IMG/VR virus record: IMGVR_UViG_3300007775_000176
Coordinates: 1 to 30,316 of that record
Strand: one strand, 5' to 3'
Length of the DNA: 30,316 nucleotides
Origin: a virus
Position numbers and translations under genes: made by a program. The notes below the pieces were generated by a model. That model had not been told where the DNA came from, did not search any database, and was given only the letters and a program-made list of their open reading frames with translations. Positions 1 through 30,316 of this stretch are shown in pieces (the stretch's first letter is position 1; the number at the start of each line of letters is the position of its first letter).

Positions 1-594
1 ATTTGGAAATCCTGTTGGCAATCCTATGATGTCTTGTGGATTGTCTGATAACGCAATCATGTTTTCCTTGAATGTCTTACCAAGTGTTATAACGCCAGTG
101 CTTTGGTTCATAATTTGACCAGTGAAATCAAAAATAGGTTCTTCGATTTGTTCTATTATGCTATCTATCTTTTCTGTCCCTGTAATTTTTGTCAGATTGT
201 TTTGTATGTTTCTTGCTGCTAAGAATCCTTTTCTTGCCAAAGATAGTTTATAGATAACAACAACCATAGACCTTATATTATCTTTAGAAACACCGCTTTG
301 ACCAAAAACTGCACTTAAATATTCAGCGTATTTTCCTCCACTTGCAAAATTTTTGTATCCCAAAACCGTAGCTGCCGACTGTATGCTTGGTATATCAAAA
401 GTTTTGGTGTCTTCGTTGTTCACTAAATGGCTGAATATCTTAAATAATTCCTGGTTATATGACCAGTAAAAATCAGAAACATTGATAATATCTTCTACTT
501 CAAAAAAACATTCTGCGCCATTAGTAGCTATACCAGATAAAACCGATCTTTCTATCCCCGGGTCTTGTAAAATAGCGTTGTTTTTGTTAGGCAT
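1..594 (-). CDS. dnaB: DnaB-like replicative helicase, N-terminal part (cut by window edge)
   Basis: Manual translation from the ATG at 594 gives 198 residues that run open to the window edge, so the C-terminal ATPase domain lies outside. Residues 12-60 match the DnaB N-terminal domain pattern (ERSVLSGI, then an acidic stretch and a DFYW...HQ-like region before IFSHL). The last visible residues, DIIGLPTGFPN, match the linker motif GIPTGF that precedes the RecA-like motor in DnaB. A DnaB protein would unwind DNA as a hexamer at the phage fork. The start overlaps the end of the upstream gene by 8 bp, which suggests translational coupling. I see no primase fusion in the visible part. The Walker motifs cannot be checked here, so the call rests on the N-terminal domain, the linker and the neighbouring recombination genes. 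Confidence 0.85.
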   Translation of the reverse strand, partial: MPNKNNAILQDPGIERSVLSGIATNGAECFFEVEDIINVSDFYWSYNQELFKIFSHLVNNEDTKTFDIPSIQSAATVLGYKNFASGGKYAEYLSAVFGQSGVSKDNIRSMVVVIYKLSLARKGFLAARNIQNNLTKITGTEKIDSIIEQIEEPIFDFTGQIMNQSTGVITLGKTFKENMIALSDNPQDIIGLPTGFPN

Positions 595-1105
595 TATGGA
601 ATCTATCCCTTGTGTTATTCAGACACTTCTTACATGTTTGTCCAAACTCTCCAGAATTGATTTCTGACTCAAAATCAGATTGACATTGAGTACACTGGAC
701 TTTGAACTTTTTAAGTGGCGCTCTTTTGATTTTTACTTTATTGGTTCTTTGTGCTCTTTTTTTATTACGTTCCATCTCTTCTGGGTCTGGCTCATTTGTT
801 ATAAATCTAACTCCGCCTTCTTCCTTTGTTATTGGGGTCTTGAGGGATTCGTCTAATTTAATGGAATTATCATGCCCTTCTTCATCAACAGATTTTTTCT
901 CTATCTTTGTCGCTGTTGTGTTCTTTACTGTTTTGAAATTATCGAGAATTTTTTTGATTTCTTCTACTATTTTTTCTGCATTTGTTCTTTTAGGCTCGCA
1001 ACAAGGAGCCTCTATGTTGTCGCCAGTTAATTGCTCATATCCTTCACACACCGTGCTCCAATTTGCCTCTAATATTCCATTCTTTATTTTTTCTATTGGG
1101 CTCAT
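587..1105 (-). CDS. Hypothetical protein with C-terminal zinc ribbon
   Basis: 172 residues. The N-terminal 30 residues look ordered (hydrophobic and helical, ILEANWSTVCEGYEQLTG). The middle is charged and probably disordered. A basic patch (KRAQRTNKVKIKRAPLKK) precedes a C-terminal CTQC...CKKC pair that should bind one zinc. A basic tail plus zinc ribbon fits nucleic-acid or protein binding. It sits between the DnaB-like helicase and a small helical protein in the replication cluster, overlapping the first by 8 bp and the second by 4 bp (ATGA-type), so a replication accessory role is possible but inferred from position only. I do not recognise the family. Confidence 0.8.
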   Translation of the reverse strand: MSPIEKIKNGILEANWSTVCEGYEQLTGDNIEAPCCEPKRTNAEKIVEEIKKILDNFKTVKNTTATKIEKKSVDEEGHDNSIKLDESLKTPITKEEGGVRFITNEPDPEEMERNKKRAQRTNKVKIKRAPLKKFKVQCTQCQSDFESEINSGEFGQTCKKCLNNTRDRFHNA

Positions 1106-1521
1106 CTATTCACTCCTTCATTATACCTCGATCTAGCTATTCCGTTTATGGTTTGCACGAGGACTTCTATCCTTCTCGTCAGATATTGTATTCTTTCTAT
1201 TCTCAAATCAGCTTGTTTGATCCATTGATGTAGTTCCGCTCTATCGTCTCCGACTATACGATTGATGACTTGTTTAGACCATTTAAGAAAAGTTGTACAT
1301 TCATTCGTTTTCTGCTGTAAAAAAAATGCATACTGAGATAATATGTACGCATCTTCTGATAGTTCTACCGACGATTTTTGTCTTAGAGATTCCCTGTCCA
1401 TAGACAGTATATCTTCAACCAACTGATTGTCTGGTTGATATTGAGGCAATCCTATGGCCTCAATCCATTTTTTCATCGTTGATTTATATTGTTCAGTTTC
1501 TTTTGAAAGATCACTCATCAT
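1102..1521 (-). CDS. Helical hypothetical protein, recombination-mediator candidate
   Basis: 139 residues, strongly helical by composition, with no Cys ribbon, signal or membrane segment. The centre (ILSQYAFFLQQKTNECTTF) and the C-terminal third (WIKQADLRIERIQYLTRRIEVL) are amphipathic and could form a coiled coil. Two adjacent ATGs (1521, 1518) can serve as start; the upstream nuclease ends at 1511, giving an 11 bp overlap. Length and position beside a RecA/UvsX-like recombinase and a DnaB helicase resemble T4 UvsY (137 residues), but I see no diagnostic UvsY motif. That function is therefore only a suggestion from size and context. Confidence 0.75.
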   Translation of the reverse strand: MMSDLSKETEQYKSTMKKWIEAIGLPQYQPDNQLVEDILSMDRESLRQKSSVELSEDAYILSQYAFFLQQKTNECTTFLKWSKQVINRIVGDDRAELHQWIKQADLRIERIQYLTRRIEVLVQTINGIARSRYNEGVNR

Positions 1522-1870
1522 AAATCTCTATCAACTTAAAACCATTAAGTTTACACCAATCTCTTTTCCTTTGGTCTGTATCTTTCTGTCTATTAAAGTC
1601 CTTCTTTGTTCTATGAAAATGTTTAATATGTTCTTTGTGTTGTCTCCCGTGACACTCTATCACGAGACTAATAGAAGGAATAAAAAAATCAAGAATAAAT
1701 TTTTCAACAGGAATATAAACTTCTTCAAATATTATGTCATGGGGAAATTGTTCTGATAATCTTTGTCCTACTTCGTATTGAAACAACGATTTAGACGACG
1801 ATTTTGGTCGGAGTCGTTTATTCCTAAATTTGATATTCGCCATTTCACCATTAAGAAGTTTTACCTCCAT
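1511..1870 (-). CDS. Small PD-(D/E)XK-like (Vsr/DUF559-type) endonuclease
   Basis: From the ATG at 1870 the product has 119 residues. A basic N-terminus is followed by a single nuclease-like domain: E33 in FQYEVGQRL, D61 in ILDFFIPS, then E72-C-H74 (VIECHGRQH) and a C-terminal RDWCKLNGFKLIEI. This is the strand-D-ExH/K-helix-strand order of Vsr and DUF559-like endonucleases, which cut one or both DNA strands. It could act in repair, recombination or as a free-standing mobile nuclease. The reading frame extends upstream to a GTG at 1912 inside the deaminase gene, but the ATG right after the deaminase stop is preferred; the ATG at 1843 is also possible. The fold call is from motif order, not from a database match. 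Confidence 0.65.
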   Translation of the reverse strand: MEVKLLNGEMANIKFRNKRLRPKSSSKSLFQYEVGQRLSEQFPHDIIFEEVYIPVEKFILDFFIPSISLVIECHGRQHKEHIKHFHRTKKDFNRQKDTDQRKRDWCKLNGFKLIEIYDE

Positions 1871-1871
1871 T

Positions 1872-2426
1872 TTACACCAAAATATCTTGCCCGTTAAATC
1901 TTGTCTGCACACCTAGGTTTCCATCGTATAGACAACACTGAACACCAGCCTCTGTTAGCATTGACCAGCCCTGGATAATTGAATCGACCCAAACCTTGTG
2001 GGAAATTGCTTTAGCCATCAATTGTGCGTGTCCAATAACCCTGACTATCCCTCCTTGGATTATATCTTTTGCACATTCAGAACAACAATAAAAAGGACAA
2101 TACATTATAGACCCTTCTGTTCTTATCCCCTTTTTCGCCCCATACAATACAGCATTGCTCTCTGCGTGAACAACCAATCCATATTTAGTAGGCTTGTCAG
2201 CCAATCTTTCATCTGTCTCTGCTATACCTCTCGGAAATCTGTTGGCACCATGTGTTAGGATATTATAATCACCATCAATCAGAATAGCACCATTTTTAGT
2301 GCTTGGGTCTGGACTAATGGTATTTCCATAGTCGTACGCATGTATTAACAATATTTTTGATTCTTCATCTTTTATTATCTCAAATGGCTGTGGCAACCAA
2401 TTAAGATCATTGGTAATGTCATTCAT
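1872..2426 (-). CDS. dCMP/cytidine deaminase family protein
   Basis: 184 residues. The zinc-dependent deaminase signature is visible: H87-A-E89 (VVHAESNAV) supplies one zinc ligand and the proton-shuttle glutamate, and CCSEC (C115, C118) supplies the other two. Upstream, NGAILIDGDYNILTHGANRFPRG matches the first strands and substrate loop of dCMP deaminases. The reaction converts dCMP to dUMP, the substrate of thymidylate synthase; a ThyX gene lies in the same window. It overlaps recA by 8 bp and is followed directly by the nuclease gene. A tRNA or other cytidine deaminase cannot be excluded, but nucleotide-metabolism context and size favour dCMP deaminase. Confidence 0.85.
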   Translation of the reverse strand: MNDITNDLNWLPQPFEIIKDEESKILLIHAYDYGNTISPDPSTKNGAILIDGDYNILTHGANRFPRGIAETDERLADKPTKYGLVVHAESNAVLYGAKKGIRTEGSIMYCPFYCCSECAKDIIQGGIVRVIGHAQLMAKAISHKVWVDSIIQGWSMLTEAGVQCCLYDGNLGVQTRFNGQDILV

Positions 2427-3468
2427 TATCTTCTCCCTGGGGCAACAAAGTATTTCTTATTTCCTGTTCTAAAACAATTAACTTCTCTGGATTTTGATGC
2501 AAAAAGGCGGAAAGTCTAGCTATACCCTGAAATTTAGGAATCTCATTTTTATCTTTAAACATTGGAACAGTATACCAAGCTCCAGCCCTGTCGATCAAGC
2601 CTAGATTTTCTGCTATATTTAAGACATCTCTGATCCTATCTATCCCTATGCCGTATCTAAGAGGTATGATACAAGGCAACAATGGACGACCCATAGCAGA
2701 CGACTGAACTGTTATGTGCATATCATGACCATCAGGAGCATTGGTTTCTGGATTTTTTTCCCATTGTTTTGTCCACATTACCTTAAGCCAGACAGAACAA
2801 GCATACTGTATAGCCCCTCCACCCTTTTCAGTGTACTTTGGACCCATAGGCTCTCTGTTTGTCATAATTTGTGAAATGAATATGAGAATAATGTCGTTTG
2901 AATCAACTATTTGCTGTGTTCTTCTGAAGAATGAAGACAATAATTTTGCTGATCCAGCCATATCTTTATTAGAACCAAACTCAGAATCTTGTTCGGCCAT
3001 CGTCGATAACGCAGCAATGCTATCTATCACTACAACTGCTCTTTTTTCTGTTTTTGATATACGCTCTATGATGTTTAGATAATCTTCTGCTGTTAAAGGT
3101 TTATCTACGTGATGTGGAATAACTTGTAGTTTTGACGGGTCTAACCCTTTAATGGTGGCCAATAGCGATGGAGTACATCTTCTTTCTATGTTAATATAAA
3201 ATGTAGGTCTATTTTGTAATTGTGCATTTTTAAGTATTTCCAAACACAACGTAGTCTTTCCAGATTTTGGTTTACCAGTGATTAAACAGACAGTGCCATC
3301 CGGTATTCCACCGCTTAGCGCTATATCCAAAGAAAGTGGTGTATTCAATACTTGTCTCGATCTTGGAGGCAGTGCATCCGAAGCCGGGGCAATAATCCCT
3401 TCTCCGTGCATCCTCGTCAAAAATTGATCTAACGATTCTTTCGGAACATTGATTTTTTTTCTAGCCAT
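2419..3468 (-). CDS. RecA/UvsX-like recombinase
   Basis: 349 residues, the usual length of RecA. Walker A is GKPKSGKTT (residues 65-73), Walker B is RAVVVIDSIAAL (D149), followed by the RecA-type L1/L2 region with IFISQIMTNR and a GGGA loop (EKGGGAIQYACSVWL). It should form ATP-dependent filaments on single-stranded DNA for strand exchange and recombination-dependent replication. The N-terminal helix region (PKESLDQFLTRMHGEG) is short and the C-terminus is acidic, as in RecA. The stop overlaps the deaminase start by 8 bp and its ATG overlaps the upstream gene's TAG, so the cluster is likely one translational unit. Whether it is nearer RecA or UvsX needs a tree. Confidence 0.9.
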   Translation of the reverse strand: MARKKINVPKESLDQFLTRMHGEGIIAPASDALPPRSRQVLNTPLSLDIALSGGIPDGTVCLITGKPKSGKTTLCLEILKNAQLQNRPTFYINIERRCTPSLLATIKGLDPSKLQVIPHHVDKPLTAEDYLNIIERISKTEKRAVVVIDSIAALSTMAEQDSEFGSNKDMAGSAKLLSSFFRRTQQIVDSNDIILIFISQIMTNREPMGPKYTEKGGGAIQYACSVWLKVMWTKQWEKNPETNAPDGHDMHITVQSSAMGRPLLPCIIPLRYGIGIDRIRDVLNIAENLGLIDRAGAWYTVPMFKDKNEIPKFQGIARLSAFLHQNPEKLIVLEQEIRNTLLPQGEDNE

Positions 3469-3931
3469 TTTCAGCTTCTCTTATTTTGGCAAAAGTTGTT
3501 TTTTTTCCCGATTCTACAAAAACAGAATTTTTCTTATTGTCTATTGGTTCTATCTGTTTCTTGGCAGACAATTGTTCACGTTCTTCAGTTAATTTTTGTC
3601 TTTGTTTTTTTGTGTAATAAACAATTCGTTCTATTGTTTTGGTTGCGCTTAATGATTTTATTCCTTTATTCTTGATTACCCATAACAATGCTGTTTGATT
3701 AATCTTATCTTCAAGATCAATCTTTTTTGACAAATTAGATACACCACGAATTTCTCTTTTGTATTTTGGTCCCCAATACTTTGCATCTTGCCAAAATCTA
3801 GCGCCTATTGATCGATTTACATTTAAACAGACAAGTTCTATGACTAAGTCTCTAAATGTGATATACAAACCAGCAGTAGTCGGCGAAGCATATGGGTGTT
3901 TATCGTCCTGTGGACGTGATTTAGCGACCAC
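3461..3931 (-). CDS. Hypothetical basic protein
   Basis: 156 residues with a GTG start at 3931, chosen because AAGGAG lies 5 bases upstream. The first 90 residues look folded (TAGLYITFRDLVIELVCLNV, then a Trp-rich ARFWQDAKYWGPKYKREI). The rest is basic and probably extended or coiled (KTIERIVYYTKKQRQKL). It ends with TAG overlapping the recombinase ATG. No motif identifies it. Position next to recA suggests a recombination or replication accessory, as inference only. Confidence 0.75.
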   Translation of the reverse strand: MVAKSRPQDDKHPYASPTTAGLYITFRDLVIELVCLNVNRSIGARFWQDAKYWGPKYKREIRGVSNLSKKIDLEDKINQTALLWVIKNKGIKSLSATKTIERIVYYTKKQRQKLTEEREQLSAKKQIEPIDNKKNSVFVESGKKTTFAKIREAENG

Positions 3932-4394
3932 TTCTTCTCCTTGTCAATAAATGCCCAGCTTTTTTTGCATCTCTGGTCTCATTAAAAGAATGATCGAAAT
4001 TCGGTTGTCTATACCAGGTTATATGAACTTCATTACCATCATAATATCCTATTCCAACATAATTGTGTTGTGGGCCACCCCATACTCCAGCTTGTTTATA
4101 TCCAAAAAAATAACCAGACTGATTCGAAGGTAGTGATATGTCTGGAAGTCCAGATTTTTGCAGTCTTAAATTGGTTATACTAATATCTGGATTTAGCTTT
4201 AGCCACTCTTGCAGTCTAGCCCACGCATGTCTTTCGTCTTGCCTGTCGTCTTGTATGACGGTTCGTCCATCTGATAAAGAAGCCAAGAATCTAGGCGTTG
4301 TTGTACTACTGTTGACCCCAAAAGAAATTAGTCTATCTTCAGACGTATTTGTATTTGATCTATCTCCACCAGTACCACCATCAATAACACCCAT
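3921..4394 (-). CDS. Hypothetical protein
   Basis: 157 residues from the ATG at 4394, which follows a strong AAGGAGG site that itself spans the previous gene's stop. The frame extends upstream but that part lacks a ribosome site. The N-terminus is Gly/Thr/Ser-rich and probably flexible. The C-terminal half is aromatic-rich and beta-like (GYFFGYKQAGVWGGPQHNYV, then HITWYRQPNFDHSFNE) and ends in a basic tail. No signal peptide or zinc motif. I do not recognise the family. Confidence 0.75.
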   Translation of the reverse strand: MGVIDGGTGGDRSNTNTSEDRLISFGVNSSTTTPRFLASLSDGRTVIQDDRQDERHAWARLQEWLKLNPDISITNLRLQKSGLPDISLPSNQSGYFFGYKQAGVWGGPQHNYVGIGYYDGNEVHITWYRQPNFDHSFNETRDAKKAGHLLTRRRSGR

Positions 4395-4395
4395 T

Positions 4396-4719
4396 TTAAT
4401 CCTCCTTAACCACGTATGGCGATCTTCCAAGCTGTTCGTCTGCTCTTGCTGATTCCGTAGGAGTCATGGCGTGTACACCTTTGCCTACATCCAGGGCCTT
4501 TCGTGGGTCTTTGGGTGTAATTTTAAGGACGCTACCTTCCATCGGATTTTTCTTCTTAGGCGATTCTTGTTTTTTTACTGGTTGCTCTTCGAACTTATCG
4601 AACATCTTTTCTACAGAGTCCAGAAATGCTTCTCTTGTTTTAGATTTTTTTCTACCAAGATTGACATTTGATTCTTCAAGAAACTTTATTACTTTACTTT
4701 TGAATTTATTAAAAGTCAT
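4396..4719 (-). CDS. Hypothetical charged protein
   Basis: 107 residues from the ATG at 4719, chosen for the GGAGA site upstream; a TTG at 4740 would lie over that site. The N-terminal 50 residues are a Lys-rich amphipathic helix region (FNKFKSKVIKFLEESNVNL, then FLDSVEKMFDKFEE). The rest is Lys/Pro-rich and likely unstructured, ending in an acidic VVKED. It overlaps its upstream neighbour by 11 bp and abuts the next gene. Function unknown. Confidence 0.7.
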   Translation of the reverse strand: MTFNKFKSKVIKFLEESNVNLGRKKSKTREAFLDSVEKMFDKFEEQPVKKQESPKKKNPMEGSVLKITPKDPRKALDVGKGVHAMTPTESARADEQLGRSPYVVKED

Positions 4720-5011
4720 TTTGGAATCTCCTTCTCGCAACTAAATATGGCGTCTTGTTCTTACTTCTTAAAAATTCTACATATTTATAATAACATTCTC
4801 TACTACACTTCTTTAAGTTCCATAGACTTCTTCCTCTTTTATTATCCTTGTCTCTTAAGTCGTGTCTGTAATCCATTGGGTTAAATAATTCACCTTCGTT
4901 GGAAACCATTATCATAAATCTGTTTTTCAATGCCTTAGCCAAGACATCAAAGTCAACAGTCTCCCCAGTAGAAAGTCTGTATGGTGTCCCATTTTTATCT
5001 ACAACTATCAT
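4709..5011 (-). CDS. Hypothetical protein
   Basis: 100 residues with an ATG start. The first half is beta-rich (MIVVDKNGTPYRLSTGETVD) with a hydrophobic core around NRFMIMVSNEG. The second half is basic and aromatic (CSRECYYKYVEFLRSKN). Two cysteines in CSREC are too few for a full zinc site. It lies one base after the end of the zinc-ribbon gene upstream and overlaps the next by 11 bp, so it is co-transcribed with unknown small proteins. No family recognised. Confidence 0.75.
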   Translation of the reverse strand: MIVVDKNGTPYRLSTGETVDFDVLAKALKNRFMIMVSNEGELFNPMDYRHDLRDKDNKRGRSLWNLKKCSRECYYKYVEFLRSKNKTPYLVARRRFQNDF

Positions 5012-5012
5012 A

Positions 5013-5345
5013 TTATTTCACCCACGTTTTGAACAAGACATCGACATCAGGAGCGTCTTCATCAAATTCCATTACATCAAAAGCCACGTTGTCTTTTGGG
5101 GCACCTGGGTAAAATTGACCATTGACATTTTTTGGATCAGAAAAAACACCACATTGACAGCATTTCACAGCAACCGAAGTGTTAACATCGTTTATTTTTG
5201 CATTTTCTATGCGTGTCAATTGTAATACTAGTAAATCTGTATGACAATTTTTGCATGAAATTGTAAGTTGTCCATTATCTTTCAGGCCCTTCAGTTGTTT
5301 TTCTTTTGGGCTAGAAGAATTTTCACTTATTTTTGTTTTTTTCAT
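5013..5345 (-). CDS. Small zinc-ribbon protein
   Basis: 110 residues. After a Lys/Ser-rich N-terminus, residues 31-34 (CKNC) and about 65-68 (CCQC) form a probable four-Cys zinc ribbon with about 30 residues between the pairs. It is followed by NVNGQFYPGAPKDN and an acidic C-terminus. Such ribbons bind nucleic acid or protein surfaces. Its ATG overlaps the stop of the FmdB-like gene by one base (TAATG), so translation is likely coupled. Function unknown. Confidence 0.75.
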   Translation of the reverse strand: MKKTKISENSSSPKEKQLKGLKDNGQLTISCKNCHTDLLVLQLTRIENAKINDVNTSVAVKCCQCGVFSDPKNVNGQFYPGAPKDNVAFDVMEFDEDAPDVDVLFKTWVK

Positions 5346-5665
5346 TAATCTACCTTTCCTTCTGCGATATATTTTTTAGGATTTTTCAAAATATTTTTAT
5401 TGACAGGACCATCTCTCCAAAAAGGTTTGGGTACCTTAAATTTACCTTGGCCAAGCTTATCCCTTGGACAATCTACCTCCTTTTTTCTTCCGCCGTTACA
5501 TGGATTCTTTGTTCCCTTTACTATTACCGCAGCCCCACCACTTATCAACCTAATGAGTTTATTCTGTCCACATTCTGGACACTTTGTCAAAGCTTCGTCA
5601 TTGATACCATGAAAGGTTTCAAAAATAAACTCGCAGTTACTGCACTCATAATCATAGGTTGGCAC
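5345..5665 (-). CDS. FmdB-type CxxC...CxxC zinc-ribbon protein (GTG start)
   Basis: 106 residues. The N-terminus PTYDYECSNC, then CPECG and a Ser/Gly segment, matches the FmdB/CxxC_CxxC_SSSS regulatory-protein ribbon, which almost always begins MPTYDY. That alignment picks the GTG at 5665, supported by a GGAGG site 6 bases upstream; the longer frame to 5722 would run into the preceding gene. After the ribbon comes a phage-type tail with two extra Cys (NPCNGG, DCPRD), basic and Pro-rich. Related small ribbons occur widely in phages. The role is not established and may be DNA or polymerase binding. Confidence 0.8.
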   Translation of the reverse strand: MPTYDYECSNCEFIFETFHGINDEALTKCPECGQNKLIRLISGGAAVIVKGTKNPCNGGRKKEVDCPRDKLGQGKFKVPKPFWRDGPVNKNILKNPKKYIAEGKVD

Positions 5666-5681
5666 GTTATTCCTCCATCCT

Positions 5682-5689
5682 ATTATACG
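5682..5689 (-). promoter_or_regulatory. CGTATAAT motif, possible -10 element
   Basis: The minus strand reads CGTATAATAG here, in the 29-base gap between the candidate spanin and the FmdB-like gene. The same CGTATAAT core occurs in three more intergenic places in the window (near 25556, 26680 and 26705). No good -35 hexamer is seen, so this would need an extended or phage-sigma-type promoter. It lies very near the ribosome site, which weakens the case. Confidence 0.3.
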
Positions 5690-5694
5690 TCGTT

Positions 5695-6057
5695 CTATTT
5701 CGTTATTCCTAAAAAAATCCAAACAATAAACAGAAACGTTACGATTAAAAATAATAATACGAATACTGCTTCGATAGTCTTTGGTTTTTCTGATTTTTCA
5801 GAAATTTGTTCAACGTTCATTTTTTTAGACAAGACTGGAGTTTCTTTGGTCAACTCGTTTGACATTATCTCAACTGGATTCTTTTTTGTGAGAGTAGGTT
5901 CTGGAACAATAGTATCATCCAGCAAAGACTTATTTACAATAGTCGTGTCCGTTTTCTTTTGTTCAATAGCGAAATGCTTTTGAGTCTGATCGGATTGACA
6001 ACCAAACAACGGACAGAACATTACTACAAAAATTGTTAGGCTAATTTTTCTCTTCAT
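5695..6057 (-). CDS. Lipoprotein with C-terminal membrane helix; candidate unimolecular spanin
   Basis: 120 residues. The N-terminus is a lipoprotein signal (MKRKIS, hydrophobic core, lipobox LFGC with Cys at 20). Residues 21-96 are hydrophilic, Thr/Lys/Glu-rich and presumably periplasmic. Residues 97-118 form one strong transmembrane helix (VFVLLFLIVTFLFIVWIFLG). A lipid anchor at one end and a membrane helix at the other is the layout of the T1 gp11 u-spanin, which links and fuses outer and inner membranes in the last step of lysis. No holin or endolysin is evident next door, so the lysis role is inferred from topology. Its ATG overlaps the RNase H stop by 4 bp. It could instead be a signalling or exclusion lipoprotein. 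Confidence 0.6.
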   Translation of the reverse strand: MKRKISLTIFVVMFCPLFGCQSDQTQKHFAIEQKKTDTTIVNKSLLDDTIVPEPTLTKKNPVEIMSNELTKETPVLSKKMNVEQISEKSEKPKTIEAVFVLLFLIVTFLFIVWIFLGITK

Positions 6058-6485
6058 TTCTTCTTACCTCTTTTTTGTGTCTTTTGAGATTTCATGCCAA
6101 AGACTTCGTTTACCAAATCGTCTGCCTTTTGATTTTCTGCTCTTGGAATCCACTTGATAGTGTAACTTAAAAAATGATCTAAAAAACTCATCACCAAACT
6201 ATTATGTGCAATCAATTCTTCCTTTTTTACCTTGAAAGCACCTGTTATTTGTTTAACCATCAGTTGAGAATCAGAAAATATATGTATGATATCTACGTCA
6301 TTATGCATAGACATTGCAAGTCCAGCTATTAGCGCTCTGTATTCGCTGATATTCGATGTTCCATTTTTCCCACACAATCTACAATCTGAAAACAAATAAT
6401 TATCATCCATGTCGTAGGCAATGAAACCTAGCGCCATTTGTTTATTGCGAATTCCTCCGTCGACAAAAAGTTTTATTTCTAACAA
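6054..6485 (-). CDS. Ribonuclease HI
   Basis: 143 residues, the size of a minimal RNase HI. The four acidic catalytic residues are in the right order: D9 (LFVDGG), E48 (NISEYRAL), D72 (FSDSQLMVKQITG) and D122 (ENQKADDLVNE). It should hydrolyse RNA in RNA:DNA hybrids, for example removing primers during phage replication. The start is a TTG at 6485 preceded by GGGAG; no ATG fits between it and the first catalytic strand. The C-terminus is a Lys-rich tail (KSQKTQKRGKKK). It lies 12 bases after the nuclease gene upstream and is co-directional with it. Confidence 0.9.
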   Translation of the reverse strand: MLEIKLFVDGGIRNKQMALGFIAYDMDDNYLFSDCRLCGKNGTSNISEYRALIAGLAMSMHNDVDIIHIFSDSQLMVKQITGAFKVKKEELIAHNSLVMSFLDHFLSYTIKWIPRAENQKADDLVNEVFGMKSQKTQKRGKKK

Positions 6486-6497
6486 GCTTCTCCCAAT

Positions 6498-7451
6498 CTA
6501 AAAAGGAGTTTCGTCTGCTGATATCTCAGTTTTTGCTCCAGGGCACATGTCTTTGAAAAAACATCTCTTGCACGAACATTCATTCTCTGTCCTAGGGAAA
6601 GCCGAGGGATTGTTTTTGTTGTTATGGGCTTCTGTCAATAAAGGATATTCCCTTTGTATTATACCGGCTTGTCTTTTCATGTGTTCGATTGTTACTTTTA
6701 GTTCTGGGATAGCCTTTTCTTTAATTTCATTGTATGCGAACAGATAGACAGGCACTATCACTATGTCTTCTGGATTTCTAGACCATCCCATCTTCATAGC
6801 ATACATAGCATATGTAGTTAACTGATCCAACACACTATCGTTGACTTTCCCAGTTTTCCAGTCGATCAGATATACCTTTCCATTATGTTTGAAGCCACAG
6901 TCAATTTTAACAGAAACTTCCTCGTCGCTTGACAACCTAAACTTTTGAAAGTCCTCCAGAGTCAACCAATCATCTTTCTTTAAAGATGTCAATACTGAGA
7001 ATAAAGACATACTATAAAACGATTTTAAGGAAGACAAAACTTTGAATTTAGCTGCTTTTGTTTGGTCGTCAGAAACATCTTCCTGATAAAAATGTTCATA
7101 CAAATTTACATTTGCTTTAGCACTAGCTTGCCATCTTTTATCTACAGACTGTTTCCAACCTTTTCTTAGCAACTGTATTGCATACGCTTGTGCTTCTTCC
7201 AGCTTTAACCATTCTCCAGAATCTCGTCCCTTAGTAATCACATATTCTATCGTATCGTGAACTATCGATCCTACCCACATAGGAATATTCGTCATATTCT
7301 TGAGCATATATGCTCTTCTCTTTTCTTGTGGGGCACTTGGAAGCCATCCCTCCCAGGAAAGATAGTAGGTTAGATAATATTTCCAGCGACATTCTCTTAG
7401 TGTTTTAACGCGAGATTCGCTCCAAGCATATGTTTGCTCTAGTTTCGCCAT
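6498..7451 (-). CDS. RecB/Cas4-like PD-(D/E)XK exonuclease with Fe-S cysteines
   Basis: 317 residues. The pattern is that of the Cas4/AddB/PDDEXK_1 nucleases: an N-terminal Cys (C21, in TLRECRWKYYL), a helical motif with H65 (GSIVHDTIEY), catalytic D184 (VKIDCGF), D197-W-K199 (IDWKTGK), Q210, and three C-terminal cysteines in CSCKRCFFKDMC. C21 plus the C-terminal cysteines probably hold a 4Fe-4S cluster. Such enzymes resect DNA ends and feed recombination, which fits the RecA gene downstream. No helicase domain is fused. There is no cas1/cas2 or repeat array nearby, so a CRISPR role is unlikely. Confidence 0.85.
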   Translation of the reverse strand: MAKLEQTYAWSESRVKTLRECRWKYYLTYYLSWEGWLPSAPQEKRRAYMLKNMTNIPMWVGSIVHDTIEYVITKGRDSGEWLKLEEAQAYAIQLLRKGWKQSVDKRWQASAKANVNLYEHFYQEDVSDDQTKAAKFKVLSSLKSFYSMSLFSVLTSLKKDDWLTLEDFQKFRLSSDEEVSVKIDCGFKHNGKVYLIDWKTGKVNDSVLDQLTTYAMYAMKMGWSRNPEDIVIVPVYLFAYNEIKEKAIPELKVTIEHMKRQAGIIQREYPLLTEAHNNKNNPSAFPRTENECSCKRCFFKDMCPGAKTEISADETPF

Positions 7452-7687
7452 TATTCACACGCCTTGCATGGTACAGTTCTATATTGAGTTCTGTTTTCTC
7501 CACAAGTAGCCTGAGCATATGTTGCTTCGTGGTCTACTCGCCTAACCTTGCCGGTACCTTCGCATTTAGGACAAATAGCACGACGAACAAGTTGAGTACA
7601 TAGACGACAAAGATCATAGTTTTGTATAGATATGCCGTCGTTGTTATCTATTTTGATACGACAGAAATTACATGATCTTGTTTTCAT
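7451..7687 (-). CDS. Cys-rich zinc protein with DnaJ-type CxxCxGxG motif
   Basis: 78 residues with ten cysteines. The N-terminal CNFC and CRLC pair as one ribbon. CPKCEGTGKVRR is a DnaJ-type CxxCxGxG half-site that pairs with the C-terminal PCKAC. There is no J domain, so it is not a full DnaJ; free-standing zinc domains of this kind may act as chaperone adaptors or nucleic-acid binders. Its stop overlaps the ATG of the nuclease gene by one base. Function unknown. Confidence 0.75.
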   Translation of the reverse strand: MKTRSCNFCRIKIDNNDGISIQNYDLCRLCTQLVRRAICPKCEGTGKVRRVDHEATYAQATCGENRTQYRTVPCKACE

Positions 7688-7688
7688 T

Positions 7689-8888
7689 TTATTTCCTATT
7701 CCCCTTTTGAAGCCTTTCCCCTACTCCATCTCTATTGATGTAATAGCCTCTGTCCCAGAAAGGGAAGAATGTAGGGCTGAACCTGGTAATACTACCCTTA
7801 ATGTCTTGCTGTATTGTTATGGTTGAGAAGCCAACATGCGCAGCAAGTTTTCTCTTTCTCATGAACTTAGTTTGGTCTTGTGTGCATCCAGCCTGTACAC
7901 AGTGTACGTTGCGAGGAAAACAATATTCTTGTTTATGATAGTGGCCGATGATACAAACAGACGGCTTTTCTCCACCTTGAAAAGATTCTACCAATTTTTG
8001 ACTAGCATATGAATATGCGTATGAACTTCCGCCACCAGCATGAATAACTTTTATGATAGCTTTTCCTTGTGGCGCGTGCAGTTCGAAGTCTGCTTCCATG
8101 TATCCCATATAGACTAGATCGTCTCGTCCTTGCGCTTGAGCTTCTAGCATAAGATATCTACCGAACTCGATACCTTCTCTTTGTTGGAACCACCCTTCGT
8201 GATCGTCTCCATCTACATAAAAAGTTTTGATTCCTGGTCGTCTTGGCCAGTGATCGATAGCATACTGACACTGATCAGCTATGCCGTGCGCATACAATTC
8301 ATGAGTATTAAATCTACATTCACCATCAACGTAATTCCCGGGACAAAGTACCGTAGTTATACCCTGCGCCTCAAATTCATCATAAGCAGCGTTTAATACG
8401 TCTAATCTTTCGGATTTACTACACATGTGCATATCTGCAACAACTCCAAAAGTAATAGGCTGGTCATAAAAATGATTTTCAATAACAATTCCAGAATTGG
8501 AGAATTCAACAGAATTACCGAGCTTTACCGTGTTGCCCTGGCGAATAATTATATATCCACGACTTTCCATGTCTTCTATGACTGCTGTGACATCGCCTTC
8601 ATTAGATCGCATAGCTTCTGCAATCTTAGCTACCGTGGTCGATTTCTTTAATCGTCTGGCTACCTCCGATCTGAACAATGGTTCTCCCGGGTCTATGCCG
8701 ACCTTTGGAATATTGCTCAAGATAATCTCTGCCTGAGTAATGATTTTTCTAGCCTTCCAAACGCTAACACCTAGCTCGTTGGCGACTACTTCCCTGAGTT
8801 TTCCTTTTATCCTACCCTTCTTATGTTCTCTCATTAGGGAGATAGTCTTTTCCATGTTCTGATCCATAATTGGGTTCTGTTTGCTCAT
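7689..8888 (-). CDS. Winged-helix/calcineurin-like metallophosphatase fusion
   Basis: 399 residues. Residues 10-125 look like one or two helix-turn-helix/winged domains (VANELGVSVWKARKII; VARRLKKSTTVAKIAEAM...GYIIIRQGNTVKL). From 147 on there is a calcineurin-like phosphoesterase: D152-M-H154, PGNYVDG (N185), GDDHEG (D229, H230), H283 (IHAGG) and GHYH (315-318). The usual GDxxD aspartate that bridges the two metals reads Asn (PGN), so metal binding or activity may be altered. A DNA-binding head on a phosphoesterase suggests a nuclease or a DNA-end enzyme. It is contiguous with RNR upstream and a zinc protein downstream. Confidence 0.8.
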   Translation of the reverse strand: MSKQNPIMDQNMEKTISLMREHKKGRIKGKLREVVANELGVSVWKARKIITQAEIILSNIPKVGIDPGEPLFRSEVARRLKKSTTVAKIAEAMRSNEGDVTAVIEDMESRGYIIIRQGNTVKLGNSVEFSNSGIVIENHFYDQPITFGVVADMHMCSKSERLDVLNAAYDEFEAQGITTVLCPGNYVDGECRFNTHELYAHGIADQCQYAIDHWPRRPGIKTFYVDGDDHEGWFQQREGIEFGRYLMLEAQAQGRDDLVYMGYMEADFELHAPQGKAIIKVIHAGGGSSYAYSYASQKLVESFQGGEKPSVCIIGHYHKQEYCFPRNVHCVQAGCTQDQTKFMRKRKLAAHVGFSTITIQQDIKGSITRFSPTFFPFWDRGYYINRDGVGERLQKGNRK

Positions 8889-10670
8889 CTAGTCTCCACC
8901 TTTCTCTGTCTCGCAAAGTCCACCAGGACAGTCGTTTACAGATGCTTCTTCTTCTGTTTTGTTCAGATATTCTCTTGCTTTATCTAATGGCAGAGGAATA
9001 AGGGGTGATTCTCCTTTGCTACCGTCTCTATAAACAGTGATACCCTTTAAGTCCTCTATGTATCTACGCATATCTTTAGATAATTGTTCTGGTTCATATT
9101 CGTTTGGTAGATTTATAGTTTTAGAAATTGCATTATCTATGTGTTTTTGACAAATTGTTTGCATAGCTAAATGGTCTGACGGAGAAATGTCGTGAGCACC
9201 CTGAAAATATCTTATAGACCTACCAGAAGACAAAAATTGTTTTAACAAAGGATGCATAACTATCTCTACTGTTTTGTTCTTCTTTTTATTGTGCATATCT
9301 TTATGAACATTAAACCGTCTTTCGTAGATAGGCTGAAATAATGGTTCTATACCAGAAGAACATCCAGCTACTATAGATGTTGTTCCAGTAGGCGCTATGG
9401 TTAATATAGCACAATTTCTTAGTCCGTGTTCTTTAATTAACCGATGGTGTCTTCTGGGTAAAGACCTTTTGACGAATCCTGTTTTAACGTGTTGTTCTGC
9501 TTCAAATGCATGGAAAGGCCCTTTTTCCACAGCAAGCGTTATACTAGCATGATAAGCTTGTTTTTTAATGAAAGCCATAATTGTATCAACTAGGTCTCTA
9601 GCATTTTGACTAGAATATTTTAGACCAAGTTCTAATAGCATATCGTGTAGACCCATAACGCCAAGACCTATTCGTCTATGTTTTTGACATATTTCTTCTA
9701 TTTGTGGTAATGGATAACTATTCTGATCCAAAACATTGTCTAGAAATCTAACTCCTGTGGAAACAGTCTCTTCGAGTAAATCCCAGTCTATTGCTCCGTC
9801 TATAACATGTGTATGTAAGTTAATAGCACCCAAACAGCAACAACCATAATTTTCAAGTGGCACCTCGCCACAGGGGTTAGTCGAAGTAATCTCGCCACCA
9901 TCGACATAAGAGATAGTATTTTGTTCGTTCATCAAACCTATATTTAGAAGGCCTGGGTCTCCATTAATCAGTGAGTTCTTTACTATTTTATTCCAGATTT
10001 CTTTTGCAGGCATACTACCTTTTTCTTCCCCATGCCATTTAAATATTACGTCTTTGTTTTCATCTAACAATTTCAAAAATTGAGAATCAATACAAACGGA
10101 AATATTCGCATTGTTTAGTTCTTTGTTCTCTAATTTGGCTTCTAAAAATTCTGGTAAATCTGGATGGTCATATTTCAAACAAAGCATCAAAGCGCTTCTT
10201 CGACCTCCGCCTTCTCTAAGTTCGTCGCAAACAGCGTTGACGGCTCTCATCAAACTAACAGCACCAGTGGCTTCTCCACCAGTGCCTCTAATAAGAGTCC
10301 CTCTTGGGCGTATCTTTGAAAAGTTGACACCAACCCCACCACCAGTCCCAGAAATAATTGTTATATTCTTAAGGACATCTCCCCATCCTTCTCTACTATC
10401 TTCTGCTGGTATAACAAAACAGTTCAATAACTGCCCCCGTGGTCGTCCTGCCCCCCTCCAGATTCTTCCGCCAGGAGAAAATCTGTTTGTGGCCATGATA
10501 TCTAAAAATCTTCTGTAGTATTCATCTCTTTTTTTACCAAGTTCGGCATCTGCGATACATCTAGAAACCCTTTGGCAAGCTTCAAAAAATGTTTCCTCGC
10601 TGTGAATAGCGTATCTATCTTTGAATATTTTTAAAGCGAATCCTTCTGGTGAATATTTTTCTGGACACAT
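8889..10670 (-). CDS. nrdJ: Class II (adenosylcobalamin-dependent) ribonucleotide reductase
   Basis: 593 residues. Active-site features are clear: C84 (LLNCFVIP), the NPCGE motif at 265-269 that carries the thiyl-radical Cys, a following GCCCLGAINL, the phosphate-binding TIAPTGTTS loop, and a C-terminal Cys pair (CPGGLC, 581-586) for re-reduction. No ATP-cone is seen at the N-terminus. The sequence pattern (GTGGGVGVNFS; SSGIEPLF) and absence of an NrdB partner point to class II NrdJ, which makes a radical from vitamin B12 and reduces ribonucleotides without oxygen dependence. The host or environment must supply cobalamin. Its ATG overlaps the HD gene stop (TTAATG). With dCMP deaminase and ThyX it forms a dNTP supply set. 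Confidence 0.92.
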   Translation of the reverse strand: MCPEKYSPEGFALKIFKDRYAIHSEETFFEACQRVSRCIADAELGKKRDEYYRRFLDIMATNRFSPGGRIWRGAGRPRGQLLNCFVIPAEDSREGWGDVLKNITIISGTGGGVGVNFSKIRPRGTLIRGTGGEATGAVSLMRAVNAVCDELREGGGRRSALMLCLKYDHPDLPEFLEAKLENKELNNANISVCIDSQFLKLLDENKDVIFKWHGEEKGSMPAKEIWNKIVKNSLINGDPGLLNIGLMNEQNTISYVDGGEITSTNPCGEVPLENYGCCCLGAINLHTHVIDGAIDWDLLEETVSTGVRFLDNVLDQNSYPLPQIEEICQKHRRIGLGVMGLHDMLLELGLKYSSQNARDLVDTIMAFIKKQAYHASITLAVEKGPFHAFEAEQHVKTGFVKRSLPRRHHRLIKEHGLRNCAILTIAPTGTTSIVAGCSSGIEPLFQPIYERRFNVHKDMHNKKKNKTVEIVMHPLLKQFLSSGRSIRYFQGAHDISPSDHLAMQTICQKHIDNAISKTINLPNEYEPEQLSKDMRRYIEDLKGITVYRDGSKGESPLIPLPLDKAREYLNKTEEEASVNDCPGGLCETEKGGD

Positions 10671-11311
10671 TAACTAGTACCACCTTTTATTTGAAAAGAA
10701 TTAGAAATTTCTGAACAATCAAAATGTATTTTATTATTTGACGGTTGCTTATCCAAATATCTGTATACTTGATTATAAAACGGACCAATAAATTGGTTAG
10801 CATATTGTTTATATCTATCATAAGACATAGAATCGGCGATTCTCAAAATGAACCAATTCTCTATATTGTGTCTACCTATTTTAGACACAAACATACGGAT
10901 TGTTCGTTCTTTTTTTATATTTTTTATGTCGAACATATGGTTGGCTACAATTCTAACTATGCTATTGATTGTGTCCGTTGTTGCCCCCCATTTTAATAAG
11001 ACACTTCTAGATATTTCAGCAGAAATTTTCTCGTGCATAGGAAATCTAGATGACGAATTGTTTGTCGATGGAGACACCCTTCCTTTTCCTATGTCGTGCA
11101 ATAAAGCCGAAAACAATGTAATAGGATTTTTTATTTTTAACAAATCCAGAACAGTCATTGTGTGTTTTAAAACGGTTGAGCCATTTTTTTGGTTAATGTT
11201 CTGCAAATGTTCTAATTCCGGGAAAGATACGTGTTCACCAAGCCAATATTCGCTAGGATTCGCGCAACTAATCATTTGGTTATATATTTGATCAAAAATA
11301 CTTTTTTCCAT
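10670..11311 (-). CDS. HD-domain hydrolase (CCA-enzyme HD-like)
   Basis: 213 residues. HD superfamily ligands are visible: H50 (VLKHTMTVLDLL), H72-D73 (LLHDIGKG), H93 (FPMHEKISAEI), H125 (VANHM) and D160 (LRIADS). The order and spacing resemble the HD domain found at the C-terminus of some CCA-adding enzymes and in small HD phosphohydrolases. The substrate could be nucleotides, 2',3'-cyclic phosphates or tRNA ends. No nucleotidyltransferase domain is fused here. Adjacent to RNR, it may act on nucleotides, but the RNA-repair genes elsewhere in the window leave an RNA role open. Confidence 0.82.
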   Translation of the reverse strand: MEKSIFDQIYNQMISCANPSEYWLGEHVSFPELEHLQNINQKNGSTVLKHTMTVLDLLKIKNPITLFSALLHDIGKGRVSPSTNNSSSRFPMHEKISAEISRSVLLKWGATTDTINSIVRIVANHMFDIKNIKKERTIRMFVSKIGRHNIENWFILRIADSMSYDRYKQYANQFIGPFYNQVYRYLDKQPSNNKIHFDCSEISNSFQIKGGTS

Positions 11312-11313
11312 AT

Positions 11314-12138
11314 CTAATTTTGGTTCCCAAAAAGACTATCAATCACAGCCTCTAAGGAAATAGAAAACGACAGGTATGGAACAATCTGGTTGGTGTTCAG
11401 ATAAAACACCCTCTCGTGTATCCCTATCAGGTAATAATGGCCTTCATATTCCTTAAATAAGCCACCGCCACTAGACCCAGGCAATGTATTTGCCGTATTT
11501 TCTATGATTTTTTGTTGTATGTCGGGATCAGATAATGTCAGTCTGGAAATAATACCTACCGTTGGAGTAGGATGTAGACCATTAGGACAACTAACAGAAA
11601 ACACTTGATCGAAAATTCTCAATGATCCCATCACTTGTTTTGTCGCCAATCTTGCTACAGATATTTTTTCTTTGGCAGAAAAGGTAATGATTGATACGTC
11701 TCTGGGCTGGTCTTCTCTGTTGACGTATGCTATATATGTCTGTACTGGACGACCATGTTTTGGGAAAACATAAACAAAGAAACCCGTGTCGACAAGTAAT
11801 TTCTCTTCTTTGCCTGTAATAACATCTACATTCGTCGTTACATTGATCATTCTCGGTGAGATAACATGTGAACTGGTTATAACTTCATAATCAAACATAT
11901 CTGTAGTTTCTACGAACGACCGCTTGACGATAACACCAGTTCCCAAAGAATTGTCTGTCGCAATCATCACAACTGGTTCTAACATTTCTTTCTTTTTTAA
12001 TCTTTGTGTGTCTAAAATAGATATTTTTTGATTAAAAACTTTTGGGTATTTTGTTACGACAACAATACTCGCCAAGGCAAAAATGGTAAAAAAGACCTGG
12101 AAGCACAATAACGAAAATGTTTTTGTTTTCTTTTTCAT
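11314..12138 (-). CDS. Membrane-anchored trypsin-like serine protease
   Basis: 274 residues. A basic start and one hydrophobic helix (residues 8-29) anchor it with the catalytic domain outside the cytoplasm. The chymotrypsin-fold triad is present: H91 (ITSSHVI), D147 (DVSIITF) and S223 in PGSSGGGLF, with a GTGVIV strand before the His as in S1/S1C proteases. No PDZ domain follows, so it is not a full DegP/DegQ. A secreted-side protease is unusual for a phage; possible roles are envelope remodelling, superinfection exclusion or processing of exported proteins. It ends 2 bases before the HD gene start and follows a lipoprotein gene, probably as one unit. Confidence 0.85.
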   Translation of the reverse strand: MKKKTKTFSLLCFQVFFTIFALASIVVVTKYPKVFNQKISILDTQRLKKKEMLEPVVMIATDNSLGTGVIVKRSFVETTDMFDYEVITSSHVISPRMINVTTNVDVITGKEEKLLVDTGFFVYVFPKHGRPVQTYIAYVNREDQPRDVSIITFSAKEKISVARLATKQVMGSLRIFDQVFSVSCPNGLHPTPTVGIISRLTLSDPDIQQKIIENTANTLPGSSGGGLFKEYEGHYYLIGIHERVFYLNTNQIVPYLSFSISLEAVIDSLFGNQN

Positions 12139-12140
12139 TT

Positions 12141-12599
12141 TTATCCTTCTGTTGGACTAAATTCTTCTACCGCCTCTAGAGCACCCTTGACAGCCGCATC
12201 TATTATCTGTACAACCAAGGCGTGTTCTTGTTCTTGATTGGTCGTTTGTTTTTTAACAAAGCGTTCTATAAGATCGACTACAGAAAGTCCGTAAACTTTG
12301 TATTTTTCTGGTAAAGATGATTTTGCTATATCTCTAGCTCCATTAAAATTTGGTTGTCCAGGTACGGATAAAAAGTCTCTAACAGCGACAAGATATGTTT
12401 TAACAAGTCCGATATCTTCTGGTTTCATCTTAGATTCGTTCAAAGATATGCGAGTCGCAATTTTTGAAAACACAAAAACATCATTTGTAACATTACTTGT
12501 GTTTTGCCCGTCATCCACGTTCGGACCAGTATAGACACATCCCCCCAACGGAAGAATAAACAATACCACAACCATAAAAATCGTACACAATTTTTTCAT
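12141..12599 (-). CDS. Predicted lipoprotein of unknown function
   Basis: 152 residues. The N-terminus is a clear type II signal: MKKL, a hydrophobic core, then PLGGC with the lipidated Cys at 21. The mature part starts with an Asn/Asp-rich linker and continues as a helical domain (LVKTYLVAVRDFL; VYGLSVVDLIERFV; VVQIIDAAVKGALEAVEEF). It lies 2 bases upstream of the membrane protease, so the pair may act together at the cell envelope. A TATAAT box upstream (12629-12634) may start their transcript. Family not recognised. Confidence 0.8.
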   Translation of the reverse strand: MKKLCTIFMVVVLFILPLGGCVYTGPNVDDGQNTSNVTNDVFVFSKIATRISLNESKMKPEDIGLVKTYLVAVRDFLSVPGQPNFNGARDIAKSSLPEKYKVYGLSVVDLIERFVKKQTTNQEQEHALVVQIIDAAVKGALEAVEEFSPTEG

Positions 12600-12628
12600 C
12601 TTATTAGCCTTTCTGTTGAGTCTTAAGA

Positions 12629-12634
12629 ATTATA
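12629..12634 (-). promoter_or_regulatory. TATAAT box upstream of the lipoprotein gene
   Basis: The minus strand reads GGTGTATAATTC in the 39-base gap before the lipoprotein ATG at 12599. The -10 match is perfect but I see no convincing TTGACA-like hexamer 16-18 bases upstream, so this is a weak candidate promoter for the lipoprotein/protease pair. Confidence 0.35.
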
Positions 12635-12638
12635 CACC

Positions 12639-12938
12639 TTAATTAGACTGTTTTTCTTTTTTATTTCTTGATCTTTTCTTGTCAAACCTGCGTCCTTTGA
12701 AATCATTCTTTAAATTTTCGTCCTTGTCTCTTTCTCTTCTTTTTGATTTTCGCATTTTTGGTTGTTCTATAGTGTATATCGCTGGACATTCAACATCATT
12801 GGTCTCTTGGTTCAAATGGCTTGCGCGACAAGAACCTTCACACAATAATTTATGCCCACAGCCACACGCACAGAACTGTTTACCAAACAAATGTCTTAGG
12901 TTTTTATTGTTGTTTTTCATATTTTTTTCTTTGTTCAC
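12639..12938 (-). CDS. Small Cys-rich basic protein (GTG start)
   Basis: 99 residues. The N-terminal third has a tight cysteine cluster (CACGCGHKLLCEGSC, then ASH and a later VECP) that could bind one zinc. The C-terminal half is extremely basic and charged (RKSKRRERDKDENL; FDKKRSRNKKEKQ), fitting RNA or DNA binding. Start chosen at the GTG at 12938, with AGGAG 10 bases upstream inside the end of the sigma-like gene; an ATG six codons in is an alternative. Function unknown. Confidence 0.7.
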   Translation of the reverse strand: MNKEKNMKNNNKNLRHLFGKQFCACGCGHKLLCEGSCRASHLNQETNDVECPAIYTIEQPKMRKSKRRERDKDENLKNDFKGRRFDKKRSRNKKEKQSN

Positions 12939-12940
12939 GA

Positions 12941-13453
12941 TTAAATTACTCCTGAGTTATGTAGTCTTCTCATCTTAGATAAGGCTCTCGCTTTGATCTG
13001 ACAAACCTTAGCTGGGAAAATACCTCTATCTCTGTGTATTTCTCTCATAGTCTTCATGTTAAAGAAAATATCATTTACCACATTAAATTCTTCTTCATCT
13101 AGACATGACAGGCATTCTTGAACAATAAGTTTGCTGTCGATAGTAGGTTCAAATCCTTTAATGTCATCCAAATTATCATTCACCAGAATAGGTATTCTTT
13201 TTTGCCTGTTCTCAGAATCTCTCACATGCTTTAGTTTTCCCTTTATTCTTCCATACAAAAATGTCATGAATGACCCTATTCTCTGATAACAAATCATACA
13301 TTTTAATAATTCCATTTGTGCAATAGATATCATATCTTCAGTTTGTTCTTCGTTCGTGCTTGTTGCGATTGAAAGTTTCATGATCAATGGATGATATTTT
13401 TTCATACAGAAACTAAAATACTGACTGGTGATTCTTCTCTGTTTCGTTAACAT
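12941..13453 (-). CDS. Sigma-70-family-like RNA polymerase sigma factor
   Basis: 170 residues. The N-terminal half fits sigma region 2 (KKYHPLIMKLSI..., EEQTEDMISIAQMELLKCM, then IGSFMTFLYGRIKGKLKH), the part that binds core polymerase and the -10 element. The C-terminal half fits region 4 with a helix-turn-helix (CLSCLDEEEFNVVNDIFF, MREIHRDRGIFPAKVCQIKARALSKMRRL). Region 1 and a long region 3 are absent, as in small alternative or phage sigma factors. It could redirect host polymerase to phage promoters. It lies between ClpP and a Cys-rich gene with 1-2 base spacings. The region 4 match is stronger than region 2. Confidence 0.78.
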   Translation of the reverse strand: MLTKQRRITSQYFSFCMKKYHPLIMKLSIATSTNEEQTEDMISIAQMELLKCMICYQRIGSFMTFLYGRIKGKLKHVRDSENRQKRIPILVNDNLDDIKGFEPTIDSKLIVQECLSCLDEEEFNVVNDIFFNMKTMREIHRDRGIFPAKVCQIKARALSKMRRLHNSGVI

Positions 13454-13454
13454 T

Positions 13455-14063
13455 TTATCCCCTGATATTTTGTTCTATTTCTGGTTGCCAAATACCATCT
13501 ATCAATCCTATCTTCATCGCCTCTTTCGGAGTTAGCCAAGAGTTGTCAGACAACATTTTTTTCAATTTCTTTTCGCTTATTTTCATTCTATCACACAACT
13601 CTTTTACCTTGAACCTATAATCTTTTTCTAAATATTTTGTCATTGTTACGTGGTCCTCGATAGCACTAAGTGTAGTCTGCAATAACATAGAATGAATCAT
13701 AAATGAAGAATTTTTGGTTGCATATCTCCTGCCAATATTACCATGTGCAGCTATTATCGCCGCCATAGAATAGCATTGTCCCCGAGTAATTGTCCATATT
13801 TCAGATTTACACAAAAGCATCTGATCTATGATAGCATAACCGGAACCAACGCATCCACCAGTACTATTTATATACATATAAATAGGTTTACCAACGATAT
13901 CTAACATTTGTAATTGGCCACAAACATGCGCAGCAGTTACTTCATCTATTAGGCCTACCAACTGGATTCTTCTTGTTGTTATTAAAAATTCCTCTGTAAA
14001 TCTATCTAGGCTATCATATTCAAAATCCTGTACATCACCTTCTTCTGGATTTTTGTCAGACAT
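13455..14063 (-). CDS. clpP: ClpP-like serine peptidase
   Basis: 202 residues from the ATG at 14063, the usual ClpP length; the longer frame would run into the recombinase gene. Family features: INSTGGCVGSGYAI (oxyanion loop), catalytic S99 in CYSMAAIIAAHG, H124 in FMIHSM, and the LTPKEAMKIGLIDGI tail. The position of the third catalytic residue (usually Asp two before W/F in DxW) appears to be Asn174 (SDNSW), a substitution seen in some active ClpP paralogues. It should form barrel peptidases and could use host ClpX/ClpA or adaptors. No phage ATPase partner is adjacent. A prohead-protease role is less likely with no capsid genes nearby. Confidence 0.88.
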   Translation of the reverse strand: MSDKNPEEGDVQDFEYDSLDRFTEEFLITTRRIQLVGLIDEVTAAHVCGQLQMLDIVGKPIYMYINSTGGCVGSGYAIIDQMLLCKSEIWTITRGQCYSMAAIIAAHGNIGRRYATKNSSFMIHSMLLQTTLSAIEDHVTMTKYLEKDYRFKVKELCDRMKISEKKLKKMLSDNSWLTPKEAMKIGLIDGIWQPEIEQNIRG

Positions 14064-14076
14064 TATTTTTCTTTTT

Positions 14077-14967
14077 CTATTTTTGCGCAACACATATATC
14101 TCCAAACGGGTGGTTTATTGCATGTATTTGTGACAGATACTCAAGATCAGAGACTATATACGCTTCTGTTGTTTCTATATTTTGGTGTCCAAGTAAATTT
14201 TTTACTAACTCTATGTTCATGCCATTTCTTAAAAGATTTGTTGCACAACTTCTTCTTAAAACATGCGGTGTAAGATATGGTATACCACATTTGAAACCTA
14301 TTCTTTTTATACGATCCCCGACAGCGTGTCTTGTCAGTGGTCTATCATTTTTTGATACAAATAAGGACCAAGATGTGCAGTCTGTCATTTTCTCCAAATA
14401 AATAGATACCGCAGACAGGCATCTCTGTGATGTAGGAACTATTCTTTCTATGCAACCTTTTCCAAAAACTCTTATTTCTTTTTTCTGGAATGAAATGTCT
14501 TCTTTTTTTAATCCACAAACTTCTGAAACTCGCAATCCACTTTCATACATAAGAAGAACTATGGTTTTATCTAAAAAACTTCTCTCCGAATCTAGTCTTT
14601 CAAGAATTGTATTAAATTGTTGCTCACTTATTTTCTCTAGACTATTTCTTTTTTGAACCGAAACAGAATTCATACAGTCCACTATAGACTTATCTATCTT
14701 TGATAAACTCACTAAATTATTTATCGCACATCTAATAGACATTTGTTTTCTTTTAATAGTACTCGGTTTTAATCCTTGACACTTTAATGTTTCGATAAAT
14801 TGATCTATAGTGTCATTTGATATCAATCTTTTACCAAGGAATCTTTTGAAATCTGCAATATCCCCCATATATGCTTTTATACTGTTTGTCGAGAGACCGA
14901 GTTCATTTTTCATGTACGACCACAATTGATCCATACAAATTTTATCAGAACTAATTTGGTTTACCAT
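14077..14967 (-). CDS. XerC/D-like tyrosine recombinase
   Basis: 296 residues, the size of XerC/XerD. The N-terminal SAM-like core-binding domain (LSTNSIKAYMGDIADFKRFL) is followed by the catalytic domain with R146 (SGLRVSEVCGL), K170 (VFGKG), H235-x-x-R238 (TPHVLRRSCAT), H261 (LLGHQNIETTEAY) and nucleophile Y270. It could resolve genome multimers or integrate DNA. There is no excisionase or obvious att site nearby, and the neighbours (ClpP, sigma, ThyX) are lytic-type genes, so integration is not implied. No clear ribosome site precedes the ATG. Confidence 0.9.
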   Translation of the reverse strand: MVNQISSDKICMDQLWSYMKNELGLSTNSIKAYMGDIADFKRFLGKRLISNDTIDQFIETLKCQGLKPSTIKRKQMSIRCAINNLVSLSKIDKSIVDCMNSVSVQKRNSLEKISEQQFNTILERLDSERSFLDKTIVLLMYESGLRVSEVCGLKKEDISFQKKEIRVFGKGCIERIVPTSQRCLSAVSIYLEKMTDCTSWSLFVSKNDRPLTRHAVGDRIKRIGFKCGIPYLTPHVLRRSCATNLLRNGMNIELVKNLLGHQNIETTEAYIVSDLEYLSQIHAINHPFGDICVAQK

Positions 14968-15054
14968 GACTTAATACACATCTATAATTCAAGTTCTGGC
15001 CAACTACATACTATACGCTTTTAAGGCGAATTCGTTTCAATTATTTTGTAAGTT
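14968..15054. other. Intergenic gap between ThyX and the recombinase
   Basis: 87 AT-rich bases. The minus strand has TATAGT near 15011 and a TTGAAA about 19 bases upstream of it, a poor promoter match. I see no tRNA, hairpin terminator or core-site repeats that would mark an attachment site. Confidence 0.4.
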
Positions 15055-15879
15055 TTACACCCTTCTATATTCAGACTCAACACCAAGTGTTCCGTCTGGC
15101 AAACTGACTATTCCAAGGCCATGGGCTAAAAGCGGTGCTTTATCTTGCAAAATTTTGCAAATTTTTACCGCCAACGCCCTTATTTCAACATCAGCAAAGG
15201 GATTTGCCCTAAGTTCTACGAAATGCCTGATGGCTCTAGCGTTCATTGTAACAAATATTTTTGTTTCAGTTGCATTTGGTAAAACAGACCTAGCTGCCTG
15301 CCTTGCTTTCTTTCTTCGTTCCAGACTCGATTCGTTATCTGCGTACATTTCTGATAACTTAGCTGTCAACATTTCATATACATCCTTAGACTTTTCACAA
15401 TGAGCTAGCCACTTCTGAAATGCTTCCGGGTCTTTATCCGCTAGTTCTCTTATAGCTGGCGGGACAACAAAGTTAACATCAGAAGAGTCAACATATCTTT
15501 GGCTAAGCTGTGAATATGATGCAAGCCTATGTCTGACTAGTTCGTGTGTGAGACTACGAGAAACATTCCATATAATAAAATTGAAATTCGCATGTTCTAT
15601 ACATGCGCCATGACCAACTTCTATAAGATGTTTAACATGATCTTCATGTGATCTACCCTTTGGTTTTCCACCCTTTTGAGGCCATGACTGATAACAGTTT
15701 CTTCCGGCCATTTCTACCAGCCACTCGGAGTCAAAATCTCCTAGAGCAGACATATTGTCTAAATTACTTGCGAACTCTGGCCATTCATATCCGTGTTCTT
15801 CCAAAAATCTTGTAACTCCATCTATTTCTATTACTGGTTTTCCAACTAGTTCTACTTCTGGCTCGGTTACAAATCCCAT
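15055..15879 (-). CDS. thyX: Flavin-dependent thymidylate synthase ThyX
   Basis: 274 residues. The ThyX signature RHRxxSxxxxSxRY is complete at 116-129 (RHRLASYSQLSQRY). Flanking family motifs include CIEHANFNFII and the C-terminal ARSVLPNATETKIFVTMNARAIRHFVELR, which holds FAD and dUMP residues. It methylates dUMP to dTMP using FAD and methylene-tetrahydrofolate. The dCMP deaminase in this window can supply dUMP. Gene order ThyX next to small unknowns, with an AGGAG-like site (AAGGAG) before the ATG. Confidence 0.95.
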   Translation of the reverse strand: MGFVTEPEVELVGKPVIEIDGVTRFLEEHGYEWPEFASNLDNMSALGDFDSEWLVEMAGRNCYQSWPQKGGKPKGRSHEDHVKHLIEVGHGACIEHANFNFIIWNVSRSLTHELVRHRLASYSQLSQRYVDSSDVNFVVPPAIRELADKDPEAFQKWLAHCEKSKDVYEMLTAKLSEMYADNESSLERRKKARQAARSVLPNATETKIFVTMNARAIRHFVELRANPFADVEIRALAVKICKILQDKAPLLAHGLGIVSLPDGTLGVESEYRRV

Positions 15880-16132
15880 TTAATTCTCCTTTTTTATGGT
15901 GTTGCGTTCAAAATATTCTTCGACAGACTTATCCATCTTTTTGGCTTGTTCGCCACATCGAATCAATCTTACTCCTAGCTTTATAGCTTCATCCCCCGTT
16001 AGATCAAGAGGAAAAAAACCCGTCAGAATATCCTTTACATTTAACAGAATCACGATATATATTAACGCATACATCAGGACCATCTCCCCATGTACAACCT
16101 ATTTTTATTTTATCTCCAGTTCTTAGTTTCAT
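15880..16132 (-). pseudogene. Small gene interrupted by a one-base shift at a 7-T run
   Basis: From the ATG at 16132 (AAAGG upstream) the frame reads a coherent N-terminal half (KLRTGDKIKIGCTWGDG, then DVCVNIYRDSVKCKGYSDG) and hits TGA at 16004-16006. The neighbouring frame, open from 16083 to 15880, carries the C-terminal half (LDLTGDEAIKLGVRLI, then GEQAKKMDKSVEEYFER). The two meet at a run of seven T on the minus strand (A at 16012-16018). With six T the protein reads straight through as about 83 residues: YSDGFFPLDLTGDEA. So this is a frameshifted gene, a homopolymer sequencing error, or a slippage site. The intact protein would be a small SH3-like/helical unknown. It abuts ThyX and its upstream neighbour. 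Confidence 0.7.
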
Positions 16133-16142
16133 TTTTCAGCCT

Positions 16143-16427
16143 TTAAAATTTATCCAAATAATTATCATATGCAGCTACTTTATCCATAAAAGATTTTAAT
16201 CTTATTACCTGAGAAGATAAGGTTATAAAACCAAAATAATATCTGATAGGCATATCTTCTGGTAGTTTGTGAATTTTCATATACTCTTTTTTCCATCCCT
16301 TTAAATGACTAGCATCAGGATATTTAATATCAACAAAGAAAAATCTATCGACATATGGTACTTGTCGATATCTTATTCTAAATTTATATCCATTGATACT
16401 ACTAAAAACTATTGTTGGAGGTCTCAC
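16143..16427 (-). CDS. Hypothetical protein (GTG start)
   Basis: 94 residues. Start chosen at the GTG at 16427 because AAAGGA lies 7 bases upstream; the longer frame to 16463 starts inside the preceding gene. The N-terminal half is beta-rich and aromatic (INGYKFRIRYRQVPYVDRFF, FVDIKYPD), the C-terminal half helical (KKEYMKIHKLPED; FMDKVAAYDNYL). No known motif. It belongs to the operon that follows the BrxL-like gene. Confidence 0.7.
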   Translation of the reverse strand: MRPPTIVFSSINGYKFRIRYRQVPYVDRFFFVDIKYPDASHLKGWKKEYMKIHKLPEDMPIRYYFGFITLSSQVIRLKSFMDKVAAYDNYLDKF

Positions 16428-16443
16428 TGTTAATTCCTTTCTT

Positions 16444-16749
16444 CTAATAAGTTTCAATATCATCCATTATTATATCTACGAGTCCAGTAACCCTAGCGTG
16501 TTTTCTGTGTGCCACCAAATAAGCTCTTTTTATATTTTTCAAATCAATACTAGTTTCTAAAAACACTGGATCATCTTCTTGTGAAAATTCTTGTCTTACT
16601 AGAACATCAGCGAAGCATAGCCTCTTTTCTACTACTATTCCAACACACTTAAACCATCTCGGTTGCGATCTCCCGTTTTTATAATCATAATTTTGAATTT
16701 TGGCTACTACCAAATCACCAACCTTAACTGATTTTTTCGTTGTTTTCAT
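16444..16749 (-). CDS. Small SH3-like hypothetical protein
   Basis: 101 residues from the ATG at 16749; the earlier candidate start lies inside the BrxL-like gene. It opens with SVKVGDLVVAKIQNYDY and continues beta-rich (WFKCVGIVVEKRLCFADVLV), typical of small SH3/KOW-type barrels. The opening closely resembles the protein at 25766-26098 (SVKVGDLAIAKF), so the two may be distant paralogues. It overlaps the BrxL-like gene by 26 bp, which suggests co-expression. Function unknown; it ends with TAG. Confidence 0.7.
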   Translation of the reverse strand: MKTTKKSVKVGDLVVAKIQNYDYKNGRSQPRWFKCVGIVVEKRLCFADVLVRQEFSQEDDPVFLETSIDLKNIKRAYLVAHRKHARVTGLVDIIMDDIETY

Positions 16750-18196
16750 AAATTTTATATTCCAATTTAACACCTTTAAACTCATCGGGTAAAATTACAG
16801 CCAATTGATCTATTACTCTTTGTCTTAGGTCGACAGCAATATCAAGTATCATTTTTAGATTTTTCTTATCAACTTCTTGATTCATATAGTGAGGAAACAT
16901 TAGTTTCATCAAGCCAGAACTTATTCTGACTATTGATCTTTGATTTCTTTGAGACATCTTCCCAAAGTCTACATTAGACAGAATTATATTCACGTAGTTT
17001 CTAGATCGCATTTTATGCATAATTTCACTTATATAATCCGCCATAAATCCGTAACCTTTTGACAATTTTGATTCTCTGATCTGTGGTATCTTCCATCCAG
17101 GAATAAATCCATGTATTCTGTCCAAGAATGCTCTATCTCTATTTACGGCATTAGGAAAAGGAGAGAATAAACTTCTGTATCGTGAAGATACTTTTCTATT
17201 CTCCCTGTCACAATCTATATTCCCAGCAAACATTGTAGAACAATCAGAAGAGAATTCAGCAGTTCCTCTGCCAAATCTACCACTATTCATGAAGTCTTTT
17301 AGTATATCTATTAAGTCTCCTTGTCCAGACCATTTGTTTAGATTTCTGTTTCCAGCGAATTCATCGAACATGACTACGTCACGATATCCAACTAGTCCTA
17401 ATTGTCGTCTAAGCTTGTCATAAAACAAAGAAGCAACTGTTGTTTGTCCACCAGAGACAACGAAACCGTAAGAACTTAGAGATTGATACGCGAATGTTTT
17501 CCCTGTTTCTGGTGGCCCTAATTCACACAAATTCACATTAGGCTCTATGAACGGCACCATTCTAACCATATACATAATCTTTTCTTCAAAAGAAAGATGT
17601 GTAGGATCAAATCCGATACTATTAATCATGATATTAAGCCATTCGTCGTCGTTAAATTCCGACCTTTTCCTTATCCAGGCATCTACGTCTATGTCGGTTA
17701 TTTGCATTGGTTTGAATTCTGTCAAAACGAACGGATAAATCTTGTTTCTTAGACGAAATGATTCATCATAAGCAACCGTAAAAACACCCCAAGCGCCAGT
17801 TGTTAACAATATTTCTCCATGCTCTGCTATAAGGAACGGATTAACACGTATCTTATTGTGGCCAAGAGATGTTATGTCGGCCCAATACTGATCTATTGTC
17901 TCGTCAAACCTACACCTTACCCTACCTATCAGCCTGTGTTCCCCATTTTCTCTTATAGAACTCTTGATAAACTCTTTCTTGTCCGCTTCTACTAGGTGAC
18001 TTTCTAGCAATTTACCTATTCTAATTATTCCAGCTTCTATTTTGTCGTCTTCAACCATTTCAGAAATCAAATAATCCACTACAAAAGCAGGGAGTTTTCT
18101 GAACTGCTCACTTATTGAAGCAAGACTTTTATTGACCACGACTCCCTTCTCATCGAAGATAGCCATTAGTTTGTTGTCAATTTCTGTCACTGTCAT
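16724..18196 (-). CDS. BrxL-family AAA+ ATPase lacking the Lon-like C-terminal domain
   Basis: 490 residues. The N-terminal part (RVRCRFDETIDQYWADITS; NPFLIAEHGEILLTTGAWG) and the ATPase core match BrxL of BREX phage-defence systems almost motif for motif: DPTHLSFEEKIMYMVRMVPF, IEPNVNLCELGPPETGKTF (Walker A 227-234), FVVSGGQTTVASLFY, LGLVGYRDVVMFDEFAG (Walker B, D278-E279), ILKDFMNSGRFGRG, FAGNID, then DRIHGFIPGWKIP and YGFMADY. BrxL is known as an AAA+ ring ATPase related in shape to MCM helicases. Host BrxL is about 680 residues and ends in a Lon-protease-like domain; this one stops right after the lid, so that domain is missing. No other BREX gene is in the window. It may serve phage replication, or act as a decoy or dominant-negative against host BREX. 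Confidence 0.88.
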   Translation of the reverse strand: MTVTEIDNKLMAIFDEKGVVVNKSLASISEQFRKLPAFVVDYLISEMVEDDKIEAGIIRIGKLLESHLVEADKKEFIKSSIRENGEHRLIGRVRCRFDETIDQYWADITSLGHNKIRVNPFLIAEHGEILLTTGAWGVFTVAYDESFRLRNKIYPFVLTEFKPMQITDIDVDAWIRKRSEFNDDEWLNIMINSIGFDPTHLSFEEKIMYMVRMVPFIEPNVNLCELGPPETGKTFAYQSLSSYGFVVSGGQTTVASLFYDKLRRQLGLVGYRDVVMFDEFAGNRNLNKWSGQGDLIDILKDFMNSGRFGRGTAEFSSDCSTMFAGNIDCDRENRKVSSRYRSLFSPFPNAVNRDRAFLDRIHGFIPGWKIPQIRESKLSKGYGFMADYISEIMHKMRSRNYVNIILSNVDFGKMSQRNQRSIVRISSGLMKLMFPHYMNQEVDKKNLKMILDIAVDLRQRVIDQLAVILPDEFKGVKLEYKIYENNEKIS

Positions 18197-18206
18197 TTAC
18201 AGGCTC

Positions 18207-18455
18207 CTATATTCCAAAAACAGACAAGGCGTCTGATCTAGTCACTAACTCTGTCTTGTCAGGCTCACATACGCCAGTCATTGGGCCAGAATTGGCTCCT
18301 GCCGCCCTTTTCAGACATACCATGTGTATTGAACCAAAAGCGCTACCGGGTTCGTCAGAGAAGCTCCAGCTATCCTTACCAACAGATACACCTTGACAGC
18401 CACCAAAAATTTTTTCGCCTTCAAGAATTTCTGAAGAACATATCAAACAAGTCAT
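18207..18455 (-). CDS. Small Cys-containing hypothetical protein, first gene of the BrxL operon
   Basis: 82 residues from the ATG at 18455, chosen because GGAG lies 6 bases upstream and because the longer frame to 18494 would begin upstream of the predicted transcription start. CLIC near the N-terminus, a later HMVC and GVC could form a zinc site (typical spacing CxxC...HxxC). The middle is Gly/Ser-rich (GSAFGSIHMVCLKRAAGANS). It is directly followed, 10 bases later, by the BrxL-like gene. Function unknown. Confidence 0.72.
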   Translation of the reverse strand: MTCLICSSEILEGEKIFGGCQGVSVGKDSWSFSDEPGSAFGSIHMVCLKRAAGANSGPMTGVCEPDKTELVTRSDALSVFGI

Positions 18456-18482
18456 GTTTGACTCCATAATATTGCGCATTCG

Positions 18483-18510
18483 ATTATAGCGCATCTTTTA
18501 AAAGAATCAA
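18483..18510 (-). promoter_or_regulatory. Sigma70-type promoter for the BrxL operon
   Basis: Minus strand: TTGATT (18510-18505), a 16-base spacer, and TATAAT (18488-18483). Five of six -35... four of six bases match TTGACA and all six match TATAAT. Predicted start is near 18476, about 20 bases before the first ATG (18455). This is the best conventional promoter in the window. Confidence 0.7.
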
Positions 18511-18747
18511 GCGATATACTGGAAATATCATAGCAAGACGAAGATATTAGTAGTAGATTACGATATTTTTAAGTCATTAGTAGTAGAACATCTCAGACAT
18601 CATCAAATACTTAATAACTTACATAGTTATAGTCAGTGTAAAAAAACGCAAATGTCCCCTAAAAAATTGAAAAAACACAAATATTTTTTTATATTCAATT
18701 AATTATTAATTATTTCAATTGAATCTTTATTTTCTTGTGACATTAAC
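18495..18747. other. AT-rich regulatory intergenic region
   Basis: This 253-base gap, the largest truly non-coding stretch in the window, holds the BrxL operon promoter, two 12-bp direct repeats, a small inverted repeat (ATAACT-5-AGTTAT at 18614-18630) and an extremely AT-rich block (18661-18730) with an 8-bp inverted repeat (ATTCAATT...AATTGAAT, 18693-18724). None of the hairpins is GC-rich with a T tail, so a Rho-independent terminator for the deformylase transcript is not evident. The AT-rich block could also be an unwinding element. Confidence 0.5.
18546..18587. repeat. Two direct copies of ATTAGTAGTAGA upstream of the promoter
   Basis: The 12-mer occurs at 18546-18557 and 18576-18587, 30 bases apart start to start, i.e. 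about three helical turns. It lies 36-80 bases upstream of the -35 box on the minus strand. Spacing on one DNA face suggests a binding site for an activator or repressor. Confidence 0.5.
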
Positions 18748-19206
18748 TTAAATCTTAGATTTATTTTTATTCTCTTCTGACTCTCTATCTATTATCAAAA
18801 TTCCGTCAAGATGATCTATTTCGTGTTGCCACACACTCGTCATGAGAGCGTCTCCCATAAATCTTATCTCTTTGCCGGAAGATGATTCTCCAATCAAAAA
18901 CGATTTTTTTCCTCTTGTTACAGTAGCTAAAACTCCAGGTAAAGACAAACAACCTTCCGTAGACTTAAAACTACCACTAACCTCTTCTAATCTTGGATTC
19001 CAGATTGCGTGATTCATCCTGTCTTGTTTCCAAACAAACATTCTCGTGTCCATACCTACTTGTGGTGCTGATAGACCTATTCCATGGTGTTTCCTCATCA
19101 GTTCCCACATTTCCTTGGCTACCTTTTCTCTGTCTTGCTTACTTTTTTTATCACATTGTTTGCAGATAATAGATAGTCTTTTGTCTGGATATATTACTAA
19201 CTGCAT
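18748..19206 (-). CDS. def: Peptide deformylase
   Basis: 152 residues from the ATG at 19206, preceded by GGAGA. All three metal-site motifs are present: GIGLSAPQ (42-49), EGCLS (84-88) and HEIDH (128-132), giving Cys86, His128 and His132 as metal ligands and Glu129 as catalyst. It removes formyl groups from new proteins. It has a C-terminal Lys/Glu/Asn tail and otherwise the compact size of phage deformylases known from marine phages. It overlaps the small gene upstream by 10 bp. Confidence 0.93.
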   Translation of the reverse strand: MQLVIYPDKRLSIICKQCDKKSKQDREKVAKEMWELMRKHHGIGLSAPQVGMDTRMFVWKQDRMNHAIWNPRLEEVSGSFKSTEGCLSLPGVLATVTRGKKSFLIGESSSGKEIRFMGDALMTSVWQHEIDHLDGILIIDRESEENKNKSKI

Positions 19207-19421
19207 TGAATAATCTCCAACCAATGCTTGTTTGTCCTGGTCGTTTTTGACTGCCTATATTCTTTAATCCATACATTGAACAAATCGTCTCTTCCAGAAG
19301 ATTCTGGTAGTTCAAAATCTGTTATTGGTCCGAAATTATCTGTTCTGAAATGTTCTGGAATCAACCCATGACACACCTCTATGTTAGTATTGTCTATTTT
19401 CAACTTACATATTGTTGGCAT
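19197..19421 (-). CDS. Small hypothetical protein
   Basis: 74 residues from the ATG at 19421, chosen for the AGGGGA site about 6 bases upstream; a further in-frame ATG at 19454 lacks one. The product is acidic with a strand-rich start (MPTICKLKIDNTNIEVCHGL) and a helical C-terminus (DDLFNVWIKEYRQS). It overlaps the preceding mini-gene by 17 bp and the deformylase by 10 bp. No family recognised. Confidence 0.7.
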   Translation of the reverse strand: MPTICKLKIDNTNIEVCHGLIPEHFRTDNFGPITDFELPESSGRDDLFNVWIKEYRQSKTTRTNKHWLEIIQCS

Positions 19422-19575
19422 AAAAAATCCCCTTTTGATAATTTCTTCTGACATTCGTTCTGATATATTTTTTTGCAGAAGATAATGTTATATTTCCATG
19501 AGATTCTATTTCAGACCTGAGATATGATATAACAATTCTTCTTAAAGCTTTTCTTCTTATTTCTCTTTTCGACAT
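19405..19575 (-). CDS. 56-residue basic protein, third member of a tandem mini-gene family
   Basis: Found by reading the minus strand between longer genes. ATG at 19575, with GGGGTG upstream, through TAA at 19405. The protein is Arg/Lys-rich (KREIRRKALRRIVISYLRSEI) with a central SHGNIT and a basic C-terminal helix (AKKYIRTNVRRNYQ). It aligns with the two genes upstream: helix, L-R-x-x-I, x-H-G-x-I-T, then a basic helix, which indicates tandem duplication. Two short helices around an HG(P/N)(I/V)T turn could be a small nucleic-acid binding unit. It is divergent from the other two, so possibly the oldest copy. Confidence 0.65.
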   Translation of the reverse strand: MSKREIRRKALRRIVISYLRSEIESHGNITLSSAKKYIRTNVRRNYQKGIFYANNM

Positions 19576-19601
19576 TTAAGGCACCCCATAGATTCGCGTA
19601 A

Positions 19602-19758
19602 TTAATCATTCGACATGATTGTATTTACTATCCTTTTAGTGGCGCTACCTATCAAAGATTTAGTTACGGGTCCGTGGTGGTTGATAGTGTCTTTGAGTCC
19701 ACCGAAAATCATTCTTTTTATTATTGTCTGTTGTGTCTTTTTTTTCTTTTTTTTTCAC
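19602..19758 (-). pseudogene. Second mini-gene copy, shifted at an A9-G-A8 tract
   Basis: A GTG at 19758 with GGGGG upstream begins a Lys-rich N-terminus encoded by A9-G-A8. The frame that matches the sister gene (GGLKDTINHHGPVTKSLIGS, then ATKRIVNTI) is one base off and only has an ATG at 19712, giving 36 residues. Losing one A from either tract gives a 51-residue protein that aligns end to end with the 49-residue sister gene. Either the tract is mis-called, the copy is broken, or polymerase slippage on the long A tract makes the full product. Without a shift the GTG frame yields only 32 residues. Confidence 0.62.
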
Positions 19759-19787
19759 TTTAAGCCCCCAAAGAATTAAGATATTCT

Positions 19788-19937
19788 TTATTTTCGTTTA
19801 ATTATGGTATTGACGATTCTTTTTGCTGCACTACCTATTAGTTTCTTTGTTATAGGTCCGTGCGCCTTTATTGTTTCTCTTAATCCTCTAGTTACTATAT
19901 TTTTGATAGCTTGTCTGTTCTTTTTATTATCTTCCAT
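19788..19937 (-). CDS. 49-residue basic protein, intact mini-gene copy
   Basis: ATG at 19937 with GGAG 6 bases upstream, TAA at 19788. Sequence pattern: basic N-terminus, helix NIVTRGLRETIKAHGPIT, then KKLIGSAAKRIVNTIIKRK. It is about 60 percent identical by eye over the central 35 residues to the neighbouring copy (GLKDTINHHGPVTKSLIGSA). Strong positive charge and two short helices suggest nucleic-acid or membrane-surface binding. It is the clearest member of the three-gene family. Confidence 0.7.
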   Translation of the reverse strand: MEDNKKNRQAIKNIVTRGLRETIKAHGPITKKLIGSAAKRIVNTIIKRK

Positions 19938-20003
19938 TCGTTTCTCCGTTAAACAAACACAAACACAGTAAACTAGATTTAATTCTTATTTGGTTTTGCA
20001 GTA

Positions 20004-20192
20004 TTATGGCTTGAATGTGACACCTATCGATGGATGACTATCTATATCTGCATCAATTTTGTTTCTTAGAAAGGCTTCTAGATAGTCCAGATATTCCTTA
20101 GACACTCTTTTCATAGGCGGACCGGCTCTTCTGCTTTTAAATCTAGCCAGTATCTCTTTTTTTGTCGCCGATCTATTTAATATCTTAGACAT
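20004..20192 (-). CDS. 62-residue basic protein, possible histone-like fold without helix 3
   Basis: ATG at 20192. The sequence reads EILARFKSRRAG, PPMKRVSKEYLDYLEAFL, NKIDADIDSHPSIGVTFKP. This has the order of an archaeal-type histone fold: short helix 1 with AG, a loop ending RVS, a long helix 2 (LDYLEAFLRNKIDADI), then a loop like the GRKTIKxED segment (GVTFKP), after which the chain ends, so helix 3 would be missing. Histone-fold proteins with a shortened third helix are known in prokaryotes. The match is by eye and weak; it may simply be a small basic helical protein. It precedes the tandem mini-genes and follows the DUF2997 gene. Confidence 0.65.
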   Translation of the reverse strand: MSKILNRSATKKEILARFKSRRAGPPMKRVSKEYLDYLEAFLRNKIDADIDSHPSIGVTFKP

Positions 20193-20203
20193 TCAGATTC
20201 TCC

Positions 20204-20407
20204 TTATCTTTGTTCAAGTTGTCTGTTTTTGTTTGATATAGTAGTCCTTTGATAGTATTCATCATTTTCTTCTGTATGAATAACTTTTCCTAGAGACTCT
20301 TCTATTTCAGATATAAAAAGCTCGCATTCTGGGCCATCAAAACCTTGTCCTTCCAATGAACAATTACCGTTTTCATCTATTTCTATTACTATTCGTTTTT
20401 CAGACAT
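20204..20407 (-). CDS. DUF2997-family protein
   Basis: 67 residues. It matches the DUF2997 pattern: a strand with charged ends (RIVIEIDENGNCSLEGQGFDG), then a Cys (PEC), a helix ending in SLGKV, and a variable tail. In cyanobacteria this family lies beside DUF1257 (Ycf35) genes; here a DUF1257 gene is 0.9 kb upstream and a Ycf46-like ATPase further up, which strengthens the call. The biochemical role is not known. It has a small acidic tail and no membrane segment. Confidence 0.78.
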   Translation of the reverse strand: MSEKRIVIEIDENGNCSLEGQGFDGPECELFISEIEESLGKVIHTEENDEYYQRTTISNKNRQLEQR

Positions 20408-20409
20408 TT

Positions 20410-20658
20410 TTATCCTTTCAATATCATTTTATTCCATTCTGTTATGGACTTGTCTTTGATTTCATACTCTTCGTCTGAGTATTAATTGGTTCTACAAACA
20501 GGGCTAGATAAACAACAGTTACTATTTAGACATCTTACCTGAGACTGCCATCCGTCGACATAAGAATCTTCCAAAATTACTTCATGGTAATTTCTACAAA
20601 ATTGACATTTTTTGGTTCGATTTCTTTTTCTATATTGTTTATCTCTGTAAAATTTCAA
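20410..20658 (-). pseudogene. Lar-like zinc protein split by in-frame stop codons
   Basis: One frame reads a Lar/restriction-alleviation-type protein: CQFC, then GWQSQVRCLNSNCCLSS, then, after an in-frame TAA at 20482-20484, a C-terminus YSDEEYEIKDKSITEWNKMI, ending at 20410. The WN near the C-terminus is typical of the Lar family (C-x-x-C, W, C-x-x-x-C, ...WN). A TTG at 20658 could start it, but an ATG at 20667 followed two codons later by TAG suggests that the original start has been lost too. So two nonsense codons interrupt one frame. Lar proteins moderate type I restriction. As it stands only the first 58 residues could be made, from a start without a ribosome site. Confidence 0.65.
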
Positions 20659-20672
20659 CTATGTCATAATAG

Positions 20673-20924
20673 TTATATTGAACAATATTTACCTCCGGGA
20701 GAAAATACTTCTATCTCAAACTCTATGGCTTTTTCTCTGTTCTTATTCTTATGAATAACGTCTCCTTCTAAAGTAATAACTTCCCATTCTTGGGTTTTTT
20801 CGTTGAATTCTACATTAGAAGCTTTTCTTACATTGACTACTGTTCCTATGGCAAACAAATTTATATAATCTGTATATAAACAGTCTATGTCGCCATTTTC
20901 ATTGATGTCTAATATTGCTTTCAT
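20673..20924 (-). CDS. Hypothetical protein
   Basis: 83 residues with ATG start. Mostly beta by pattern (MKAILDINENGDIDCLYTD; IGTVVNVRKASNVEFNE; WEVITLEGDVI) with a short C-terminal helix (NREKAIEFEIEVF). The RKASNVEF...EWEV segment looks like small phage proteins of unknown function that follow DUF1257 or DUF2997 genes, but I cannot name the family. It lies inside the DUF2997/DUF1257 module. Confidence 0.72.
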   Translation of the reverse strand: MKAILDINENGDIDCLYTDYINLFAIGTVVNVRKASNVEFNEKTQEWEVITLEGDVIHKNKNREKAIEFEIEVFSPGGKYCSI

Positions 20925-20954
20925 ATTCTTTTCCTATCTTTTGAATAAATATTT

Positions 20955-21332
20955 TTATAATCGTATAATTCTTTTAGTAGAATGATTCTTTTTATAATTG
21001 ACCCCCAAGGATTTAGATGGTTGATTTAAGGATAACTGGGTATTGTTGTCTATTTTTACAATTTTAATTACATCATTACACATTTCAAAAAATTGTTCTG
21101 GACTGATAAGGTGTAGGTTGTTTTTTCTGGCCTTTCTCGCTTTTGAAGATTGACTTGCTGGGTCTGCTATAACTAATATAGTAGTTCTATTCGTGATATT
21201 TTTGGTAACAGAGGCACCAGCCTTGTTAGCCATTTTTTCCATTTCACTCCTTGTTTTTGGAGCTTTTCCTGTGAAACAAAAAACAGCTTTTTGTAGCGTA
21301 TTTGTTTCTGAATTTAAAAAATGTAAGGCCAT
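20955..21332 (-). CDS. Stand-alone BRCT-domain protein
   Basis: 125 residues. Residues 14-88 match the BRCT domain of bacterial NAD-dependent DNA ligases: AVFCFTGKAPKTRSEMEKMA, KAGASVTKNITNRTTILVI, then KARKNNLHLISPEQFFEM. BRCT domains bind phosphopeptides or DNA ends. The rest is a basic tail. There is no ligase domain, so it must act as an adaptor or DNA-end binder. Its ATG touches the stop of the DUF1257 gene (one-base overlap), so the two are probably coupled. Confidence 0.85.
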   Translation of the reverse strand: MALHFLNSETNTLQKAVFCFTGKAPKTRSEMEKMANKAGASVTKNITNRTTILVIADPASQSSKARKARKNNLHLISPEQFFEMCNDVIKIVKIDNNTQLSLNQPSKSLGVNYKKNHSTKRIIRL

Positions 21333-21745
21333 TATCTATATCCCTGAACAGTTACCCGTTGTCTTCCTCCTGGTAGCATTTCTCTTTCTACGCTTCTACC
21401 CATAGATTCTTGTTCAATCCTAACTGTATGGAAAGCATAATTAGCTTTCAGGTTTTTGAGCCATGCTTGACCATATTTTCTAGAATCATATTCTGATATG
21501 ATAGCTTCGAATGATCCATCTTCATTTCTTAAAAATCCTATATCATTTGCTGCTCTACCAACGAATTTTTTTTGTATAATAATATTAGCCTTTTCCTTTC
21601 TGGCTCTCCCTTCATAACCGACTAGGTTTTTTGGAGTATCATATACTTGAATCTGTTCTAAGTTCCAATTACCAGTTTCCATTAATGCAGCTACCAAAGA
21701 AGATTCATCCTTGAATATGGTTTTGATTTGACAATATCTGCTCAT
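21332..21745 (-). CDS. DUF1257 (Ycf35-like) protein
   Basis: 137 residues from the ATG at 21745, which gives the family-typical start MSRYCQIKTIF and is spaced correctly from a GGA site. The diagnostic core is DIGFLRNEDGSFEAIISEYD, then YGQAWLKNLKANYAFHTV and a basic C-terminus. DUF1257/Ycf35 is conserved in cyanobacteria and plastids and also in some phages, usually near DUF2997 and Ycf46 ATPases. The molecular role is unknown. Here it is one base from a BRCT protein. Confidence 0.85.
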   Translation of the reverse strand: MSRYCQIKTIFKDESSLVAALMETGNWNLEQIQVYDTPKNLVGYEGRARKEKANIIIQKKFVGRAANDIGFLRNEDGSFEAIISEYDSRKYGQAWLKNLKANYAFHTVRIEQESMGRSVEREMLPGGRQRVTVQGYR

Positions 21746-21755
21746 TTTCATTATC

Positions 21756-21893
21756 CTAATCTAAACATTCATCGAATTCATCATATCCGTCATTATAACG
21801 ATGAAATGGACCATCGTATTCTTCGTATACAGAGTCCGAATCATCACACAGACAACAATCTAGTGGTTGCCCACATAACACACACTCATCCAT
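21756..21893 (-). CDS. 45-residue acidic zinc-binding mini-protein
   Basis: ATG at 21893, with AAGGA 8 bases upstream, to TAG at 21756. It has six cysteines, among them CVLC and CCLC, then an acidic Tyr/Asp tail (DSDSVYEEYDGPFHRY). The Cys pairs probably bind one zinc. It resembles a shortened version of the acidic Cys-rich protein encoded next upstream (21914-22411), which has several such pairs. Too short for reliable function. Confidence 0.62.
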   Translation of the reverse strand: MDECVLCGQPLDCCLCDDSDSVYEEYDGPFHRYNDGYDEFDECLD

Positions 21894-21913
21894 GACGATA
21901 TCCTTTCTAAGTA

Positions 21914-22411
21914 TTATTTTTGAAGATATCTAGTTCTATCAAATGGATTCATTCTATTCATCTGTTTTGAACAATCATTCACTGATGTATCATCGCTATC
22001 TTCATATTCTTCGTCTTCATACTCATCATATTCATCTTCCTCTTCATCACAATTACAATATTCTCCAACAGGAAGAATATCACCACAGTAGGGACATTCT
22101 TCGTGGTCGTCTTCTTCGCAAGAACATTCTTCTCCAGGGCCTACAACATCTCCACAGTCAGGACATTCCTCGTAATTACCGCACTCATGACAAGGACATG
22201 CCCCATCTTCTTCGTCTGGCTCACAATCTTTACAATTTTTTGGTTCATATGCTCTGTCCGATGTCTCACAAGAATCACATCCAGCGTTATCAGAATTCTT
22301 GTTTAAAAATTCTGATATAGTAGTTCTTAGAGTACTTATATCACCAAGACAATCGGACAATTTCTCTAGTTGAGATTCAGCAGTTCTTAGCAGTTTAATT
22401 TCTTCTTTCAT
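21914..22411 (-). CDS. Acidic multi-zinc-ribbon protein
   Basis: 165 residues. A short helical N-terminus (IKLLRTAESQLEKLSDCL) precedes a string of cysteine pairs (CDSC, CKDC, CPCHEC, CPDC, CSC, CPYC, CNC), enough for three to four zinc sites, set in a very acidic background that ends in a Glu/Asp/Tyr run. This pattern suggests a protein-binding or DNA-mimicking surface. Start ATG at 22411 with GGAG upstream, overlapping the interrupted upstream gene by 4 bp. Confidence 0.75.
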   Translation of the reverse strand: MKEEIKLLRTAESQLEKLSDCLGDISTLRTTISEFLNKNSDNAGCDSCETSDRAYEPKNCKDCEPDEEDGACPCHECGNYEECPDCGDVVGPGEECSCEEDDHEECPYCGDILPVGEYCNCDEEEDEYDEYEDEEYEDSDDTSVNDCSKQMNRMNPFDRTRYLQK

Positions 22412-22653
22412 TTTGTTTCTCCATGTTTATTGCTTCTAAATTCTTCGTATTTTCCGTTGTTATAAAGTTTACACACAAACGGATAGTAAATTCCTTTGTA
22501 CAAATTTAAATGAATACCTTCAAAAAGACCACAGATCATTCCTTTGTCTAAAGACTAGAAATTTTTTACAACATGTTCTGGATTATTACCTCTAGCGTAG
22601 ATAATCCATCTCAACCCATTGTCGTTTAAAGCTATTATTGTATAATTTTTCAC
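22408..22653 (-). pseudogene. Small gene with an in-frame TAG but conserved ends
   Basis: A GTG at 22653 (overlapping the TAG of the DUF3150 gene by one base) opens a frame that reads NYTIIALNDNGLRWIIYARG, then hits TAG at 22555-22557. The same frame continues as coherent protein (SLDKGMICGLFEGIHLNLY, YPFVCKLYNNGKYEEF) and ends with TGA at 22408-22410, overlapping the next gene's ATG as ATGA. Both ends thus have normal operon coupling, which says the 81-codon frame was one gene. TAG ends several other genes here, so general TAG reassignment is unlikely. Nonsense mutation, sequence error or readthrough remain. Confidence 0.68.
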
Positions 22654-23660
22654 TAAAGCACGATCTTTCTTTTTAATTCTCCAATAAATCCAGAAACATC
22701 ATCACCTTCAGAAGCCGCTTTATTCCTGATGGCTTCCAAAGACTTGGTGACACTATCTTTTATGTTTATACTATCGAAGTCTTTTGGTGACACATTATCT
22801 CCGAGAAAAGAATTCTTGAATTCTGATAGCATTTTTTCTATTTCTGAATCTCCGAAGATATTCATAGATTTAAATCTATCTACATATTTTTTGAAAGAAG
22901 AAATAGATTTTGGTGTAAGGTTTTTAACGTCGTCTTCGTTCGCGAATGGCTTACCAAGTATTCTAGCAGTCATTAAATCACAAAATCTAATTGTCTCATT
23001 TCTCATTGCAGAAACATATTCGCCGACGAACTTACCAACTTCTTTTTGCATTTGGGTTTTTAGTTCTTTCGTTTTTTCGTCTATTACTGTTTCTCGTGCG
23101 ATTTCATCGTCAATAGAGGTTTCTTGAATAGCATCTAGACCGGCTATTTTGAATGTGAACCAATCAAATTGAAATTTTTCTCTCAATAGCTTTGGGTTGG
23201 CAGGATAACTATGTTTGAGACATTTTTCCCAGAATTCTGGATGTGTATTCTTTACGCTACTGACAAGTTCGTCAAACCTTGAGATAAAACTATCAACCTT
23301 AGTAAAGAATTCATCTTTAAGGTCTTTAAGTGTTGCATCTACGGTAGGAAGCATTTTTCTGGGAATAAAATGAGCACTAGCTATACCGAACGGTACAGAC
23401 CATCTCTCAAGTGCTTTTCTGCCTCTTTGTTCTACTTGATTAATCGCTTGCAGTTCGTGTTTGGGAACCATCAGTTTCCTACCAAGGTTGACTATATCTT
23501 GCGGAAGTTTGTCTGGATTATACCCAAGAGTTACCATGTCAGAACGAGTTAACATTTTTCTTCCGCTCCAAGACCTGATTCTAAGATTTACTAGACTGCC
23601 AACTTTGAATAGGCTGATTGTGTCATTTTTTTGTTGTGGTTCTAAACTTACTGTTGTCAT
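22653..23660 (-). CDS. DUF3150-family protein
   Basis: 335 residues. The N-terminal signature fits DUF3150: LVNLRIRSWSGRKMLTRSDM, then the GRKLMVPKHELQAINQVEQR and GRKALERWSVPFGIASAHFIP segments. The rest is helical (coiled-coil-like around residues 100-140 and 200-260). DUF3150 proteins are usual partners of AAA+ ATPases in phages and bacteria; the Ycf46-like ATPase lies just upstream. No enzymatic motif visible. A role in an ATPase/adaptor assembly is inferred from neighbours. Confidence 0.82.
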   Translation of the reverse strand: MTTVSLEPQQKNDTISLFKVGSLVNLRIRSWSGRKMLTRSDMVTLGYNPDKLPQDIVNLGRKLMVPKHELQAINQVEQRGRKALERWSVPFGIASAHFIPRKMLPTVDATLKDLKDEFFTKVDSFISRFDELVSSVKNTHPEFWEKCLKHSYPANPKLLREKFQFDWFTFKIAGLDAIQETSIDDEIARETVIDEKTKELKTQMQKEVGKFVGEYVSAMRNETIRFCDLMTARILGKPFANEDDVKNLTPKSISSFKKYVDRFKSMNIFGDSEIEKMLSEFKNSFLGDNVSPKDFDSINIKDSVTKSLEAIRNKAASEGDDVSGFIGELKRKIVL

Positions 23661-23724
23661 TTTTGACTCCTTAAAATATTTGTTAGTTACTTAAACAATC
23701 ACCAATATTTTTTAATGAAAAGAT

Positions 23725-25281
23725 TTACAGTGAAATTTTTCTTGCTCCTATTTTAGGTGGAGCACTTTTCTTTATTGGATTTGCTGGTTTCGCGTGTTTA
23801 TCACACCAATTTTTAATTTGAGCTATTTTATCTCCTTCGGTTTTGGACAACGGGATAATTTCAGTAATGGCATTTGTTAGATGGTCGTTTGATAATGGAT
23901 TTCCTTCAGCGAACGCGCTTTTCAATCCAAGTTTGACTACTTGTTCTATGTCGGACCCAGTGAAACCTTCAGTTTGTTCTGACAAAGATTGTATATCGTA
24001 ATTATTTTCATTTCTACCTCTTTTCTTTAATTGGATTGTGAATATTTCTTCTCTCTCTGTTGGTCGAGGCAAATCAAGGCCAAATATGGCGTCAAATCTT
24101 CCAGTTCTCTTAAATTCTGCTGGTAAACATTCTACTTGATTAGCTGTTGCGACACAATAGACTGGAGCTACTCTGTCGCTAGACCAGGTCAAAAATTTAC
24201 CGAAGACTCTCTTTGACGATCCCCCGTCCGAATCTCCGGAACCACCAAATCCTTTTTCTACTTCATCAAGTTGAAGTACACAAGGAGATATACTTTCTAT
24301 CATTTTAATACATTCTCTCATATTCCTCTCAGATTCTCCAACAAATTTGTCCATCATGTTGCCGACATCCATAGACACTAGTGGTAATTGAAGTTCAGAA
24401 GCAATTGCTTCAGAAAGTAACGTCTTGCCACAACCCGGAATTCCAACCAACAATATACCTCGCGGAAATTCAATACCAAATTCTCTTGCCTCTTCAGTAA
24501 AACATGGCTTATCTAACAGAACGTGTTTCTTCAGGGCGTCGTATCCTCCTACGTTTTTCAATCCACCAATAGGTGGCTCTTTATATTCCAAAAGTCCAGA
24601 AGCCCTAATGATACCAGCCTTTTCATTCATGATCGTTTTGGATGCTTCTTCGTTTAAATTCTTGTGTTTCCTTAGAGCTAGAGCTACCCTATTAACAATT
24701 TGTTGTGATGTCATACCCCTACATGCGTCTATTACGTGAGGGATAAATTTTTTGTCAATCTTAACTTCTGATCCATTTTCATCTAGGACGAAAGAGCAAA
24801 CGAAATTAATTCTTTCTAGAATCTCTTCTCTTTCTGGAAGATCAAAGTCTATGACTGTTATATCATGCAACAATGGTTTTGGCGCAGAGAAGTCTGGGCC
24901 AACAAAAATAATAGTTTGCTCAACTGAAGATATCAATCTTCTTACCTGATCAAGCCAAGAGATGACTACATCATGAAGTTGGTATGTATCTTTATTGATA
25001 TAATATCCAAAATCTTTCAAGATAAAGATAGAATTTTCTGGCATTTCCAATATACATTCAATATATTTGTGTATTGGAGTAGTGGCTTTAAAATTCCCTT
25101 GTGGCCGACCTTTCGCATCTTTCCAACCATCAGACACAGACCATATAAATACTTTTTTTGACAAGTTTTTTGCTATTTCATTTATTTCTAATATAGCCCT
25201 GTCCTTTTCAAAAGTATCTACAGACAAAAGCGCATGACCAGAGCATATATAATCAGTCATGTTATTCTTGAAAGTTTTCAT
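23725..25281 (-). CDS. Ycf46-like AAA+ ATPase
   Basis: 518 residues from the ATG at 25281 (a GTG three bases earlier is possible). The N-terminal 230 residues are a Ycf46-type domain with a degenerate nucleotide-binding region (ALLSVDTFEKDRAILEI; SIFILKDFG; ERILERI-like). The C-terminal AAA+ core has GLKNVGGYDALKKH, Walker A GIPGCGKT (about 280-287), DVGNMMDKFVGESERN, Walker B VLQLDEVEK, RVFGKFLTW and TGRFDAIFGLDLP with the arginine finger. Those match cyanobacterial and plastid Ycf46, where the family clusters with DUF1257 and DUF2997, both encoded here. It probably remodels a protein or complex. The host target is unknown. Confidence 0.88.
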   Translation of the reverse strand: MKTFKNNMTDYICSGHALLSVDTFEKDRAILEINEIAKNLSKKVFIWSVSDGWKDAKGRPQGNFKATTPIHKYIECILEMPENSIFILKDFGYYINKDTYQLHDVVISWLDQVRRLISSVEQTIIFVGPDFSAPKPLLHDITVIDFDLPEREEILERINFVCSFVLDENGSEVKIDKKFIPHVIDACRGMTSQQIVNRVALALRKHKNLNEEASKTIMNEKAGIIRASGLLEYKEPPIGGLKNVGGYDALKKHVLLDKPCFTEEAREFGIEFPRGILLVGIPGCGKTLLSEAIASELQLPLVSMDVGNMMDKFVGESERNMRECIKMIESISPCVLQLDEVEKGFGGSGDSDGGSSKRVFGKFLTWSSDRVAPVYCVATANQVECLPAEFKRTGRFDAIFGLDLPRPTEREEIFTIQLKKRGRNENNYDIQSLSEQTEGFTGSDIEQVVKLGLKSAFAEGNPLSNDHLTNAITEIIPLSKTEGDKIAQIKNWCDKHAKPANPIKKSAPPKIGARKISL

Positions 25282-25334
25282 CACTTTGTTCCTTTTGTAT
25301 TATTGTCCACGATAATCAACCTAATTAAAAAAAA

Positions 25335-25550
25335 CTAATCTTCAAGCAATCTTCTGACTTGAAACATTTCTCTTCTTGAAGAAATGCTGTTAAATCGTAG
25401 GTCCGCTATTAGAAGCTGTAAATGCTCAAGAAGTACCTCTATATCGTCGTCATGTTTAGGCGATTTTTTTCTACTCAACATACCATCGGTATACGTATCT
25501 TCTTTTTGAAGAATTTCTCTAAGTTTTTGCGATATTTCTTTTTTCGTCAT
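25335..25550 (-). CDS. Small helical protein, possibly from a leaderless transcript
   Basis: 71 residues, charged and helical (SQKLREILQKEDTYTDG; EVLLEHLQLLIADLRF). The ATG at 25550 has no Shine-Dalgarno site, but TATAAT ends 5 bases before it (TATAATAGATCATG), so transcription would start at or next to the start codon. Conserved family not recognised. It lies upstream of the Ycf46-like gene with a 53-base gap. Confidence 0.65.
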   Translation of the reverse strand: MTKKEISQKLREILQKEDTYTDGMLSRKKSPKHDDDIEVLLEHLQLLIADLRFNSISSRREMFQVRRLLED

Positions 25551-25555
25551 GATCT

Positions 25556-25561
25556 ATTATA
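25556..25561 (-). promoter_or_regulatory. TATAAT box 5 bases before an ATG
   Basis: Minus strand TTCGTATAATAGATCATG. The same CGTATAATAG sequence precedes another promoter at 26705. A TTGTCA lies 21 bases upstream, too far for a normal -35. With the ATG five bases after the box, this would give a leaderless mRNA for the gene at 25335-25550. Confidence 0.5.
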
Positions 25562-25590
25562 CGAAAAACCACAGTTTATGTTTGACAAAA

Positions 25591-25785
25591 TTACGTTTTA
25601 TCTTTTAGCAGTTCTTGGACTTGTTGATCAACAATTCCCTGTATATATCCCTGTTGTTCTGGCCATTCTGGATCATTGCGTTCTATATGGCCACAATTTT
25701 GACATGGGTCTGGAGATTCTCTGTGCTCCATCCAATTATTAAAGTCTCTCCAAATTTTTTCCCAATTAATTTTTTGCCTTTTCAT
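25591..25785 (-). CDS. Small hypothetical protein
   Basis: 64 residues with ATG start and an AAGGAA site upstream. Aromatic-rich helical N-terminus (WEKIWRDFNNWMEHRES), a CQNC pair with a following His, and a C-terminal helix (IVDQQVQELLKDK). One CxxC alone could bind metal only as a dimer. It overlaps the SH3-like gene upstream by 20 bp. Unknown function. Confidence 0.68.
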   Translation of the reverse strand: MKRQKINWEKIWRDFNNWMEHRESPDPCQNCGHIERNDPEWPEQQGYIQGIVDQQVQELLKDKT

Positions 25786-26098
25786 TTTCTTTCCTTGTTA
25801 AAAAAGCTATGGCCTTATTTAAGTATTTGAAGATAGTTTTTTCTTTTGTGGTCGTATTTTCTTGTGTTGTGACATTATCTATAGTTAGACTAGACAATTC
25901 TCCACTCCAGGGATTATTCATCGGTTTTACTTTTGTCATTTTATTTCGGGACAGATAACCCGTGTGAATAACAGTCCTTTTACTAACCTTTTGCCAGTAA
26001 ATAAAATAAACTCTGCTTCCCTCAATTTCAGTCACTAGGCAAACCTTCTTAGCGCTGTAAAATTTCGCTATAGCCAAATCTCCAACTTTAACACTCAT
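25766..26098 (-). CDS. SH3-like hypothetical protein
   Basis: 110 residues. Residues 1-60 are a small beta barrel by pattern (SVKVGDLAIAKFYSAKKVC, then VYFIYWQKVSKRTVIHTGYL), similar at its start to the protein at 16444-16749. The C-terminus is helical and basic (IFKYLNKAIAFLTRKE). The resemblance suggests duplicated SH3/KOW-type modules in this phage. It overlaps both neighbours (20 and 11 bp). Function unknown. Confidence 0.7.
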   Translation of the reverse strand: MSVKVGDLAIAKFYSAKKVCLVTEIEGSRVYFIYWQKVSKRTVIHTGYLSRNKMTKVKPMNNPWSGELSSLTIDNVTTQENTTTKEKTIFKYLNKAIAFLTRKENEKAKN

Positions 26099-26288
26099 TA
26101 CAATCTCCTTTTTCTAGAGAAATAACCGATCCAGATTTGCTTCTCTTTAAACCAATTTTTTTTAGAATTTTATTTTCTGATATACCGACAGAATCACAAA
26201 GTAATAGCCAATGCTTGACGCAAATATTTTTGTCGACATATTTAAGATATGATTCATTCCTGCACCTAGGAAAATTACAGCATTCCAT
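26088..26288 (-). CDS. Small zinc-finger-like protein
   Basis: 66 residues. C3, C4 and C9 (CCNFPRC), then ICVKHW (Cys and His) give a plausible CxxxxC...CxxH zinc site, as in small phage HNH-like or restriction-related fingers, but no catalytic motif follows. The C-terminal half is a basic helix (ISENKILKKIGLKRSK), then CNEC. It lies just downstream of a terminator, so it needs read-through or its own promoter. Function unknown. Confidence 0.7.
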   Translation of the reverse strand: MECCNFPRCRNESYLKYVDKNICVKHWLLLCDSVGISENKILKKIGLKRSKSGSVISLEKGDCNEC

Positions 26289-26301
26289 AATAAAACTCTT
26301 A

Positions 26302-26332
26302 TAAAGATAAAAGGCCGGAGTATATCCGGCCT
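26302..26332 (-). terminator. Rho-independent terminator
   Basis: The 8-bp stem AGGCCGGA/TCCGGCCT (26312-26319 and 26325-26332) closes a 5-base loop. On the minus strand it is followed by TTTTATCTTTAT, a U-rich tail. It is the only GC-rich hairpin with a T tail in the window and ends the transcript of the gene at 26365-26643, perhaps with partial read-through into the gene 14 bases on. Confidence 0.8.
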
Positions 26333-26364
26333 ATTGGTTGTCCATAAATTATGATTTTCAATAG

Positions 26365-26643
26365 TTATTTAGAAATAATACAGGGATTCAATGTGGTTTC
26401 AGACACATCTTTCCCATATTGTACATCTCCACATTCAGCCAAGACATGACCCAATTTTCTAAGAATAGTTGAGCCCTTTCTTTGTGGGCTTGTATTTTTT
26501 AGTTGATTTGCCGTTGCTCCCATGATACCTTTCTGAATCGTTATGGTGGTTTTCCCACTTTCTAGGTCAATATAAAGAACCTCGAATGCCGGATCGCTCT
26601 TCTTTTGTGTTTGTGTGTTTTCAATTTGATCTGTTGAATTCAT
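26365..26643 (-). CDS. Small hypothetical protein with its own promoter and terminator
   Basis: 92 residues, ATG at 26643 with GGAG 8 bases upstream. Polar N-terminus, a beta-rich middle (FEVLYIDLESGKTTITIQKG) and a mixed C-terminus with two Cys. No signal or membrane segment. A promoter lies about 62 bases upstream (26705) and a terminator 33 bases downstream, so it is a single-gene unit, which suggests independent regulation, maybe early expression. A palindrome sits in its leader. Function unknown. Confidence 0.75.
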   Translation of the reverse strand: MNSTDQIENTQTQKKSDPAFEVLYIDLESGKTTITIQKGIMGATANQLKNTSPQRKGSTILRKLGHVLAECGDVQYGKDVSETTLNPCIISK

Positions 26644-26672
26644 AATATTTCTCCATTTAAAAAGATATACAT

Positions 26673-26690
26673 CCGATTATACGTAATCGG
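26673..26690. promoter_or_regulatory. 18-bp palindrome in the leader (possible operator)
   Basis: CCGATTA-4-TAATCGG is a perfect inverted repeat with 7-bp arms. It lies about 15-32 bases downstream of the -10 box at 26705 and also contains a CGTATAAT core on the minus strand. It could be a repressor site, a leader hairpin or a second promoter. Confidence 0.5.
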
Positions 26691-26704
26691 CTAACAACAT
26701 TACT

Positions 26705-26733
26705 ATTATACGAATAATAGACTATTGTGTTCA
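26705..26733 (-). promoter_or_regulatory. Sigma70-like promoter (minus strand)
   Basis: TGAACA (26733-26728), 17-base spacer, TATAAT (26710-26705) within CGTATAATAG. Four of six -35 bases and all six -10 bases match consensus. It would drive the gene at 26365-26643. Confidence 0.6.
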
Positions 26734-26795
26734 TATATAGGTAGCAAATATCAAAATATAGTAAGCTTTTTTAATAACACATCTTTGTTCGTGTG

Positions 26796-26801
26796 TATAA
26801 T
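26796..26801 (+). promoter_or_regulatory. TATAAT box 5 bases before the plus-strand ATG
   Basis: Plus strand GTGTATAATATTACATG. The -35 position (AATAAC) is poor. No ribosome site lies between the box and the ATG at 26807, so the lipoprotein mRNA would be leaderless or nearly so, as for the gene at 25335-25550. Confidence 0.5.
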
Positions 26802-26806
26802 ATTAC

Positions 26807-27097
26807 ATGAGAAGCAGAAAAAACAAAATTTTTCTTGGACTTTTTACATTATTGTTAAATGGTTGTATTGTTACTACATCTGGCGATGCAACTTGGGAAT
26901 TATATGTAGGAGTTAGGACAAGACAAATAAGCAAAGAGCCATCTAAGATCAATTTTCAGTCAAACCAAATAGATAAAATCATAAGTTCATTTATGAACGA
27001 ACCATCTTTCGGCAAAGACGGAAATATTATTCCAAAAACCTTGTTGTATGCAGCAAAATGGTATTTTGGAGTTCCTACTCTACTACATGCATTCTAA
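26807..27097 (+). CDS. Small lipoprotein, only plus-strand gene
   Basis: 96 residues. Basic start, hydrophobic core and lipobox LNGC with the Cys at 20, then a short mature part with a helical middle (NQIDKIISSFMNEPSF) and an aromatic C-terminus (LLYAAKWYFGVPTLLHAF). It is the only gene on this strand, with its own TATAAT box and a stop that overlaps the stop of the convergent gene by 3 bases. That isolated, self-contained layout is typical of a moron-type cargo gene such as a superinfection-exclusion lipoprotein. Function is otherwise unknown. Confidence 0.75.
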   Translation: MRSRKNKIFLGLFTLLLNGCIVTTSGDATWELYVGVRTRQISKEPSKINFQSNQIDKIISSFMNEPSFGKDGNIIPKTLLYAAKWYFGVPTLLHAF

Positions 27098-27300
27098 AGT
27101 CTTTCTTTGATATAAAGAACATCTTTTGTTGCTATAGATATAGTTTTTCTGTCTGGCTTTAATGTTCCAGTATTCTTATCCATTGTGGTTCCAGGACAAT
27201 AAGAGATGAGTAAAGATTTTTTGTTTATCCTGACAATCTTACACGGAGAATAAATTGCATCTTCGGTTCTTAGAATAACGGTAGTTCCATCACTAATCAT
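27094..27300 (-). CDS. Small beta-rich hypothetical protein
   Basis: 68 residues with ATG at 27300 and AGGAG 6 bases upstream. Strand-rich (GTTVILRTEDAIYSPCKIVR; KSLLISYCPG; TISIATKDVLYI), consistent with an SH3-like or OB-like mini barrel. Its stop (TAG) overlaps the stop of the plus-strand lipoprotein gene. Unknown function. Confidence 0.72.
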   Translation of the reverse strand: MISDGTTVILRTEDAIYSPCKIVRINKKSLLISYCPGTTMDKNTGTLKPDRKTISIATKDVLYIKERL

Positions 27301-27346
27301 AATCTTCTCCTGATCTCAATTTTGAGGTTCCTAGCCAATATTGACA

Positions 27347-28177
27347 CTAATATTTATGACTGCGCTTTCTATAACTTGGATTTTTTATCTCATAATGGAA
27401 TGAAATTCCAATAATATCGTCCGCTATCCACGGTTCTATAGTCCAGTCGTCATTGATTTTAGAAAAATCTCTGGCGTTTGGATTATACCTTCTTGCCGCT
27501 CTTTGTCCGTTCCAAAACCCTATGAGCAATCCAGCCCCAACATCATGAAACCAGTGTGCATTGCTGTCCATACGAGATTCCATGACCACTCCAGCACCTA
27601 CAGCACCGACTATAGCAATGACAGAGTGTAGAAACTCATTTTTGCCATCCGTCATTGTTAATAGAGTTCCATACACAGTACCGTAAACAGCGGCATGACC
27701 AGAAGGGAATGATTTTCTATCTGACCCATTCGGTCTTTGTTCATTTGTTATAAGTTTTAATGATTGTACTTGGAATCCAGTCTGAAGGAATCCTTCGAAC
27801 ATAGCCATTCCGGTGTCTGATAGATTTTTATTTTGTAATCCTTGACCTAGCCCATATAAAATCAAGGAGGTCGCAAACATAGTACCTCCTTCTCCCAAAT
27901 ATTTATTGCCAAAGTCAGTGGCAATTGATCCATGATCGCGATAAAATTCTCTAGCTTTTTCGCTGTTTTCGGACCAACCAGCAGTAGATAACGTAAGAAG
28001 ACCAATTTTCTTCAGACTATCATCAGAAAACGTATCTTTAAAATCCTGTAAAATATTTCCAGGAATTCTATGTATATACTCAGAGTTTGACATAGGTTTG
28101 TCGGTTGTAGAGCATCCACAAACAAGGGAAAATACGATGACACAACTAGTTTTTACAAGAGGTTGTCGCCAATTCAA
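27347..28177 (-). CDS. PAP2-superfamily phosphatase with lipoprotein signal
   Basis: 276 residues. Start is a TTG at 28177 (GAGAG upstream); no ATG precedes the signal. Signal and lipobox VCGC give a lipidated Cys at 22. The three PAP2 motifs are complete: K141-x6-R148-P149, PSGH (158-161) and SR-x5-H208-x3-D212. Such enzymes remove phosphate from lipids, for example phosphatidic acid or undecaprenyl pyrophosphate. An outer-membrane or periplasmic PAP2 in a phage could alter lipid A or cell-wall carriers during infection. It lies one base downstream of the nucleotidyltransferase gene. Confidence 0.88.
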   Translation of the reverse strand: MNWRQPLVKTSCVIVFSLVCGCSTTDKPMSNSEYIHRIPGNILQDFKDTFSDDSLKKIGLLTLSTAGWSENSEKAREFYRDHGSIATDFGNKYLGEGGTMFATSLILYGLGQGLQNKNLSDTGMAMFEGFLQTGFQVQSLKLITNEQRPNGSDRKSFPSGHAAVYGTVYGTLLTMTDGKNEFLHSVIAIVGAVGAGVVMESRMDSNAHWFHDVGAGLLIGFWNGQRAARRYNPNARDFSKINDDWTIEPWIADDIIGISFHYEIKNPSYRKRSHKY

Positions 28178-28178
28178 A

Positions 28179-29114
28179 TCAATACTCTCTTTCTAAATTA
28201 AATCCAAAGTTTCTTCTGAATTTTTCAGCAAAATTTATCAATCTTATGTCAGACGCCATGGCGTTAGCCACGATAGAGTTGTATAATACATTAATTTGTT
28301 TGATTGGTGGTTTCTCTGGCAATTCTGATTTTTGTTCTGCTCTGATAGCATCTGAATATAAGTCATCATAAATTTGTGTAACTACTTTAAAATCTATTTT
28401 TCCCTTTTTTATTTCTGACAGAAATTTACTATCAGGTCTTGGGAAAGACATTTTCCCGGTATTCATAAATTCTATTAATTGACCAAGCAACCTTATTGCG
28501 TGTGATGCGCTGGACACACAATATCCATATTGGTTTATTTGTTTTTTGCGTTTATCTCCAAGTTTTCTTGTGTTAGTTCTTATCTCCCTTTTGTGTCCTG
28601 CGAATAATATTCGACACACTTCGTTCATTTCTTCTTTTTTTGGACTAAATATTTGTCTAATATCTTCTATCACTTGGTCTTCTGTTGTGGTTCTTTTTAC
28701 GGGAACCAGTTGAACTACTTTCACTTTTCTCCATTCGGATTGAGAATATCCTAAAATTCTTTTAGCAAATCTTTTGCATACGAACATGTTTTTGCTATGC
28801 AATATACTTCCACCTATACCTGTTCTCTCTATTATGTTAGGTTCTGGAGCAAACAATATTTCTAAGGCTTTTGGGTCTCCAGATATTAATAGTTGAACGA
28901 ATCTTTTTAGAGAATATATTACTGTGTCTGGTTCTCTAATGACTCTGTGTTCAAAATTATTAAAACCGCACAGATATTCGAATGGGGGGAGAATAAATCC
29001 CCTATAATCATAATCGCTATTTTCTGTGTGACTTCCATATAATCTAGAACCGGATAAGGTTAGTAGGTCTGGTTTTTCTAGAGAAAGGGTAAGAGAGTTC
29101 TCTGCATTTATCAT
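28179..29114 (-). CDS. RlaP-like nucleotidyltransferase (polymerase-beta superfamily)
   Basis: 311 residues. The nucleotidyltransferase signature GS-x10-DxD is present: G22-S23, then D34-Y-D36 (SGSRLYGSHTENSDYDYRG), followed by the family segment VIYSLKRFVQLLISGDPKALEILFAP. The rest is helical with a CVSSASHAIRLLGQLIEFM segment, as in RlaP (RNA-repair-associated polymerase-beta) proteins. RlaP is often encoded with RNA ligase and end-healing enzymes; the Pnkp-like protein next door fits that. The exact reaction is not known. The start ATG at 29114 is followed directly by good coding sequence. Confidence 0.85.
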   Translation of the reverse strand: MINAENSLTLSLEKPDLLTLSGSRLYGSHTENSDYDYRGFILPPFEYLCGFNNFEHRVIREPDTVIYSLKRFVQLLISGDPKALEILFAPEPNIIERTGIGGSILHSKNMFVCKRFAKRILGYSQSEWRKVKVVQLVPVKRTTTEDQVIEDIRQIFSPKKEEMNEVCRILFAGHKREIRTNTRKLGDKRKKQINQYGYCVSSASHAIRLLGQLIEFMNTGKMSFPRPDSKFLSEIKKGKIDFKVVTQIYDDLYSDAIRAEQKSELPEKPPIKQINVLYNSIVANAMASDIRLINFAEKFRRNFGFNLEREY

Positions 29115-29115
29115 T

Positions 29116-29436
29116 TTATTTTCCGTTTAAAAATTTCTTATACAGATAGATACAGAACTTAGTCAGTGCGATTACAAGAAATCCTACCAGGAATATCAAG
29201 ATAGCCAATAAAAAGAAAGATAAAACTAGAGCAAAAGGCCCCCAAAGAGGACATGTTATCCACCACCAACTCCAACTGATCGCCGCTGTTTTTCCGATTC
29301 CTGCCTTCAAAAGCAGAAGAACAGCGAAGATTACTGTGCTGAAACTAAGGCCAACTCCAACGACTTCTGTTTGCTTGTCATTACCCATTTTCTTTGCCCC
29401 TTTTCCATTGAACGGACTAAAACAACCAATACTCAT
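29116..29436 (-). CDS. Small integral membrane protein, Fragile-X-F-like
   Basis: 106 residues with two to three hydrophobic helices. The segment ISWSWWWITCPLWGPFAL matches the short WSWWW-x-x-x-PLW motif of the Transmembrane Fragile-X-F family. ATG at 29436 has GAGGA upstream; a second ATG at 29388 also has an AGGGG site. Small membrane proteins of this sort could be holin-like or exclusion factors, but no lysis genes adjoin. Function unknown. Confidence 0.78.
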   Translation of the reverse strand: MSIGCFSPFNGKGAKKMGNDKQTEVVGVGLSFSTVIFAVLLLLKAGIGKTAAISWSWWWITCPLWGPFALVLSFFLLAILIFLVGFLVIALTKFCIYLYKKFLNGK

Positions 29437-29490
29437 TCTTTAACTTCCTCAATTTTTTCGTTGGTAACGAATTTGATCTAATCAGAATGT

Positions 29491-30316
29491 TTAAACTTCC
29501 ACTTTTTGGAAGGATTGATCGTCAATAATAGCTGCTCTGAGTTTCCCCCCAGAAGCAACACCCCCATCTAAACAACAGGAAAACCTGTTTGGATGCACAA
29601 TGTCCGTGGATATATGTCCGCTAAAAACGTACGGAAGACTTGTTAAGGTATCCCACCAAGGAATTCCTCCAACTTCATCAAAAAAATCTTTTCCATCTAA
29701 ACGTCTCGCATACATACATGTCTCTTTGCGCTGACAAAAGACAGGAATTCTTCCATCTATTCCTGCGTGAACTACAATGGACGGTTCATTATCGATGCCT
29801 CTTATTATGATCATATCTGGCATCAATTCAATCCAAGCTGACCAACTATCAAAATCAAAGCTTTGGCATTGTTTTATTGTTTGGTCTAATCCATTAGCTA
29901 TCTTGACGGGATTGCCTTTCATCCACCTCATTAATTTGTTGTCGTGATTACCTTGACAGACATAGGCGCTTGGATTCGATCTAAACCAATGTAAAACCTT
30001 ATCTGATGATGGACCCCTATCTACAAGATCGCCTACAGAGACTACTATATCTTCCTGTCGATGATCACATTTGATTAACAGTTCTGAGAATTTCTCAAAG
30101 TGACCATGGATATCTCCAACGATTATGACTTTCTTGTTGTCACAAACATTCTGTATGTCCAATGTCGTTGCGATCTTCCTATCTCTGATTCTCAGAAGTT
30201 CGTCGAATTCATCTCCAGACGGCTCTTCGAAACTATCGAAGAAAAATTGTATGATTTTTTCATGATTATCTTCTTTGCGAATGGTAGGATGATCTTTTCT
30301 TGTTGCAAGACGCTGA
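29491..30316 (-). CDS. Pnkp-like protein, metallophosphatase part (5' end cut by window)
   Basis: The frame is open to the window edge, so the N-terminus is missing; 275 codons are visible. After about 50 charged residues comes a calcineurin-like phosphatase: VGDIHGHFEKFSELL, VSVGDLVDRGPSSDKVL, GNHDNKLMRWMKGNP, then GLDQTIKQC, VVHAGIDG and FSGHIST. The GNHDNKLMRW...VKIANGLDQT segment matches the phosphatase module of bacterial Pnkp, whose N-terminal part is a polynucleotide 5'-kinase and which heals broken RNA ends. That kinase would lie beyond the edge. No ligase domain follows here. It borders the RlaP-like gene region, supporting an RNA-repair set. A PPP-family Ser/Thr phosphatase is the alternative. 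Confidence 0.8.
   Translation of the reverse strand, partial: QRLATRKDHPTIRKEDNHEKIIQFFFDSFEEPSGDEFDELLRIRDRKIATTLDIQNVCDNKKVIIVGDIHGHFEKFSELLIKCDHRQEDIVVSVGDLVDRGPSSDKVLHWFRSNPSAYVCQGNHDNKLMRWMKGNPVKIANGLDQTIKQCQSFDFDSWSAWIELMPDMIIIRGIDNEPSIVVHAGIDGRIPVFCQRKETCMYARRLDGKDFFDEVGGIPWWDTLTSLPYVFSGHISTDIVHPNRFSCCLDGGVASGGKLRAAIIDDQSFQKVEV

Follow-up and report, generated by a model that had tools for sequence, protein, structure and literature searches.

A short BrxL-family ATPase is a conserved gene beside DNA-building genes in large uncultured phages

Introduction

The type-1 BrxL protein of Acinetobacter sp. NEB 394 (8EMC, 8EMH) is encoded in a BREX operon and comprises 679 amino acids, including a C-terminal Lon-like domain through which two rings are paired (PMC10164562). 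It binds dsDNA, is a DNA-dependent ATPase and assembles into rings on DNA, and helicase or strand-exchange activity was sought in it but not demonstrated (PMC10164562). BrxL of type-4 BREX systems, for example that of the Methanosphaera plasmid pNP174, has N-terminal domains and an MCM-like AAA+ core without any C-terminal extension (PMC12839542), and its gene adjoins those for PglZ, a BrxC-like protein and PAPS reductase; linkage to PAPS reductase and DUF4007 genes is a mark of type 4. MCM helicases of phages and plasmids, such as the MCM of a Bacillus cereus prophage, are of the same fold class and have been reported in phages (PMC5862659), and ATPases of rudiviruses and lipothrixviruses that are relevant here carry the annotation Lon protease (PMC4124505).

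Here we analyse a BrxL-family gene in a 30,316-base IMG/VR virus record, the whole of which is referred to as the window. The protein resembles type-1 BrxL in fold and catalytic residues but has no Lon-like domain and lies outside any BREX operon; it resembles type-4 BrxL in architecture but has no PglZ or BrxC alongside. The original prediction for this locus, made from the DNA letters, was of a 490-residue BrxL with the N-terminal domain and AAA+ core that ends before the Lon-like domain, with no other BREX gene nearby, and it offered two uses for such a protein: a replicative ring ATPase, or a dominant-negative subunit or decoy directed against host BREX.

Results

Family assignment and predicted fold

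The 490-amino-acid product (Table 1) matched BrxL_ATPase (PF13337) with 358.9 bits (2e-107; Pfam cut-off 25), BrxL_N (PF20442) with 95.2 bits (4e-27; cut-off 28.2) and the NCBIfam model TIGR02688 with 442.4 bits (cut-off 329.3), so that both predicted domains were borne out by models above their cut-offs. The PADLOC BrxL model matched at 9e-133, and the Acinetobacter structures 8emc/8emh at 7e-86 over residues 17–480 with 34–36% identity; PHROG 6542 also matched, at 2.8e-6. The MCM family was absent from the Pfam and NCBIfam tables for this protein and BrxL was the best match by far. Judged from these profiles the window protein is a true BrxL-family AAA+ ATPase, the match being far beyond chance.

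A structure model built from a 28-sequence alignment (pLDDT 84, pTM 0.86) replaced an earlier one from a shallow alignment, which was set aside for its poor core (pLDDT 62). The top match of the predicted fold was BrxL 8emh, with a Z-score of 42.9 over 470 residues, and MCM helicase chains came next at Z 16–18 over approximately 350 residues, with mostly 9–16% identity in the structural matches. An MCM-like fold is thus predicted for the window protein, as is found in BrxL itself; unlike members of the MCM family, however, it gives a clear BrxL profile and belongs to phages that also encode a DnaB homologue.

The phage proteins retain Walker A, Walker B, a sensor-1-like GN and a DR...DR motif, and equivalents of both Walker motifs are present in all clades described below. 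In clade 2 an A or S replaces the last Walker A glycine (GxxxxAKT, GxxxxSKT), which is the usual MCM form. The DRAFLDR motif is a candidate arginine-finger region. Acinetobacter BrxL E79, L134, R265 and E280 have conserved counterparts in the phage proteins, the E280Q substitution being one that abolishes restriction by Acinetobacter BrxL; R104 and K287, which affect DNA binding, are not conserved.

Table 1. Coordinates of the BrxL gene, its motifs and neighbouring genes in the window, and of two archaeal virus genes used for comparison.
Feature	Position	Strand	Remark
BrxL-family AAA+ ATPase, short form, 490 aa	16724..18196	-	ATG at 18196, stop at 16724; profiles, PDB match, predicted fold
BrxL domains			N-terminal domain ~residues 1-150; MCM-like AAA+ core ~156-477; no Lon-like domain
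Walker A (P-loop) GPPETGKT, residues 227-234	17495..17518	-	G227, T231, K233, T234 invariant in clade 1
Walker B FDE, residues 277-279	17360..17368	-	E279 is the counterpart of Acinetobacter BrxL E280
DRAFLDR motif, residues 354-360	17117..17137	-	D354, R355, D359, R360 invariant in clade 1
DnaB-like helicase, N-terminal part	1..594	-	runs off window
RecA-like recombinase	2419..3468	-	same gene block
PD-(D/E)XK (Cas4-like) nuclease	6498..7451	-	same gene block
Phosphoesterase	7689..8888	-	used as search bait
Ribonucleotide reductase (RNR), large subunit	8889..10670	-	same gene block
Protein that looks like a sigma factor	12941..13453		
ClpP-like protease	13455..14105	-	conserved near BrxL
Tyrosine recombinase (XerC-like)	14077..14967	-	conserved at same spot in clade 1
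ThyX (Thy1 family)	15055..15879	-	linked with BrxL in each of the three phage clades, immediate neighbour in several members
Small 95-aa protein just upstream of BrxL	18207..18494	-	28-42% conserved in most clade-1 contigs covering the position
Peptide deformylase	18748..19224	-	conserved; opposite side of BrxL from ThyX
DUF3150 protein, 335 aa	22653..23660	-	adjoins AAA ATPase
Second AAA protein of window	23725..25284	-	
SIRV2 gp18 (ORF436)	L204:10289-11599		
AFV2 ORF425	L205:6790-8067		

The short form is genuine and not peculiar to phages

The long-form model TIGR02653 aligned only over positions 3–473 of its 675 and scored 392.8 bits, below its cut-off of 628.25, and no Lon-like domain was found in frame. 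The C-terminal Lon-like or HKD nuclease domain that characterises type-1 BrxL is missing. The possibilities that a Lon domain lies hidden in frame or that the gene is truncated were considered and rejected, as relatives in three phage clades are all short, with open frames of 467–509 amino acids. In one relative (L001) the thyX match starts at most a few bases from the BrxL stop codon, which leaves no room for such a domain.

All 16 bacterial BrxL proteins found in 398 genomes of one phylum had frames of 640–756 amino acids. The type-4 proteins, on the other hand, are similar in length to the window protein, with 472–503 amino acids in pNP174 (L135) and in two further loci (L118 and L119). The predicted absence of the Lon-like domain is real, but it is a feature shared with type-4 BrxL: the short form is unusual against type-1 BREX and not against the BrxL family as a whole, and since type-4 BrxL is also short the absence is not by itself a sign of a truncated decoy. 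A BrxL without a Lon-like domain is not new; what is new is its genomic setting.

Gene neighbourhood and absence of BREX partners

All window genes that could be given an assignment lie on the minus strand, and BrxL is co-oriented with a block comprising a DnaE-like polymerase, primase, DnaB, a RecA-like protein, RNase H, RNR and ThyX. The polymerase (in two pieces) and the DnaG-like primase, both identified by eye, are added by two relatives, G001 and G006. In the long relatives the DnaB homologues are full-length (482–495 amino acids), and a DnaB-family helicase was detected by profile in every contig above 90 kb that was checked except G017, which ends close to recA and whose near-copy G016 (L030) shows the N-terminal part of DnaB at the contig end. 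The 95-amino-acid protein encoded just upstream is a possible partner of BrxL. In two long contigs the cumulative GC skew appears to track gene direction, and it indicated no origin near BrxL.

As predicted, no other BREX gene accompanies BrxL. It was the only BREX protein matched by PADLOC among the 50 window proteins scanned, and neither PglZ (PF08665) nor BrxC (NF033441) was found in any of 11 records, namely the window and ten relatives, five of them of 160–180 kb, the completeness of these records not being established.

Several further features of these genomes were observed. The DUF3150 protein and the adjoining AAA ATPase (22653–25284) are approximately 57–69% conserved in the relatives covering them, and the single window protein hit by PADLOC IetA models is probably this ATPase. 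The RNR or ThyX match is split by insertions of approximately 0.7–1 kb in several relatives, in RNR (L002, L010, L038, L082) often at residues 83–85 and in ThyX (L005, L009, L076, L038) often at residue 92, and the DnaB frames of L018 and L097 are about twice the usual length (904–906 amino acids); all of these have the look of inteins or of introns bearing homing endonucleases. Related endonuclease-like genes stand directly before BrxL in one clade-1 relative (L005:1647-2285) and near it in clade 2 (L084:1625-2278 and 19172-19780), and are probably free-standing homing endonucleases.

BrxL behaves as a core gene of three phage clades

The original prediction had called for linked homologues in related phages, and these were plentiful: at least 27 other contigs, of up to 181 kb, carry BrxL at the same conserved position close to thyX; they fall into three phage clades and their proteins share 41–72% identity with the window protein. 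The first scan retrieved ten loci in IMG/VR at 66–72% identity, an alignment scan extended clade 1 down to 57% and added a second clade at 44–47%, and a member of the third (41%) was reached through the terminase. In clades 1 and 2 alike the gene order places BrxL between the peptide deformylase and ThyX, and in the third clade ThyX is its immediate neighbour. The designation of the window as phage rests on these relatives, which carry terminase and tail-like genes.

Baits other than BrxL, the phosphoesterase and the terminase, were used to avoid the bias of searching by BrxL itself. With the terminase, BrxL was present in 10 of 10 contigs above 100 kb (the L004 and L008 contigs being near-identical), and with the phosphoesterase in all five contigs that reach the position. 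Thirteen further records (12 obtained through the terminase and one through a clade-2 gene) contained both BrxL and thyX in two cases and neither in 11, the latter being fragments below 91 kb. Because it is present in contigs found by other genes and tracks thyX, BrxL behaves as a core gene.

The gene for the DUF3150 protein retrieved nothing as a bait. One contig (L035) was rejected as a relative lacking BrxL, as the phosphoesterase gene is all that it has in common with the window; its copy (L035:10001-11179) is 64% identical and lies beside a PolA-like polymerase, and the rest of this phage contig, which has 57% GC, is unrelated. INPHARED searched with the clade-1 terminase yielded distant matches only, the best at approximately 26% identity, and so no close cultured relative in that collection. 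Two INPHARED BrxL records (H5 and H6) were rejected as phage precedents because they are mislabelled type-4 BREX loci, and the four other INPHARED BrxL matches, all below 37% identity, were neither counted as precedents nor dismissed. The two type-4 records, MT835963 (L118) and MT835511 (L119), are labelled 'Bacteriophage sp.'; they carry complete-looking BREX loci with PAPS reductase, BrxC-like, PglZ and short BrxL genes and no obvious phage structural genes, and are probably bacterial. Scanning bacterial genomes with the phage alignment returned a single contig, QIFK01000064.1 (L088), binned in a Nitrosospira MAG; it is the same 22,005-base contig as L003, and its binning is a weak hint to a host and not evidence of one.

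A separate and strongly constrained clade

Among 51 proteins placed in one tree, those of the phages formed a single group (support 100/98) on a long stem, apart from type 1 (99/98) and type 4 (100/100). The tree had no outgroup, only three type-4 rows and long branches that were flagged, and the direction of evolution was not read from it. The window protein itself falls outside both cellular groups, with 29–31% identity to type-4 BrxL and less than 40% to any cellular BrxL examined. On these sequences, phage BrxL forms a third clade, separate from the type-1 and type-4 proteins sampled.

Mean identity within clade 1 was 72% for BrxL and 74% for ThyX, against 46–58% for eight other genes of the block. 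Estimates of dN/dS from the computable pairs were 0.03–0.05 for BrxL, 0.03–0.06 for ThyX and 0.10–0.20 for the integrase; even the closest pairs approach saturation at synonymous sites, and these rough values are read only as strong constraint. Clade-1 BrxL distances co-varied with those of seven of nine neighbours (r 0.49–0.61, p <= 0.007), and the relationship was not clear for the deformylase (r 0.28, p 0.084) or a 62-amino-acid gene (r 0.18, p 0.141).

Remote relatives in archaeal viruses

In a viral structure library the first and third matches of the predicted fold were rudiviral (SIRV9) and lipothrixviral (AFV2 ORF425) ATPases. SIRV2 gp18/ORF436 and AFV2 ORF425 score 44.9 and 31.1 bits, respectively, against BrxL_ATPase (Pfam cut-off 25), and PHROG 6542, named 'protease', covers SIRV2 gp18 over its whole length. 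Like the window protein these ATPases are virus-encoded, short (425–436 amino acids) and free of a Lon domain; they differ from it in being encoded by archaeal filamentous viruses in another gene context, and the match is confined to the core, with 14% identity in the structural alignment. Their protease name is probably wrong. SIRV2 gp18 is an independent, if remote, viral precedent for BrxL_ATPase, for the ATPase core only. It has reportedly been suggested to act in replication, and an annealing activity is said to have been assigned to it, which we treat only as a lead.

Discussion

The best explanation for these data is that the window protein belongs to a branch of the BrxL family that is intrinsic to viruses and independent of BREX. 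We consider it probable that it is an ATP-driven ring for replication or recombination of the phage's own DNA, working beside DnaB. This reading is favoured because of the synteny, the near-universal presence in three phage clades, purifying selection and the co-oriented block with thyX, RNR, recA, dnaB and primase. The 34–36% match to the solved Acinetobacter rings suggests that the protein may assemble as a ring on DNA, closing on that of the phage and driven by ATP; in the absence of the C-terminal domain it would form single rings, or pair in a manner unlike the BrxL double rings. Its task could lie in origin opening, fork restart or recombination-dependent replication, with strand annealing or branch handling as examples of the last. 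The suggestion of a replicative ring ATPase thus holds in part: action on the phage's own DNA is favoured, but the protein probably does not serve as the main helicase at the fork, since these phages also encode a DnaB-family helicase. It counts against a replication role that an early gene can be conserved without acting on DNA, that the counterparts of R104 and K287 are not conserved and that the Acinetobacter protein has yielded no helicase or strand exchange activity (PMC10164562).

The intact catalytic motifs would also suit a protein that excludes superinfecting phages, in which a BrxL-like ring blocks the replication of competitors and does alone what BrxL does in BREX. Exclusion genes are usually accessory and patchy, though, and here BrxL is present in every long contig checked and evolves like thyX; moreover PglZ and BrxC are missing from the 11 records and PADLOC found no BREX partner in the window, so that no partner for telling self from non-self was seen, and we regard exclusion as quite unlikely. 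The counter-defence role originally put forward, in which BREX is poisoned by a dominant-negative subunit or decoy that joins host BrxL in its assemblies or titrates it, has in its favour that E79 and L134, residues of the ring interface, are conserved and that mixed rings can be imagined for a protein lacking the ring-pairing C-terminal domain of BrxL (PMC10164562). It now appears improbable: the active-site residues are intact rather than decayed, identity to the cellular proteins is low, the phage proteins form their own clade on a long stem, and the gene evolves slowly and is nearly universal in these phages.

Another possibility is that the ring does other motor work, such as DNA translocation or the remodelling or unfolding of proteins, perhaps with the phage ClpP, and takes no part in replication. 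AAA+ rings are versatile and the ClpP-like gene is conserved nearby, but the fold is that of the MCM branch, the known BrxL binds dsDNA and is a DNA-dependent ATPase, identity is lower for the ClpP-like neighbour (57%) than for BrxL (72%), and the second AAA protein of the window seems better suited to work on proteins; this possibility is very doubtful. There is next to no probability that the window is a stray fragment from a bacterial BREX locus or defence island that was binned as virus by mistake. Such errors do happen, as the two mislabelled type-4 records in INPHARED illustrate, but the reading is refuted by synteny, the same phage neighbours recurring across three clades, in 27 or more contigs, among them contigs of 160–181 kb with terminase and tail-like genes, and by the lack of PglZ and BrxC.

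A search of the open-access literature, in which few subscription articles were covered, gave no report of a phage-encoded BrxL. Within that literature, what is new is a BREX-free third BrxL clade that is a core gene of large tailed phages; the family and the short form were already known. A bolder proposal, which we hold only tentatively and consider considerably less likely to be right than wrong, is that the BrxL family is at root a viral replication or recombination ATPase, now a core gene of large tailed phages and remotely represented in rudiviruses and lipothrixviruses, and that BREX took this motor over to use it against phage replication.

A BrxL gene alone does not show that a defence system is present, and defence-gene models score the phage gene as BrxL with an E-value of about 1e-132. 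For the question of how BrxL contributes to the arrest of phages by BREX, a stand-alone BrxL that is a core gene of phages offers a simple, BREX-free version of the protein. Phage BrxL suggests that BREX may act on replication through a type of motor that phages themselves use. The occurrence of this protein as a standard gene beside DNA-building genes in large uncultured phages suggests that the motor serves replication of the virus and is not a stolen decoy.
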